Of a DNA stretch of 59,356 bases, positions 1 through 59,356 are shown piece after piece. The position numbers and the translations under genes are program-made. Origin of the DNA: Clostridiales bacterium (GTDB taxonomy: Bacteria; Bacillota; Clostridia; Lachnospirales; Lachnospiraceae); the NCBI GenBank assembly GCA_012523775.1, contig JAAYTK010000053.1, forward strand, positions 1-59,356. The letters are read 5' to 3'. How positions within the stretch are numbered: the stretch's first letter is position 1; the number at the start of each line of letters is the position of its first letter. The notes under the pieces are model-generated. The model saw only the letters and a program-made list of their open reading frames with translations. It was not told the origin of the DNA and ran no database searches.

Positions 1-190
1 ACAAACTCTAGCTTATTGCTATCCGTTTCTATTACTGTTTTGTGGTTTCGTTTAATGAAAATCTATTTTGAAGTCTCCATGTGATAGACTTCAGTTTTTT
101 AGAATTTTCAGGGTTGTTTCACTGTTCAATTATCAAGGTACAAATGCTCTAATGCTTTACTATTAGTGCCTGCTGTGTTTTAACGTCAGC
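1..190 (-). other. rRNA operon leader, probably just upstream of 16S rRNA
   Basis: Read on the minus strand, this AT-rich block follows a strong promoter and contains a segment (about 121-146) resembling the ACCTTGA-AA-TTGAACA stretch typical of clostridial rRNA leaders and spacers. The last minus-strand bases at the window edge read AGAGTTTGT, close to the AGAGTTTGA that opens 16S rRNA, with one mismatch at the final base. The rRNA itself would lie beyond position 1. A leader before 23S is less likely because a promoter directly precedes it. Confidence 0.6.
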
Positions 191-196
191 TTGACT

Positions 197-225
197 ATAG
201 TATCATGCATTAAAAATTTTGTCAA
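197..225 (-). promoter_or_regulatory. sigma-A promoter of the rRNA operon
   Basis: The -35 box TTGACA (220-225) and -10 box TACTAT (197-202) are separated by exactly 17 bases on the minus strand. It fires leftward into the rRNA leader. Near-consensus strength fits a stable-RNA promoter. Confidence 0.8.
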
Positions 226-295
226 CTACTTTTCTAATATTTTTTTAAGAATTCTGGTGCATTTATTTATAATGCATTGCTTTTGAAAAGTAGAA

Positions 296-384
296 CGGAG
301 AAAGAGGGATTTGAACCCTCGCGCCGCTATTAACGACCTACTCACTTTCCAGGCGAGCCCCTTCAGCCTCTTGGGTATTTCTCC
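296..384 (-). tRNA. tRNA-Ser(GGA)
   Basis: The minus strand folds into a class II tRNA. The acceptor stem is GGAGAAA paired with TTTCTCC, the anticodon loop CTGGAAA carries anticodon GGA (reads UCC/UCU), the extra arm is long, and the T loop is GTTCAAATC. The terminal CCA is not encoded. It lies between the rRNA promoter and tRNA-Ser(TGA). Confidence 0.95.
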
Positions 385-403
385 ACGACTTCGAAATGTC
401 TAA

Positions 404-417
404 ATTGTTCGAACAAT
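404..417. repeat. 14-bp perfect palindrome between the two tRNA-Ser genes
   Basis: ATTGTTCGAACAAT is a perfect dyad directly beside the terminator of tRNA-Ser(TGA) and upstream of tRNA-Ser(GGA). It could be an operator or chance. It does not match the Firmicute LexA box (CGAAC-N4-GTTCG). Function unknown. Confidence 0.4.
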
Positions 418-441
418 AAAACCACCATATTGTGGCGGTTT
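415..441 (-). terminator. intrinsic terminator after tRNA-Ser(TGA)
   Basis: On the minus strand AAACCGCCA pairs with TGGTGGTTT (one G-U) around a 5-base loop, followed by a T-rich TTTTATT. It separates the two serine tRNAs into different transcripts. Confidence 0.75.
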
Positions 442-450
442 GATTTTTAG

Positions 451-537
451 CGGAGAGGGTGGGATTCGAACCCACGGTTCCTTGCGGAATCACTGGTTTT
501 CAAGACCAGCTCCTTACAGCCACTCGGACACCTCTCC
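451..537 (-). tRNA. tRNA-Ser(TGA)
   Basis: Class II tRNA on the minus strand: acceptor GGAGAGG/CCTCTCC, anticodon loop CTTGAAA with anticodon TGA (reads UCA/UCG), a variable arm built on TTCCGCAAGGAA, and T loop GTTCGAATC. CCA is not encoded. It lies 84 bases downstream of ispD and may be read through from it. Confidence 0.96.
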
Positions 538-621
538 AAACGTCGCTTAGCTATTGTATCATCACGACAATCCTCTGTCAAGTGGTTTTGAATTATTCAT
601 CGAGAATTGTGCATTTTTTGA

Positions 622-1347
622 TTACAATTTAAAAGATTTCGAAATTTCTGCCTGCTTTTTTATCTCTTGAGCCAATATTAAATCGTCCGGTGTAGTCAGT
701 TTTATATTATTATAATCTCCCTTTACTATTTTTACGGGACGCTTAATATACCTTTCATAGACCATTGCATCGTCAGTGATTACTTTTCTGTCAGCCTCTT
801 CCTCTTCAAACAGTAGGGCATAGGCCCGTCGTATGGATGAATATTCAAATGCCTGCGGTGTCTGAGCCATCCACATATATTCTCTGTCAGGCGTCTCTTT
901 AATCCACCCGTCCTTATCAACAATCTTTATGGTATCCTTAACCGGTGCTGCCACTATACATGCCTTGCTCTGCCGTACCACTTGAATCACTTCATTTATT
1001 AAGGCTGTGGATATAAAGGGTCTGGCTCCGTCATGAATCAGTACATAATCTGTCTGCTCTATGGCCGAAAGCGCCAGTCTCACAGAGTCATATCTTTCCT
1101 TTCCGCCCTCAACTATACGGGTTATTTTTTTAAAGCCATAGGGTTCAATAATATTATGTGTGCAGTAGTCTATCTGTCCATGACCGCATACTATGATAAT
1201 TTCATCTACAAGGCTATCCTCAAATGATTTTATGGAATAAAACAGAACAGGCTTATCCTCCAGCATAATAAACTGTTTTGCAACCGGAGTGTTCATTCGT
1301 TTACCCTGTCCTGCTGCCATTATTACAGCTGTAACCTTATTTTTCAT
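622..1347 (-). CDS. ispD: 2-C-methyl-D-erythritol 4-phosphate cytidylyltransferase
   Basis: IspD couples CTP to methylerythritol phosphate, the third step of the cytosolic non-mevalonate isoprenoid pathway. The 241-residue length is typical. The nucleotide-binding loop AAGQGKRM is at residues 11-18, KQF at 24-26 and the HDGARPF signature at 105-111; the C-terminal TTPDDL motif is also present. The ATG has GGGAGG five bases upstream. It is last in a run with tsaD and RNase Z, followed by tRNA-Ser(TGA). Related sugar nucleotidyltransferases share the fold, but this motif set is IspD-specific. Confidence 0.96.
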   Translation of the reverse strand: MKNKVTAVIMAAGQGKRMNTPVAKQFIMLEDKPVLFYSIKSFEDSLVDEIIIVCGHGQIDYCTHNIIEPYGFKKITRIVEGGKERYDSVRLALSAIEQTDYVLIHDGARPFISTALINEVIQVVRQSKACIVAAPVKDTIKIVDKDGWIKETPDREYMWMAQTPQAFEYSSIRRAYALLFEEEEADRKVITDDAMVYERYIKRPVKIVKGDYNNIKLTTPDDLILAQEIKKQAEISKSFKL

Positions 1348-1406
1348 ATTCCTCCCACCTTAGTCATATCACTGCTGTTCCTGTAATTTAATAATCTTAA
1401 CATACA

Positions 1407-2432
1407 TTATCTTTCTCCGATTTTCAAATTGGGAACAGCATTCAAATCGAGTCCGCTGAAATTCCCCTTGATATATTCATAATAAGCAGCCGTACCAATC
1501 ATAGCCGCATTATCCGTGCAATAAATCGATGAAGGGCAATAAAATTCCAATCCGTTTTCCTTACATGCATCAGACATGGATCTCTTTAGTGCCGAGTTAG
1601 CTGCAACACCCCCGGCTATAGCAACCTGCTTCATTTGAAAATCCTTTGCAGCGAGTATAGTCCTGCTTACCAGCACGTCAATCACTGCCTCTTGGAATGA
1701 TGCTGCCACGTCGGCTCTGTTTATTTCCTCATGCTTCATTTCCATCGAATTAAGATAATTTAGTACAGCTGACTTTAATCCACTAAAACTAAAATCATAG
1801 GGTGCACCTTCGATGCTTGCCCTGGGAAATTGGATAGTATCAGCGTTTCCCTGCTTTGATAATTTATCAATCTTCGGACCTCCTGGATACCCCAGACCTA
1901 TAGCCCTGGCAACCTTGTCAAATGCCTCTCCCGCAGCATCGTCCCTGGTTCTTCCTATTATTTCGTATTCTCCGTAATCCTTAACAAGCACCAGATGAGT
2001 ATGTCCTCCGGAGACTATCAGGCATATAAACGGAGGCTCTAACTGACGGTGTTCAATATAATTGGCCGATATATGCCCTTCTATATGATGTACTCCGATT
2101 AACGGTTTCTTTGTGGCAAAGCTTATAGCCTTAGCCTCTGCAACCCCTACCAGTAATGCCCCGACGAGACCGGGTCCGTAAGTTACACCGATTGCATCGA
2201 TATCATCCAGAATTAAGCCTGCCGTATTCATAGCCTCCTCTATTACCTGGTTGATTTTTTCTATATGCTTTCTGGATGCAATCTCAGGTACAACACCTCC
2301 ATATAATTTATGGAGCTCTATCTGTGATGATATAATATTGGAGCGTACATCCCTGCCGTTTCTTACTACGGCGGCAGCCGTTTCATCACAGGATGTCTCA
2401 ATTGCTAATATATTAATGTCATTTCCTTGCAT
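1407..2432 (-). CDS. tsaD: tRNA N6-adenosine threonylcarbamoyltransferase
   Basis: TsaD transfers the threonylcarbamoyl group to A37 of ANN-decoding tRNAs, giving t6A, together with TsaB and TsaE. The ASKHA-fold start [10 protein letters not shown] is at residues 11-20, the metal-binding HxxxH (H116, H120 in HHIEGH) is intact, and SGGHTHL and CTDNAAM follow. Length 341 is normal. The start has GAGGAA nine bases upstream. tsaB and tsaE are on the same strand 2.5-4 kb away, separated by a terminator at 4129-4177, so all three partners lie in one neighbourhood but perhaps not one transcript. Confidence 0.97.
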
Positions 2433-2465
2433 AATTTCCTCTTTCTGCTTTCGTTAATATTAAAG

Positions 2466-3047
2466 CTAATTCCTGCTGTCAGTCATGTACTCCCAGCCAA
2501 GAATCTTCCACTTATTTTCCTTGTCCTTTCGTAAAATGTAGCGTCTAAGCTCAGATGTTTTTCCCTTGCCTGTAATAGTAAATGATATAAATGCTGTGGA
2601 ATACTGCTTCCCATCTATAGCGTAGTTTTCTTCTTTATCCTCACTTACCACCGCATTATACTCTATACGCCAATTCATCTGATTCCAATATGCTATGTCA
2701 GAATATAAGTCAGTTAAATATTGTTCCTCCGGATTATTTTCCAAAAACTCCTCATCATATAGCTCTCTTATCTTTATGGCTAAATTCTTAATTTCATCAT
2801 CTTCGACTCCCGAATACAAAAGCCTTGTCATATCACCATGAAGCATGGCAACATCTCTTGGCTCTTTGGGATATTCCTTTTCAAAATCAATCTCCAGCAG
2901 TTTTTCTGCTTCGGATAATTTTTCCATAGATGTTTCCTTGAGCTTGTCTGCCTGCTTAGACTGATTCACATATATCATAACAAGCACAACTGCAGCAATC
3001 GATATAACCGTAAATATAGCCGACATTGGTCTCTTTGCATTTTTCAT
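2466..3047 (-). CDS. membrane-anchored protein of unknown function
   Basis: I do not recognise this family with certainty. The 193-residue product has one N-terminal transmembrane helix (about residues 10-25 of MKNAKRPMSAIF...) and then an acidic, soluble domain of about 165 residues facing outward. The end of the domain (SELRRYILRKD...KILGWEYM) resembles secreted beta-rich domains of the NTF2-like or SnoaL type, a weak inference. The chosen ATG has GGGAGGTG five bases upstream; the longer GTG frame would consume that site. It sits between RNase Z and tsaD with short gaps, so it is probably cotranscribed. Confidence 0.7.
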   Translation of the reverse strand: MKNAKRPMSAIFTVISIAAVVLVMIYVNQSKQADKLKETSMEKLSEAEKLLEIDFEKEYPKEPRDVAMLHGDMTRLLYSGVEDDEIKNLAIKIRELYDEEFLENNPEEQYLTDLYSDIAYWNQMNWRIEYNAVVSEDKEENYAIDGKQYSTAFISFTITGKGKTSELRRYILRKDKENKWKILGWEYMTDSRN

Positions 3048-3077
3048 TTGAACACCTCCCACTAATTTAAATAATGC

Positions 3078-3992
3078 CTACTCATTCTTATCAAATTCTA
3101 AGGTAATGCTCTTTCTGTCCCTCCCCGGGATTGTATTTGGAAATATGCGTTTAGCCTCATCGACAAAATCCTCAGGCCTGGCTAAAGAAGGGCTGTAATG
3201 TGTCAGCCACAACTCCTTTACATTAGCCTCTTTGGCAACAGTAGCCGCTTCACTGAAGGTCATGTGCTTATATTCCTTAGCCTTTATATCCTTTTCCTTA
3301 TCGCCGTACATACCCTCGCAAATTAATAAATCCGCTCCTTTGGCATTATGAACAATTGCTTTAGTAGGTCTTGTATCAGTACAGTAAGTTAGTTTGATAC
3401 CCTTTCTCTCGGGCCCAAGTACCATGTCTGGTGTATATGTCCTGCCGTCTTCCACCACGGTCTCACCCTTTTGAAGTCGGTTCCATAGCTTAATGGGAAC
3501 CTGATTTTCTTTAGCTCTTTCGGGGTAAAACCTACCCCCTCTTTTAATTAAAATACTATAACCATAACAGGGAATGTTATGCTTAACATAAAATGCCCTG
3601 ATGGTATATCCACATAAGTCTAATTCCTGCTCAGGCTCCGTAAGCTCAATAAACATAATTTCAAACGGTAGCTCAGGAGCTATCACTCTTAAGGAATCTA
3701 CGACTCTTTTCAACCCCTTGGGACCGACCATATATATAGGTTCTGTCCGATCCGAATTACCCATTGATAATAATAATCCCGGGAGTCCGCTTATATGGTC
3801 CCCATGAAAATGTGTTATACAAATGATATCTATTGAATGAACACTCCAACCTTTTTCTTTAATCGCTATTTGTGTTCCTTCTCCACAATCAATTAAAAGA
3901 CTTCTTCCATTATATCTGGTCATCAGGGCTGACAGCCATCTTCCCGGCAAAGGCATCATCCCACTCGTTCCCAATAAACATACATCTAACAT
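3078..3992 (-). CDS. rnz: ribonuclease Z
   Basis: RNase Z cuts the 3' trailer from tRNA precursors. This matters here because neither tRNA in the window encodes its CCA. The metallo-beta-lactamase zinc motif HFHGDH is at residues 61-66, preceded by LIDCGEGTQ, and further ligands sit in CTDTRPT and LTHYSPS. Length 304 matches the bacterial short form. A terminator at 4129-4177 lies upstream, so a promoter probably exists in 3993-4128, where I see TATAAT-like boxes but no convincing -35. Confidence 0.95.
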   Translation of the reverse strand: MLDVCLLGTSGMMPLPGRWLSALMTRYNGRSLLIDCGEGTQIAIKEKGWSVHSIDIICITHFHGDHISGLPGLLLSMGNSDRTEPIYMVGPKGLKRVVDSLRVIAPELPFEIMFIELTEPEQELDLCGYTIRAFYVKHNIPCYGYSILIKRGGRFYPERAKENQVPIKLWNRLQKGETVVEDGRTYTPDMVLGPERKGIKLTYCTDTRPTKAIVHNAKGADLLICEGMYGDKEKDIKAKEYKHMTFSEAATVAKEANVKELWLTHYSPSLARPEDFVDEAKRIFPNTIPGRDRKSITLEFDKNE

Positions 3993-4128
3993 TATACAAT
4001 CCGTACCTTTCCTAGTGCTAAATTATCTATCTATATTATTTATCGACATTATACAATTTATTATAAAACTAATTCTACTACAAAGCGGTATACGCTACAA
4101 GATTTAAATATTAACCTAATCATATATT

Positions 4129-4177
4129 AAAAAAGAAGACGTTTATCCCTGCATGAATCAGCCTAATGTCGTCTTCC
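4129..4177 (-). terminator. intrinsic terminator after the zinc-ribbon gene
   Basis: On the minus strand GAAGACG pairs with CGTCTTC across a 28-base loop and is followed by six T. It splits the tsaE-tsaB-rimI block from the rnz-tsaD-ispD block. Confidence 0.65.
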
Positions 4178-4196
4178 TTTTCTCACCCTATTTTAA

Positions 4197-4442
4197 TTAC
4201 AGCACTTCTAGTTTTTTTCTAACCTCGACAGGAATCACAAATCCGCTTATTATATTTCGATAACAAGCCTCACACAGATTAAAGCGGTGAATCTGAGTAT
4301 CCCAATTAGAAAAGTATCCCCATTCCTTAGTTGCCTCAAAGGCATCCTCTTTTAATATACCATTCTCCACCTTAAGCTTTTTTCCACAAGAATTACAGTA
4401 GATATGCTTGTCCCCGCTTTCGTTATTTACTGCTCTTTCCAC
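4197..4442 (-). CDS. small zinc-ribbon protein, unknown function
   Basis: An 81-residue protein with a CNSCGKK knuckle at about residues 17-20 and a CEACY knuckle near 58-61, consistent with one four-cysteine zinc site. Between them is an acidic, aromatic segment (EWGYFSNWD). There are no transmembrane segments or catalytic motifs. It is 84 bases downstream of rimI and followed by a terminator, so it ends the tsaE-tsaB-rimI unit. The function is unknown; location alone hints at a link to tRNA or ribosome modification. Confidence 0.75.
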   Translation of the reverse strand: MERAVNNESGDKHIYCNSCGKKLKVENGILKEDAFEATKEWGYFSNWDTQIHRFNLCEACYRNIISGFVIPVEVRKKLEVL

Positions 4443-4526
4443 GACCTATCCCTCCTGATTTGATACACGGCAGCTCCAGCTGTTAATATCATTATAAGCC
4501 CAACCTAATGATATTTACAGTGGGAA

Positions 4527-4967
4527 TTATTGTATCGGGCTGTTCCACATAATTATAGCATCCTCTGAAGGATTAGAATAAAACTCTTTTCTTATACCCG
4601 CCTCTATAAATCCCAGCTTCTTATAAAGTTGTATGGCGGGCTCATTTGACTGCCTTACCTCCAGAGTTAATGAGGTGATACCCCTACTTCGGGCTTGATT
4701 AATTAAATAATCCAGCATTCTATAACCGATTCCCTGTCCTCTATGGCTTTCCTTAACTGCTACATTGTATATATGTCCTTCTCCCGCTATACCCCAATAA
4801 CCGCAATATCCGACGATAATTCCGTCTGTTATTGTAACGATATAATGATTATTCGGATCTGATATTGACTCTAATAATGAGGTTTTGCTCCATGGGTCAG
4901 AGAAGGTTTCCTTTTCTATGGCATATACTTCATCCAAATCAGCAACGGTCATATCCCTTATAAGCAT
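4527..4967 (-). CDS. rimI: ribosomal-protein-alanine N-acetyltransferase
   Basis: A 146-residue GNAT acetyltransferase. The acetyl-CoA loop RGQGIG lies in VKESHRGQGIGYRML, and the family pattern NEPAIQLYKKLGF follows. RimI acetylates the N-terminal alanine of ribosomal protein S18. In Firmicutes rimI typically sits directly after tsaB, as here (24-base gap), which favours RimI over other GNAT enzymes. Function by homology is firm at family level; the substrate is inferred. Confidence 0.9.
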   Translation of the reverse strand: MLIRDMTVADLDEVYAIEKETFSDPWSKTSLLESISDPNNHYIVTITDGIIVGYCGYWGIAGEGHIYNVAVKESHRGQGIGYRMLDYLINQARSRGITSLTLEVRQSNEPAIQLYKKLGFIEAGIRKEFYSNPSEDAIIMWNSPIQ

Positions 4968-4991
4968 CTTTATCTCCTTAACCTCAATAGG

Positions 4992-5714
4992 CTACTTAGT
5001 ATCAATGTCCTTCTCACGCCTTAGCTTTTCAGCCCGTTCCCGTTCAGCCTGACTAACCCGTAGATACACAGGCTGATGCTCTGCAGGTGATTCTATACGC
5101 TTCTCCTTATAATATTCCAAACCAAGGGCTGCAACTGCTCCTGCTCTCTGTCTGTTCATATGCAAAGATGCGAAACTGTATGCTTTAGCACGCTCTGCTA
5201 TCCTATCCCTGTGAATAGGTACCCCGTCTCCAAGAAATATTACGCTTCTGTCCTTTGTATTTATTTCATCTATAATCTCATCTATATCTACTACCTTCTG
5301 CTCAGATATTACTACAAGCTTATCTTCAATAAATTCATATAATCCTGTATATACCTGATTCCTTCTTGCATCCATAATCGGACATATCATCCGGTCTGTG
5401 CCAAACAGATTATAGGCCAGGCTGTCAACAGTCGGTACGGATATTATTGGCTTATCCAAAGCAAGTCCCAGACCCTTAGCAGTTGCCGAACCAATCCTTA
5501 GACCGGTAAAGGACCCCGGCCCCGAGGTAACCGCAATCGCGTCCACCTCAGATAAATCCAAGTCCACCATGCGGACTATTTCATCCAACATGGGTATCAA
5601 TGTCTGCGAATGTGTCTTCTTATAATTTATTGTATATTCTGCAATTATGGTATCCTCCGATGCAATGGCTACAGTTGCCACTAATCCTGAGCTGTCCAAT
5701 GCCAATATTCTCAT
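4992..5714 (-). CDS. tsaB: t6A biosynthesis protein TsaB
   Basis: TsaB is a non-catalytic paralogue of TsaD that dimerises with it to form the t6A-transfer complex. The N terminus LALDSSG and the signature GPGSFTGLRIG are present; the zinc-binding HxxxH of TsaD is absent, as expected. The 240-residue length is usual. The C terminus is a charged tail (RAEKLRREKD) longer than in E. coli. tsaE lies 17 bases upstream and rimI 24 bases downstream, so the three are one transcript. Confidence 0.95.
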   Translation of the reverse strand: MRILALDSSGLVATVAIASEDTIIAEYTINYKKTHSQTLIPMLDEIVRMVDLDLSEVDAIAVTSGPGSFTGLRIGSATAKGLGLALDKPIISVPTVDSLAYNLFGTDRMICPIMDARRNQVYTGLYEFIEDKLVVISEQKVVDIDEIIDEINTKDRSVIFLGDGVPIHRDRIAERAKAYSFASLHMNRQRAGAVAALGLEYYKEKRIESPAEHQPVYLRVSQAERERAEKLRREKDIDTK

Positions 5715-5731
5715 TATATCTCACCTTATCT

Positions 5732-6151
5732 CTAATTAATTTCAATTTCTCTATAATCGTATCCCTTGGCCAAATTCTTCCTGATGTTAACGGTTTTCCT
5801 TTCTATTGGAAGAATTTCATTTATCAGCTCTGCCCATTCAATCAGACAGACACCCTCTCCGTAGAAGTAATCCTCATAGCCTATTTCATCCATCTCAGAT
5901 ATATCTCCTATACGATAGACATCAAAATGGTAAAAGGGCATATCCTTGCCCTCATATTCCTGAATAATTGTAAATGTTGGGCTGTTGACCGGTTCTTCCA
6001 CACCCAGTCCCTTTGCAAAGCCCTGAGTAAATACGGTCTTTCCGGCACCCAGATCACCATTTATGCAATATATCTGGCCCCTAGACGCCTTACAGCCCAA
6101 ATCATATCCTATTCTGTAGGTATCCTCTGCACTATAGCTCTCAAATTTCAT
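5732..6151 (-). CDS. tsaE: t6A biosynthesis ATPase TsaE
   Basis: A small P-loop ATPase (139 residues) that drives turnover of the TsaB-TsaD complex. Walker A GDLGAGKT is at residues 32-39; the family blocks SPTFTIIQEY and FHFDVYR (here YHFDVYR) are clear. ribU lies 94 bases upstream; that gap contains a TATAAT without a good -35, so tsaE may have its own promoter or depend on ribU read-through. Confidence 0.96.
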   Translation of the reverse strand: MKFESYSAEDTYRIGYDLGCKASRGQIYCINGDLGAGKTVFTQGFAKGLGVEEPVNSPTFTIIQEYEGKDMPFYHFDVYRIGDISEMDEIGYEDYFYGEGVCLIEWAELINEILPIERKTVNIRKNLAKGYDYREIEIN

Positions 6152-6245
6152 CTGTTTTCCTCTTAAATAAATATTTGTATCTCTATGATTTATTATATCA
6201 TAAATCCTATATTATCACTTAATTTACTTTAAGAGTACTAAAATT

Positions 6246-6881
6246 TTATTTCGTTCCTACTAAAGTCTTAATTATTCCACTAATCCTTTTGTATATTACC
6301 AGAGTAATCAGCGATACAGCCACTCCCTTAAGAAGATTAAAGGGTATTACTGCATAGAAAACAAATGATGACATACTCTTAATTTTGGAATTTACCTTAG
6401 TACCCATTTCAATTAAAGCATCAACAGGCATTTTAAAGAAGTACGCATACGCAGGAAGAAGCACGAAGGCATTCATGAAGCTGCCTAGAACTACCATGCA
6501 TGCAGTTCCGGTTATCATTCCAATAATTGCGGTCTTTATTGTCTTGTTCCTATAATAAATCATCGATGCAGGTACTATAAATGAACAGCCAATCAGAAAA
6601 TTAGCCAGTTCACCGACTCCTGCCGTATCAGTGCCTGTTATAACTAAGTTTAATAATATCTTTAACATTTCAATTATAATGCCGGCTACCGGTCCTAATG
6701 CAAATGCTCCAATAAGTACAGGTACTTCACTAAAATCCAGCTCATAAAAAGGTGGTGCGAACCACAGGGGAACTTCAAACAGCATTAAAACCACTGAAAT
6801 AGCTCCGAGTAAAGCCATGATTGTCATGGATTTGACCGATAAAAGATTTATTGCTCTTTGTTTGCAGTCAGTTTTAATCAT
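6246..6881 (-). CDS. ribU: riboflavin ECF transporter substrate-binding component
   Basis: RibU is the membrane S-component that captures riboflavin and works with a shared ECF module (EcfA1/A2/T, not in this window). The 211-residue product is strongly hydrophobic with about six helices and carries the S-component signature region FEVPLWFAPPFYELDFSEVP, which matches RibU. An FMN riboswitch upstream supports the substrate. The ATG at 6881 has GGAGAGG nine bases upstream; a TTG three codons earlier is less likely. Confidence 0.93.
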   Translation of the reverse strand: MIKTDCKQRAINLLSVKSMTIMALLGAISVVLMLFEVPLWFAPPFYELDFSEVPVLIGAFALGPVAGIIIEMLKILLNLVITGTDTAGVGELANFLIGCSFIVPASMIYYRNKTIKTAIIGMITGTACMVVLGSFMNAFVLLPAYAYFFKMPVDALIEMGTKVNSKIKSMSSFVFYAVIPFNLLKGVAVSLITLVIYKRISGIIKTLVGTK

Positions 6882-6949
6882 TTTTATCAACCTCTCCTTT
6901 TTGATAAAGGAAAAATCTCGGTTATAGGCTATAATAGCTGCTTAACAAT

Positions 6950-6984
6950 TTTCAATTAAAAGCCCCCGAATATATATCGGGGGC
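6950..6984 (-). terminator. riboswitch-controlled terminator before ribU
   Basis: On the minus strand a stem GCCCCCGA/TCGGGGGC with an AT-rich loop is followed by TTTTAATT. It sits between the FMN aptamer and the ribU start, the position expected of an expression platform that terminates transcription when FMN is bound. Confidence 0.85.
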
Positions 6985-7007
6985 ATTATAAGCCAAGCAT
7001 GACTATT

Positions 7008-7138
7008 ATTCTTCTCACATCCAGACTTTACTGTCGGTTTTGGAATTTCACCAAATCAATCATAGTGAATATCTATTCTACTCACGATGAGTCGCGGACT
7101 ATACCGCCGGTCGGGAATTTCACCCTGCCCCGAAGATT
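7008..7138 (-). promoter_or_regulatory. FMN riboswitch (RFN element)
   Basis: The minus strand shows hallmark RFN blocks: TTCGGGGCAGGGTGAAATTC near 7118-7137, GACCGGCGGTA, a second GGTGAAATTCC, ACCGACAGTAAAGTC, and the closing GATGTGAGAAGAA. FMN binding is expected to favour the downstream hairpin at 6962-6984 and reduce ribU expression. Confidence 0.95.
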
Positions 7139-7163
7139 TACCTTATATTATTTTTACATTATT

Positions 7164-7192
7164 ATCTTATATCAATAATATTTTAATGTCAA
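7164..7192 (-). promoter_or_regulatory. promoter of the FMN riboswitch and ribU
   Basis: TTGACA (7187-7192) and TAAGAT (7164-7169) with a 17-base spacer on the minus strand. Transcription would begin near 7157, about 20 bases before the aptamer. Confidence 0.75.
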
Positions 7193-7260
7193 TAAAATAT
7201 GAATACAAATATATGATTCATAATCCTATATTTATATGCGATATGCATAAATCCCAGATG

Positions 7261-9600
7261 TTACAATATCATTGACAATGCAATTCTATTCTTAGAGGCA
7301 TCAACACTAAGCACCTTGACCTCAACTATATCCCCTACGCTAACCACATCCAGAGGATGCTTAACAAAACGCTTGTTGGACAGCTGAGATATATGAACCA
7401 AACCGTCCTGATGAACTCCGATATCCACAAATGCTCCAAAGTCAATAACATTTCGAACGGTTCCCTTTAATATCATGCCTTCCTTTAAATCGGAAATTTC
7501 AAGGACATCTGTCCTTAGAATAGGCTTTGGCATCTCATCTCTGGGATCTCTTCCCGGTTTTTCCAATTCCTTTATTATATCCGCTAATGTGATATCACCG
7601 ATTCCAAGCTCTTTGGAAAGCTTTCCAATATCTCCGATTTTCCTGCTCAGAATTGAGCCGTTATAATCCTGTATTTCATCATCAGAAGCAGTTGCGACGG
7701 GAGCAGAAGCTCCTGACACGGCTGCTGCTAAAGCCTTGGCAAGTGCTGTATCCTGTGATTTTACCACCAGACCTGATTTTCTTTTATCCCTGTTACTCTT
7801 TGAGACGCTATCCTTTTTAGATTCCTTCTTTGAGCCGGCTGAAGATGCCTTTGCCTGTATTTGCTTTATATCATCCAGGGTCATCCCCAACTTAAGCAAC
7901 AGTGTCTTTGTAGCCTCATAGGATTCAGGATGAACACCGGTTGCATCCAGAGGATTATCTCCGTCACGAATGCGAAGAAAGCCTGCGCATTGCTCAAAAG
8001 CCTTAGGTCCAAGCTTTGCCACCTTTAACAGCTCGTTTCTATTATAAAACCTTCCGTTTGCTTCCCTATAGGCCACAATATTATTAGCTATAGTCTTATT
8101 TACACCGGATACATATTCTAATAAAGACACGGATGCGGTATTTAAATCCACACCAACCTTGTTAACACAATCCTCGACCACTCCGGATAAGGCTTCCGAA
8201 AGCTTTTTCTGGTTCATATCATGTTGATACTGTCCGACCCCTATAGATTTCGGATCAATTTTAACCAGCTCAGCCAGCGGATCCTGCAACCGTCTTGCTA
8301 TGGAAGCAGCACTCCTTTGTCCGACATCAAAATTAGGAAACTCCTCGGTAGCCAGCTTACTGGCTGAATATACCGATGCACCGGCTTCATTAACTATTAC
8401 ATAGCTTATAGGTCTTTTAATTTCTTTTATCAGTTCTACAATGACCTGCTCAGACTCTCTGGAAGCGGTTCCGTTACCGACAGATATTATGGTGATATTA
8501 TATTTATCTATCAGATTCTTGAGTATTCTCTTTGACTCTTCAATCCTGTTTTGCGGAGGTGTCGGATATATAACAACTGTATCAAGAACTTTTCCGGTGC
8601 TGTCAACCACTGCCAGTTTACATCCGGTACGATATGCCGGATCCCACCCCAGTACGACATGACCTGTTATAGGGGGCTGCATCAATAACTGCACAAGGTT
8701 TTTCCCGAATACCTTAATTGCCCCATCTTCAGCCTTTTCGGTCAGATCATTTCTGATTTCTCTTTCGATTGCAGGAGCAATTAACCTCTTATAGCTGTCT
8801 TCGATCATAGCCCTGAGTATATCATTCGTATGAGTATTATCATTGGTAATTATTTTCTTTTCCAGGTACCTAAGGATTCTTTCCTCAGGAGCGGCAATTT
8901 TTACAGTAAGGAACTTTTCCTTTTCACCACGATTTATGGCCAGTACCCTATGACCGGCTATCTTTTCGATATCCTCCTCAAAGTCATAATACATTTCATA
9001 TACCGATTGAGCATTCTCATCCTTTGCTATCGATATAAGCTTTCCTTCCTTCGTGGTGGCTTCACGGATGTAGCTTCTAAACTCCGCTTCGTCAGACACC
9101 TCCTCTGCAAGGATATCCATGGCTCCGGCGATGGCTGCCTCTACGGTAGTCACTTCCTTCTCCTCGGAAAGATAATCTTTCGCATGCTCGCTTATCGGTT
9201 TGTCGGTTTCCTGAGCCTTTATAATTTCAGCCAGTCCGTCAAGCCCCTTTTCTTTGGCAATCGTGGCTCTGGTTCTTCGCTTTGGCCTATACGGACGATA
9301 TAAATCGTCTACAACGACCATTGTCTTAGCCTCAAGAATCTGCTGCCTTAACTCCTCGGTCAGCTTACCCTGTTCCTCTATACTATTTAAAACCTGAGTC
9401 TTCTTTTCCTCAAGATTTCTTAAATACTGAAGTCTCTCATGAAGATTTCTCAACTGTTCATCATCTAAGGAGCCCGTCGCCTCCTTACGGTATCTTGCAA
9501 TAAAAGGTATTGTATTGCCTTCGTCAATTAGCTTAACCGCAGCTTCAACCTGCTCTAAGCGTATATTAAGTTCTTCTTTCAGTTGTCTTAAAATATCCAT
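7261..9600 (-). CDS. tex: Tex-family RNA-binding transcription accessory protein
   Basis: A 779-residue Tex protein, a cytosolic nucleic-acid-binding factor linked to transcription. Visible order: helical N-terminal region, an RNase H-like YqgF core (GWDPAYRTGCKLAVVDSTGKVLD at about 318-340), helix-hairpin-helix repeats (about 490-560), and a C-terminal S1 domain (about 705-778, KGTVRNVIDFGAFVDIG). Unusual is a Lys/Ser then Ala-rich low-complexity insert of about 60 residues between the HhH repeats and S1 (about 597-660). GAGGAG lies six bases before the ATG. It appears monocistronic. Confidence 0.95.
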   Translation of the reverse strand: MDILRQLKEELNIRLEQVEAAVKLIDEGNTIPFIARYRKEATGSLDDEQLRNLHERLQYLRNLEEKKTQVLNSIEEQGKLTEELRQQILEAKTMVVVDDLYRPYRPKRRTRATIAKEKGLDGLAEIIKAQETDKPISEHAKDYLSEEKEVTTVEAAIAGAMDILAEEVSDEAEFRSYIREATTKEGKLISIAKDENAQSVYEMYYDFEEDIEKIAGHRVLAINRGEKEKFLTVKIAAPEERILRYLEKKIITNDNTHTNDILRAMIEDSYKRLIAPAIEREIRNDLTEKAEDGAIKVFGKNLVQLLMQPPITGHVVLGWDPAYRTGCKLAVVDSTGKVLDTVVIYPTPPQNRIEESKRILKNLIDKYNITIISVGNGTASRESEQVIVELIKEIKRPISYVIVNEAGASVYSASKLATEEFPNFDVGQRSAASIARRLQDPLAELVKIDPKSIGVGQYQHDMNQKKLSEALSGVVEDCVNKVGVDLNTASVSLLEYVSGVNKTIANNIVAYREANGRFYNRNELLKVAKLGPKAFEQCAGFLRIRDGDNPLDATGVHPESYEATKTLLLKLGMTLDDIKQIQAKASSAGSKKESKKDSVSKSNRDKRKSGLVVKSQDTALAKALAAAVSGASAPVATASDDEIQDYNGSILSRKIGDIGKLSKELGIGDITLADIIKELEKPGRDPRDEMPKPILRTDVLEISDLKEGMILKGTVRNVIDFGAFVDIGVHQDGLVHISQLSNKRFVKHPLDVVSVGDIVEVKVLSVDASKNRIALSMIL

Positions 9601-9756
9601 TTCATACTCCTCAATATTAATTTAGTATTTCTTTGATAATTTCAGTACTATTAAATATCGATGCTGAATAGCTGCACCAATTTATAACATTCTTATAATA
9701 CCAAATGGATCGATGAAAATCAATGAACACTTAATTATCTTGTGTTTGTCCAAATC

Positions 9757-9785
9757 TTTACATCAATTTGAAATAGTTATATAAT
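9757..9785 (+). promoter_or_regulatory. promoter of the HEXXH protein gene
   Basis: TTTACA (9757-9762), 17 bases, TATAAT (9780-9785) on the plus strand, about 30 bases before the start codon. Confidence 0.7.
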
Positions 9786-9816
9786 ATAGGTAGAAAATAA
9801 GAAAGGAGGAATCTAT

Positions 9817-10299
9817 GTGATAGGGCCGCTTGGATATTATACTGTGGGAAATGTATCTTGGAATAAACCAATTGAACCTGTAAGTAAGGTCACGAATACG
9901 GATCCAATCGGAAAAGATAAAATGCTTGTCAACGAGACAAGACCGGCAGAGTGCCAAACATGTAAGAATAGGAGATATGTAGACGCCTCAAATGACAGCA
10001 ATGTGTCTTTTCAAACCCCAACCCATATCTCACCTAAATCCTCCTATGCTATGGTCTCTGCTCACGAACAGGAGCATGTTACTAATGCCTATAGAGATGC
10101 AAATCAAAAAGGCGGTAGGGTCGTGTACGCCTCTGTCAGTCTTAAAATGGCGGTTTGTCCGGAATGTCATACTCCCTATGTAGCAGGTGGGATTACAAGA
10201 TCGCAGATAAAATATGATACCTCCAATCCTTATGAAAACATGAGAAAATCCTTGGAGGGCAGTGTTATAAAGGGTATGAATGTGAATTATATAATATAA
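9817..10299 (+). CDS. putative zinc metalloprotease-like protein (SprA-related)
   Basis: A 160-residue cytosolic protein with no signal peptide. It has an HEXXH zinc-protease motif (HEQEH, residues 83-87) in SAHEQEHVTNA, and two CxxC pairs (46-49 CQTC, 114-117 CPEC) that could bind a structural zinc. The AHEQEH-x-x-NA context recalls the SprA-like putative metalloproteases; that name is from memory and uncertain. The start is GTG with AGGAGG seven bases upstream. An ATG two bases earlier is followed at once by TGA, so it cannot encode the protein. The gene stands alone between tex and lysC, with a shared terminator downstream. Confidence 0.75.
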   Translation: MIGPLGYYTVGNVSWNKPIEPVSKVTNTDPIGKDKMLVNETRPAECQTCKNRRYVDASNDSNVSFQTPTHISPKSSYAMVSAHEQEHVTNAYRDANQKGGRVVYASVSLKMAVCPECHTPYVAGGITRSQIKYDTSNPYENMRKSLEGSVIKGMNVNYII

Positions 10300-10305
10300 G
10301 GATAC

Positions 10306-10335
10306 GGGGATGTTTTATATCAATAAAACATCCCC
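10306..10335. terminator. bidirectional terminator between the HEXXH gene and lysC
   Basis: GGGGATGTTTTAT pairs perfectly with ATAAAACATCCCC around a 4-base loop. The A/T-rich flanks can serve both convergent genes. Confidence 0.75.
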
Positions 10336-10344
10336 TTAAATATG

Positions 10345-11559
10345 TTAAATCTGAGACAACAGAAACTTCTCATGAACAGCATTCATTGCCTTTTCGACAT
10401 GAACCTCATCTATTAATACGGTAACCCTAATCTCTGAGGTAGAAATCATCTTGATGTTAACGCCTACATCATACAGGGCTTCAAACATCTTTGCTGCAAC
10501 ACCTGCATTAGTCATCATACCGGCTCCCACTATGGAGACCTTCGCAACTCCTCTTTCGACGTCTATCTTCTGACATTTCAGGCTGCCTTGGCGGTGACGT
10601 TCTATGGTGGCTACCGCTTCCTCTAAATCATCCTCTCTAACAGTGAAGCTGATATCCTTGGTTCCGTCTCTTCCGATTGACTGTAGAATAATATCCACAT
10701 TAACATTATGTCTTGCTAAATGATTAAATAGTTTAAAAGCAACTCCCGGTTGATCATCCAATCCTATTACAGCGATACGGGCTGTATTTTTATCGGAAGC
10801 TACACCGCTGACTAGCATTTTCTCCATGTTTACTACCTCCTTAACTATGGTACCTTCAGTTTCATTTAAGCTGGATCGAACCACCAGCTGTACACCGTAT
10901 TTCTTTGCCATTTCAACAGAACGATTATGCAAAACCCCTGCACCCAAGGATGCCATTTCAAGCATTTCGTCGTATGTTATTTCACTTAATTTCTTGGCTG
11001 TGGGAACTATTCTCGGATCTGCGGTATATACTCCGTCAACATCCGTATAAATCTCACATTTGTCTGCATGGAGGGCGGCTGCCAAAGCTACCGCAGTGGT
11101 ATCCGATCCTCCTCTTCCGAGGGTCGTATAATTATCGAATTTATTTACTCCCTGGAAGCCTGTGACTATAACTACCCGCCTGTTCTCCAGCTCGTTTTTT
11201 ATTCTGTCTGTGTCGATTCTCTTTATTCTTGCATTGCTGTATACCGATGTGGTATGCATTGCAACCTGATAAGCATTCAGCGAAACAGCCGGTACGTTTA
11301 GGGCATCCAATGCCATCGCCATTAATGCCACCGACATTTGCTCCCCGGTCGTAAGAAGCATATCCATCTCACGTTTTGGAGCATTGGGATTTATGTCCTT
11401 TGCCATTTGTATCAATATATCGGTTTGTTTTCCCATTGCTGATAATACAACCACTATTTCGTTGCCTTTTTTATAGTCTTCTGCAATTCGTCCGGCAACG
11501 TTAAATATTCTTTCTTTATCGGCGACGGATGTACCGCCAAACTTTTTAACTATTAGCAT
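10345..11559 (-). CDS. lysC: aspartate kinase
   Basis: Phosphorylates aspartate, the entry to lysine, threonine and methionine synthesis. The 404-residue protein starts with the kinase signature KFGGTSVAD and has GRGGSDTTAVALAAAL in the catalytic half (about 1-240). Two ACT domains follow (about 265-335 and 340-400), so feedback inhibition by lysine and/or threonine is expected. Its ribosome binding site AGGAGG lies inside the end of the upstream gene and the two frames overlap by 14 bases, indicating translational coupling. Confidence 0.95.
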   Translation of the reverse strand: MLIVKKFGGTSVADKERIFNVAGRIAEDYKKGNEIVVVLSAMGKQTDILIQMAKDINPNAPKREMDMLLTTGEQMSVALMAMALDALNVPAVSLNAYQVAMHTTSVYSNARIKRIDTDRIKNELENRRVVIVTGFQGVNKFDNYTTLGRGGSDTTAVALAAALHADKCEIYTDVDGVYTADPRIVPTAKKLSEITYDEMLEMASLGAGVLHNRSVEMAKKYGVQLVVRSSLNETEGTIVKEVVNMEKMLVSGVASDKNTARIAVIGLDDQPGVAFKLFNHLARHNVNVDIILQSIGRDGTKDISFTVREDDLEEAVATIERHRQGSLKCQKIDVERGVAKVSIVGAGMMTNAGVAAKMFEALYDVGVNIKMISTSEIRVTVLIDEVHVEKAMNAVHEKFLLSQI

Positions 11560-12778
11560 AGCTGCCTCCTAACAATAAATTTTCATCAAATAGTCTGTCA
11601 ATGACAGTGTGTCCCTTAAGGATAACATTTCCACTCTTTTTAGCCTCAGCTTCATTATAAAGAAAGCTGCTTTCAGTATTCTGTCTACTGTCATATATAA
11701 GATATGGTACCGGATCATCGGTATGGGTCCGACAACGAATCGGTGTAGGATGATCGGGCATTATTAGCATTCTAAAATCCTCACCGGCTCCCTCCATTCC
11801 CTCCAAGACCGGTCTTATAACTCTTTGGTCCAGATATTCTATCGCTTTGATTTTGTTTTCTATACTTCCCTGATGTCCCATCTCATCCGGTGCTTCCACA
11901 TGGATATAGACAAAATCATAATCGTCTTTTAGGAGTACCTCCAGTGCAGCCTTAGCTTTACCCTCATAATTAGTATGAAGTGTACCGTTAGCACCCGGTA
12001 CCTCCAATACCTTCATTCCGGTCCCGACTGCTATGCCCTTTAGTAAATCAACTGCTGATATCATGGCTCCCTTTTTATTATTCTTTTCCTCAAAGGATGA
12101 TAGTGAGGGCTTTGTTCCTGCTCCCCAGAACCATATGGAATTAGCTTTATTAAGACCTTGCTCCTTGCGTCTTATATTTAGAGGATGATTGTTGAGAATA
12201 TCGTAGCTTTTTATCATCATCTCCCTTAAGGCTTCTTCTTTAGGAATATACTCTCCTATTATTTTACCCAGAATATCATGGGGTTGTGCAAGGTCAATAA
12301 CTCTTCCTTGTTCCCATATAGTCAAATGTCGATAGCTGGTCCCGACATAGAATTTATATATATCATTCTCCAGCCTCTTTTTTACTTCCTCCATTAGGAT
12401 TTCAGCATCTTCTGTGGATATCTCATCAGAGCTGTGATCTATAATGGTTTTATTCTCATAGGAGCCCTCCTCTGATAAAGTCACCAGGTTACATCTAAGG
12501 GCTATATCCGTATCCTTCATATCTACCCCTATACTTAAAGCTTCCAGAGGAGACCTTCCTGAATAATAAATACTGGGATCATATCCTAGTACAGAAAGGT
12601 TGGCTGTATCGCTTCCCGGCTTCATTCCCTTAGGAATGGTATGGGCAAGTCCTATTTCCGATTTCTTTGCCAAATAATTTAAACAGGGTGTCTTGGCCGC
12701 CATCAGTGGCGTTTTTCCATCCAGCATTGGGATTGGTTCATCTGACATTCCATCCCCTAGTATCACAATGTATTTCAC
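11546..12778 (-). CDS. proposed alternative homoserine kinase (phosphoglycerate-mutase-like)
   Basis: The 410-residue protein belongs to the archaeal-type cofactor-independent phosphoglycerate mutase family within the alkaline phosphatase superfamily: LGDGMSDEP at 7-15, the GSDTANLSVLGYDP region holding the catalytic serine at about 53-66, HVEAPDEMGHQG and DHPTPI metal motifs. A subgroup sitting between homoserine dehydrogenase and aspartate kinase is annotated as proposed homoserine kinase, and that is exactly the context here. No classical GHMP-type ThrB is in the window. Plain phosphoglycerate mutase activity cannot be excluded. The start is GTG with AAGGGG about 10 bases upstream. Confidence 0.85.
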   Translation of the reverse strand: MKYIVILGDGMSDEPIPMLDGKTPLMAAKTPCLNYLAKKSEIGLAHTIPKGMKPGSDTANLSVLGYDPSIYYSGRSPLEALSIGVDMKDTDIALRCNLVTLSEEGSYENKTIIDHSSDEISTEDAEILMEEVKKRLENDIYKFYVGTSYRHLTIWEQGRVIDLAQPHDILGKIIGEYIPKEEALREMMIKSYDILNNHPLNIRRKEQGLNKANSIWFWGAGTKPSLSSFEEKNNKKGAMISAVDLLKGIAVGTGMKVLEVPGANGTLHTNYEGKAKAALEVLLKDDYDFVYIHVEAPDEMGHQGSIENKIKAIEYLDQRVIRPVLEGMEGAGEDFRMLIMPDHPTPIRCRTHTDDPVPYLIYDSRQNTESSFLYNEAEAKKSGNVILKGHTVIDRLFDENLLLGGSYANS

Positions 12779-12799
12779 GTTCTTATGCCCCTTCTTAAA

Positions 12800-14014
12800 T
12801 TAAAATCTTATTCGTATGCTTCCTAATAATCCGTTAATACGCTCTTTCTTTTCCTGCATTTCCCCCTCGGTTATCAGAGGTGTGATAAATGCCAGTTCAT
12901 TCTTAACAACCTCAGGAACTTCCTCAATCTCTCCAAATATGGCTTTAATATCCTCGTTAGAATTCTTATCCTTTGCAACCCTTACAAAGAATCTGTTCTT
13001 AACCTTGTCTATACTAACCAACTCCAGCTTCTTGCTGCTCCATATGGTCCAGATGTTTTTGCTTAGATGCTTTGCAGCATCTACCACATCAGCCACTACA
13101 GCACTTGCTGTAGGAAGCTTCCCGGCACCACTTCCATAAAACATTACATCCCCTATGACATTTCCACGAACGTATATGCCATTGAAAACATCATTTACAC
13201 TATATAGAGGATGATTTGCCCTTATCATAATCGGAGCAACCATTGCAAATACATTATCATCATTTTCCTTAACGCTGGTTGCAAACAACTTAATCCTGGC
13301 GTTAAGCGCCTTTGCATAGCTGATGTCTATATCGGTAATATCTGCAATTCCTTCAGTATAAATATCTTCAAAATCTACCTGCATACCATAAGCCAAGGAT
13401 GAAAGGATTGCTATCTTCCTGCAGGAATCATAACCCTCTACGTCAGCGGACGGGTCTCTTTCCGCATAGCCTAAATCCTGGGCATTCTTTAATGCCTTGG
13501 CAAATCCTATTCCCTCTTCGCTCATTTTCGTCAGAATATAATTAGTTGTACCGTTTAAGATACCGGTAATCTCCACTATTTCATCGGCTGTCAACGACTG
13601 ATTTAAGGGACGAATAATTGGTATTCCTCCTCCTACGCTTGCCTCGAACAGAAAGTTCAGCGCTCTTTCCTTGGCAATATCCAGCAGCTCGGCTCCATGC
13701 TTTGCCACCAGCTCTTTATTGGAGGTTATTACGCTTTTTCCCTTAAGAAGCGCTTCTTTTACATAGGTATAAGCGGGTTCAATCCCTCCCATAACCTCGA
13801 CCACAATTTTAACTTCAGGATCATTCAAAATTATATTTACATCATGAACCAGAATATCCATAATCGGATCTCCGGGGAAATCTCTGATATCTAACACATA
13901 TTTTATATTAATTGTATCTCCTGCACGTTTGCGAATACTGTCTCCATTTGTTTTTAGGACCTCGACTACACCTGACCCAATCGTACCATAACCTAGTACC
14001 GCTATATTTATCAT
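12800..14014 (-). CDS. hom: homoserine dehydrogenase
   Basis: Reduces aspartate semialdehyde to homoserine, the branch point to threonine and methionine. The NAD(P) loop GYGTIGSG is at residues 8-15, ILNGTTNYI and EGYDSCRK mark the catalytic core, and an ACT-like C-terminal domain (about 325-400) suggests threonine feedback. I chose the ATG at 14014 because GGAGG sits seven bases upstream; an extension of 22 codons would overlap the preceding gene. The order ACT protein - hom - kinase - lysC is one operon. Confidence 0.95.
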   Translation of the reverse strand: MINIAVLGYGTIGSGVVEVLKTNGDSIRKRAGDTINIKYVLDIRDFPGDPIMDILVHDVNIILNDPEVKIVVEVMGGIEPAYTYVKEALLKGKSVITSNKELVAKHGAELLDIAKERALNFLFEASVGGGIPIIRPLNQSLTADEIVEITGILNGTTNYILTKMSEEGIGFAKALKNAQDLGYAERDPSADVEGYDSCRKIAILSSLAYGMQVDFEDIYTEGIADITDIDISYAKALNARIKLFATSVKENDDNVFAMVAPIMIRANHPLYSVNDVFNGIYVRGNVIGDVMFYGSGAGKLPTASAVVADVVDAAKHLSKNIWTIWSSKKLELVSIDKVKNRFFVRVAKDKNSNEDIKAIFGEIEEVPEVVKNELAFITPLITEGEMQEKKERINGLLGSIRIRF

Positions 14015-14042
14015 TATAATCCTCCATTCTAGCTGATAAATT

Positions 14043-14483
14043 TTATTCTCTGGCCAATATTTTGACATAATGAATGCCATCTAACCCTTCAACAGTCTCC
14101 AGCATTTCAGAAATTCCTTCTGTCTGTGGTAATATCTCTATACTCAATGTCAACATCGCTATCTTGTTGACCGGAATTGTCTGATGGATTGTTAGGATAT
14201 TCGCCTGGGATTTCGCAACATGGTTAAGCACCTTTGATAATAACCCGGGAGTATCATCCATTTGTATCATAAAGGTGATTGTCTTTCCTCTTGTATGCTC
14301 ATAAAAAGGAAAAATATCATCACGATACTTATAAAAGGAGCTCCTGCTTATTTGAACCATGTCAGTTGCCTCCTGTACCGTCATTACCCGTTCCGAATCA
14401 AGAAGTCTTTTTGCTTCTACAACCTTAAGAAGTACCTCGGGAACAGCCTTTTTTTTCACAATATAATATTGTTCATCCCTCAC
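14043..14483 (-). CDS. ACT-domain protein, UPF0735/PheB family
   Basis: A 146-residue protein with a short helix-turn-helix-like N terminus (VQEATDMVQISRSSFYKYRDD, about 36-56) followed by an ACT domain (about 70-145, FMIQMDDTPGLLSKVLNHVA). The family is regularly found upstream of homoserine dehydrogenase in Firmicutes. A role as an amino-acid-sensing regulator of this operon is plausible but unproven; PheB annotations as chorismate mutase are not supported by visible motifs. The start is GTG with AGGAGG nine bases upstream. Confidence 0.9.
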   Translation of the reverse strand: MRDEQYYIVKKKAVPEVLLKVVEAKRLLDSERVMTVQEATDMVQISRSSFYKYRDDIFPFYEHTRGKTITFMIQMDDTPGLLSKVLNHVAKSQANILTIHQTIPVNKIAMLTLSIEILPQTEGISEMLETVEGLDGIHYVKILARE

Positions 14484-14557
14484 TATTACATACCTCCTGA
14501 CGAATATTTATCATTGCATGTGTGTATCACAGGTACAACTGTCTTTCATAGAAAGAA

Positions 14558-14586
14558 ATCTTATCATATATTTATGTATAATGCAA
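14558..14586 (-). promoter_or_regulatory. promoter of the hom-lysC operon
   Basis: TTGCAT (14581-14586), 17 bases, TAAGAT (14558-14563) on the minus strand. The leader is about 70 bases long; I saw no T-box or lysine riboswitch in it. Confidence 0.6.
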
Positions 14587-14681
14587 TACTCATTTCCACT
14601 TAGAATTGAGAAAAAAACAACTTTGTTACTTATGCTTTGTTATATGTAAAAATATATAAATTTATTGTATAAAATATCATT

Positions 14682-14726
14682 AAAAAAGAGCCGATCAAGC
14701 ATATGATAATACACTAAACCAACTCT
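14682..14726 (-). terminator. terminator of the amino-acid ABC operon
   Basis: On the minus strand AGAGTTGGTTTAG pairs with CTTGATCGGCTCT using several G-U pairs and one mismatch, then six T. Confidence 0.7.
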
Positions 14727-14764
14727 ATGATTATATATTTAATTCATAATAAGATGCATGAAAG

Positions 14765-15487
14765 CTATAAAATCTTAGAGAGAAATTCCTGTAGTCTTGG
14801 ATGCTTGGGATTATCAAAAAATTCGTCAGGAGTATTTTGCTCAACTATTTTTCCCTCATCCATAAAAAGTACTCTTGTGGCCACTTTCTTAGCAAATCTC
14901 ATCTCATGGGTTACGACTACCATGGTCATACCTTCCTCCGCCAAACTGGCCATCAAATCCAATACCTCTCCGACCATTTCAGGGTCGAGAGCAGAGGTTG
15001 GTTCATCAAAAAGCATAACATCCGGATTCATAGCTAAGGCTCTTATTATTGCAATACGCTGCTTTTGTCCTCCGGACAGCTTATTGGGGTACGAATCGGC
15101 TTTTTCTGTCAGACCGATTCTGTTGAGCAACTCCATCGCCTTGTCCTTAGCATCGGCCTTGGTCATAATACCAAGCTGAACCGGTGCCAGAGTAATATTT
15201 TCTAATACACTAAGATGAGGAAACAGATTAAACTGCTGAAAAACCATACCCATCTTCTGTCTGATTTGATTGATATTGGCATTCTTATCTGTTATGTTTT
15301 TATCCTCAAACCATATTTCACCCTCTGTAGGCTCCTCTAAAAGATTTAAGCAACGTAAAAAAGTCGATTTACCGGATCCGGAAGGCCCTATAACTACAAC
15401 CTTTTCACCTTTATTAATAGTCTCATTTATATTATTCAAGACCATATTGTCTCCAAAGGTCTTCTTCAGATTCTTAACTGTAATCAC
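14765..15487 (-). CDS. polar amino-acid ABC transporter ATP-binding protein
   Basis: A GlnQ/HisP-type ATPase of 240 residues: Walker A GPSGSGKS (34-41), signature LSGGQKQR, Walker B VMLFDEP and the switch histidine in VVVTHEM. It powers import of a polar amino acid with the permease and binding protein encoded upstream. The GTG at 15487 has AGGAGG about 10 bases before it; an ATG seven codons earlier would place that site inside the gene. It overlaps the permease end by 14 bases. The substrate cannot be read from the sequence. Confidence 0.93.
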
Positions 15488-16217
15488 TCCTAGCAAGCCT
15501 CCTTTCAAACACAGACATTAGCTTAGACAGACCCATGACTATAACCAAATAGCATAGAGCAGCTATTATAAGCGGAGGCAATATGTCCCAGGTTCTTGAC
15601 CCAATATACTGGGCTGCCTTCGTCAGATCTGTTACTGCTATAACACTTGCGACTGAAGTCTCCTTAATTAATACTATGAATTCGTTACCCAGAGCAGGAA
15701 GTATATTTCTAACTGCCTGTGGCAGAATAATCTTTCTCATTGTTTGTATATAACTCATTCCAAGAGAACGTCCTGCTTCCATTTGTCCATTATCGATTGA
15801 TTCAATTCCGGCACGGATGATTTCAGCCACATATGCACCGGAATTTATTCCAAAGCAGACAGAGCCTATAATTATCTCATTGGAATTTCGTGATGTAAAT
15901 ATCAAATTATATATAATAAGAAGCTGAACCATAAGCGGTGTTCCCCTTATTACATTGATATATACATTACAGATAGATGAAAGCCACTTCATCTTATAGT
16001 TTGTAGCCGTCACTTTAAACACCGCTACAAGAACACCGATTAGTATACCCAAAATAATTGCAAAGAAAGATATCAATAACGTTATCTTAAGTCCCTGCAG
16101 ATAGGAAAGATATCTTTGGTCCGGAACGATTGCATTATAGAACGACATATAAATACCCTTAGCCCAATCGGCTATGGCAGAAAAAAATCCGTTTATCCAT
16201 GAACCTGATAAATACAC
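15474..16217 (-). CDS. polar amino-acid ABC transporter permease
   Basis: A 247-residue inner-membrane protein of the HisM/GlnP type, with about five helices and the EAA loop for ATPase contact ([28 protein letters not shown]). The sequence [20 protein letters not shown] is the standard amino-acid permease signature. A single permease gene implies a homodimer. The binding-protein gene lies upstream across a hairpin that could lower permease expression relative to it. Confidence 0.93.
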
Positions 16218-16269
16218 CTCGTGCTCACCTCCTATGGTGTTGTAATTTATGATGTTAGTAAATTAATAT

Positions 16270-16294
16270 GGGGCTGTACTTTTAACACAGCCCC
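16270..16294 (-). terminator. intra-operon hairpin between binding protein and permease genes
   Basis: GGGGCTGT pairs perfectly with ACAGCCCC around a 9-base loop, followed on the minus strand by ATATTAATTT rather than a clean T run. This looks like a partial terminator or mRNA-stabilising hairpin. Confidence 0.6.
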
Positions 16295-16328
16295 TACAAC
16301 ATTTTAGGTACGTTGCAGACCTTGTTAC

Positions 16329-17066
16329 CTATTTGGTATGATTAGCCATAAATTCGTCAATCTTTCCTTCATCTTTCAATTTCTCAATAACTTTATTAAT
16401 TTCATCGAGCAGTTCCTTATTGCCCTTCTTTACGGCAATTGCATATTTATCCTCGAATAATACTCCGTCTAGAATTGTAAGCTCAGGATTGGTTGCTACC
16501 ATGTCTTCAGCAGGAAATTGGTCCATGACTATGCAGTCTATTTTACCGTTCTTTAAATCCTCTGCTGCTTGGGCAAACTTAGTATAACGCTTTATTTCCT
16601 TGGCTTCTACATTCTCCTCAACCCAAAAATCGGCGATATTACCCTGCTGTACACCAATAATTTTACCATCCAAATCATCTATACTTGCCACAGTGGGATT
16701 ATCCTTGTTTACTACTACAACCTCGGTGGAATCAACATAATCGATGGAAAAATCCATTACCAATGCTCTTTCTTCATCTACAGATACGCCTGCTGCCACG
16801 AAATCAACGGTACCGTTTTGAACAGCCAAAAGTGCTCCGTCAAAATCCATATTCCTGATTTCAAGCTCTTTTCCCAGGTGGTCAGCAATTGCCTTGGCTA
16901 TATCCATGTCTACTCCGACAACCTCATTACCCTTCATATATTCATAGGGTGCAAATCCTGCCTCTGTTCCGACAATTATGGTTTCTTTCTTAGAACCACA
17001 TCCCACCAATAACAATGTCGACAACAATATTGTGATACTCAATAACCCAAAAAATCTCTTTCTCAT
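16329..17066 (-). CDS. polar amino-acid ABC transporter substrate-binding lipoprotein
   Basis: A type II periplasmic-binding-fold protein (SBP_bac_3) of 245 residues, anchored by a lipobox ending LLLVGC near residue 23. The mature part starts IVGTEAGFAPYEY and contains GVDMDIAKAIA and MDFDGALLAVQNGTVDFVAAG, typical of glutamine/cystine/arginine-type binders. The ATG at 17066 has GGAGG five bases upstream; an upstream GTG contains that site and is rejected. Confidence 0.92.
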   Translation of the reverse strand: MRKRFFGLLSITILLSTLLLVGCGSKKETIIVGTEAGFAPYEYMKGNEVVGVDMDIAKAIADHLGKELEIRNMDFDGALLAVQNGTVDFVAAGVSVDEERALVMDFSIDYVDSTEVVVVNKDNPTVASIDDLDGKIIGVQQGNIADFWVEENVEAKEIKRYTKFAQAAEDLKNGKIDCIVMDQFPAEDMVATNPELTILDGVLFEDKYAIAVKKGNKELLDEINKVIEKLKDEGKIDEFMANHTK

Positions 17067-17107
17067 CTCATCCTCCACTCCGCTAAGAAAATCTCATTCT
17101 TAGCATA

Positions 17108-17563
17108 TTACCTTTTATTTTTAGCCTGTAAGGCTAATAGCTCTTCATTATCCACAAGAAATTTACTGTCCAAAACCAGAACGAGTTCACCGTTTACATT
17201 TGCTATAGATTTTATATACTGTGTATTATCACATTTTATAACTTCGGGAACATCAAAGATGTTAGATTCTTCAATATCGATGATGCCCTTAACCTGGTCA
17301 ACCTCGAATGCTATATCCATTTCATCCACGCTGATAATTAAATGTCTGGTGTTCTTATCAGGCTTTATATCCTTAAAGCCAAACTTTCTCCTGAGACTAT
17401 AAACAGGGATATCATTGCCGCGTAAATTCGTCTTGCCCTTAACGTTATTCGGTGATTTGAGCATTCTCTTAATAACCATATCCTTTTCAACAGTGTTCAC
17501 TTCAGAAATATCGATTCCATATTCCTCTTCGTTTAATCGGAAAACCACCTTTTTAGTACTCAT
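17108..17563 (-). CDS. CheW-domain protein
   Basis: A 151-residue single CheW domain (FRLNEEEYGIDISEVNTVE at the start, NLRGNDIPVYSLRRKFG in the middle, ANVNGELVLVLD near the end). CheW proteins scaffold chemoreceptors and the CheA kinase at the cell pole. No cheA, cheY or receptor gene is nearby, so it may be a CheV-less accessory adaptor or serve another signalling array. Flagellar genes elsewhere in the window make chemotaxis plausible. Confidence 0.88.
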   Translation of the reverse strand: MSTKKVVFRLNEEEYGIDISEVNTVEKDMVIKRMLKSPNNVKGKTNLRGNDIPVYSLRRKFGFKDIKPDKNTRHLIISVDEMDIAFEVDQVKGIIDIEESNIFDVPEVIKCDNTQYIKSIANVNGELVLVLDSKFLVDNEELLALQAKNKR

Positions 17564-17611
17564 TAATAATCTCCCTCTTCCTTAATCATAAGTATAGGCT
17601 ATTTTTTAGGA

Positions 17612-18719
17612 TTATTTCTTTGCATTCCATTTTAAGTATGAATTTATGAATGGGTCCAGGTTTCCGTCAAGGACACTGGTTGCATTACCGACTTCCTCAT
17701 TGGTTCTATGGTCCTTTACCATAGTATATGGTTGCAGAACATAGGAACGAATCTGATTACCCCATCCTATTTCCTTAACCTCACCTCTGATCCCCTGTAT
17801 TTTCTCCTGATTTTCCTGCTGTTTCATAAGGAATAATTTGGCCTTAAGCATCTGCATTGCCTTATCCTTATTCTGAAGCTGGGATCGTTCATTCTGACAT
17901 TGTACCACGATGTTAGTAGGAATGTGAGTAATCCTGATGGCGGATGATGTTTTATTAACATGCTGTCCTCCTGCACCGCTCGAGCGATAGGTGTCAATTC
18001 TTAAATCCTTCTCATCAATCTCGATTCCCGTATCCTCCTCAATATCAGGCATGACATCACACGACACAAAGGACGTTTGACGTTTGCCTGCGGCATTAAA
18101 GGGCGATATCCTAACTAAACGGTGTACTCCACGCTCAGATTTAAGGTAACCAAAAGCATTATCACCATTAACCTGCAGTGTAACCGATTTAAAACCCGCC
18201 TCATCACCATCCAAAAAGTCAAGGATTTGAGTGCTATAACCTCTCTTATCGGCCCATCTTTGGTACATTCTAAGAAGCATGCTTGCCCAGTCACAGCTTT
18301 CTGTTCCCCCTGCACCGGCATGCAAAGTGAGAATTGCATTATAGCTGTCATAAGGCTCCGATAACAATGTCTTTAGCTTTAAATCTTCTAAATCAGCTAT
18401 AAACATATTCAAGGCTTCCTCTATCTCCGGTATTAAGGATTCATCACCTTCCTCATATCCCATCTGGATTAGTGTGGCAACATCATCATATTCTGATTTT
18501 AATCTATTATATTCATCTACTGTACCTTTTAGCTTTGTAAGCTCCTTCATGATAATCTGAGCTTTATTGGCATCATCCCAAAAATCCGACTCTGCCATTA
18601 TTTTTTGTATTTCAGCTATTCTTAATTTCTTTCCTGAAAGGTCAAAGTGAATCCCCCACTTCAACCAGTGGTTTTTCGTAGGATTCCAATGTATATTTAA
18701 ACTGATCTAGCTCAACCAC
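17612..18719 (-). CDS. prfB: peptide chain release factor 2, with programmed +1 frameshift
   Basis: RF2 ends translation at UAA and UGA. The GGQ motif (SSGAGGQHVNKTSS) and the SPF stop-recognition tripeptide (RISPFNAAGKRQ) are present. The long frame alone lacks a proper start. Upstream, a GTG at 18719 with GAGGTGA before it opens a 25-codon zero frame ending CTT TGA C, where a +1 slip joins the main frame to give 368 residues. This is the classical autoregulation: low RF2 favours frameshifting. Full length is usual for RF2. Confidence 0.95.
18641..18657 (-). promoter_or_regulatory. programmed +1 frameshift site of prfB
   Basis: On the minus strand a Shine-Dalgarno-like GGGGG (18653-18657) is followed after five bases by CTTTGAC (18641-18647) with an in-frame TGA at 18642-18644. 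In E. coli the gap from AGGGGG to CTT is three bases, so the spacing here is slightly longer. Confidence 0.92.
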
Positions 18720-18743
18720 TTAATCACCTCTTTATCTTTATGA

Positions 18744-21317
18744 TTAGGCATTTCGCCCACAACAATGTTTATATTTTCTTCCGCTGCCACAGGGGCATGG
18801 ATCATTAGGCTGTATCTTTTTACCCGTTCTTCTGATGGGTGCATTGGCTAAGCTGTCATCCCTATTTGTACCGGTTACCTTTGCAACCTGCTCTCTCTCG
18901 ACCTTCTGCTCAATTCTAACATGCATTAAAGCCTTAACTGTTTCCTCTTGAATAGCAGCCGTCATAGCCTCAAACATTTCGTATCCCTGGAATTTATATT
19001 CCACGATAGGCTGACGGTTACCATAGGCCTGAAGACCGATTCCCTGGCGTAGCTGGTCCATATCATCAATATGATCCATCCATTTTCTGTCGATTGACTT
19101 AAGGAGTATGACTCGCTCTATTTCTCTTAACTGCTCAATCTCAGGAAACTGTGCTTCTTTTTCCTCATAAAGCTTAACAGCTATTTCCTTTAATTGCTGA
19201 ATCAGATCGTTTTTCTTAATGCTCTTCATCTGTTCAGGTTTGATAACAACCGGATCCATTGGTATTATGGGAAGTAAAAGGTTGTTTAACTCATTCAAAT
19301 CCCATTCACTGGCAGGTTGATCCTCGCTTATGCAGGCATTTACACAGCCCTCAACCGTATCAGTAATCATCTTATATATGGTATCCCGCATGCTTTCTCC
19401 ATCCAGGACTCTTCTTCTTTCTGCATATATAACTTCTCTTTGCTCATTGTTTACTTGGTCGTATTCCAATAGATTCTTTCTTATACCAAAGTTGTTGCTC
19501 TCAATTCTCTTTTGTGCCTTCTCAATCGCATTTGACAGCATTTTATGCTCAATCTGTTCACCGTCGGCTATTCCCAGAGAATTAAAAATATTCATCAGTC
19601 TCTCCGAGCCGAACAGACGCATCAGGTCATCTTCCAGTGAAATATAGAAACGGGATTCACCGGGGTCACCCTGTCTTCCTGCACGACCACGAAGCTGATT
19701 ATCAATACGTCTGGCTTCATGTCTTTCAGTACCTATAATCTTAAGGCCGCCTACTTCTGCTACGCCCTCTCCCAGTTTTATATCGGTACCACGACCGGCC
19801 ATATTGGTAGCAATGGTAACCGCTCCAAGCTTTCCGGCTTCGGCTATAATCTCAGCCTCCATCTCATGAAACTTAGCATTAAGTACATTATGAGGAATAT
19901 TCCTTTTCTTTAATAAAGCACTGATTTCCTCTGATGCCTCGATTGTAATAGTACCTACAAGTACCGGCTGTCCTTTCTTATAGGACTCTTCAACATCATT
20001 AATGATTGCCTGAAGCTTTTCTTTATGTGTTTTATAAACAGCATCCTGTCTGTCGATACGTGCAATGGGAAGATTGGTCGGAATCTCTATTACGTCCATT
20101 CCGTATATTTCTCTGAATTCCTGTTCCTCAGTCAATGCAGTACCTGTCATACCACACTTCTTCTTATATTTGTTAAAGAAGTTCTGAAATGTAATCGTAG
20201 CTAATGTCTTGCTTTCTCTCTTAACCTTAACTCGCTCTTTTGCTTCTATTGCCTGATGAAGTCCGTCACTGTAGCGTCTACCCGGCATTATACGTCCTGT
20301 AAACTCGTCCACTATTAAGACCTCATTATCCTTAACCACATAGTCCTTATCCCTATGCATTAAATTATGTGCTCTGAGCGCCAGTATTATATTATGTTGA
20401 ATCTCGAGATTCTCCGGGTCTGCCAGATTCTCGATATTAAAAAAGCTTTCTACCTTCTTAACACCATCTGCTGTCAGGTGGACATTCTTCTCCTTTTCAT
20501 TAACTATAAAGTCGCCTTCTTCTTTAATTTCTTCCTTCATGATGGCGGCCATCTTGGTCATCTCACCGCTGGCCTTACCCTTTATCATCTGTCTGGCGAG
20601 AATGTCACAGACACGATAAAGCTCGGTAGACTTACCACTGCTGCCTGATATAATAAGCGGAGTTCGTGCTTCATCAATAAGTACAGAGTCTACCTCGTCT
20701 ATGATTGCATAATGCAGATCTCTCTGAACCAGCTGTTCCTTATAAATAACCATGTTATCCCTTAGGTAGTCAAAGCCAAACTCATTATTGGTACCATAGG
20801 TTATATCGCAGGCATAAGCCTCCCGTCTCTCATCCCTTTCCAGGCTGTTTAGAATAACTCCTACCTTTAAGCCCAAAAACTCATGGATTTGACCCATCCA
20901 TTCAGCGTCACGCTTGGCCAGGTAATCATTAACAGTAACTATATGGACGCCCTTGCCTTCAAGAGCATTTAAATATGCAGGCAAAGTAGCCATCAGGGTT
21001 TTACCTTCACCGGTTTTCATCTCTGCAATACGTCCCTGATGAAGGATGACACCACTAATAAGCTGCACCCTATAATGTCTCTGTTTTATTGTCCTTTTCG
21101 CAGACTCACGAACAACGGCATAGGCTTCAACTAATATATCATCAAGTGTTTCCCCATTCTTAAGTCTGTTCTTAAACTCGGTTGTTTTAGCTCTAAGTGC
21201 TTCATCTGACAGCTTCTCAAACTCAGGCTCCAATGCCTCAATCCGATCCACAATAGGCAACACTCGTTTTATTTCTCTCTCACTATGAGTTCCAAATATC
21301 TTTTCAAAAAGTCCCAT
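18744..21317 (-). CDS. secA: preprotein translocase ATPase SecA
   Basis: SecA drives protein export through SecYEG. The 857-residue protein has Walker A MKTGEGKT (about 101-108), the [19 protein letters not shown] block, [12 protein letters not shown] and [15 protein letters not shown]-terminal zinc finger [14 protein letters not shown] binds SecB or ribosome. It lies 24 bases upstream of the prfB start, an arrangement common in Firmicutes; both are probably cotranscribed. Signal-peptide proteins in this window (NlpC hydrolase, beta-helix protein) are likely clients. Confidence 0.98.
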
Positions 21318-21465
21318 TATAATTTCAACTCCTGTATTTCACATAATTATGCGATTATTCACCTAATATTGTAACATTACAAGTATTGTTATTCAACTTA
21401 TTTTTATTAATTTGAACTTGGTATGTAAAGGCTTATCAATTGGAGGATATTTCAAAATTTATCAA

Positions 21466-21496
21466 GAGGGTGCATATATACTCAATATGCACCCTC
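21466..21496 (-). terminator. hairpin between hpf and secA
   Basis: A 12-bp perfect stem GAGGGTGCATAT/ATATGCACCCTC with a 7-base loop. The minus-strand tail TTGATAAATTTT is only moderately T-rich, so termination may be incomplete. Confidence 0.65.
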
Positions 21497-21551
21497 CTGA
21501 ATATTATTGTGAAGTATCCACTACAAGGTCATTTTGTTTAATTTGCAAAGT

Positions 21552-22079
21552 TTAATACTCGGGTTCGATAAGTCCATAGGTATTTCCTTTACGCTTATAG
21601 ACTACATTTACTTCGTTGGTACTGGCATTTCTAAATACATAGAAACTATGTCCCAATAATTCCATCTGAACACATGCTTCCTCAGCATCCATAGGTTTAA
21701 TAGCGAATCTCTTTGTTTTAACTATCTTAATTCCATCATCTTCATCGTAATCATCCATCATAAATGTCTTGTTAAAATTAGTAGATGCTTGTTTATGACT
21801 TATCAATTTATTCTTATACTTCCGCAACTGGCGTTCTATAATTTCTTCAACCAAATCAATTGAAACATACATATCATTACTGGTTTCTTCGGCTCTTATA
21901 ATACTACCTTTGACCGGAATTGTTACCTCGATTTTTTGTCTTTCTTTTTCAACACTTAGTGTAACATGAACTTCCGTATCAGGAGTGAAATAACGTTCCA
22001 GCTTTCCAATTTTCTCATATACAGCTGTCTTTAAGCTTTCCGTTACATCAATATTCTTTCCACTGATAATATAACGCAT
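21552..22079 (-). CDS. hpf: long-form ribosome hibernation promoting factor
   Basis: Dimerises and silences 70S ribosomes in starvation. The 175-residue length marks the long form: an N-terminal S30AE/HPF domain (about 1-105) and a C-terminal dimerisation domain (about 120-175; EEACVQMELLGHSFYVFRN...NVVYKRKGNTYGLIEP). It has a consensus promoter and stands alone between secA and a long gene-free stretch. The order hpf-secA-prfB is widely conserved in Firmicutes. Confidence 0.96.
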   Translation of the reverse strand: MRYIISGKNIDVTESLKTAVYEKIGKLERYFTPDTEVHVTLSVEKERQKIEVTIPVKGSIIRAEETSNDMYVSIDLVEEIIERQLRKYKNKLISHKQASTNFNKTFMMDDYDEDDGIKIVKTKRFAIKPMDAEEACVQMELLGHSFYVFRNASTNEVNVVYKRKGNTYGLIEPEY

Positions 22080-22124
22080 AAGATCAACTCCTTATTCTAT
22101 TAGCATAATTCTATGCTTAAATAA

Positions 22125-22153
22125 ATTATAGCATAGTGCAAAAAAAGTGACAA
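22125..22153 (-). promoter_or_regulatory. promoter of hpf
   Basis: TTGTCA (22148-22153), 17 bases, TATAAT (22125-22130) on the minus strand. The short leader contains a hairpin AGCATA/TATGCT at 22102-22117. Confidence 0.8.
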
Positions 22154-22694
22154 GCACTTTAGGCTTTGCGGTCAAGTGTATGAAGCTCATAAAATATACA
22201 TATTATTTACCCAATTTTACATTATCCTTACTTTTCCAACTTTTTTTGTTAAGATTTTGGCAATTTAATTTATATTTAAGTATTTTCCGACAATACAATT
22301 CTATTGTTTAATGCTGTAGTTTTTAGTAAATTTAGTTCGATTTATCAGAAGTAACAAAACGGATTTTCGAACTTGACAAGCTTTTTCCCATGCGACAAGA
22401 GTAGTTTATAAATGTGGATAATGTGGATAAATCCGTGTATAACTTCTTTTTAAGGGTTTTTTAATGTTGATAACTTTTTTTCGTATAATTTCTTTAAAAA
22501 CGATTATATCCATAATATGTAAATTTTATTCGGGCTTTTGTGCAAGATTACTATATCACTCTTTGTCAATAGGCCTTTTCTAGGATTTTATATCTATTTT
22601 TAAAAAAAGAGAATTTCACTAATTTAATCAATTTTCAAAACTTTATGAAAGCTTCATTTATATATCAAAATACAAATACAATTATAAAGCGTCC
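22154..22694. other. gene-free AT-rich stretch with DnaA-box cluster
   Basis: No open reading frame or RNA gene is supported here. The notable content is a run of DnaA boxes in one orientation: two perfect, directly abutting TGTGGATAA sites (22413-22421 and 22422-22430), then CGTGTATAA (22434-22442) and TGTTGATAA (22465-22473), each one base off the consensus. A 7-bp inverted repeat AGTTCGA/TCGAACT (22334-22340, 22367-22373) lies just upstream, and T-rich DNA follows. This resembles part of an origin, or a DnaA-binding regulatory or titration site. No dnaA or dnaN is in the window. Confidence 0.6.
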
Positions 22695-22723
22695 AAAAAA
22701 ACCATGGTCTGTTGAGACCATGG
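22695..22723 (-). terminator. terminator of the PilZ gene
   Basis: CCATGGTCT pairs perfectly with AGACCATGG around a 4-base loop, followed by seven T on the minus strand. Confidence 0.92.
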
Positions 22724-22747
22724 CATGATAACTTATACTAGCATGAT

Positions 22748-23110
22748 TTAAGATTTAAGACTCCGTTCGTAATGATCCACCTTTTCCGCAAGAAAAGGAG
22801 CAAGTCCCACAAATTCAGCACCATATACCTTTAGATTTCCTTCTGACTTTCCGGTTCGGACAATTTGTATTACAACTCTAAAAAAATCTCCGTTGCTAAA
22901 CTCAATAGTGCCTCTAAAGTAATAACCTATCGGCAAGTTGGCCTCACTGACAAATCCTATACCGCTTTTAGAGATATCGAAGACCGTAATAGAAGCTCCA
23001 ATATTGCTGACTATTACATTATCCTGTTTGAAAATCTCATCTATCTCCAGAGTAAGATTGATAGGTAATCTTTTATATCTTCTTCTTTCCTTAATATTTT
23101 CCGCTTCCAT
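22748..23110 (-). CDS. PilZ-domain protein, putative c-di-GMP receptor
   Basis: A 120-residue protein that is a single PilZ domain. The RxxxR motif (R10-R14 in RRRYKRLP) and the D/N-x-S-x-x-G motif (DISKSG, 45-50) needed for cyclic di-GMP binding are intact. PilZ proteins commonly slow flagella or control exopolysaccharide. There is no effector domain, so it must act through a partner. It has its own strong terminator and is probably monocistronic. Confidence 0.9.
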   Translation of the reverse strand: MEAENIKERRRYKRLPINLTLEIDEIFKQDNVIVSNIGASITVFDISKSGIGFVSEANLPIGYYFRGTIEFSNGDFFRVVIQIVRTGKSEGNLKVYGAEFVGLAPFLAEKVDHYERSLKS

Positions 23111-23203
23111 TTGCTACTCCTTCAATTACAAATAGATATTATCTATCCTATATATACTATATTTTACCACAATTATTAACTTTATCCAGCATATTTTAAG
23201 AAT

Positions 23204-23255
23204 TGGGCTATTTAGTAACTTCACCGAAAATTCCCGGTAGTTAATAAACAGCCCA
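23204..23255 (-). terminator. terminator of the NlpC/P60 gene
   Basis: A long imperfect stem TGGGCT-TTTA-TAACT against AGTTA-TAAA-AGCCCA encloses an inner hairpin ACCG/CGGT. The minus-strand tail is only moderately T-rich. Confidence 0.65.
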
Positions 23256-23267
23256 GACTTATTATGT

Positions 23268-24521
23268 CTAATTAACGATTCTTCTTACACAATACACTTT
23301 ACGATAGTTGTACTTCGATATAATAATACCCTGCTTCGAACTGGCAGCATGTACAATCTTATCATTACCAATATACAAGGCTACATGGTTTACAGTACCT
23401 TTGCTGTTGGTATAGAATATTAGGTCACCCGGTTGGCGATCACTAATATTAACTTTCCGACCGGCTGATTTCGCCTGATCTCTGGAGACTCTCGGAAGCT
23501 TATATCCGAATTGCTGATATATGGTATATACGAAGCCTGAGCAGTCAGCACCCTTTGTCAGACTGGTTCCGCCCCATACATATCTGTTACCGACAAATTT
23601 CTGTGCATAGCTGGCAATCTCTTTACCTAGAGCACTGCCAGAGCTTGAGCTTCCTGAAGGCTTATCTTCTTCCTTCTTGGATTCTTCAGATTTTTTCTTC
23701 TCCTCGGCGGCTTTTCTGGCTTCCTCCTGTCTTCTGGCTTCCTCGATTCGCCTTCTTTCTTCTTCCTCTGCCAGACGCTGTAGTCTTTCAGCCTCGGCTC
23801 TCTCTGCCTCACGCTGCTGCCTGATTAGCCTTTGCTCTTCCTCTATGGATATTGCCTCTTTGAATATTACCTCAATCTCTACATAATCCTTATGTACAAA
23901 ACCGGTAAAGTCATCACCGGAATCATCGGTACTTAACAGGATTTCTGCCCACTCATCATATTCCTTAATAACCGGAAAGCGCTCTCCTAATGGAATCAAT
24001 TCCAATGTTCTGGAATCAGTGCTTTGCGCTTCACGAACCCGCAATGTTTGGGTTTTCACTACAGTGGCATACTTCTCAGCATGCTCGTCGGCTAATTTTT
24101 CTGCCGCCTTACCGGTGGCCAGATAATTTGATGCTATATAGCCCTCCACATCGCCGGATACTATTTTAACCCAGTCACCCTCAAGCCATTCCAATATTTC
24201 CGCCGCACATCCGTTATATAGCTTGCCGACTATTTCACTTTCGGTCGAAGGCTGACTTCTTACATTAACATAATTGCTTGCAATAGACACACCGAGATTG
24301 GCAAACGGTGAATATATCTCTGCGTTGAATAATTCGGTTATTTTTTTGCTCACCTCATTATCCCCACAGGAATATACATTGTCCAAAGTCTTGGATATAC
24401 CAGCTACACCATACTCAACTGATGTCGTCTGCTCGGCAAATGCTTTATCCTTTGAAGCTGACAAGAACATAAAGGCTGATGCTACAAATATTGCAGTTTT
24501 CAGGGCCCGATACTTTCTCAT
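23268..24521 (-). CDS. secreted NlpC/P60 peptidoglycan endopeptidase with SH3 domains
   Basis: A 417-residue exported cell-wall hydrolase. Residues 1-30 are a signal peptide (AFAE end). Two bacterial SH3 domains (about 78-137 and 150-217) should bind the wall, followed by a Glu/Arg-rich helix (about 222-287), a Ser-rich hinge and a C-terminal NlpC/P60 domain (about 300-417). The catalytic triad is visible: Cys327 in ADCSGF, His379 in NHVALY and His391. The N-terminal half is clearly related to the hydrolase at 53417-54724. Likely role is septum or stem-peptide cleavage. Confidence 0.93.
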   Translation of the reverse strand: MRKYRALKTAIFVASAFMFLSASKDKAFAEQTTSVEYGVAGISKTLDNVYSCGDNEVSKKITELFNAEIYSPFANLGVSIASNYVNVRSQPSTESEIVGKLYNGCAAEILEWLEGDWVKIVSGDVEGYIASNYLATGKAAEKLADEHAEKYATVVKTQTLRVREAQSTDSRTLELIPLGERFPVIKEYDEWAEILLSTDDSGDDFTGFVHKDYVEIEVIFKEAISIEEEQRLIRQQREAERAEAERLQRLAEEEERRRIEEARRQEEARKAAEEKKKSEESKKEEDKPSGSSSSGSALGKEIASYAQKFVGNRYVWGGTSLTKGADCSGFVYTIYQQFGYKLPRVSRDQAKSAGRKVNISDRQPGDLIFYTNSKGTVNHVALYIGNDKIVHAASSKQGIIISKYNYRKVYCVRRIVN

Positions 24522-24626
24522 TGGTTCTTCCTCCCAAGTATTGCAAGCAACTTAATTGCTTATGTCTTATGCAAAGTGGATTCGCTATGGTATAATTGTT
24601 ACAAAAGTGTTACATCTTTGATAATT

Positions 24627-24655
24627 ATTATAGCAAATCCTATACTTGGTGTCAA
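24627..24655 (-). promoter_or_regulatory. promoter of the NlpC/P60 gene
   Basis: TTGACA (24650-24655), 17 bases, TATAAT (24627-24632): a perfect consensus sigma-A promoter on the minus strand, giving a leader of about 100 bases. Confidence 0.85.
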
Positions 24656-24743
24656 TAAATTATTGTAGAAAACCCTCTCAAAAGTGGCTAAAATATCACC
24701 TTTTTAGGCTTTTTCACTGTATTTGCAGTATTTTTGTTTATGG

Positions 24744-25661
24744 TTAATTTTGATTTAAATATCTTTCTACTGCTGTAATAGCATTTGCACCGTCTGATGC
24801 AGCCGTAATAATCTGTCTCAAATCCTTGGTCCTTATGTCACCCGCCGCAAAGATTCCCGGGACATTCGTCTCACAGCTCTCTCCGGCGATAATATATCCA
24901 CTCTCGTCAGTAGCTACTATATCCTTAAATATCTGTGAGTTGGGAATATACCCTACGGCAATAAATACTCCTTCAACCTTTAGGTTGGAGGTTTCGCCTG
25001 TCTTTACATTCTTAATATCAAGGGAATCGACCGTTTCTGTACCGTTAATGCTTTCTACAACGCTATCCCATAAAACCGTAACATTATCATTTTTAAGCAG
25101 CTTGTTTACACTACTCTTGATCGCTCTAAACTCATCTCTTCTGTGGATTACATATACTCTTTCACATATTCTGGATAGGAAAATGGCATCTTCAACAGCA
25201 ACATCCCCTCCGCCTACAACTGCCACTGTCTTATTCTTAAAGAACGCACCGTCACAGGTTGCACAATAGGATACTCCTAATCCGGATAACCTCTCCTCAC
25301 CGGGAACATTCAGATGCCGTGGCAATCCCCCTGATGCAATGATAATCGTCTTGGCCTGATAGCGGGTTCCGTCATCCAGAATGACTACCTTAATATCATC
25401 TTCAAGCTTAAATTCAACTACCTCTCCGTTAATAAAGGTTGTATTTAACTTGTCGCAATGCTCTCTGAATTTGACACTTAGATCGAAGCCGCTTATACCG
25501 GGAGTACCGGGGTAATTATCCACCTCATAGGTATTAATAATTTGGCCACCGCTCATTCCGGTCTTTTCTATAACTATATTTGTGAGTTCGGCCCTTTGTG
25601 CATAAATTGCCGCAGACAATCCTGCCGGACCTGAACCGATTATAATAACATCATATATCAT
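24744..25661 (-). CDS. trxB: thioredoxin reductase
   Basis: An FAD/NADPH flavoenzyme of 305 residues that reduces thioredoxin. FAD loop GSGPAGLSAA is at about 9-18, the redox pair is in YCATCDGAFF (about 132-141), the NADPH loop is VGGGDVAVE and the C-terminal FAD motif is GIFAAGDIR. The ATG at 25661 has AAGGAGG five bases upstream; an earlier ATG contains that site. No thioredoxin gene is adjacent. Confidence 0.95.
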   Translation of the reverse strand: MIYDVIIIGSGPAGLSAAIYAQRAELTNIVIEKTGMSGGQIINTYEVDNYPGTPGISGFDLSVKFREHCDKLNTTFINGEVVEFKLEDDIKVVILDDGTRYQAKTIIIASGGLPRHLNVPGEERLSGLGVSYCATCDGAFFKNKTVAVVGGGDVAVEDAIFLSRICERVYVIHRRDEFRAIKSSVNKLLKNDNVTVLWDSVVESINGTETVDSLDIKNVKTGETSNLKVEGVFIAVGYIPNSQIFKDIVATDESGYIIAGESCETNVPGIFAAGDIRTKDLRQIITAASDGANAITAVERYLNQN

Positions 25662-25771
25662 AGTAACCTCCTTCATGTAAGTTTATTTGATATTTTAGTG
25701 CTAGTGTGCTATACTCTATATATATTAACCTTATATTTTTTACCCGTCCAATAACAGAACAGGAGTGTAAT

Positions 25772-25948
25772 ATGAAGATAACTTCCCTACCGATACCGAC
25801 AAACCCATCAATAGACAGCGTCGACGTGGGTATAGCGGTACTGGCAAAAAACCTTGATACTATTGAGAAGCTCGGACAAAGCATGATTAAAATGATGGAA
25901 CAGTCCGTCGCACCTCAGCTTGGGCAAAATATCGACATTAGATTATAG
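25772..25948 (+). CDS. YjfB-like putative motility protein
   Basis: A 58-residue protein (MKITSLPIPTNP...) with an amphipathic helix VDVGIAVLAKNLDTIEKLGQSMIKMMEQS and the ending PQLGQNIDIRL. The pattern of V-A-V-L-K-x-x-DT-x-x-x-G-x-x-L and a C-terminal LG-x-x-ID matches the small YjfB motility family as I recall it; its function is not established. The ATG has GGAG seven bases upstream, and a longer frame upstream is rejected as it lacks a binding site. It is divergent from trxB. Confidence 0.7.
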   Translation: MKITSLPIPTNPSIDSVDVGIAVLAKNLDTIEKLGQSMIKMMEQSVAPQLGQNIDIRL

Positions 25949-25978
25949 GCCATATTATAATATTGGAATTTGATTTTA

Positions 25979-26140
25979 TCAGTTCCTGATATTATTAATA
26001 TGGTTTTTAATTTCCGTAATATCCATCTCTTCAAAGCCACCTTTCAGCTTCTTCAAGTCTTGGCATTTCTCCCTTAAAACAAGCCTATTATACCAAAACC
26101 ATATTATAAATACCAGTATTGTTACAAACTTTGCTAGTAT
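25979..26140 (-). pseudogene. possible small membrane-protein remnant without a start codon
   Basis: Reading the minus strand from 26140 to a TGA at 25979 gives 53 sense codons: a hydrophobic stretch (KFVTILVFIIWFWYNRLVL) then a charged helical tail (EKCQDLKKLKGGFEEMDITEIKN). This looks like a one-helix membrane protein, but there is no ATG, GTG or TTG before the hydrophobic part and no ribosome binding site. It may be a decayed gene, use a rare start such as ATA or CTG, or be chance. Confidence 0.3.
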
Positions 26141-26210
26141 TTATTGAAAATATATGGTATGTTATTATTTATAAAATTTCAATAGAAATGTTTTAGGAAA
26201 GGTTGTTATT

Positions 26211-26912
26211 ATGTATACATTTGAGAGTCGCGTTCGTTATACTGAGCTTAACCACTATAAAGCCATCATGGACCCTTCATCGATTATAAATTATTTTCAA
26301 GACTGCAGTACCTTTCAGTCAGAAGATCTGAACCTGGGCTTAGCTTATCTTGAAAAGAAAAAAAGAGTGTGGTTGCTGGCCAGTTGGAACCTTCATATTC
26401 TCAATCAGGTGTCTCTTGGGGACGAAATCACAGTAGGTACATGGCCTTATGCGTTCAAGGGATTTTACGGATACCGTAACTTTATAATGAAAGACCGCCA
26501 TCAGAGGGTTATGGCTGTTGCCGACTCAATATGGGTCTTTATGGATATAGAGAATAACCGCCCCACAAAAGTTCCCGAAGACAATTTGGGTTATATGCTG
26601 GAACTGCCATATCCTATGGAGCACATGGACAGAAAGATATCAATTCCCGATAACCTTGAAGAGCAGCCTTCGTTTCCGGTGGTAAAATCAAATATAGATT
26701 CGTATAATCATGTAAATAATGGGCAATACATTAAAATGGCAGAGGCTTATTTGCCGGATGATTTTATTGTTACCAAAATGCGTGTCGAATATAAAAAACA
26801 GGCGGTGCTTGGCGATATTATTTACCCTAAGGTTTCTCGTATTGACAACAAATACTGTATAGTATTAGACAGCGTAAATTCAAAACCATATGCAATAGTA
26901 GAATTCTCTTAA
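26211..26912 (+). CDS. acyl-ACP thioesterase
   Basis: A 233-residue double hot-dog thioesterase of the plant FatA/FatB-related bacterial family, releasing free fatty acids from acyl-ACP in the cytosol. The N-terminal half has RYTELNHYKAIMDPSSIINYFQDCS and the later SNIDSYNHVNNGQYIKMAEAYL carries the conserved Asn-His substrate motif. The start has AGGAAAGG nine bases upstream. Only 25 bases separate it from cvfB, so the two may be cotranscribed. Confidence 0.9.
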   Translation: MYTFESRVRYTELNHYKAIMDPSSIINYFQDCSTFQSEDLNLGLAYLEKKKRVWLLASWNLHILNQVSLGDEITVGTWPYAFKGFYGYRNFIMKDRHQRVMAVADSIWVFMDIENNRPTKVPEDNLGYMLELPYPMEHMDRKISIPDNLEEQPSFPVVKSNIDSYNHVNNGQYIKMAEAYLPDDFIVTKMRVEYKKQAVLGDIIYPKVSRIDNKYCIVLDSVNSKPYAIVEFS

Positions 26913-26937
26913 GAGTATTCATCAGAAAGGAATTAAA

Positions 26938-27783
26938 ATGATAGAATTAGGAAAATATCAGATATTAAAAGTATGCAAAAAGACGGATTTTGGGGTGTAT
27001 CTATGCGAACCGGGAACAGAAAACAGCAATAAGATTCTGCTTCCACTTAAGGAAGTACCTAAAGATACTAAGATTAATGATACACTGAATGTCTTTGTAT
27101 ATAAGGACTCTGAGGACAGGGAAATTGCCACTACATCGACCGTCCCTTTAACCATAGGCACCACAGCACTGCTTAGAGTGAAGGAAATTACCAAAATAGG
27201 TGCATTCTTAGAATGGGGTCTATTGAAGGATTTGCTTTTACCCTTTAAAGAACAGACTTATAAAATTAAGGAAGGGGATAATGTCCTGGTATCCCTGTAT
27301 GTTGATAAAAGTAATCGATTGTGTGCCACAATGAAGGTATATGATTATTTATTATCTGATTCGAATTATCAAAAGGACGATATGGTATCAGGATTTGTCT
27401 ATGATAAAATTGATGCCTTCGGTATCTTTGTGGCTGTAGATAATATTTACTCTGCCTTAATTCCAAACCATGAGATATTTTGCCCGATTCGGTTAGGCGA
27501 AACAATTCAGGCAAGAGTAACAAATATAAGGCCGGACGGAAAGCTTACCCTAAGCCTCAGAGACAAATCCTATGTCCAGATAGATTCCGATTCGGAAATG
27601 ATATTAAAGCTTCTTGAAGAAGAAGGCGGATTTTTACCATATCACGATAAATCAGATTCAGATGCCATTAAGAATAAATTCCGGATTAGTAAGAATGCAT
27701 TTAAGAGAGCCATAGGAAAATTATACAAAAACGGCACCATCACCATAGAGAATGATGGTATACGTTTGAAGAAGAATATATAA
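26938..27783 (+). CDS. cvfB: S1-type RNA-binding protein, CvfB family
   Basis: A 281-residue protein with tandem S1-like domains (about 1-65, 70-135, 145-215; the third contains GFVYDKIDAFGIFVAVDN) and a C-terminal winged-helix (about 225-281, FRISKNAFKRAIGKLYKNGTI). This layout matches CvfB/YitL, an RNA-binding regulator of virulence genes in Staphylococcus. Targets here are unknown. AAAGGA lies six bases upstream of the ATG. Confidence 0.92.
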   Translation: MIELGKYQILKVCKKTDFGVYLCEPGTENSNKILLPLKEVPKDTKINDTLNVFVYKDSEDREIATTSTVPLTIGTTALLRVKEITKIGAFLEWGLLKDLLLPFKEQTYKIKEGDNVLVSLYVDKSNRLCATMKVYDYLLSDSNYQKDDMVSGFVYDKIDAFGIFVAVDNIYSALIPNHEIFCPIRLGETIQARVTNIRPDGKLTLSLRDKSYVQIDSDSEMILKLLEEEGGFLPYHDKSDSDAIKNKFRISKNAFKRAIGKLYKNGTITIENDGIRLKKNI

Positions 27784-27808
27784 TAAGCTCTGCGGAGCTT
27801 ATTTTTTT
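27783..27808 (+). terminator. terminator of cvfB
   Basis: ATAAGCTC pairs with GAGCTTAT around TGCG, followed by seven T. It abuts the stop codon of the convergent yvyF gene. Confidence 0.85.
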
Positions 27809-28231
27809 CTATAGGTTTCTGTCTTGGTCAAGAAAACGCATTCTGGCACTATCCTTAGAATCTACACGCTTTGGCTGTGGCTTAGGCTCGGACTTATGGT
27901 ATAAATCCTTAAAGCCTCTGGCCAGCTTATCCTTACACTGCTTGCAGAAACGACCGGTTTTGATAGAAACACCGCATCCCTCGCAATCAATTCCAATCAT
28001 AGAATCTTCGGCAAATGACAGTCTCTCCTCACGTATCCACTGCTTAATCTGAGCCACACTAACATCGAATACCTCTGAAACTTCCTGAATATCCACCCTG
28101 GGATGGTCGTATACGTATTCCTTTACCTCTTCGAACTTTGCATCAAGAGCTCTGGCGCAGGTCGGACACAAAGGCGGACCCTGAATGTAGTTAAATAACT
28201 TTCCGCATCCTTTGCAATTTCTTACATCCAT
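27809..28231 (-). CDS. yvyF: YvyF-type flagellar operon protein
   Basis: A 140-residue protein with a zinc-ribbon start (CKGCG...CPTC), a MerR-like helix-turn-helix (VDIQEVSEVFDVSVAQIKQWIREERL) and a second ribbon (CEGCG...CKQC). It matches the flagellar operon family TIGR03826/YvyF, normally found between comFC and flgM. Here comFC is upstream as expected, but the following gene is convergent cvfB, so flgM-flgK-flgL are missing from this place. A small hairpin TATCCC/GGGATA lies in its leader. Confidence 0.9.
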   Translation of the reverse strand: MDVRNCKGCGKLFNYIQGPPLCPTCARALDAKFEEVKEYVYDHPRVDIQEVSEVFDVSVAQIKQWIREERLSFAEDSMIGIDCEGCGVSIKTGRFCKQCKDKLARGFKDLYHKSEPKPQPKRVDSKDSARMRFLDQDRNL

Positions 28232-28270
28232 ACTTATTCCTCCTTTTCATATCCCTTCGGGATATAATCC

Positions 28271-28993
28271 TTAGAATCCTTTTCCTATGCACAACGTAAT
28301 AAAATAGACTCGTTCAATTCCATTCTCCATTAATACGTTGGTACATGCCTCGATAGTGCTGCCTGTAGTATAAATGTCATCTATCAGCAAAATCCTCTTT
28401 AGCCCTTTTTTGTGATTTTTCATCTCTGTCTCATTAAACCTAAAGGCCTCCCGAAGATTTTTGAGTCTCTCCTTATCGCTTAACTGCTTCTGAGGTAATG
28501 TCTTTTTAGTTCTTATCAGCAAATTGGGCAGAACCGGTATGCCGAGCTCTTTTCCTATTCCTTTAGCCAATATTTCCGCTTGGTTATATCCTCTTTCACG
28601 ATATTTGCTCTTATGTATCGGCACCGGTACAAGAGCGTCCGGTTCCATCTTATATATAGCTTTAGAGTAATTTTCAATTACTTGTCCGATATAGTACCTG
28701 GCATATTCCTTCTTCATCCTATATTTGAAATCCGAAATGGATTTCATCATAACCGAATTATATACCCATAAGGAATATCCATATTCGAAGTGGTAATCCT
28801 TACGCTCACAATCACTACAGTATTCTTTTTGGTCCTGTTCTATAGGTTTACTGCACTTCTTACAGCGAGGTTCAGAAATGAAATTCAGTTTCTTTTCACA
28901 ACCAAAGCAAATTCTCCTGTCCTTAGGAACGACAATATCTGCACAGACAGGACATCTCACCGGATACAGTATGTCTAAAATGGCATGAAGCAA
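28271..28993 (-). CDS. comFC: ComFC-family phosphoribosyltransferase-like protein
   Basis: A 240-residue protein with N-terminal zinc cysteines (CPVC at 13-16, CFGC, CKKC, CSDC) and a C-terminal type I phosphoribosyltransferase domain with the PRPP loop LLIDDIYTTGST (about 204-215). ComFC is needed for uptake and processing of transforming DNA. No comFA helicase is next to it. It is probably cotranscribed with yvyF, 39 bases downstream. Confidence 0.93.
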   Translation of the reverse strand: MLHAILDILYPVRCPVCADIVVPKDRRICFGCEKKLNFISEPRCKKCSKPIEQDQKEYCSDCERKDYHFEYGYSLWVYNSVMMKSISDFKYRMKKEYARYYIGQVIENYSKAIYKMEPDALVPVPIHKSKYRERGYNQAEILAKGIGKELGIPVLPNLLIRTKKTLPQKQLSDKERLKNLREAFRFNETEMKNHKKGLKRILLIDDIYTTGSTIEACTNVLMENGIERVYFITLCIGKGF

Positions 28994-29008
28994 TGTTTAC
29001 TCCTTAAT

Positions 29009-29926
29009 CTATGAAAAAAGTTTATTAGGATAAATACCTTTATCAATCAGGTTTCTGATGGCTGCGATTACAGATTCCTTATCCTCTTTATAGGTTACAC
29101 CAAACCAACGGTCAGATGTTTCCAACACCTTTATCTTTGCTTTATTACTGTCTACCAAATCTCCCACAGCTGTAGGGAGAAGAAATTCTTTCTTAATATC
29201 CTCCGGTGAAAGCTTAGTTAAGAACTCTATAAAACCTATCTCCAAATCTTCAAATAAACTCGGTTTAAATCCCCACATGTTCATGGATACAATACTATTT
29301 AATTCAACATTTATGTCCTTACCGTCCTTGTCCTTCCCCTTAGCTATATTCCCTTCCTTTATAATACCGAACGTTTCATTAATATCCATAAGCCAACCCT
29401 CATTATCCGTTCTACAGATACCACGGGTAACGGCTCCGTTTTCACTAAGGGTGTTCCCCAGTATAAATCCCGCCATGCAATATATATTGGGATTTTGAGA
29501 CTTTGCATTAAGGAAGTTATATATTTTTCTGAAGGCCTCCTTACCATAAAAGTCATCAGCATTGATGACAGAAAAGGGTTCATTAACCACGTTCTTACAG
29601 CATAGAACGGCATGTCCCGTGCCCCAAGGTTTAATACGTCCTGCCTGAGGACTAAATCCTTCAGGTAATACATCCTGCTCCTGGAATACATACTCAACAT
29701 TTATATGCTTTTCAATACGTTTGCCTATAACATCCTTAAAATCCTTCTCTATATCCTTGCGTATTATGAAAACAACCTTATTAAAGCCTGCCTCGATGGC
29801 ATCATAAACAGAATAATCCATTATGATTTCGCCGTTTGGGCCTACAGGCTCCAGTTGCTTGATTCCTCCGTATCTACTCCCCATTCCTGCTGCCATGATA
29901 ACCAATGTTGTAAGTGACAATGCCAT
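29009..29926 (-). CDS. sugar-nucleotidyltransferase-like protein
   Basis: A 305-residue protein with the nucleotidyltransferase signature VIMAAGMGSRYGGIKQLEPVGPNGE near the N terminus and an INADDFYG metal site. It resembles NTP_transferase enzymes that activate sugar phosphates, but the substrate is not evident and it lacks the extra hexapeptide domain of GlmU. Start choice is uncertain: the ATG at 29926 is only two bases after GGAGG, while a TTG at 29920 is eight bases after it and may be the true start. Confidence 0.8.
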   Translation of the reverse strand: MALSLTTLVIMAAGMGSRYGGIKQLEPVGPNGEIIMDYSVYDAIEAGFNKVVFIIRKDIEKDFKDVIGKRIEKHINVEYVFQEQDVLPEGFSPQAGRIKPWGTGHAVLCCKNVVNEPFSVINADDFYGKEAFRKIYNFLNAKSQNPNIYCMAGFILGNTLSENGAVTRGICRTDNEGWLMDINETFGIIKEGNIAKGKDKDGKDINVELNSIVSMNMWGFKPSLFEDLEIGFIEFLTKLSPEDIKKEFLLPTAVGDLVDSNKAKIKVLETSDRWFGVTYKEDKESVIAAIRNLIDKGIYPNKLFS

Positions 29927-29991
29927 AACCTCCAATTTTTACTCTTATTAAAATATTATAAACCATTTACCATTATATTGCACTACATAAT

Positions 29992-32211
29992 TTATCGTAC
30001 CATATCTTTAATCTGTTCACTGAGCCGGCTATAGCGGCTCTGTTCGCTTTTATTATCTATCATATACTTTACCATTGTATCACTTCCGACTATGACAACA
30101 CAGCTTTTTGCTCTGGTAACCGCCGTATAAAGCAGATTCCTATTAAATAGTAATCTTGGTCCGTCCAGTATCGGCAAAATAATCGCCGGATATTCGCTGC
30201 CTTGTGATTTATGAATAGTAACAGCATATGCAAGCTCCAGCTCATCCAATTGGCTAAAGCTATAGTCCACAAGCCTGTTATCATCAAATTCCACCAATAA
30301 ATGTTCTGAAAACAAATTGATTTCTTTTATAATTCCCGCATCACCGTTAAATACACCGGTGCCGGTTTGTGTGGTAATGCCAAAGTCGCTCTTTATCTCC
30401 CATGCCAGCTGATAATTATTCTTAATCTGCATGACCTTATCACCTTCACGAAAGATACTCTGATGGCATTCTTTTTCTCTTTTACTCTTTGACGGTGGAT
30501 TAAGAGCCGCCTGAAGCGCCTTATTAAGCCTTTCTACTCCTAATTCACCCTTTCTCATCGGTGTCAAAACCTGTATTTCAAACGGAGTAGCCTTTACGTA
30601 ATTCGGGAGCTTGTTCTTAATCAGATTTATCATTACGGCTATTATTACATCCGCTTCATTTCGTTTTAGCATAAAAAAATCCATGCTCTTATTATCAAGA
30701 TTAATTTGCTCTCCGGCATTTATTTTATGGGCATTAACGATAATATCGCTACCGACAGCCTGACGATATATTTTCGTCAGCATCACAACATTGAAGCAAT
30801 GTGAATTGATAATATCCTTTAGAACATTTCCCGGACCTACACTGGGAAGCTGGTTCACATCCCCAACTAAAATCAGTCTCGTACCGACTGAAATCGCCTT
30901 TAATAGTGCATTCATCAATCCTATGTCCACCATAGACATTTCATCTATTATAATTATATCCGTTTCCAGAGGATTAGTCTCATTTCTCTCAAAGGTATAG
31001 TTATTTCCATCTCCCTGTGTTAATTTGCTTAACTCCAGCATCCTGTGAATGGTCCTTGCCTCATAACCGGTGGTCTCACTCATCCTTTTTGCTGCCCTGC
31101 CGGTAGGAGCCGCAAGCAATATATCCAGCCCTTCGGATTCAAACAGCTTAATTATTGTATTAATCGTAGTCGTTTTTCCTGTTCCCGGTCCTCCGGTTAT
31201 AATCAGTAATCCGTTATATACCGCCTCCTTTACAGCGGTTCTTTGCTGGTCATCCAATATAGTGCCCGTAAGCTTTTCTATCTGGGCAATTTTATTATTA
31301 AGGCTTTCTCTGTCATAATCATAACTGATGTTTAAATCATGAAGCCTTCTGGCTATATTCAGCTCCATATAATAAAATACCGATGCATAAATCGGTCTCT
31401 CGTCATTGTCATCAACTATAACTATTTTCTTTTCTATGCTCAAGGTGGTAATTTGACGTTTAATTGATTCAGTATCGGCTAACAACAGTTCCCCGGCTTT
31501 GACTATAAGCTCGTTTTCGGGAAGATATACATGTCCTTCCCCATTAGCCTGCATAAGCACATAGAGTATTCCTGCCTTAATCCTAAAATCAGAATTAAGA
31601 GGAATTCCTACTCTTTGAGCTATCTCATCCGCAGTTTTAAAACCGATACCGCTAATATCCTCAGCCAAACGATATGGATTTTCTTTAATCACATTATACA
31701 TTCCGGATTTATATTCCTGAAATATCTTTACAGCCAAATTACCTGTAATATTATATTTCTGGAGAAACATCATGGCATTTCTCATGTCTCTTTTATCTTC
31801 AAACTGACGGTATATTTCAATAGCCATTCGTTCGCTTATTCCCTTTACCTCAGCAAGCCTGTTCGGCTCTTCAACTATTACCCGAAAGGTATTTTCTCCA
31901 AACTTCTTAACTATTCTGGAGGCCAAGGCTTTTCCGATTCCCTTTATGGCACCTGAGCTTAAATAAACCTCCATAGAGTATGTGTCCTCAGGCTCTTTAA
32001 TTTCATATTCCTCCAATAGAAACTGTTCTCCATATACCGGATGATGTGTAAAGCTCCCTGTTGCCTGGATGAATTCCCCCTCATTTATTACAGTAAGGTA
32101 TCCTACACAGGTGAACTCGTCTTCGTCATAAACTATACTAAAAACAGTATACCCATTCTCATCATTACGAAAAACAATCTTATCTACATATCCCTCAATT
32201 TTATCTGTCAA
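29992..32211 (-). CDS. recD2: RecD2-type ATP-dependent DNA helicase
   Basis: A 739-residue superfamily 1 helicase. The N-terminal region (about 1-200) with helix-hairpin-helix segments distinguishes stand-alone RecD2 from RecBCD RecD. Walker A GGPGTGKTT is at 340-348, Walker B IIIDEMSMVD, and the C-terminal AVTIHKSQGSEY marks motif V/VI. RecD2 acts in mismatch repair and fork maintenance. The start is TTG with GGAGG eight bases upstream. A strong terminator precedes it, so it has its own promoter. Confidence 0.94.
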   Translation of the reverse strand: MTDKIEGYVDKIVFRNDENGYTVFSIVYDEDEFTCVGYLTVINEGEFIQATGSFTHHPVYGEQFLLEEYEIKEPEDTYSMEVYLSSGAIKGIGKALASRIVKKFGENTFRVIVEEPNRLAEVKGISERMAIEIYRQFEDKRDMRNAMMFLQKYNITGNLAVKIFQEYKSGMYNVIKENPYRLAEDISGIGFKTADEIAQRVGIPLNSDFRIKAGILYVLMQANGEGHVYLPENELIVKAGELLLADTESIKRQITTLSIEKKIVIVDDNDERPIYASVFYYMELNIARRLHDLNISYDYDRESLNNKIAQIEKLTGTILDDQQRTAVKEAVYNGLLIITGGPGTGKTTTINTIIKLFESEGLDILLAAPTGRAAKRMSETTGYEARTIHRMLELSKLTQGDGNNYTFERNETNPLETDIIIIDEMSMVDIGLMNALLKAISVGTRLILVGDVNQLPSVGPGNVLKDIINSHCFNVVMLTKIYRQAVGSDIIVNAHKINAGEQINLDNKSMDFFMLKRNEADVIIAVMINLIKNKLPNYVKATPFEIQVLTPMRKGELGVERLNKALQAALNPPSKSKREKECHQSIFREGDKVMQIKNNYQLAWEIKSDFGITTQTGTGVFNGDAGIIKEINLFSEHLLVEFDDNRLVDYSFSQLDELELAYAVTIHKSQGSEYPAIILPILDGPRLLFNRNLLYTAVTRAKSCVVIVGSDTMVKYMIDNKSEQSRYSRLSEQIKDMVR

Positions 32212-32241
32212 ATCAGCTACCTCCCTCCCTCGATGTCATGG

Positions 32242-32294
32242 AAAAAATGTCATTTCAAACTACAGCCCATTTGGGTTTTGTTTAAAATGACATT
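32242..32294 (-). terminator. terminator of the mbl-flagellar rod operon
   Basis: On the minus strand AATGTCATTTTAAAC pairs with GTTTGAAATGACATT (one G-U) with an inner CCA/TGG hairpin, then six T. Confidence 0.88.
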
Positions 32295-32321
32295 GTAAGA
32301 GTCTAAGTATTATGTATTTCC

Positions 32322-32666
32322 TTATTCCTGTGTTCCTATACCATTTCTTTTCATGGACTCATACAGCATCTGTGCCAATCCAAGTCCCTGGTTTTCAGTG
32401 GCACTTTTGGCATACTCCTGATAAAGCATGTCACCGAAGTTCTCCAGATAAGGATTCTTCCTGTCCTCGTACGGTATGGTCTTTTCCATACTCTTCATGA
32501 CCTGCTCAAGCATATATGCTTCAAAGCCTTTGCAGACCTCCATCAATTCCTCATCTGTGGCAGGCCTACTCTTTAATTTCTCCTCGAGCAATTTCTCCTT
32601 TGATCTGTCCACAGCCATAGACTGTGCCAAATTATACTGCGATCCCGACTCTATATTAATACTCAT
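32322..32666 (-). CDS. flagellar rod-binding protein (FlgJ N-terminal type)
   Basis: A 114-residue protein matching the rod-binding domain of FlgJ: EEELMEVCKGFEAYMLEQVMKSME and GDMLYQEYAKSATENQGLGLAQMLYESM. It lacks the muramidase domain found in proteobacterial FlgJ, as is usual in Firmicutes, so a separate hydrolase must open the wall for rod growth. It ends the mbl-flhO-flhP operon. Confidence 0.9.
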   Translation of the reverse strand: MSINIESGSQYNLAQSMAVDRSKEKLLEEKLKSRPATDEELMEVCKGFEAYMLEQVMKSMEKTIPYEDRKNPYLENFGDMLYQEYAKSATENQGLGLAQMLYESMKRNGIGTQE

Positions 32667-32683
32667 TGCTTAGCTTCTCTCCC

Positions 32684-33496
32684 TTATCTTAAATTATTCG
32701 CCTGCTGAAGCATCTGATCGGCTGCAGTTATAATCTTGGAATTCATTTCATACGCTCTCTGTGCAACGATCAGATTAACAATTTCGTCAACTGCCTGTAC
32801 ATTAGAGCCCTCTAAATATCCCTGTCTTATCTTACTTCTTTTCAACATGAAATCATCATATTCCATCCTGGGCATTCCGGATGCCTCTGTCTCCTTAAGT
32901 AAGCTGCCGGAGGTCTTCTCCAGACCGGCAGGGTTATTGAATTGAGCCAAACCTATTGTTATACCTATTGGTATCAAAACATTGTTTTCATCCGGATAAG
33001 ACAACTCGCCATATTCATTTATTTTAATTTTGGACGGATTATAAGCTTCGTCAATTACAATGGCTGATCCCGAGGTATCAAGAAGTGGATTTCCGTCCGA
33101 ATCAGCTATTGTCAAGCCTTCTATCCCATTAGCCAAACCGAAAGAACCGTTTCTGGTATAGCCAATATCTCCACCCGGGGTTCTAACCATAAAGAACCCG
33201 TCCCCATCTATGGCAAAGTCATAATCATTGTCGGTCTGAAGTAATGTTCCCTGAGTATAAAGAGAGGTTATTGCAGAATTTCTTACCCCAAGCCCCACCT
33301 GAATTCCTGTAGGCTTTGGTTCTCCGTTATTGTCATAAGAGTTTTCCTGTATGGTCTGATACAGTAATGATTTGAACTCTGCTGTTTCCTTCTTATATCC
33401 TGTTGTATTAATATTTGCCAGATTGTTTGAAATAGTATCTACGTTTGACTGTTGAGCTGTCATACCGGACGCTGCCGTCCATAAGGATCTCATCAT
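32684..33496 (-). CDS. flhP: flagellar basal-body rod protein (FlhP/FlgG type)
   Basis: A 270-residue rod protein: the N-terminal flagellar signature RSLWTAASGMTAQQSNVDTISNNLANINTTGYK and the C-terminal EIVNLIVAQRAYEMNSKIITAADQML helix that coils with it in the assembled rod. Length fits FlgG. The position after flhO and mbl matches B. subtilis flhP. ATG at 33496 has GGAGG eight bases upstream; the upstream TTG contains this site and is rejected. Confidence 0.92.
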   Translation of the reverse strand: MMRSLWTAASGMTAQQSNVDTISNNLANINTTGYKKETAEFKSLLYQTIQENSYDNNGEPKPTGIQVGLGVRNSAITSLYTQGTLLQTDNDYDFAIDGDGFFMVRTPGGDIGYTRNGSFGLANGIEGLTIADSDGNPLLDTSGSAIVIDEAYNPSKIKINEYGELSYPDENNVLIPIGITIGLAQFNNPAGLEKTSGSLLKETEASGMPRMEYDDFMLKRSKIRQGYLEGSNVQAVDEIVNLIVAQRAYEMNSKIITAADQMLQQANNLR

Positions 33497-33532
33497 ATCA
33501 TTTTCCTCCAATCATGTCCACCTTAAGCATAA

Positions 33533-34306
33533 TTACACTTTGCCGACAGAATTAGCCGCCAACTCCAGTGTCTGATCAATCGATTGAATTACCTTCTGGT
33601 TAGCCTCATATGCCCTTGTAACTGCAATCATCTCGACCATTTCTGATACAACATTTACATTGGACTGCTCTGTATAGCCTTGAATTATGCTGGCTGTGGA
33701 TGGTATTACTGTTGCACCCTCTACGGTTTCAAACATCGTATCACCCGATTTAATCAGATAATTATAGTCCTCAAAATCTGCTATCAGGAGAGTGTCTATA
33801 TAATTCCCATCTGCATAAATCCCTCCGGTTGCATCCACAACCACATCTACAGCATCAACAGGAATAATAACCTCTCCGCTCTCTCCCATCAGGTGATTCC
33901 CATCAGTATCCACGATATGACCATCCCTTGTCATAGTAAAAGAACCGTTACGTGTATATTTTATATCGGTATTTCCGGCTCTGTCCGTAACAGACATTGT
34001 GAAAAATCCCTTTCCCTCCAATGCCAAATGATAGGCATTGCCTGTCTGTCTTAAGGAGCCTTGTAAATGGTTAGTATAGGTCTCGCCTAGCTTAACACCC
34101 AGGCTCATCCTGCCGATAGGTCTGTCATTGTAGGCTTCAGAATCATCTCGAATCTTAATGGTTAATACATCGTCAAATGCCTGGTTAGTTACATTTTCCT
34201 CTTTATATCCTACCGTTGCCGCGTTAGCCAGGTTATTGGCAATAATGTCCAGCCTCTTTTGTTCATTAGCCATTCCGGTATATGCAGTATATAGCCCTCT
34301 TACCAT
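33533..34306 (-). CDS. flhO: flagellar basal-body rod protein (FlhO/FlgF type)
   Basis: A 257-residue paralogue of the following gene. The N-terminal RGLYTAYTGMANEQKRLDIIANNLANAATVGYKEE and C-terminal EMVEMIAVTRAYEANQKVIQSIDQTL helices are the rod/hook signatures. It is 26 bases downstream of mbl. Together with flhP it builds the rod through the peptidoglycan. In B. subtilis both are required for swimming. Confidence 0.92.
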   Translation of the reverse strand: MVRGLYTAYTGMANEQKRLDIIANNLANAATVGYKEENVTNQAFDDVLTIKIRDDSEAYNDRPIGRMSLGVKLGETYTNHLQGSLRQTGNAYHLALEGKGFFTMSVTDRAGNTDIKYTRNGSFTMTRDGHIVDTDGNHLMGESGEVIIPVDAVDVVVDATGGIYADGNYIDTLLIADFEDYNYLIKSGDTMFETVEGATVIPSTASIIQGYTEQSNVNVVSEMVEMIAVTRAYEANQKVIQSIDQTLELAANSVGKV

Positions 34307-34332
34307 TTGTACCAGCTCCTTTGTCTATAGAA

Positions 34333-35322
34333 CTAATCTCTTCTTCCACTTAAAAATTCAACGAATTTTCCTGTACCTATAGCAACTGCGGTCATTGGAT
34401 CCTCAGAGGTCATGGTTGTAATTCCTGTTTTCTCCTGAATAAGCTCTTCCAGTCCATATAACAGGCATCCTCCACCGGTCAGTACAATACCCCTGTCTGC
34501 TATATCCGCAGCCAACTCCGGAGGTGTCTTTTCAAGTACACTGTGAACCGCCTCAACTATCTGTGCCGTTGTCTCTCTTAAAGCCTCTTCGGTCTCCTCA
34601 GAGGTTACGGCTATGGTCTTCGGAAGTCCTGTGACCAGATTCCTTCCTCTAACCTCCATAGATACCGATTCGGGTCTGCGGTATGCAGAGCCTATCTTTA
34701 TCTTAATATCCTCTGAAGTTCTTTCTCCGATTAGAAGATTATGCTTCTTTCGCATGTATCTGACGATTGCATCGTCAAAATCGTCACCTGCTATTTTAAC
34801 AGATGTACTTACCACTGTGCCTCCCAGGGAGATTACGGCAATATCAGTAGTGCCGCCACCAACATCCACAATCATATTGCCACAGGGTCTTGATATATCG
34901 ATACCCGCTCCAATCGCAGCAGCAATGGGCTCTTCAATAATTGTCACTTCCCTGGCACCCGCCTGATAAGTAGCATCCTCTACGGCCTTCTTCTCGACCT
35001 CAGTTACCCCGCTTGGTACACAGACACTGATTCTGGGTTTTCTAAACCTTTGCTTACCTACTGCCTTTTGAATAAAATATTTGAGCATTTTCTCTGTAAC
35101 CGTATAGTCAGATATAACACCCTGTCTTAGAGGTCTTACAGCGACTATATTACCCGGTGTTCTTCCGAGCATTAATCTGGCTTCTTCACCAATTGCTTTA
35201 ATCTTATTAGTATCCCTGTCAAAAGCTACTACTGAAGGCTCTTTAAGCACTACTCCCTTTCCCTTTATATAAACTAATACACTTGCCGTACCTAAATCAA
35301 TTCCGATATCGGTGCCCAACAT
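34333..35322 (-). CDS. mbl: MreB-like cell-shape actin (Mbl)
   Basis: A 329-residue bacterial actin that guides sidewall peptidoglycan synthesis. Signatures: IGIDLGTASVLVYIKGKGVVLKEPSVVA at the N terminus (phosphate 1), PSGVTEVEKKAVEDA, IVDVGGGTTDIAVISLGG (phosphate 2), and VLTGGGCLLYGLEELI. Linkage to flhO-flhP identifies it as the Mbl orthologue rather than MreB, which normally sits with mreCD. AGGAG lies upstream of the ATG. Confidence 0.93.
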   Translation of the reverse strand: MLGTDIGIDLGTASVLVYIKGKGVVLKEPSVVAFDRDTNKIKAIGEEARLMLGRTPGNIVAVRPLRQGVISDYTVTEKMLKYFIQKAVGKQRFRKPRISVCVPSGVTEVEKKAVEDATYQAGAREVTIIEEPIAAAIGAGIDISRPCGNMIVDVGGGTTDIAVISLGGTVVSTSVKIAGDDFDDAIVRYMRKKHNLLIGERTSEDIKIKIGSAYRRPESVSMEVRGRNLVTGLPKTIAVTSEETEEALRETTAQIVEAVHSVLEKTPPELAADIADRGIVLTGGGCLLYGLEELIQEKTGITTMTSEDPMTAVAIGTGKFVEFLSGRRD

Positions 35323-35629
35323 AATGAAACTCCTTTCCTATCCAGTAAATTACGATTCAATTATATATAATTATATAATTTATTTTTATCATCGTATTTA
35401 TAAGTATTATCCCATTATCTTCTAATATTTTTTTCCAATATTGGTCAACTTAAACATACTTTAGACAAGCTTTTTCTACTCTTATGATATTATATCTTAT
35501 TTTCCTGTTTTTTCAAAGGTTATTTTCAAAACTTCACTATAACTTAAGAATCAATCTTAAAGTTCATACAATATATTTATCGGAAGGTTTGGCTAACTAT
35601 TTTAGTTTTACACGTTTATGCCGTACTAC

Positions 35630-35667
35630 TAAAACGAGACAGAAAGTGTATTCACTTTCTGTCTCGT
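35630..35667 (-). terminator. terminator of the str operon after tuf
   Basis: A 15-bp perfect stem ACGAGACAGAAAGTG/CACTTTCTGTCTCGT with a 4-base loop, then TTTT on the minus strand. The rest of the 376-base gap between mbl and tuf (35323-35698) is AT-rich with no feature I can support. Confidence 0.9.
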
Positions 35668-35698
35668 ATATTCTTTACAGTTATAAATCTGTTTACTG

Positions 35699-36892
35699 TT
35701 ACTCGATAATTGAAGCAACCTTACCTGATCCAACTGTTCTGCCACCTTCACGGATAGCGAAACCAAGACCCTGCTCCATAGCGATAGGATGAATCAACTC
35801 GATTGTCATCTCTACGTTATCACCAGGCATGCACATTTCAACGCCTTCGGGTAAATTACATACACCGGTAACGTCAGTTGTTCTAAAATAGAACTGAGGT
35901 CTGTAGTTGTTGAAGAATGGAGTATGACGTCCACCTTCTTCTTTTGTTAATACGTATACCTGAGCGGTAAACTTAGTGTGGCATTTAATTGAACCGGGCT
36001 TACAAAGAACCTGTCCTCTTTCGATTTCTGTTCTCTGAACACCACGAAGAAGTGCACCGATGTTATCACCAGCCTGAGCATAGTCCAGAAGCTTTCTGAA
36101 CATCTCGATACCGGTTACAACAACCTTACGGGTTTCTTCCTTAATTCCAACGATCTCAACTTCTTCTGATACCTTTAACATACCACGCTCTACACGACCT
36201 GTAGCAACGGTTCCACGACCTGTAATAGAGAATACGTCCTCAACAGGCATAAGGAAAGGCTTATCACTTTCTCTCTGAGGATCAGGAATCCAAGAGTCAA
36301 CAGCTTCCATTAACTCAAGAATCTTATCTCCCCATTCTCCTGAAGGATCTTCAAGAGCCTTAAGAGCGGAACCCTGAATTACAGGTGTATCATCGCCAGG
36401 GAATTCATACTCTGTTAACAGGTCTCTTATCTCCATCTCAACTAACTCTAATAACTCGGGATCGTCAACCATGTCACATTTGTTCATGAATACTACGATG
36501 TAAGGAACACCAACCTGACGGGAAAGTAAGATATGTTCTTTTGTCTGAGCCATAACACCGTCAGTAGCAGCAACTACAAGGATAGCGCCGTCCATCTGAG
36601 CAGCACCAGTAATCATATTCTTAACATAGTCAGCATGTCCTGGGCAGTCAACGTGTGCATAGTGTCTGTTGTTAGTCTCATACTCAACGTGAGAAGTAGA
36701 GATTGTGATTCCTCTTGCCTTCTCCTCGGGAGCCTTATCAATCTTATCGAATGCTACGATTTCACCTGTACCCAGTCTTTCATGAAGAGTTCTGGTAATA
36801 GCTGCAGTAAGAGTTGTCTTACCATGGTCAACGTGACCTATTGTACCGATATTACAATGCGGTTTGGTTCTTTCAAATTTAGCCTTAGCCAT
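35699..36892 (-). CDS. tuf: elongation factor Tu
   Basis: GTPase of 397 residues that delivers aminoacyl-tRNA to the ribosome. G1 [10 protein letters not shown] (19-28), G3 [13 protein letters not shown]4 NKCD and domains 2 and 3 are complete. It is last in the str operon, 195 bases from fusA. The gap contains a hairpin CACACGGG/CCCGTGCG (about 36940-36970) without a T run, perhaps a processing site. Confidence 0.99.
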
Positions 36893-37087
36893 TTTACAAC
36901 GTCCTCCTTTAAATAAATGCTTTTAAGCAAATGTTTTCACGCACGGGCCTTCCCTCCGGAAATCTCCCCGTGTGGCTTGTATTAAATATTGCCTCATATG
37001 CCCTATTATATTTCAACTTAGAAATATTTTCAAGCATTAAGAAATTAAAATAATATATTGCTTTTATGTCATCTGTTAACAGTCTGT

Positions 37088-39208
37088 CTAACTCCTGCCT
37101 TTAGATGATAATACCTTTTCCTGAACTGCCTTAGGAACCTGCTCATAGGAATTAAAGAACATGGAATATGCACCACGGCCCTGGGTACTGGATCGGAGTG
37201 TTGTGGCATATCCAAACATCTCAGACAGAGGAACATATCCGCGTATTAATTTGGATCCGCTTAAATCCTCTGTAGCATCGATACGACCACGACGGGAACT
37301 TATATCTCCTATAACATCACCCATATATTCCTCGGGTACTGTTACCTCAACCCTCATAACAGGTTCAAGAAGCACGGCACCACCCTTGTTCATGGCATCC
37401 TTAAATGCCATAGAGCCTGCAATTTTAAATGCCATTTCACTGGAGTCAACCTCATGGTATGAGCCATCATATACGACAGCCCTTATACCAAGCACAGGAT
37501 ATCCACCGAGTATACCGGCCTTTGCGGCTTCTTCTATACCGGCACCGACCGCAGGGATGTATTCCTTAGGAATTGCTCCACCGACAACCTCTGAAGCGAA
37601 TTCAAAGGTCTTCTCTGCATTGGCATCCATGGGCTCGAAGCGAACCTTACAGTGACCATACTGACCACGTCCGCCGGATTGTCTGACATACTTACTATCA
37701 ACTTCAACCGTCTTAGTGAAGGATTCCTTATATGCAACCTGAGGTGCACCAACATTAGCCTCAACCTTAAATTCACGAAGCAGTCTGTCTACAATGATTT
37801 CCAGGTGAAGCTCGCCCATACCTGCAATAATTGTCTGACCGGTCTCTTCATCGGTATAAGCTTTGAAGGTTGGATCCTCTTCGGCCAGCTTAGCCAAAGC
37901 AGCACCCATTTTATCCTGTCCGGCCTTAGTCTTAGGTTCAATAGCAACATTAATAACGGGCTCAGGGAATTCCATGGACTCAAGTATAACAGGATGCTTC
38001 TCATCGCAAAGAGTATCTCCTGTAGAGGTGAATTTAAGCCCTACCGCAGATGCTATATCTCCTGAATATACCTTTTCCAAATCTTCTCTTTTGTTCGCAT
38101 GCATCTGTAGAATACGTCCGACACGTTCCTTTTTGTTCTTTGTGGAGTTCAATATATATGAACCGGTGCTTAATGTTCCTGAATACACCCTAAAGAACGC
38201 CAACTTACCTACAAACGGATCGGCCATAATCTTAAATGCTAATGCTGAAAATGGCTCGTCATCAGAGGATTTTCTCGTAACCTCATTGCCATTCTCGTCT
38301 ATTCCCTTTATATCGGGAATATCCGTAGGTGCAGGCATATACTCAATAATTGCATCTAATAGCTTCTGTACTCCCTTATTACGATATGCTGATCCGCATA
38401 ACACAGGGATGATATCAACAGAAATTGTTGCTCTCCTTAAAGTAGCCTTCAATTCCTGCTCGGTCGGTTCATCACCTTCCAGGTACTTCTCCATCAGGTC
38501 ATCATCGGTATCACAAATCGCTTCGATCATTATGCTTCTGTATTCTTCTGCGAGTTCCTTCATATCATCGGGAATCTCAGTTATGGAGATATCCTCGCCT
38601 TTATCATCATTATAGTAATAAGCCTTCATCTCGAACAAATCGATAATACCAACAAATGTATCCTCTTTACCGATTGGAAGCTGTATGGCTACGGGATTTT
38701 TCCCAAGCCTTGTTTTAATCATATTAATAACATTAAAAAAGTCTGCACCCGAAATATCCATTTTATTTACAAATGCCATTCTAGGTACATGATATTTATC
38801 AGCCTGACGCCATACAGTCTCGGACTGGGGCTCAACGCCACCCTTGGCACAGAATACGCCTACCGCACTGTCCAGAACACGAAGTGATCTCTCAACCTCT
38901 ACGGTAAAGTCTACGTGTCCGGGAGTATCTATTATATTAATACGATGCTCCAGCGCACCCGGCATCTTCTTATGCTCTAATTCCTGAGTCCAATGACATG
39001 TAGTCGCTGCTGATGTAATAGTGATACCTCTTTCCTGCTCCTGCTCCATCCAGTCCATGGTTGCAGTGCCCTCATGAGTATCACCCATTTTGTAGTTTAC
39101 ACCGGTATAGTACAGGATGCGCTCAGAAAGTGTAGTCTTACCCGCATCGATATGTGCCATAATACCGATATTTCTAGTCCTATCCAATGGATATTCTCTT
39201 CCTGCCAA
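37088..39208 (-). CDS. fusA: elongation factor G
   Basis: Translocation GTPase of 706 residues. G1 [11 protein letters not shown]2 [11 protein letters not shown]3 DTPGHVDF, G4 NKMD, then domains II-V ending [28 protein letters not shown]. Length and the position between rpsG and tuf identify the canonical FusA rather than a ribosomal-protection paralogue. Confidence 0.99.
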
Positions 39209-39357
39209 ATATAATTCCTCCTTAATTCATGGCAAGCAAATCATCAATTATAACCTGCTTGAAACTGGCAAAGAATGATAAATAATTCTCAAATCATGTT
39301 TCCTACAATTTAGTCTATTGCCTTAATTAAAGAAGAACATGCTATGATACTTTTCTT

Positions 39358-39870
<513 letters not shown>

Positions 39871-40093
39871 TCAGCTACATTAATTCCTAGGTACTCACAA
39901 ATGAAAGTTCTTTGCTTTCCATAATTGTGTTCGCGCTCAGCTTAATTTATTACCATATATCAAATGTTTCCACTTAATTTCAATTTGTAACCCACAGAAA
40001 TACAAACTAAAAGGATAAAAAATTAACCCGGCACTTAACTACATTAAAAGTGCTTAGCAAATATTCAGTTGCATATCACTTTTTACTAGGTAT

Positions 40094-40516
40094 CTACTTC
40101 TTAGCGTCTTTAGGTCTTTTAGCACCATACTTGGAGCGTGCCTGTCTTCTGTTGGCAACGCCTGCCGTATCAAGTGTACCCCTGACTATATGATATCTGG
40201 TTCCCGGTAAATCCTTTACTCTACCACCTCTGATGAGTACTACACTATGCTCCTGAAGGTTATGACCCTCACCCGGAATATAGCTTGTAACCTCGATACC
40301 ATTGGACAGACGAACCCTGGCAATCTTACGAAGAGCTGAATTTGGCTTCTTCGGTGTAGCCGTTCTAACCGCTGTACATACACCTCTTTTTTGTGGTGAT
40401 GATACATCTGTTGTCCTCTTATTCAGTGAGTTAAAGCTCTTCTGCAGTGCAGGAGAATTTGACTTGTACTCTACTGTCTTTCTGCCCTTCCTTACTAGCT
40501 GGTTAAATGTAGGCAT
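40094..40516 (-). CDS. rpsL: 30S ribosomal protein S12
   Basis: A 140-residue decoding-centre protein starting [13 protein letters not shown], with [10 protein letters not shown] and [12 protein letters not shown]; lysines are present at both sites known for streptomycin-resistance changes, i.e. the ordinary sensitive type. The ATG at 40516 has GGGAGGTG eight bases upstream; a 33-codon upstream extension lies in the structured leader and is rejected. It is the first gene of the str operon. Confidence 0.98.
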
Positions 40517-40567
40517 TAATTTTTCACCTCCCAAAATCAAAATTATTAATTCATTCTGTGGTTTGTC

Positions 40568-40617
40568 TGCGTATGCAAAATACGCATAAAAAATACATTG
40601 CATGCAAATTTGCATGC
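40568..40617 (-). promoter_or_regulatory. structured leader of the str operon
   Basis: The transcript should begin almost exactly at an 18-bp perfect palindrome GCATGCAAATTTGCATGC (40600-40617). This is followed on the minus strand by AATGTATTTTTTA and a second hairpin TGCGTAT/ATACGCA (40568-40586). A 5'-end hairpin may stabilise the mRNA; the T-rich spacer also allows attenuation. Confidence 0.6.
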
Positions 40618-40623
40618 TAAATG

Positions 40624-40652
40624 ATTATACGGTGTTCCCGTAAAAATGTCAA
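40624..40652 (-). promoter_or_regulatory. promoter of the str operon
   Basis: TTGACA (40647-40652), 17 bases, TATAAT (40624-40629): perfect consensus on the minus strand, as expected for ribosomal protein genes. Confidence 0.9.
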
Positions 40653-40670
40653 GGATTAATTTAAATTTTT

Positions 40671-40685
40671 CGGTACCAGGTACCG
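40671..40685. repeat. GGTACC palindrome between divergent promoters
   Basis: CGGTACCAGGTACCG is a palindrome around a single central A. It lies between the -35 boxes of the str promoter (40647) and the MATE promoter (40694). The same 15-mer recurs at 59197-59211. Confidence 0.8.
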
Positions 40686-40693
40686 ATACTAAG

Positions 40694-40722
40694 TTGACAT
40701 TTGTTTGTTCAGTTAGTATACT
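40694..40722 (+). promoter_or_regulatory. promoter of the MATE gene
   Basis: TTGACA (40694-40699), 17 bases, TATACT (40717-40722) on the plus strand, back to back with the str promoter. Confidence 0.8.
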
Positions 40723-40768
40723 TAACAGGTTATATGCAGATATTATACATTAAGGTAGGAGTGAAGAC

Positions 40769-42157
40769 ATGAATAATATAGATAGATCGAAGCAGCTCGG
40801 GGAAGAACGTATTATTAAACTAATCTTTAAATTCTCTATTCCCGCAATCATAGGAATGTTAGTTAATGCTTTATATAATATAGTTGACAGAATATACATC
40901 GGCCATGGTGTCGGTTCCTTAGGAATCGGCGGAATTACTGTATCCTTTCCTATTATGTTAATACTGATGGCATTTTCGATGCTGATTGGAATAGGTGCAA
41001 ATTCCCTGGTGGCTATCCGTTTTGGACAAGGTAGGAAGGAAGAGGCTGAGGGAATCTTTAACAACGCATTTGTTCTCTTTATTATAGCCTCTCTGTCATT
41101 ATCTATAATAGGCTTAATCTTCAAGGAGCCTTTTCTTAGATTAATGGGTACAAGCGACCAAATAATGCCCTATGCCATTGAATATCTGGAAATAATATTA
41201 TTAGGCTCAGTATTTCAATCGATAGGAATGGGAATGAATAACTTCATTCGTTCTGAAGGTAATCCCAGAATTGCAATGAATACAATGCTAATCGGCGCCA
41301 TAACTAACATCGTCTTAGATCCGATATTTATATTTGTTTTCAATTGGGGAATGAGAGGTGCTGCAATCGCCACTGTTATATCTCAGATAGTATCTGCTAC
41401 GTGGGTATTGTTGTATTTTATGAGAAGCAAAAGCCTTTTGAAGCTAAAGGTGTCATATATGAAGCTGAAGCCTGCTTATGTAGGTAAGATTCTGGCTTTG
41501 GGAACGGCACCTTTTGCTATGCAAATAGCATCAAGTATTCTGAATTTTATAATGAATAAAGGGCTTAATACCTATGGAGGAGATGTAGCCGTATCGGGAA
41601 TGGGTATTGTAAATAGTGTGGTTACCTTGTTAATTATGCCTATCTTCGGCATAAATCAAGGAATGCAGCCGATTATCGGATATAATTACGGAGCACGCAA
41701 ATATGACAGAGTAAAACAGGCCTATTATATCGGCGTTATATTCGCTACAATAATTGTTATTATCGGATGGATAGTAACAAGAGTATTTCCTGAACAGTTG
41801 GTTTACCTATTTAATAAGGAAGATAAAGAGTTGATATCGTTCGGGGTCCGGGCTATCAGAAGGAATCTGATGTTCCTACCGGTCATCGGTTTTCAGATTG
41901 TATCCTCCAACTATTTTCAGGCAGTTGGAAAACCGAAGCATTCAGCATTACTTGGCCTTTCAAGACAGGTACTGATATTAATTCCTGCCCTGCTCATACT
42001 TCCCCTATATTTCGGACTTGATGGTCTTATATCGGCAGGACCTTTATCAGATGTCACCTCCTCAATATTAACAGGAATATTTATTATTCTGGAGATGCGC
42101 AAGCTGAACCGTCTCAATAAGGAGACAACCGTAACTCTTAGCAATCTTGAATATTAA
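40769..42157 (+). CDS. MATE-family efflux transporter
   Basis: A 462-residue integral membrane protein with about twelve helices in two homologous halves (IPAIIGMLVNALYNIVDRIYIGH at the N terminus; the second half begins near 235, APFAMQIASSILNFIMNKGLN). It belongs to the MepA/NorM group that exports cationic compounds using Na+ or H+. Substrate unknown. The ATG has TAGGAG about nine bases upstream. The WYL regulator follows closely and may control it. Confidence 0.93.
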   Translation: MNNIDRSKQLGEERIIKLIFKFSIPAIIGMLVNALYNIVDRIYIGHGVGSLGIGGITVSFPIMLILMAFSMLIGIGANSLVAIRFGQGRKEEAEGIFNNAFVLFIIASLSLSIIGLIFKEPFLRLMGTSDQIMPYAIEYLEIILLGSVFQSIGMGMNNFIRSEGNPRIAMNTMLIGAITNIVLDPIFIFVFNWGMRGAAIATVISQIVSATWVLLYFMRSKSLLKLKVSYMKLKPAYVGKILALGTAPFAMQIASSILNFIMNKGLNTYGGDVAVSGMGIVNSVVTLLIMPIFGINQGMQPIIGYNYGARKYDRVKQAYYIGVIFATIIVIIGWIVTRVFPEQLVYLFNKEDKELISFGVRAIRRNLMFLPVIGFQIVSSNYFQAVGKPKHSALLGLSRQVLILIPALLILPLYFGLDGLISAGPLSDVTSSILTGIFIILEMRKLNRLNKETTVTLSNLEY

Positions 42158-42212
42158 TCCGTTTTATAGTAAGATAAATTCAGATACGGGTATGTCTATA
42201 GGAGGTAACGCT

Positions 42213-43193
42213 ATGAGAGATATGGCTCAAACCGAAAGACAGATATTTATCTTGCTATTGCTTTCAGAGAATAAAAGGGGTTATACCATAAACGATATTC
42301 ATTCATCCTTGGAAAAATGGGATGTCATCGTGGATAAAAAAACAATAATGCGTGATATTGACAGTCTATCCGGTATATGCTTTATCTCAGAAGAGACAAG
42401 AAACAATAAAACATACTATACCGCCGATAAATTTCGACTAAGTGATATCACCTTTACATCTCCGGAGCTGATTTCCCTTGCATTTATGCTGGAGCTACTT
42501 AAGCCATATCAGTATATGACCATGGGAAGAACCTCAAACGAACTGATACACAAGCTTCTTGATAATACCTCTAATTTAAACAGAGAATTTATAAAGCATT
42601 TTACGGGTCTTGTGTCAATCAATACAAATGACTATATTAGTGATACCTTGAATCCGGAAATAGAGGAAAAGCTCCACGATTCCATGCAGAATAAAAGGAA
42701 GGCCAGAATTATATATCGCAGCTTCGGCAGTGATGAAGATACTATCCGTGTAATTCATCCATATGAGCTTTCCATTAATGACGGCGCTTTATGCGTGGTA
42801 GGATTTTGTGAACTGCGAAATGACATCAGAGATTTTAGGGTATCAAGAATCAGAGCCCTTACTCTACTTGATGATACATTTCAGATTCCCGAAGATTATC
42901 ATACCAACAAGAACAGAAAAAAATTTATACATTTATCGGGAAATGTGGTCGAACAGGTTATTATATTCTTTGATAGTAAAACCGCCAGATATATAATGGA
43001 ATATGAATCAGATCTCGCAGACGAAATCATCCAGACCGAGGATGGAATAAAATTCATAAGAAATACGGCAGTAACAGACGAGCTGATACGATGGATTCTA
43101 CAATATGGCCACGGAGCAAAGGTGTTAAACCCTGCCCACCTAAAGGAAAAAATAAAGAGCGAATTAGAAAAAAGCCTTAATCAATATACATAA
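42213..43193 (+). CDS. WYL-domain transcriptional regulator
   Basis: A 326-residue regulator with an N-terminal winged helix (about 5-65, TERQIFILLLLSENKRGYTINDIHSSL...) and a WYL ligand-binding domain (about 145-225, IIYRSFGSDEDTIRVIHPYELSINDGALCVVGFCELRNDIRDFRVSRI), then a WCX-like C terminus. WYL proteins often sense nucleic acids or small ligands. The ATG at 42213 has AGGAGG seven bases upstream; a longer frame overlapping the MATE gene is rejected. Probably the second gene of a MATE operon. Confidence 0.88.
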   Translation: MRDMAQTERQIFILLLLSENKRGYTINDIHSSLEKWDVIVDKKTIMRDIDSLSGICFISEETRNNKTYYTADKFRLSDITFTSPELISLAFMLELLKPYQYMTMGRTSNELIHKLLDNTSNLNREFIKHFTGLVSINTNDYISDTLNPEIEEKLHDSMQNKRKARIIYRSFGSDEDTIRVIHPYELSINDGALCVVGFCELRNDIRDFRVSRIRALTLLDDTFQIPEDYHTNKNRKKFIHLSGNVVEQVIIFFDSKTARYIMEYESDLADEIIQTEDGIKFIRNTAVTDELIRWILQYGHGAKVLNPAHLKEKIKSELEKSLNQYT

Positions 43194-43206
43194 CCTTTAC
43201 AGACAT

Positions 43207-43236
43207 TTCCCCCATATAAAGCGGGGGATTTTTTTA
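43207..43236 (+). terminator. terminator of the MATE-WYL operon
   Basis: CCCCC pairs with GGGGG around a 9-base loop, then a long T run. Confidence 0.85.
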
Positions 43237-43336
43237 TGATTTTACCAGATCTATTGTCTTTTTTCCATGTAATTAATATATCCTCCATGATACTATTTAT
43301 TGGTAAAGCATTACTGTCATATATAAGGAGGAGAAT

Positions 43337-44242
43337 ATGATAAAATATATTATATGTATTCTAACTATCACTTTGTTATTACTGGGTTGTGCCAAGGATG
43401 ATAATTCTAAAGAATCGGATGCTGATATTACTGAACCGGACACGGTGACGGAACCAACGTCCACACCTACAACTGAACCTACAACTGAACCTACGCCTGA
43501 GCCGACACCCGAAGCCACCCCCACACCTACGCCCAATCCGGATTTGGTTCTGCCACAAGTCATAAATGACAGCGGAAAAGTACGAATCCAAACGGCATCT
43601 ATAAGCACCAGCTATCCGTATAACAGCTATGTTATCTCTTCCGTGAACGGAGAAAATGTAGTGGTAGATCCAACTGCAATGCCACCTAAAAATATCGTAG
43701 ACATCAATCCTGTCGCAATATTAAGCACACATCCACATAAAGACCATGTCGATGATGCCTTTATCGAATCATATGATTGTCATGTTATTCTATATGAAAA
43801 GGCTGAGATTCAAACGAATGACTTTAATATATATACCATTTGGTCCTCACATAATAACGATCTAATTCAGGAATCAAATCAAAATGTGATAATAGTCCTT
43901 GAAGTGGATGGATTAAGAATTGCTCATATGGGCGATATAGGACAAACCGAGCTTACGAAGGAGCAGTTAACCGAGCTGGGTGAAATTGATATTGCTTTTA
44001 TGCAATTTGAAAACGGCTATTCGTCAATGTCTCTAAGGAATGAAAAGGGCTTTAATTTAATTGAACAGTTAAATCCTACCATAGTTATACCAACCCATTA
44101 CTCTCTGTCTTCGATACCTGTTTTTGAAGAAAGGTATGGATCTATCACAGAGGTTAAGAATATTTTGGAAATAACTAAGGATGAACTTCCTGAGGGTTCT
44201 TTGAATGTTTATCGAATTTTAAATGAGCATAAATACAGATAG
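43337..44242 (+). CDS. secreted metallo-beta-lactamase-fold lipoprotein
   Basis: A 301-residue lipoprotein: signal peptide with lipobox LLGC (Cys18), a Thr/Pro/Glu-repeat linker (about 33-69, TEPT and TPEP units) that holds the enzyme off the membrane, and a metallo-hydrolase domain. The zinc motif HPHKDH (132-137) is followed by HMGDIG and a final IPTHYS. The fold resembles the UlaG/COG2220 group of hydrolases, whose substrates vary; this one is unknown. AAGGAGG lies before the ATG. An AraC gene follows after a hairpin that may terminate this transcript. Confidence 0.85.
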   Translation: MIKYIICILTITLLLLGCAKDDNSKESDADITEPDTVTEPTSTPTTEPTTEPTPEPTPEATPTPTPNPDLVLPQVINDSGKVRIQTASISTSYPYNSYVISSVNGENVVVDPTAMPPKNIVDINPVAILSTHPHKDHVDDAFIESYDCHVILYEKAEIQTNDFNIYTIWSSHNNDLIQESNQNVIIVLEVDGLRIAHMGDIGQTELTKEQLTELGEIDIAFMQFENGYSSMSLRNEKGFNLIEQLNPTIVIPTHYSLSSIPVFEERYGSITEVKNILEITKDELPEGSLNVYRILNEHKYR

Positions 44243-44268
44243 CGGTAAACTCAATATAAAAGCATTTA

Positions 44269-44297
44269 TTTACAATATACCTGCCCCGTAGTATAAT
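44269..44297 (+). promoter_or_regulatory. hairpin-embedded promoter of the AraC gene (copy A)
   Basis: TTTACA (44269-44274), 17 bases, TATAAT (44292-44297). The -10 box sits in the loop of the inverted repeat at 44279-44325. Confidence 0.7.
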
Positions 44298-44325
44298 TAT
44301 GGAAAATAATTACTTGTGGGCAGGT
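44279..44325 (+). repeat. inverted repeat A around a promoter
   Basis: Arms ACCTGCCC (44279-44286) and GGGCAGGT (44318-44325) are perfect complements across a 31-base loop containing TAGTATAATTATGGAAA. The right arm reaches into the annotated GTG start of the AraC gene. The core is repeated in copy B (45289-45340) with different arms. Confidence 0.75.
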
Positions 44326-45250
44326 GTTTGATTTGATTCTTAATACTATAGGCAATAATTATTATAAAAATTATATATTTCCTGTTTTGGTAACTAAGAA
44401 TCCGGAATCATTAATGGTGGATGAAGCTCGGGAATACTATAAAATCCTCCTTATAAAATCAGGAATCTGCCGTTTTAATCTGAATGATAAAGAATATGCC
44501 ATAATCGGTTCTCATATTCTGCATCTTAACGATCAGGACAGAATATGCTTCCATAATGCTGGCGATGCGAATATATGGATCGTCCTATTCAGACCCGAAA
44601 TCGTCAATGCAAGCTTTACCATCAGCGTAATTAATGATCCTAACAACCGACTGACAGGTGTAGACAAACAGGATTTGTTTTATATGGAGCAGTTTAAGCA
44701 CAATACTCCCGAAGGCAAAAAGCTTTATCCTCTGGCGGCAATTGATATAACCATAATAGAGAACAAAATAGAGCATCTTAATTATCTGTTAGAAAAACAG
44801 GATACCTGGTCCTGGCCATGTCTCAGTAGATCCTATCTTTATGAAATTCTGTTTGCATTGGCAAGAAGGGGCGTGTCTGAAAACGGCGACGGGGATTTGG
44901 AGAATTATAGCGGTCACTCTAAGCTTACTATTGACATCATATATTATCTTCAGTCTTGCTATAACGAGAAAATAACGATTGACAGTCTGGCAGAAAAATT
45001 CCACACTAATCGCACCACTTTACATAATGACTTTAAGAAACATACCGGAATGTCTATTAATCAATATTTAGTTCAGCTTCGTATAGGTATGGCTGCAAAG
45101 CTACTTAGGGATACGGGACTCTCAATGTCTGAAATATGTGAACGTATCGGATTTAACGATACTGGCTATTTCAGCAAAATTTTCAAAAAGAAGTTTAATC
45201 AGACTCCGTCTGAATACAGACATATATACAAAAGCAAAGATCTTCTATAA
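44324..45250 (+). CDS. AraC-family transcriptional regulator
   Basis: A 308-residue regulator with an N-terminal cupin-like sensing half (about 1-150, EYYKILLIKSGICRFNLNDKEYAIIGSHILHLN) and a C-terminal double helix-turn-helix (about 205-303; GFNDTGYFSKIFKKKFNQTPSEYR is the AraC signature). AraC proteins of this kind usually switch on nearby sugar-use genes; the large secreted protein downstream is the obvious target. Start is uncertain: GTG at 44324 overlaps the hairpin arm and lacks a good binding site, TTG at 44333 lies eight bases after GGCAGG. Confidence 0.87.
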   Translation: MFDLILNTIGNNYYKNYIFPVLVTKNPESLMVDEAREYYKILLIKSGICRFNLNDKEYAIIGSHILHLNDQDRICFHNAGDANIWIVLFRPEIVNASFTISVINDPNNRLTGVDKQDLFYMEQFKHNTPEGKKLYPLAAIDITIIENKIEHLNYLLEKQDTWSWPCLSRSYLYEILFALARRGVSENGDGDLENYSGHSKLTIDIIYYLQSCYNEKITIDSLAEKFHTNRTTLHNDFKKHTGMSINQYLVQLRIGMAAKLLRDTGLSMSEICERIGFNDTGYFSKIFKKKFNQTPSEYRHIYKSKDLL

Positions 45251-45280
45251 GATTTAAGTAAAACTAAGCTAAATTACTCA

Positions 45281-45309
45281 TATACAACACACCCACCGGA
45301 TAGTATAAT
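45281..45309 (+). promoter_or_regulatory. hairpin-embedded promoter of the beta-helix gene (copy B)
   Basis: TATACA (45281-45286), 17 bases, TATAAT (45304-45309). The -35 is weak (four of six), so activation by the AraC protein is plausible. Confidence 0.55.
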
Positions 45310-45345
45310 TATGGAAATAAATGTTTATATTAGTGGGTGTTTTTT
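45289..45345 (+). repeat. inverted repeat B around a promoter, with T run
   Basis: Arms ACACCCAC (45289-45296) and GTGGGTGT (45333-45340) are perfect complements with a 36-base loop containing the same TAGTATAATTATGGAAA core as copy A. Six T follow the right arm, so RNA entering from the AraC gene could terminate here. Confidence 0.75.
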
Positions 45346-45387
45346 ATTGAAAAACTTATAGGCGAAAATATAATATAAGGAGGAAAT

Positions 45388-48300
45388 ATGAAGAATTTTA
45401 CTTTGTTTTGTCTATTAATGGTTTTTACACTTATAGGGATTAATTCTATTAATCATAATATACATACAGATGCAGCCGAAACAGACGAAATAATAAATGA
45501 ATACGGAGTCGTCTCAAAAGATGACATATTGTACCAGGATAATTTTGAAGACAAAGATTTATCAACGGCAAATGCCCAAATAAAAAACGAATTGACCTGG
45601 CGTACAAAAGGAGATTTAGGAATATCTGCTGTTAAAAACCCTGAAAGCAATGTGTTAAGGATGAATGCAGGAGCATATGCAATTTCAAATGAGATAATTG
45701 ATGAACCGGAATATACGGTGTGCTTCACAAGCATTAATTGGTATAACACTCCTGCCAGAGTTATGATTGAGTATCAGGACAAAGACAACTACTATTCCTT
45801 CAGTCCAACGACGGGACAGGTTTTCCGTATGATGGATGGTACTGAAGAAGAGTTAAAGGTTGAAAATGTCAGTAGAATTTTAAGCTCTCCAAGACAGAAT
45901 CCGTCAGTAAATTATTTTAAAATATATCTTAAAAATAACGGTAAATCTATAACCATCTCCGTAGACCGTGATGGATATGCTAATAAAAAGGATTATGAAT
46001 ATACATATGTCGACCAAAAGCCCGCAGCCGTTAAACGCTTTAAGGGTGGCTCAATCATGTTGACCAGAGTCGATACGGGAACGAGTCGTTATTGGGTGAA
46101 TTTTGATAATATTCTTGTGACTAAGGGAAAGCTTAAGGCCGCCTTACCAAGGAATCCGGGAAAGCTGTATGTAAGTACTAAAGGCAATGATAATAATGCC
46201 GGTACTAAGTCAAAACCGTTTAAGACTATAAATAAGGCTCTTGAAGCATCATATCCCGGTGATGAAATCATTGTTGAAAACGGGGTATATGATGAGCAAA
46301 TCAAGTTTGCATCTAACCGTATATATGGTGAGAAGGACAGTAAGCTTATTCTTCGAGCCGCGAATAAGCATAAGGCTACTATAGGCTCTGTTAACTTAAA
46401 GTATGGCGATTTTGTTATTATAGACGGTTTTAAGCTGAACGGCGCAGGCATTGATTTGGGAGGAAGCACTGGTGTAGAGGTTATCAATAATAATATTCAA
46501 GATACAGGAATAGGTATTAAAGCTTACGGAAATAACTGCAGAGTCGCAGGAAACTACATATATAAGTGCAGTTTTGGAATTAACGTGTCGGGCTATAACA
46601 TGCTTGTTGAGAATAACGAAATAGAGCGTCTTATATATAGAAGCGGAGACGCTGATTATTTTCGTTTCTTTGGTGAAGGCCATATAATTCGGGGCAATTA
46701 TATGCATGGTACCCGTAGTGATGAAATTGGAAAAGCACATGTAGACGGCTTTCAGACCTTTGATAACAACGGTGAATATGCACGACATATAGTTATCGAA
46801 GGTAATTTCATAGAGGATTTCTATCATCAGGGGTTCATGGGCTCAGGGCGCTATTATTACCACTCCTATGATATAACCTTTAGAAACAATATCTTTAAGG
46901 ATGCTGCTTCATGGGGATTATGTATTTCTACTCTAAAGGATGTAAAGGTCTATAATAACCTTTTTATAAACATGGGAATACATGGCATCGGATACAGAGA
47001 AGCCGAAGGTAAACCGGCTACAGGAGAAGTTAAAAATAATATCTTCTACAATGCAAATAACTGCTACTTTGGAATTGACCATAAATATGTGTCCAACAAT
47101 ATAATATATAGAACAGACCCTTATAAAAAATACAGTCAGGAAAGCTATCCAAATGATATTGTTAATGCGGATCCCTTATTTATGGATGTTGATAATAACG
47201 ATTTTTCACTACATCCGAATAGTCCGGCAATTGATAAGGGAATAAACCTGAATTTCAACCATGATTATTTAGGAAACAAACGTCCATATGGAAGCAAATT
47301 TGATATCGGACCATTCGAGTATCAGGGAGCCACTCATCCGGTAGCAAACATTAAATATGACAATTACGAAAACAGTAATTCAGGATACGAACCGTTTAAG
47401 GTTACTTTTGACGGCTCCAATTCCTATGTCCCGGATGGAAGAACTATTGTTTCATACAAATGGGATTTTGGTGACGGCAGCACAGGAACGGGCAAAACCA
47501 CAAGTCATATATTCTCCTCAGGAAAGTATACTGTCAAGTTAACAGTCACAGACAGTGCAGGTAAAAAACACACTGCCAGTCAAAAATTTGAAGTATTGCC
47601 GGCCAAATATCCTAATCTATATCTGTATCTGCCATTTGATAAGAATTGTCTGGACGTATCCGGAAAAAATATGACAGTGGAAAGCAGTCAGGACATCATT
47701 TTAGAAAAATCAGGTTACGGAAAATCGATTCGCTTTAATAATTCAAAAAGCCGGGGTATTTCGGTAAAGCATGATAATAATCTTGATGGACTGGATGAGA
47801 TAACCATAGCTTTCCTTGCAAAGAAAAATAAAAAAAATACGGCCGCAACGGTTATTCATAAACACACGGTATATGCCGTTCAGATATCAGCAACCGGTTT
47901 CTCAGGCTCCATAAGCACTGACAAAGAATCTAAGAAATTTTCAGTAACGAATAAAGTTAATGATACCGATTGGCACCATTATGCCATAACTTATGATGGT
48001 TCAAAAATAATTACATATATAGACGGAAAAGAGTGCTCACGAACCGTATTGACAGGCAGGATAAGGCGGGATTCCAGTCGCGAAATTGTAATCGGTAGAA
48101 ATCCCTGGGGAGACAGCTTTGAAGGGTTGATGGATGAAATCAGAATTTACAACAGGGCATTGTCAAATAAGGAAATAAAACAGATCATTAAGGGCGAGAC
48201 AATACCAAAACCAACACCGAAGCCGACTCCGAAACCCACTCCGAAGCCGACCCAGAAGCCGACCCAGAAGCCAACTCCAAAGCCGACTCCAAAACCTACT

Positions 48301-49443
48301 CCTACTCCGACACCCACTCCTAAACCAAAATCTACCGTTGCTAATGAAAAAATATATATGAGCTCAAATATCGGTACACTTGACTTATCCATATATAAAA
48401 ATAACGACGGCGATATAATAATGACTGCAGAGTTACCGGTTGAGAGGATCGTAAAATATGCGGATACTAAAAAACCTACAAATCCGGTAAAGCTTAATAT
48501 TCCTCTTAAGTCCAAGCAACTTGTTAAATATTTGGAAAATTCTTATAAGATCAATAAAAATGATGACGGTAAGCTTCTAATTTCAATGACCATACCTAAC
48601 AGCATACTAAATCATAAGAATATAGAATTATCGGGAATTAACCTTTCATCCGGTATCCTGAAAACCTTAAAGGATATCGGAAAGGACGCAGAAATTATTA
48701 TATATGATGAGGAGGGCGATATTCTAATCAGCTGGTTGTTTACCTCGAAAGCCCTTAAATCATCCGGCAGTAATATTACGGATGTTAACCTGCTCTATAC
48801 ATCAGATGATATAGCTCCAGAAACCGGTATTTATAATTTGGTGGGAGGAAAATCCAAGAAGGGACTTACGCTAAAACTTAGTCATACGGGGCCGTTTCCT
48901 GCACAGGCAAGTATAAAGCTGTATGTGGGAGACCGAGTTGAATTTAAGAGCGGCAGCAAGATATACCTATATCATTATAATAAGACCACTAATAAGCTCG
49001 AAACACTTCCCTACAGCTCAAAATATAAGGTTGATAAGGAAGGATATGTGACAATAAATCTCCTTCATGGCGGAGAATTTGTTGTTCTTTCCAAAGCGGC
49101 TGACAATAAGACTATCACTTCACTCGTTAAGCAGCTTAAATTATCACCAAACAAGACTACCCTATATGTCAAAGATACTAAAGGAAATAAGGCCAAGACC
49201 AAGCAGCTTAAAATTACGCTTCCCTTAAGCCTTGAGATAGTAGAAAATATCAAGGCTAAAACCTCTCAGGATGCTATCGGAGGAGTATCTGTTACCTACA
49301 GATCCGGTAATTCGAAGATAGCTAAGGTGAGTAAGTCAGGAAAGATTACGGCTGTAAAAAAGGGAACTACCTATATATACACGAAGTTAACCCTATACAG
49401 TGGTAAGAGTATAACTCTTAAGACCAAGGTAACAGTAAAATAA
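45388..49443 (+). CDS. secreted modular beta-helix protein, probably polysaccharide-active
   Basis: A 1351-residue exported protein. In order: signal peptide (about 1-30); a jelly-roll-like region (about 45-250); a right-handed parallel beta-helix opened by the DUF1565-type motif [19 protein letters not shown] at about 260 and running to about 650; a PKD domain (about 665-737, [13 protein letters not shown]); a LamG/concanavalin-like domain (about 744-934, [19 protein letters not shown]); a Pro-Thr-Lys linker (about 939-981); an unknown beta-rich domain (about 985-1235); and a Big_2-like Ig domain (about 1262-1351). Beta-helix plus carbohydrate-binding modules suggests a pectate-lyase-like or other glycan enzyme, but I cannot assign a catalytic family. 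No sortase or S-layer motif was seen. AAGGAGG precedes the ATG. Confidence 0.85.
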
Positions 49444-49459
49444 AATATAAAAATTAGTA

Positions 49460-49488
49460 TTGACATTTTATACCTATGTGTATATACT
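49460..49488 (+). promoter_or_regulatory. promoter of the trpB2 T-box leader
   Basis: TTGACA (49460-49465), 17 bases, TATACT (49483-49488) on the plus strand. Confidence 0.8.
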
Positions 49489-49494
49489 GATACA

Positions 49495-49800
49495 CAATAT
49501 ACGAATTTTATATAGAAACCATAAACCTATGAGTAAGAATAGTAGATATTATTATTTATTTACAGAGAGCTGCATACGGTGAAATTGCAGTAATAAATGT
49601 AGTATCGAATGGGCTTACGAGGGTGGGAAGAAAATCATATCCGTATGATGAGTAATGCCTAACGGAATCTCCATCCGTTATCAAGGGAGCATGTATGTCA
49701 GTACATGGAGCAAGTGGGTGCATATGCACCAAACCGGGTGGTACCGCAGAAGCAATCAAGCTTTTGTCCCAGTAAATTACTGAGACAAAAGCTTTTATTT
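49495..49800 (+). promoter_or_regulatory. T-box riboswitch, tryptophan-specific
   Basis: Stem I begins ACAGAGAGCTGC and includes GGTGAAATTGCAG. The specifier loop reads GAATGGGCT, giving codon TGG (49610-49612) for tRNA-Trp. The T-box GGGTGGTACCGCA is at 49736-49748. The terminator stem AGCTTTTGTC/GACAAAAGCT (49759-49793) ends in TTTTATTT. Uncharged tRNA-Trp should allow trpB2 transcription. Confidence 0.93.
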
Positions 49801-49854
49801 TTATAAAATCTCAAATGATTAACAATTCCAATAATAAATGAAAGGAGTTTTATA

Positions 49855-51228
49855 ATGGCAAAGAAAGTACCGCACAGACTTTATCTCACAGAGGAGCAAA
49901 TGCCCAAGAAATGGTATAACCTACGGGCCGATATGAAAATAAAGCCCGATCCTCTACTTAATCCATCCACCTTAGAACCTTTAAAGGTAGAGGATCTCTA
50001 TCCGGTTTTTTGTGAGGAGTTGGCAAACCAAGAGATGGATAATACCACAAGGTATATTGATATACCGGAGGAAATACAGGAGTTTTATAAAATGTACCGT
50101 CCATCTCCATTGATTCGTGCATATAATCTGGAGAAAGCATTAAATACCCCGGCAAAAATCTATTATAAGTTCGAAGGAAATAACACCTCAGGAAGCCACA
50201 AGTTAAACTCTGCTATCGCACAAGCCTATTATGCTAAGAAACAGGGTCTTACAGGATTAACCACCGAAACAGGAGCAGGTCAATGGGGAACAGCTCTTGC
50301 TGAGGCCTGTGCATTTTACAATCTCGATCTGACAGTCTATATGGTTAAGGTATCATATGAGCAAAAGCCTTTCCGTAAGACTGTAATGGAGACATTTGAT
50401 GCCGAGGTTATAGCAAGCCCCAGTGATACCACTGAGGTCGGTAGGGCTATTCTTAAAAATGACCCTAATACCGGAGGCAGTCTGGGATGTGCTATATCAG
50501 AGGCAATAGAAAAGGCCGTATCGACTCCCGGTAGGCGTTATGTACTTGGGTCAGTTCTTAACCAAGTTGTATTGCATCAATCCATTATAGGACTGGAAAG
50601 TAAAATAGCCATGGAAATGTTGGATGAATATCCCGATATAGTTATAGGATGTGCCGGCGGCGGCTCTAATCTGGGAGGAATTATTGCACCGTTCATGCAG
50701 GATAAACTGACAGGCAAGGCATCGCCAAGAATCGTAGCGGTAGAGCCGGCTTCCTGTCCTTCCTTTACCCGTGGACGTTATGCATATGATTTTTGTGATA
50801 CCGGCAAGGTAACTCCTCTTGCCAAAATGTATACACTCGGCAGTAGCTTTATGCCTTCGGCAAATCATGCCGGCGGTCTTCGCTACCACGGTATGTCACC
50901 TATATTATCAAGGCTATATCATGACGGATATATGGAGGCTGTAGCTGTGGAGCAAACCAAAGTATTTGAAGCAGCGGTAATGTTCGCTAAACATGAAACT
51001 ATACTTCCTGCTCCCGAGTCGGCCCATGCAATACGATCTGCTATTGACGAGGCAATATTATGTCGCGAATCAGGAGAAGCTAAGACGATTCTCTTTGGTC
51101 TTACAGGTACCGGATACTTTGATATGACGGCATACAGTGCCTACCTTTCAAAGCAGATGAAGGATTATATTCCAACAGATGAGGATTTGCAAAGAGGTTT
51201 TGATAAGCTTCCTAATGTTGAAATTTAA
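49855..51228 (+). CDS. trpB2: TrpB2-type tryptophan synthase beta chain
   Basis: A PLP enzyme of 457 residues joining indole and serine to tryptophan. Length and the N-terminal extension mark the TrpB2 group rather than the 390-residue TrpB1. The PLP lysine is in GSHKLNSA (about 112-119), the substrate loop is ETGAGQWGTA, and GCAGGGSNLGG binds the cofactor phosphate. No trpA is nearby, so it may salvage free indole. Control by a Trp T-box directly upstream confirms the pathway. Confidence 0.94.
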   Translation: MAKKVPHRLYLTEEQMPKKWYNLRADMKIKPDPLLNPSTLEPLKVEDLYPVFCEELANQEMDNTTRYIDIPEEIQEFYKMYRPSPLIRAYNLEKALNTPAKIYYKFEGNNTSGSHKLNSAIAQAYYAKKQGLTGLTTETGAGQWGTALAEACAFYNLDLTVYMVKVSYEQKPFRKTVMETFDAEVIASPSDTTEVGRAILKNDPNTGGSLGCAISEAIEKAVSTPGRRYVLGSVLNQVVLHQSIIGLESKIAMEMLDEYPDIVIGCAGGGSNLGGIIAPFMQDKLTGKASPRIVAVEPASCPSFTRGRYAYDFCDTGKVTPLAKMYTLGSSFMPSANHAGGLRYHGMSPILSRLYHDGYMEAVAVEQTKVFEAAVMFAKHETILPAPESAHAIRSAIDEAILCRESGEAKTILFGLTGTGYFDMTAYSAYLSKQMKDYIPTDEDLQRGFDKLPNVEI

Positions 51229-51252
51229 TCGGTAATAATACTTATAAAGATT

Positions 51253-51300
51253 CAGGTATTATAATGCAAAAATAAATTATGCATTATAATACCTGTTTTT
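51253..51300 (+). terminator. terminator of trpB2
   Basis: CAGGTATTATAATGCA pairs with TGCATTATAATACCTG around an 11-base loop, then five T. Confidence 0.88.
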
Positions 51301-51355
51301 AATTTACTATTATTAACATTTTTTTATTTTGCTTGTTTTCATATTTACCGGCATG

Positions 51356-51364
51356 TGCTATAAT
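51356..51364 (+). promoter_or_regulatory. extended -10 promoter of rpoD
   Basis: TGCTATAAT is an extended -10 element about 46 bases before the rpoD ATG; no clear -35 box is seen. Confidence 0.55.
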
Positions 51365-51409
51365 ATTACCTAACGCTATTTTTCAGGCAACAGAGACGGA
51401 GGAATTTCT

Positions 51410-52534
51410 ATGAATGAACGGGCAATCCATGATAGTTTTGAAGAGAAATTGAATGACTTAGTTAGAATTGCAATGAAAAGCAGGGGAATATTAGAAGCTG
51501 ACGCAGTTAATACTCTCATTAATGAATTTAGTCTCGATAACAAACAAATTGATAAGTTGTATGAGAGACTGGAGGCATATAATATTGTAGTGTTAACCCT
51601 CCCTGAGGATGAAAAAGATCAAAAAGAGAAGCTTATTGATATAGATGATGATGTGGATGCCCCTCCTTCACAAGATAATACTGAAATTACATCACCCGGT
51701 ACCATATCTGATGACCCTGTTCATTTATATTTGAAGGAAATCGGCAATTACCCCCTACTCACTATGGAGGAGGAAGTAGAGCTTGCCAAACGAATCGAAG
51801 ACGGAGACGAGGATGCAAAACAAATACTGGCAGAATCAAATCTTCGCTTGGTTGTAAGCATAGCTAAGAGATATGTAGGAAGAGGCCTATCCTTCCTCGA
51901 CCTAATTCAGGAGGGGAATCTGGGGCTGATTAAAGCCGTGGATAAATTTGATTATACCAAGGGATTCAAGTTCAGTACATATGCCACCTGGTGGATTAGA
52001 CAGGCTATTACAAGGTCTATCGCAGATCAAAGCCGTACTATACGTATTCCGGTTCATATGTCTGAGATTATTAATAAAACCTATCGAGTCTCCCGAACCC
52101 TTCTTCAGGAACTGGGAAGGGAGCCTACCGAGCAGGAGCTGGCAGATTCTCTGGATATGCCTGTGGAAAAGGTCCGTGAGGTATTAAAGATCTCATCTGA
52201 TCCTATTTCACTTGATATTCCCATCGGAGAAGAGGACGACAGTCATCTAGGCGACTTTATCCGTGATGAAAATATATTGGGTCCTGAAGAATCAGCAGCC
52301 TATTCCATTCTGCGTGACCAGATATTTATGCTTCTGGATACTTTAACCGAAAGGGAGCAAAAGGTGCTGCTTCTACGCTTTGGATTAACCGACGGTAGGA
52401 CAAGAACCCTGGAAGAGGTGGGAAAGGAATTTAACGTTACCAGAGAACGAATTCGTCAAATTGAAGCAAAAGCTCTTAGAAAGCTGAGACATCCCAGCCG
52501 TTCAAAGCATCTAAAGGGTTTCGAGATCCTTTAA
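51410..52534 (+). CDS. rpoD: primary sigma factor RpoD/SigA
   Basis: A 374-residue sigma-70 factor. A short region 1.1 (about 1-80) is followed by an acidic linker, region 1.2 ([11 protein letters not shown]), region 2 ([58 protein letters not shown]), region 3, and region 4 with the -35-binding helix [28 protein letters not shown]. Unusually it is not preceded by dnaG; a strong terminator and its own promoter come first. It could be a second RpoD copy. GGAGG lies before the ATG. Confidence 0.94.
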
Positions 52535-52566
52535 TAGGGCTATATAATACAGAAAGGACTACCCAT

Positions 52567-53280
52567 ATGAAGAGAATCATCCTGATGGTTTTTCGAAGCT
52601 TACTTAATTTACCCTTTTGGCTGATAAGAATTTTTCAACTATGCAATATAGATAAGTACGACGTGCATACCAGATATGCTTTTTTACACCGGATTATACC
52701 TATTGTTATAAGAAGGGGCAGAATTAAAATACATGTAACCGGTCTTGAAAACCTTCCTAAGGAAAACGGATATGTTATGTTTCCCAATCATCAAGGCCTG
52801 TTCGATGCGCTTGCAATTATTCAGACCCATGAGAGACCATTGGTTACAGTTATGAAAAAAGAAGTCAAAAACATCTTCCTTCTAAAACAGGTAATAACCA
52901 TGCTACAGGCCGAGATCATTGACCGCGAAGACATACGTCAGTCCATGCAGGTAATAATGAATATGACCCGTAGACTAAAAACAGGGGAAAACTTTATATT
53001 ATTTGCCGAAGGAACCCGTTCTAAGAAAGGAAATTCTTTGCTCGAATTTAAAGGCGGCAGCTTTAAGAGTGCTATGAATGCAAAATGTCCTATAGTTCCT
53101 GTGGCCTTAATTGATTCATATAAAGCCTTCGATACCGGGTCAATAAAGAAATTAACCGTTCAGGTTCATTACCTAAAACCTCTTTATTATGCTGATTATA
53201 AGGGTATGAAGTCCACAGAATTAGCGGATCTTGTATCGGAAATGATTCGTGAAAAAATCAAATTCGAAACTATGACATAG
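52567..53280 (+). CDS. plsC: 1-acyl-sn-glycerol-3-phosphate acyltransferase
   Basis: A 237-residue membrane-associated acyltransferase making phosphatidic acid. The catalytic HX4D is NHQGLFD (about 75-81) and the substrate motif is FAEGTRSKKG (about 146-155). An N-terminal hydrophobic helix (LMVFRSLLNLPFWLI) anchors it. It is 32 bases after rpoD and probably cotranscribed with it. Unusually, no lpxA-like or cmk gene neighbours it. Confidence 0.92.
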   Translation: MKRIILMVFRSLLNLPFWLIRIFQLCNIDKYDVHTRYAFLHRIIPIVIRRGRIKIHVTGLENLPKENGYVMFPNHQGLFDALAIIQTHERPLVTVMKKEVKNIFLLKQVITMLQAEIIDREDIRQSMQVIMNMTRRLKTGENFILFAEGTRSKKGNSLLEFKGGSFKSAMNAKCPIVPVALIDSYKAFDTGSIKKLTVQVHYLKPLYYADYKGMKSTELADLVSEMIREKIKFETMT

Positions 53281-53416
53281 AATATATTGTATAAATTGTA
53301 ATGCATTTGTGTATAATATTACCATATTTGTCCAGTTAACATAAAAATTTGCTATTATATTAATGATAATATATAATAACAAATGATACCGAAACAAGGC
53401 TATTGGAAGGCGAATT

Positions 53417-54724
53417 ATGAAAAATAAAATAACCTTATTTTCCATAGTAGTGTTTTTATCTGTTTTTTGGATATCCATCTTTGTTGGTTTTGACGCTCCT
53501 TCAGACATGCAGGACAATAACCAGCCTATTGAGACTATTTCCGATAATATCGACAATGCTGATAAACAGGCATTATATACCGAGCGTTTAAATGCCCTTT
53601 CTGTCAGATACGGTAATGTCGTATCAAACAGCGAGCGGCTATATCTAAGTAATAAGGTTGATGACAGTGAAGATGTAGATCAGACAGTTCAGATTGATGA
53701 CGAAACGGATGATTCAACAGATGATGAATCCCTATCTTCAAAAGAGCAAGTTACTTCTGAGGCGGAACCTGAAACTGAACCTGAAACCGAGCCTGAAACC
53801 GAACCTTCTAAATACTCGGATATCGGTATTTCAGTAGCTGAAACCTACTTAAATATTCGAGCGAAGGCCACGACGGAAAGTGATATTAAAGGAAAGCTTT
53901 ACAGAGATTCTGCAGCCAGAATTTTGGATTCTGTAGGGGACTGGTATTATATTGAATCAGGAAGTGTTAAAGGATATGTTAAGGCCGAATACCTGAAAAC
54001 AGGTATTCCCGACGATGAATTAATCGAAAAATACGGGAGGATCAAAGTATCGGTAAACACGGACGGTCTTAATGTTAGAGAAGAGCCGGATATAGAATCC
54101 AGAAAGCTAACTGTTATATATAGAAATGAAGTCTATCCTGTAATTGAACTTAATGACGAATGGATAAAGATAGATATAACAGACGATAAAATTATCGGCT
54201 ATGTAAATAAGGAATATGTAGAGTTAATAGTGAGCTTTAAGAAGGCCATTTCCAAGGAAGAGGAGGAAGAGCTCAAAAGACTACAGGAAGAGGAAAGAAT
54301 CAGGAAAGAAACCGAGATAAAATACAGAGAAGAAGTTGACTATACAGAAGAAGAACTAAAACTTTTGGCTTGTCTGGTCTATGCAGAGGCAGGAAACCAA
54401 AGCTATGAAGGAAAGCTCGCCGTAGCAAATGTTGTCCTTAATCGTGTTATGTCAAAAAAGTATCCCAATACTATTAAGGATGTTATATATCAACCCGGTC
54501 AGTTTACCGTGGCAAAAAGCGGCTCTTTAGCCAAGCAACTGGAGAAATACGAGAGCTACTCTACAGAATCCCAGCTGTTAACAATAAAAGCTGCAAAGGC
54601 AGCTCTGTCCGGAGCTAATAATATCGGCAACCGTCTATATTTTCACGCATATAAATCCGCCGTGAGCAAGGGATACGACAAAAAGAAAAACGCAGTTAAG
54701 ATTGAGGACCATATATTCTGGTAA
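53417..54724 (+). CDS. secreted SH3-domain cell-wall hydrolase, SleB-like
   Basis: A 435-residue exported protein: N-terminal signal/anchor helix (about 5-24), an acidic low-complexity region ending in PETE repeats (about 117-130), two SH3 domains (about 138-195 and 208-270), a Glu-rich helix (about 275-308), and a C-terminal Hydrolase_2 domain (about 312-435) with the catalytic Glu in VYAEAGNQ (Glu324) and the closing DHIFW. SleB-type enzymes are lytic transglycosylases of spore cortex or vegetative wall. The SH3-SH3-helix part is homologous to the NlpC/P60 protein at 23268-24521. Confidence 0.9.
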   Translation: MKNKITLFSIVVFLSVFWISIFVGFDAPSDMQDNNQPIETISDNIDNADKQALYTERLNALSVRYGNVVSNSERLYLSNKVDDSEDVDQTVQIDDETDDSTDDESLSSKEQVTSEAEPETEPETEPETEPSKYSDIGISVAETYLNIRAKATTESDIKGKLYRDSAARILDSVGDWYYIESGSVKGYVKAEYLKTGIPDDELIEKYGRIKVSVNTDGLNVREEPDIESRKLTVIYRNEVYPVIELNDEWIKIDITDDKIIGYVNKEYVELIVSFKKAISKEEEEELKRLQEEERIRKETEIKYREEVDYTEEELKLLACLVYAEAGNQSYEGKLAVANVVLNRVMSKKYPNTIKDVIYQPGQFTVAKSGSLAKQLEKYESYSTESQLLTIKAAKAALSGANNIGNRLYFHAYKSAVSKGYDKKKNAVKIEDHIFW

Positions 54725-54728
54725 AATC

Positions 54729-54775
54729 AGAGCTTCTTATATCTGAGTATTTGTTAATCAGATAAAAGAAGCTCT
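54729..54775. terminator. bidirectional terminator between the SleB-like gene and pfp
   Basis: AGAGCTTCTT pairs with AAGAAGCTCT, extended by TATCTGA/TCAGATA. It serves the plus-strand hydrolase and the convergent phosphofructokinase. Confidence 0.8.
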
Positions 54776-54781
54776 TTATAA

Positions 54782-56002
54782 TTAATACAGTCTATATTGC
54801 TTAGGAATACCGTTTTCGTATTTAATATTGATCTCTCCCATAATAAGAGGCTTCAAATATGTCATCATCTCTTCTGTCACATCATTACCCTCCGGTGTAA
54901 TCCATTCCTTTGGCACGATTTTTTCATGATTTGCCACTTCAGATACAGGAACAGATGTGAACTCTACACGGTAAGGATTATCACTTAATCTCTTAATAGC
55001 CGCCATCTTACCTGTCTCATTGTTTACGACACAGTCAAATGCCTTCTGTCCAAGCATGAGAGATTCCATTATGTCTGTCTCACTTGCGATATGAGCAGCG
55101 GATCTTTGCATCAGACTAAGCTCAACCGCTCTCACCTTACATCCTATTTTCTCTCTGACCAACTGTTCCAATGCTCTGGCAGAACCGGCGATATATTTAT
55201 GTCCGAAATTATCTACGGCTCCGCTTGACATCGAATCGGATACATATCCACCCGTACTGTCCTTTATACCCTCGCTGATGGCAACGATTAATCCGGGCTT
55301 TATGGCAAGCTTATCCTTTATATCCTGTATAAACTTATCATAATCAAAAACATTTTCACAAAGATAAATTAAATCGGGACCGGGACCTCCGTTTGCTCTG
55401 GCTAAGGCCGATGCTGCAGTAAGCCAGCCCGCATTTCTCCCCATGATTTCTACGATTGTTACCGCGGGTATATCATAAACACTGATATCTCTCTCTAATT
55501 CCGAAATAGTAGTTGCGATATATTTTGCCGCAGAACCAAATCCCGGACAGTGGTCAGTAAGATTTAAATCATTATCCACAGTCTTTGGTCCACCCATTAT
55601 ATATATATCATGGTTATTGACCCTGCAATACTCGGAAAGCTTATCTACGGTATCCATCGAATCATTTCCGCCTATATAGATAAAATACTTAATATCATGC
55701 TTTTTGAATGTGTTGATAATCTTTTTGTATGGCTCATCATCAACCTTCCAATCCTTCATTTTGTATCTACAGGAACCTAATGCCGAGGATGGTGTAAAGG
55801 TTAAGGTATCCAATGCCTGGGTGTCTTTAATCAGTTCATTTAAATCAATAAGGTTATCGTTAATTGCTCCCTCTATACCATTCTTAGCCCCATATACCTT
55901 ATCCACCTTAGTACTTACACGAGCACCCTGTAATACGCCAACGAGTGTTGCATTTATCGCTACGGTTGGCCCTCCTGATTGTGCTACTAACAAATTATTC
56001 AT
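54782..56002 (-). CDS. pfp: pyrophosphate-dependent 6-phosphofructokinase
   Basis: A 406-residue phosphofructokinase. Two residues decide the phosphoryl donor: Asp114 in GGNDSMD and Lys140 in GPKTVDND, both diagnostic of PPi use (ATP enzymes have Gly at both). It is therefore a reversible glycolytic enzyme that saves ATP, common in cellulolytic clostridia. AAGGAGG lies before the ATG. It stands alone downstream of the trpXYZ-type operon. Confidence 0.93.
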   Translation of the reverse strand: MNNLLVAQSGGPTVAINATLVGVLQGARVSTKVDKVYGAKNGIEGAINDNLIDLNELIKDTQALDTLTFTPSSALGSCRYKMKDWKVDDEPYKKIINTFKKHDIKYFIYIGGNDSMDTVDKLSEYCRVNNHDIYIMGGPKTVDNDLNLTDHCPGFGSAAKYIATTISELERDISVYDIPAVTIVEIMGRNAGWLTAASALARANGGPGPDLIYLCENVFDYDKFIQDIKDKLAIKPGLIVAISEGIKDSTGGYVSDSMSSGAVDNFGHKYIAGSARALEQLVREKIGCKVRAVELSLMQRSAAHIASETDIMESLMLGQKAFDCVVNNETGKMAAIKRLSDNPYRVEFTSVPVSEVANHEKIVPKEWITPEGNDVTEEMMTYLKPLIMGEINIKYENGIPKQYRLY

Positions 56003-56085
56003 TTCCGTCCTCCTTATACAATTGATTATCTGCTATATTTTACATCAACCAATTCTATCATGCAAGAATATAGGCGTCAAGGTGG

Positions 56086-56859
56086 TTAATTTCCACATTC
56101 TATACTGATCTCATTAAACTTATCCAGAATATCTTCTACTTTCAGAGCCTGCTTTTCCTCTCCAAGGGTATCGATTACTATTTCTCCTTGATGCATCATT
56201 AACAGACGATTACCATATTCCACTGCATATCGAAGATTATGGGTAACCATTATGGTAGTCAGCTTCTTTTCTTTAACAATATTATCGGTTAGCTTCATAA
56301 TAAGCTCGGCTGTTTTTGGATCGAGGGCCGCTGTATGCTCATCCAGTATAAGAAACTCGATAGGCGTCATGGTAGCCATAACCATTGCCAGGGCCTGCCT
56401 TTGACCTCCTGACAGTGTATTAACCGTAACATTCATCTTATCCTCCAGCCCAAGGCCCAATCCGCTGAGAATATTCTTATAAAAATCAATCCTCTTCTTA
56501 TCGGTACCACGCTGTAGGTTAAAAGGTTTACCTTTATTATCTGCAAGAGACATGTTCTCTAATATGGTCATATTCGGACATGTGCCAAGGGCAGGATTTT
56601 GATATACTCTTCCAATCCTTCTCTGCCTAATATATTCGGCAGTATTGGTAATGTCCACTCCGTTTATTTCGATTCTGCCGCGATCTATTGGAATACTGCC
56701 GCAGATAATATTGAGCATAGAGGTCTTACCGGAGCCATTGCTGCCCACCACGGATACAAATTCACCCTCCCGAATATCGAGACTAAAGTCTTCGAACAAG
56801 CACATCTCATTTACTGTTCCCGGATTATAATATTTATTTATATCAATCAATCTAAGCAT
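56086..56859 (-). CDS. trpZ: tryptophan-type ABC transporter ATP-binding protein
   Basis: A 257-residue ABC ATPase: Walker A GSNGSGKT (39-46), signature LSGGQRQAL, Walker B EFLILDEHTAALDP, switch His in VTHNLRYA. It energises the importer with the two genes upstream. The ATG at 56859 overlaps the permease stop by eight bases, and AAGGAGG is ten bases before it. Family members also serve as uncharacterised COG1101 transporters; the tryptophan assignment rests on the T-box. Confidence 0.88.
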   Translation of the reverse strand: MLRLIDINKYYNPGTVNEMCLFEDFSLDIREGEFVSVVGSNGSGKTSMLNIICGSIPIDRGRIEINGVDITNTAEYIRQRRIGRVYQNPALGTCPNMTILENMSLADNKGKPFNLQRGTDKKRIDFYKNILSGLGLGLEDKMNVTVNTLSGGQRQALAMVMATMTPIEFLILDEHTAALDPKTAELIMKLTDNIVKEKKLTTIMVTHNLRYAVEYGNRLLMMHQGEIVIDTLGEEKQALKVEDILDKFNEISIECGN

Positions 56860-57739
56860 TAGCTTTAGCCCTCCTTCTCTTTTCATTTCCTGTAATAAGT
56901 ATTACCAGGAATAATATGGAGGTTATCAGCTTTTGGTCCTGTGCTACAAGGCCCATAGATATGGCTATCTGCACACACGCTTTATATAGTATCGAACCTA
57001 TGACAACGGCCGTGGTCGCCTTAAAAAATGTCAGCTTACGGAATAAATTCGTTCCGATAATTACACTGGCAACACCTGTTACAAGCGCTCCCGTTCCGAT
57101 AGTAATATCAAAAAATCCGTTCTTTTGAGCAAAAATTCCACCGGACAGAGCAACGAATGCATTGGCAATGGACAGTCCGACAATTTTCATTATTCCCTTA
57201 TCCTTAGCAAGCGATGTCACAACGGTTTCGTTGTCACCAACCGCCCGTAAAAGATAGCCTGATTTTGTCTTTAGATATATATCCAAAAACATCTTCATTA
57301 TTACTACTATTATCAGAAGCACCGTCAGCATTAAATATGGCTTAAAACCTTCCGGAATCACCCGCTCTAAAAAACTATTTTCGAATATTGAATCCTTATT
57401 ATAAATCGGTACGTTAGCACTTCCTGCTATACGCAAATTAATGGAATAAAGAGCCGTCATCACTATAATACCAGACAACAGATCCCTTACCTTGAACTTC
57501 ACATGAATAATACCTGTTATTATGCCTGCAATTGCTCCGGTGAGAAAGGTAAGCAACAGTGTCAGTACCGGATTAACGCCGGCTAAAATCAGGACAACGG
57601 TAACAGCCCCTCCCAAAGGAAAGGTTCCGTCAACTGATAAATCCGGAAAATCCAAAATCTTATAGGTTATGTATACTCCTAAAGCGAGTATTGCATATGC
57701 AAATCCCTCTTCGAATATACCGATAATAACTGTTAGCAT
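56852..57739 (-). CDS. trpY: tryptophan-type ABC transporter permease
   Basis: A 295-residue inner-membrane permease of the branched-chain/COG4120 family with about eight helices; early signature KILDFPDLSVDGTFPLGGAV is typical of TrpY-type permeases. A duplicated GGAGGAGG before the ATG at 57739 indicates strong translation. The upstream frame extension is rejected as it includes this site. Confidence 0.9.
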   Translation of the reverse strand: MLTVIIGIFEEGFAYAILALGVYITYKILDFPDLSVDGTFPLGGAVTVVLILAGVNPVLTLLLTFLTGAIAGIITGIIHVKFKVRDLLSGIIVMTALYSINLRIAGSANVPIYNKDSIFENSFLERVIPEGFKPYLMLTVLLIIVVIMKMFLDIYLKTKSGYLLRAVGDNETVVTSLAKDKGIMKIVGLSIANAFVALSGGIFAQKNGFFDITIGTGALVTGVASVIIGTNLFRKLTFFKATTAVVIGSILYKACVQIAISMGLVAQDQKLITSILFLVILITGNEKRRRAKANA

Positions 57740-57764
57740 TTCCTTCCTCCTCCAAAGCACAAAA

Positions 57765-58760
57765 TTATTCTTCTATACTGTCAAACATCTCCTTGGCTCC
57801 CTCCACCAGATTCTCGGGTAAGGTAATGCCAAGATTTTTTGCTACCATGCTGTTACCATAGAAAGCAAATTCTTCTATTATTTCAAAATTAATTTCACTT
57901 GCTTTCTTTTCGCCACTTAACACCTGAGCCGCCATTTTTCCCGTTTGCTTTCCAAGATCGAAATAATCGAGTCCCACAGATGCTAAGCACCCTATCTTAA
58001 CCTGCTCAACCTCACTGCCAAATACAGGTATGTTCTTTTTAGATGCCTTGTTAAGTATTGTGGGCAATGCACTTACTACCGTGTTGTCAGTGAGATTATT
58101 GATGCAATCCACCTTTTCCAATAAGCTGTCGGCTGCCAAAGGTACGTCTGCTATGGTTGAAATACCACTTTCAATTATCTCAAAGCCATAGTTCGGAGCC
58201 GCCGCCTTGTATTCCTCGATAGCAGACAGTGAATTAACTTCGCTTGTGCTATACATAATACCTATCTTTACTGCTTCAGGTAGAATTGCTCGTATCATTT
58301 CCAATTGCTTTTCGACGGGCAATTTGTCACTGGTACCGGTTGTATTTCCATTGGGTGTCCCGTCCGCTTTAGCAAGCTCGGCCTTGATAGGATCCGTAAC
58401 CGCTGTAAAGATTACAGGGATTTTAGTATTTTTGGTTGCCCCAAAAGCACTTTGAGCCATAGGTGTGGCTATAGCACATATTAAATCTGCCTTTTTTGCA
58501 ATAAAGTTCTTCGAAATCTGAGAAGCCATATTGGCATCAGCCTGAGAATTCTCATATAAAATCTTTAGATTAACGCCTTCCTTATAACCTTCCTCCTCAA
58601 GTCCGGCTATAAAACCTTCTCTGCAGTTGTCCAGAGAGCCATGCTCTGCAAATTGTCCTATTCCTATGATAAATTCTCCATCCTTTTTCCCGGAGCATCC
58701 TATCATAAAAGTAGCCGATAATACCGCTAAAATAACTGTTGCAATAATCCTCTTTTTCAT
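57765..58760 (-). CDS. trpX: tryptophan-type ABC transporter substrate-binding lipoprotein
   Basis: A 331-residue lipoprotein of the ABC_sub_bind (COG2984) family. The lipobox is FMIGC with Cys22 anchored; the mature protein begins GIGQFAEHGSLD and contains PVIFTAVTDPIKAEL, typical of TrpX. Expression is governed by a tryptophan T-box immediately upstream, so tryptophan (or a precursor) is the likely ligand. ATG at 58760 follows AGGAGG by seven bases. Confidence 0.92.
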   Translation of the reverse strand: MKKRIIATVILAVLSATFMIGCSGKKDGEFIIGIGQFAEHGSLDNCREGFIAGLEEEGYKEGVNLKILYENSQADANMASQISKNFIAKKADLICAIATPMAQSAFGATKNTKIPVIFTAVTDPIKAELAKADGTPNGNTTGTSDKLPVEKQLEMIRAILPEAVKIGIMYSTSEVNSLSAIEEYKAAAPNYGFEIIESGISTIADVPLAADSLLEKVDCINNLTDNTVVSALPTILNKASKKNIPVFGSEVEQVKIGCLASVGLDYFDLGKQTGKMAAQVLSGEKKASEINFEIIEEFAFYGNSMVAKNLGITLPENLVEGAKEMFDSIEE

Positions 58761-58818
58761 TCTCAATCCTCCTTAATTGATGCAGGGTACCGTTTTATTA
58801 ATAACTTTTTCGTTCAAT

Positions 58819-59109
58819 AAAAAAGTCCCAAGCCAAACGCTTGAGACGAATTAAATCCGCGGTACCACTCAACTTGACAATTGAATATATTATTCAGATG
58901 AATATATTCATTGTCCTCCTCTATCATATACAATATTATATATGCCATCCATATAACGGTAATGGTGTCCGTCAACGCCTACTGTTAGTTCGGGTTGCCC
59001 TCAAAAGCCCATTCAGCTAAAGACTCGATATCGCATTCTCACCACCGGCGACTCTCTGAAATGTCGTACTAAAGCCTACTCCTCTTTCTCAACGGTTTCA
59101 CATATTATT
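58819..59109 (-). promoter_or_regulatory. T-box riboswitch, tryptophan-specific, upstream of trpX
   Basis: Minus strand: stem I CAGAGAGTCGCC with GGTGGTGAGAATGCGA, specifier loop GAATGGGCTTTTGAGG giving TGG (59009-59011), T-box GAGTGGTACCGCGG (58857-58870), and terminator GTCTCAAGC/GCTTGGGAC followed by six T (58819-58847). The specifier region is almost identical to that of the trpB2 leader. Confidence 0.94.
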
Positions 59110-59115
59110 GCGGTA

Positions 59116-59144
59116 ATCATAATACAATAGATAATATTTGTCAA
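59116..59144 (-). promoter_or_regulatory. promoter of the trpX T-box leader
   Basis: TTGACA (59139-59144), 17 bases, TATGAT (59116-59121) on the minus strand. Confidence 0.8.
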
Positions 59145-59169
59145 GGGTTAATTTTCTATTTCTGTACCA

Positions 59170-59265
59170 CTTTATCGGTACCTTCGCATACTTTATCGGT
59201 ACCAGGTACCGAATGGTACCTGGTACCGTAAAGGTAGGTTCCGTGAAGGTACCGTGAAGGTAAAA
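59170..59265. repeat. GGTACC repeat cluster
   Basis: Six GGTACC hexamers occur in 77 bases (59177, 59198, 59205, 59215, 59222, 59248). Direct repeats CTTTATCGGTACC lie 21 bases apart (59170 and 59191). A perfect inverted repeat has 14-base arms, CGGTACCAGGTACC (59197-59210) and its complement (59215-59228), around GAAT. CCGTGAAGGTA is repeated at 59241 and 59252. It separates a gene end from the trpX promoter and has no T run. The 15-mer at 59197 matches 40671-40685. Confidence 0.85.
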
Positions 59266-59266
59266 G

Positions 59267-59356
59267 TTATTTTTTTAAGTCAGGCAGATAGTCCGGATTA
59301 ACCGCATAGAAATTCTTAGAGTCTAGTTCATCCATAACAATTCTAAGGGCTTCACC
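59267..59356 (-). CDS. C-terminal end of an unidentified gene
   Basis: The minus strand from the right edge reads 29 codons to a TAA at 59267: GEALRIVMDELDSKNFYAVN followed by PDYLPDLKK. There is a consistent charged, helical composition and a stop just before the repeat cluster. The piece is too short to name a family. It is truncated by the window edge. Confidence 0.6.
   Translation of the reverse strand, partial: GEALRIVMDELDSKNFYAVNPDYLPDLKK

Follow-up and report, generated by a model that had tools for sequence, protein, structure and literature searches.

What purpose is served by a promoter that lies inside a hairpin, and why is such an arrangement found on both sides of a gene for an AraC-family regulator? 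The question is raised by contig JAAYTK010000053.1 of a Clostridiales bacterium (family Lachnospiraceae; assembly GCA_012523775.1), of which all 59,356 nucleotides were analysed and are referred to as the window. A preliminary description had reported two intergenic inverted repeats, one before the AraC gene (copy A) and one behind it (copy B), with a common core and with arms that differ but remain complementary, and had suggested that each could be a terminator for the preceding gene and a promoter for the following one. The features of the locus are as follows.

43337..44242, + strand: lipoprotein gene with a metallo-beta-lactamase-fold domain (ORF; Pfam PF13483, E 8.5e-22)
44269..44274, + strand: -35 box of copy A, TTTACA (promoter scan)
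44277..44327, + strand: hairpin of copy A (fold z -4.20; covariation), with its basal left strand in the promoter spacer and GGTG in its right strand
44292..44297, + strand: -10 box of copy A, TATAAT, within the hairpin's left strand (TATAAT in 15/15 aligned copies)
44322..44326, + strand: AGGTG in the right strand of hairpin A, taken as the araC Shine-Dalgarno site, 6 nt 5' of an in-frame TTG
44333..45250, + strand: AraC-family regulator gene (Pfam PF12833, E 6.6e-24), TTG start according to relatives (GTG 44324 in the mechanical ORF list)
45281..45286, + strand: -35 box of copy B, TATACA (promoter scan)
45289..45340, + strand: hairpin of copy B, followed by a T run (fold z -3.00; terminator score 7.8)
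45304..45309, + strand: -10 box of copy B, TATAAT (promoter scan)
45388..49443, + strand: gene for a large protein with DUF1565, PKD and LamG domains, with its own Shine-Dalgarno sequence AAGGAGG (ORF; Pfam)

The lipoprotein gene ends 27 nt 5' of the copy A -35 box, runs in the same direction as araC, and is the presumed source of read-through RNA into araC. The product of the large gene (1351 aa) contains TP-rich linkers besides its DUF1565, PKD and LamG domains, and a T-box leader lies directly 3' of this gene (49520-49774, + strand). A second T-box leader (58839-59101, - strand) and an FMN riboswitch (7005-7141, - strand, 116.4 bits) were also present in the window.

Two hairpins overlaid on promoter-like sequences

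Both inverted repeats, their arms and the 17-nt core TAGTATAATTATGGAAA, which is exactly common to copies A and B, were located where the preliminary description had put them. It had proposed a search for further copies of the core; in this genome the exact core occurred at just the two known sites, but relatives carry units of the same kind. Promoter-like pairs were assigned to copy A (TTTACA-17-TATAAT, 44269-44297, 11/12 matches to the consensus) and copy B (TATACA-17-TATAAT, 45281-45309, 10/12 matches). Such boxes alone prove nothing, because the same scan gave 16 sites in positions 43000-46000 and 14.2 in shuffled sequences. When a TATAAT with a -35 match of at least 4/6 was combined with perfect 8-nt arms, the left one in the spacer and the right one downstream, exactly copies A and B were matched in the window; in 200 dinucleotide shuffles of the window the mean was 0.16, and two sites were reached in 2/200. 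RNA folding gave z-scores of -4.20 for copy A and -3.00 for copy B, and in 0/200 shuffles was equal stability obtained for either.

Each copy forms a hairpin of about 50 nt overlaid on the promoter: its basal stem (ACACCTGC-like/GCAGGTGT-like) is topped by an apical stem that holds the -10 box in its left strand. The hairpin is thus real but larger than first described, since it reaches further in and includes the -10 box, of which 4-6 of the 6 bases are paired in every one of 16 copies, namely 12 A, 3 B and the additional unit of genome G028, described below. A promoter-like TATAAT within the hairpin was likewise found in the copies examined. No family at gathering score was returned by an Rfam search of 44269-45345.

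Distribution and conservation of the unit

A genus sample of 34 genomes was examined by pattern, protein and covariance-model searches. The protein search (E <= 1e-30; in six of the genomes only 68 candidates scored) yielded 20 AraC matches in 14/34 genomes. Twelve are close relatives, each from a different genome (46-100% identity), and the other 8 are distant (28-36%). The unit lies just upstream of the AraC gene in all 12 close relatives, so that the further copies expected in relatives do exist. All 12 have TTTACA (11) or TGTACA (1), a 17-nt spacer, TATAAT and the hairpin, a promoter count that rests partly on the search word, because the word search used to locate the promoter required TATAAT together with any of three -35 variants (12/12 succeeded). 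Folding z-scores were computed for the 12 A copies and for copy B of G000; seven of these A copies (G003, G004, G005, G025, G030, G031 and G032) had been found by the protein search alone, not by the core or structure searches, and their hairpins (z -5.3 to -11.2) constitute an independent test for that reason.

The covariance model, applied to the genus with 150 candidates scored per genome, identified 16 places at E <= 1.7e-10: all 12 A copies, and 4 sites of type B that include two near-identical variants in G027. The twin arrangement is present as described, but in only 3/12 genomes. The same model gave 3 weak matches, none of them upstream of the gene, at the 8 distant AraC loci and at two distant loci from named genomes; the latter were the two distant matches of a named-genome scan for AraC relatives and have no unit upstream. 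AraC relatives found in a plasmid search were all below 60% identity. A run of the model over 329 family genomes (328 genera), with stricter filters and 15 candidates scored per genome, picked up no copies but the window's two at E <= 1e-5. This does not prove that the unit is absent elsewhere; within this sampling, it appears restricted to the genus.

The gene order in G027, read over two contigs that each carry a B variant, is MBL-fold gene (Pfam), copy A, AraC gene, copy B and DUF1565-related gene. A PLP-enzyme gene (Pfam PALP; TrpB-like by eye) stands 3' of the last of these. The order in G016 is MBL-like gene (cut by the contig end), copy A, AraC gene, PfkB-type kinase gene and copy B. 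The bases after copy B in G027, TAATACAATAGGCAATAATTA, match the araC coding start of the window at 20/21 positions; copy B accordingly looks like a duplicate of A together with the first araC codons, that is, a partial duplicate. A further unit of the full build (L074, covariance model E 1.9e-6), with no AraC gene following, was found in G028, flanked by a gene that looks cupin-like by eye and by a serine dehydratase gene (Pfam PF03315). Among the 68 of 79 candidates scored in this genome, none was an AraC relative at E <= 1e-30.

Six loci (L074-L079) were inspected as weaker matches of the genus model. Three of them (L075, L077 and L078) resembled plain terminators and L079 resembled nothing; these were rejected. 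L076 (G023) has a weak -35 box and a stem of 19 bp that encloses TATAAT, with a permease-like gene on one side (Pfam below cut-off) and a gene without a Pfam match on the other; this build may have arisen there independently.

Covariation was measured on an alignment of 15 copies (12 A and 3 B, with one of the G027 B variants used and G028 left out), in which TATAAT and GGTG are invariant (15/15). Standard pairing was found in 85.0% of 240 cells against 71.5% after shuffling, and the covariation score was 0.479 against 0.233; neither value was reached in any of 500 shuffles. Changes on both sides occurred in 10/16 pairs (shuffled mean 7.1; reached by 12/500) and in 35 cells (14.5 after shuffling; 0/500). 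Because related sequences can exceed shuffled ones without any structure, the register slides and the folding z-scores matter too: slides of 1-3 columns left 36.3-51.7% paired. RNAalifold, run on the same alignment, returned 11 basal pairs in the same register. Comparison of A with B within one genome revealed double changes that keep pairing, 3 in G000, 1 in G016 and 3 in G027. In the same three genomes, 3/12 basal pairs differ between A and B and are unpaired in at least one copy, and pair 17-47 is unpaired in 7/15 copies. On the AraC tree, 42 pair changes were counted, comprising 2 double changes in one step, 19 single changes between standard pairs and 21 that involve an unpaired state. 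The ratio of G-U to A-C cells in the 12 basal pairs (21:7) is no proof of action as RNA, because column shuffles give 24.1 to 12.9. The covariation of the arms inferred from two copies is confirmed by these results, and the original observation holds and is stronger than had been stated: the hairpin structure is real and well supported, and its function is what we infer in the following.

The ribosome site in the hairpin and the start of the RNA

GGTG is present in the right strand of every A copy, with an in-frame start codon 5-8 nt further on in 12/12, and the right strand was therefore read as the Shine-Dalgarno site; GGTG belongs to the extended sequence complementary to the 16S rRNA tail. 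The start codon is ATG or TTG in 11 copies and GTG in G025, where an in-frame GTG, 5 nt after GGTG, opens a longer frame with other starts further on; the AraC protein of G025 may thus carry an N-terminal extension. About 100 nt with further palindromes lie between the hairpin and the usual araC start at this locus (L050). In the window, the most likely araC start, as read from the relatives, is TTG 44333 rather than GTG 44324. The right arm of copy A had been described as overlapping the AraC start codon; an overlap does exist, but it is better read as one with the Shine-Dalgarno site (GGTG). Burial of this site in the A copies, a conserved feature with a likely translational effect, was absent from the preliminary description.

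For folding, the RNA start was set by rule at 7 nt after the -10 box. The predicted cost of opening GGTG was 7.2-15.2 kcal/mol in read-through RNA and 0.6-6.2 kcal/mol in RNA with its own start, and it was higher in the read-through RNA in 12/12 A copies. The mean unpaired probability of GGTG in G000 was 0.069 in its own transcript and 0.004 in the read-through RNA; the values for G027 were 0.263 and 0.239, with full opening still cheaper in its own transcript. Even in its own transcript, GGTG is predicted to be far from fully open.

The surroundings of the A copies suggest where read-through RNA would come from. In 11/12, the -35 box is preceded at a distance of 18-156 nt by the end of a co-directional gene, MBL-like in 8 and cupin-like in 3 by sequence likeness (Pfam checks were made for two MBL-like genes and one cupin-like gene); in G005, no co-directional upstream ORF of 80 codons was present in the fetched stretch. 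A simple scan detected no terminator-like site between the upstream gene and the unit in 11/11 gaps, one of which (G003) contains a strong stem lacking a T run. Read-through is to be expected because a co-directional gene is near and the gaps hold no terminator-like site, and the unit would be the sole candidate barrier seen to it.

The reading that we consider reasonably probable is that the hairpin with its built-in promoter serves as an insulator: whether an RNA is translated would depend on its starting point. RNA entering from the co-directional upstream gene would contain both strands and would fold into the hairpin of about 50 nt, hiding the araC Shine-Dalgarno site. RNA from the inner promoter, starting after the -10 box, would not hold the left strand, because this strand lies in the promoter spacer; with a more open ribosome site, this RNA would be translated. 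That only read-through RNA could fold had already been proposed, and the geometry does allow it. Where a good T run follows, as in B of two of the three genomes and in some A copies, the hairpin probably also ends the read-through RNA. The biological reason may be that the regulator is kept free of upstream transcription. Caution is called for, because hairpins over a ribosome site can lack effect: according to PMC2997769, disruption of predicted hairpins over the ribosome site of pvuIIR led to no significant change. Also to be set against this reading are the missing upstream ORF in G005, the limited opening of GGTG in its own transcript, and the unpaired states noted above (3/12 basal pairs between A and B, 21/42 changes on the tree).

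Alternative explanations and known systems

Hiding GGTG cannot be the function of the B copies or of G028, because the structure is kept there although no AraC start codon uses GGTG. The unit might accordingly be a terminator joined to a promoter, in which the T run ends the RNA of the preceding gene, the next gene is started, and burial of the Shine-Dalgarno site is incidental. On a terminator score, 8 of the 16 copies (12 A, 3 B and G028) were positive: 5/12 A, 2/3 B and G028, including G000_B, G027_B and G028, none of which precedes an AraC start codon. The same three have 7 T in the 8 nt after the hairpin, which G016_B does not. This reading is also favoured by the absence of any other terminator-like site in the 11 gaps and by the position of the G028 unit between two genes neither of which encodes an AraC protein. 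However, the other 8 scores were negative, strongly so in G005 (-50.1), G025 (-29.0) and G016_B (-27.8), and copy A of G000 scored -8.9, while four plain terminators scored 10.8 to 34.9 on the same scale. The number of T in the first 8 nt after the hairpin ranges from 2 to 7, and a terminator does not need the invariant GGTG. As a general explanation, termination with promotion is thus unlikely. The terminator role originally suggested for both copies is poorly conserved, though plausible for B and for part of the A copies; units of type B may combine terminator and promoter, copy B of the window is probably the terminator of araC and the promoter unit of the next gene, through which the large DUF1565 protein gene is possibly expressed, and a translational role appears better conserved in the A copies than termination.

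The remaining explanations place the arms in DNA or make the hairpin a sensor. AraC-family proteins often regulate their own gene, and RhaR, a member of the family, binds inverted half-sites; together with the presence of the unit at this AraC gene in 12/12, this would fit arms that are half-sites of an operator, on both sides of the -10 box, for AraC or another regulator. A protein would favour the same half-site in A and B, which disfavours the operator: in three genomes the arms of A are not those of B, some of the differences being joint, and in G027, with one AraC protein of the type, they change together (CCTGC/GCAGG and CCTTA/TAAGG). In addition, the 19 single steps between standard pairs among the 42 changes on the tree always involve G-U and break the symmetry of the DNA, and we regard an operator as improbable. 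Slightly less probable still is a sensor of upstream transcription, in which a ligand, protein or small RNA would open the read-through hairpin and make araC conditional on the upstream operon. The hairpin is long and conserved, and TAGTATAATTATGGAAA is kept in its loop and apical strand among close relatives, but not in more distant ones, and no Rfam family matched at gathering score. An invertible promoter or a DNA cruciform switch is hardly credible: inverted repeats do flank the promoter, and several units are near-palindromic and match the model on the other strand too, with fewer bits, but all 16 copies (12 A, 3 B and G028) have one orientation, toward the following gene, G-U pairs are of no help to a cruciform, and the arms lie very close together for site-specific inversion.

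The preferred reading, translation that depends on the start of the RNA, resembles the lysozyme gene e of phage T4. According to PMC3014915, the long transcripts of this gene fold and hide the ribosome site, late promoters lie where the 5' strand is encoded, and transcripts without that strand are translated; soc, 49 and I-TevI are named there as further cases of inhibitory structures. The unit would work like the gene e leader, a likeness of logic that need not imply relatedness: the long RNA would fold over the ribosome site and the inner-promoter RNA would leave it free. Pairing of the ribosome site in the long RNA is predicted here in 12/12 A copies (7.2-15.2 kcal/mol), and an RNA without the 5' strand is implied by the sequence, the -10 box lying in the hairpin in 12/12 A copies. 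In contrast to gene e, the promoter-like boxes here are of the housekeeping type, the gene is a chromosomal regulator gene, the left strand lies in the -35/-10 spacer with the -10 box inside the stem, and the unit covaries across 12 genomes and has a duplicate before another gene. An arrangement known from phage thus appears to be conserved here on a bacterial chromosome.

Transposase genes of IS10 and IS50 are protected from read-through by an inverted sequence that folds only in RNA from outside. The restriction of folding to RNA entering from outside is the same, whereas the gene here encodes a regulator, and no transposase gene was noticed beside the unit among the listed ORFs. Intrinsic terminators that overlap promoters are also known, and they share with the unit a stable stem, joined in several of its copies by a T run; the unit differs in that its T run is not conserved, its promoter occupies the left strand and the loop, and its Shine-Dalgarno site lies in the right strand. 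By title or start of abstract, no paper describing this unit was found in a literature search whose coverage mostly excludes subscription journals.

A wider reading can be offered only tentatively: the unit could be a portable cassette of about 60 bp in which a promoter, the terminator of the preceding gene and a translation switch occupy the same bases, and which spread by copying within the genus, from araC to further genes (copy B of three genomes, and G028 before the serine dehydratase gene), each gene becoming independent of its neighbour's RNA, with the RNA start and not a ligand setting translation. If start-dependent translation is true, the trick of a phage lysis gene would also shield a regulator gene on a bacterial chromosome from the transcription of its neighbour, and selection would be strong enough for the hairpin to stay paired while its sequence changes. 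The layout of a left strand in the -35/-10 spacer, a -10 box in the stem and a Shine-Dalgarno site in the right strand is a searchable signature, which would flag genes whose translation depends on the RNA start site, and it suggests a compact insulated promoter.
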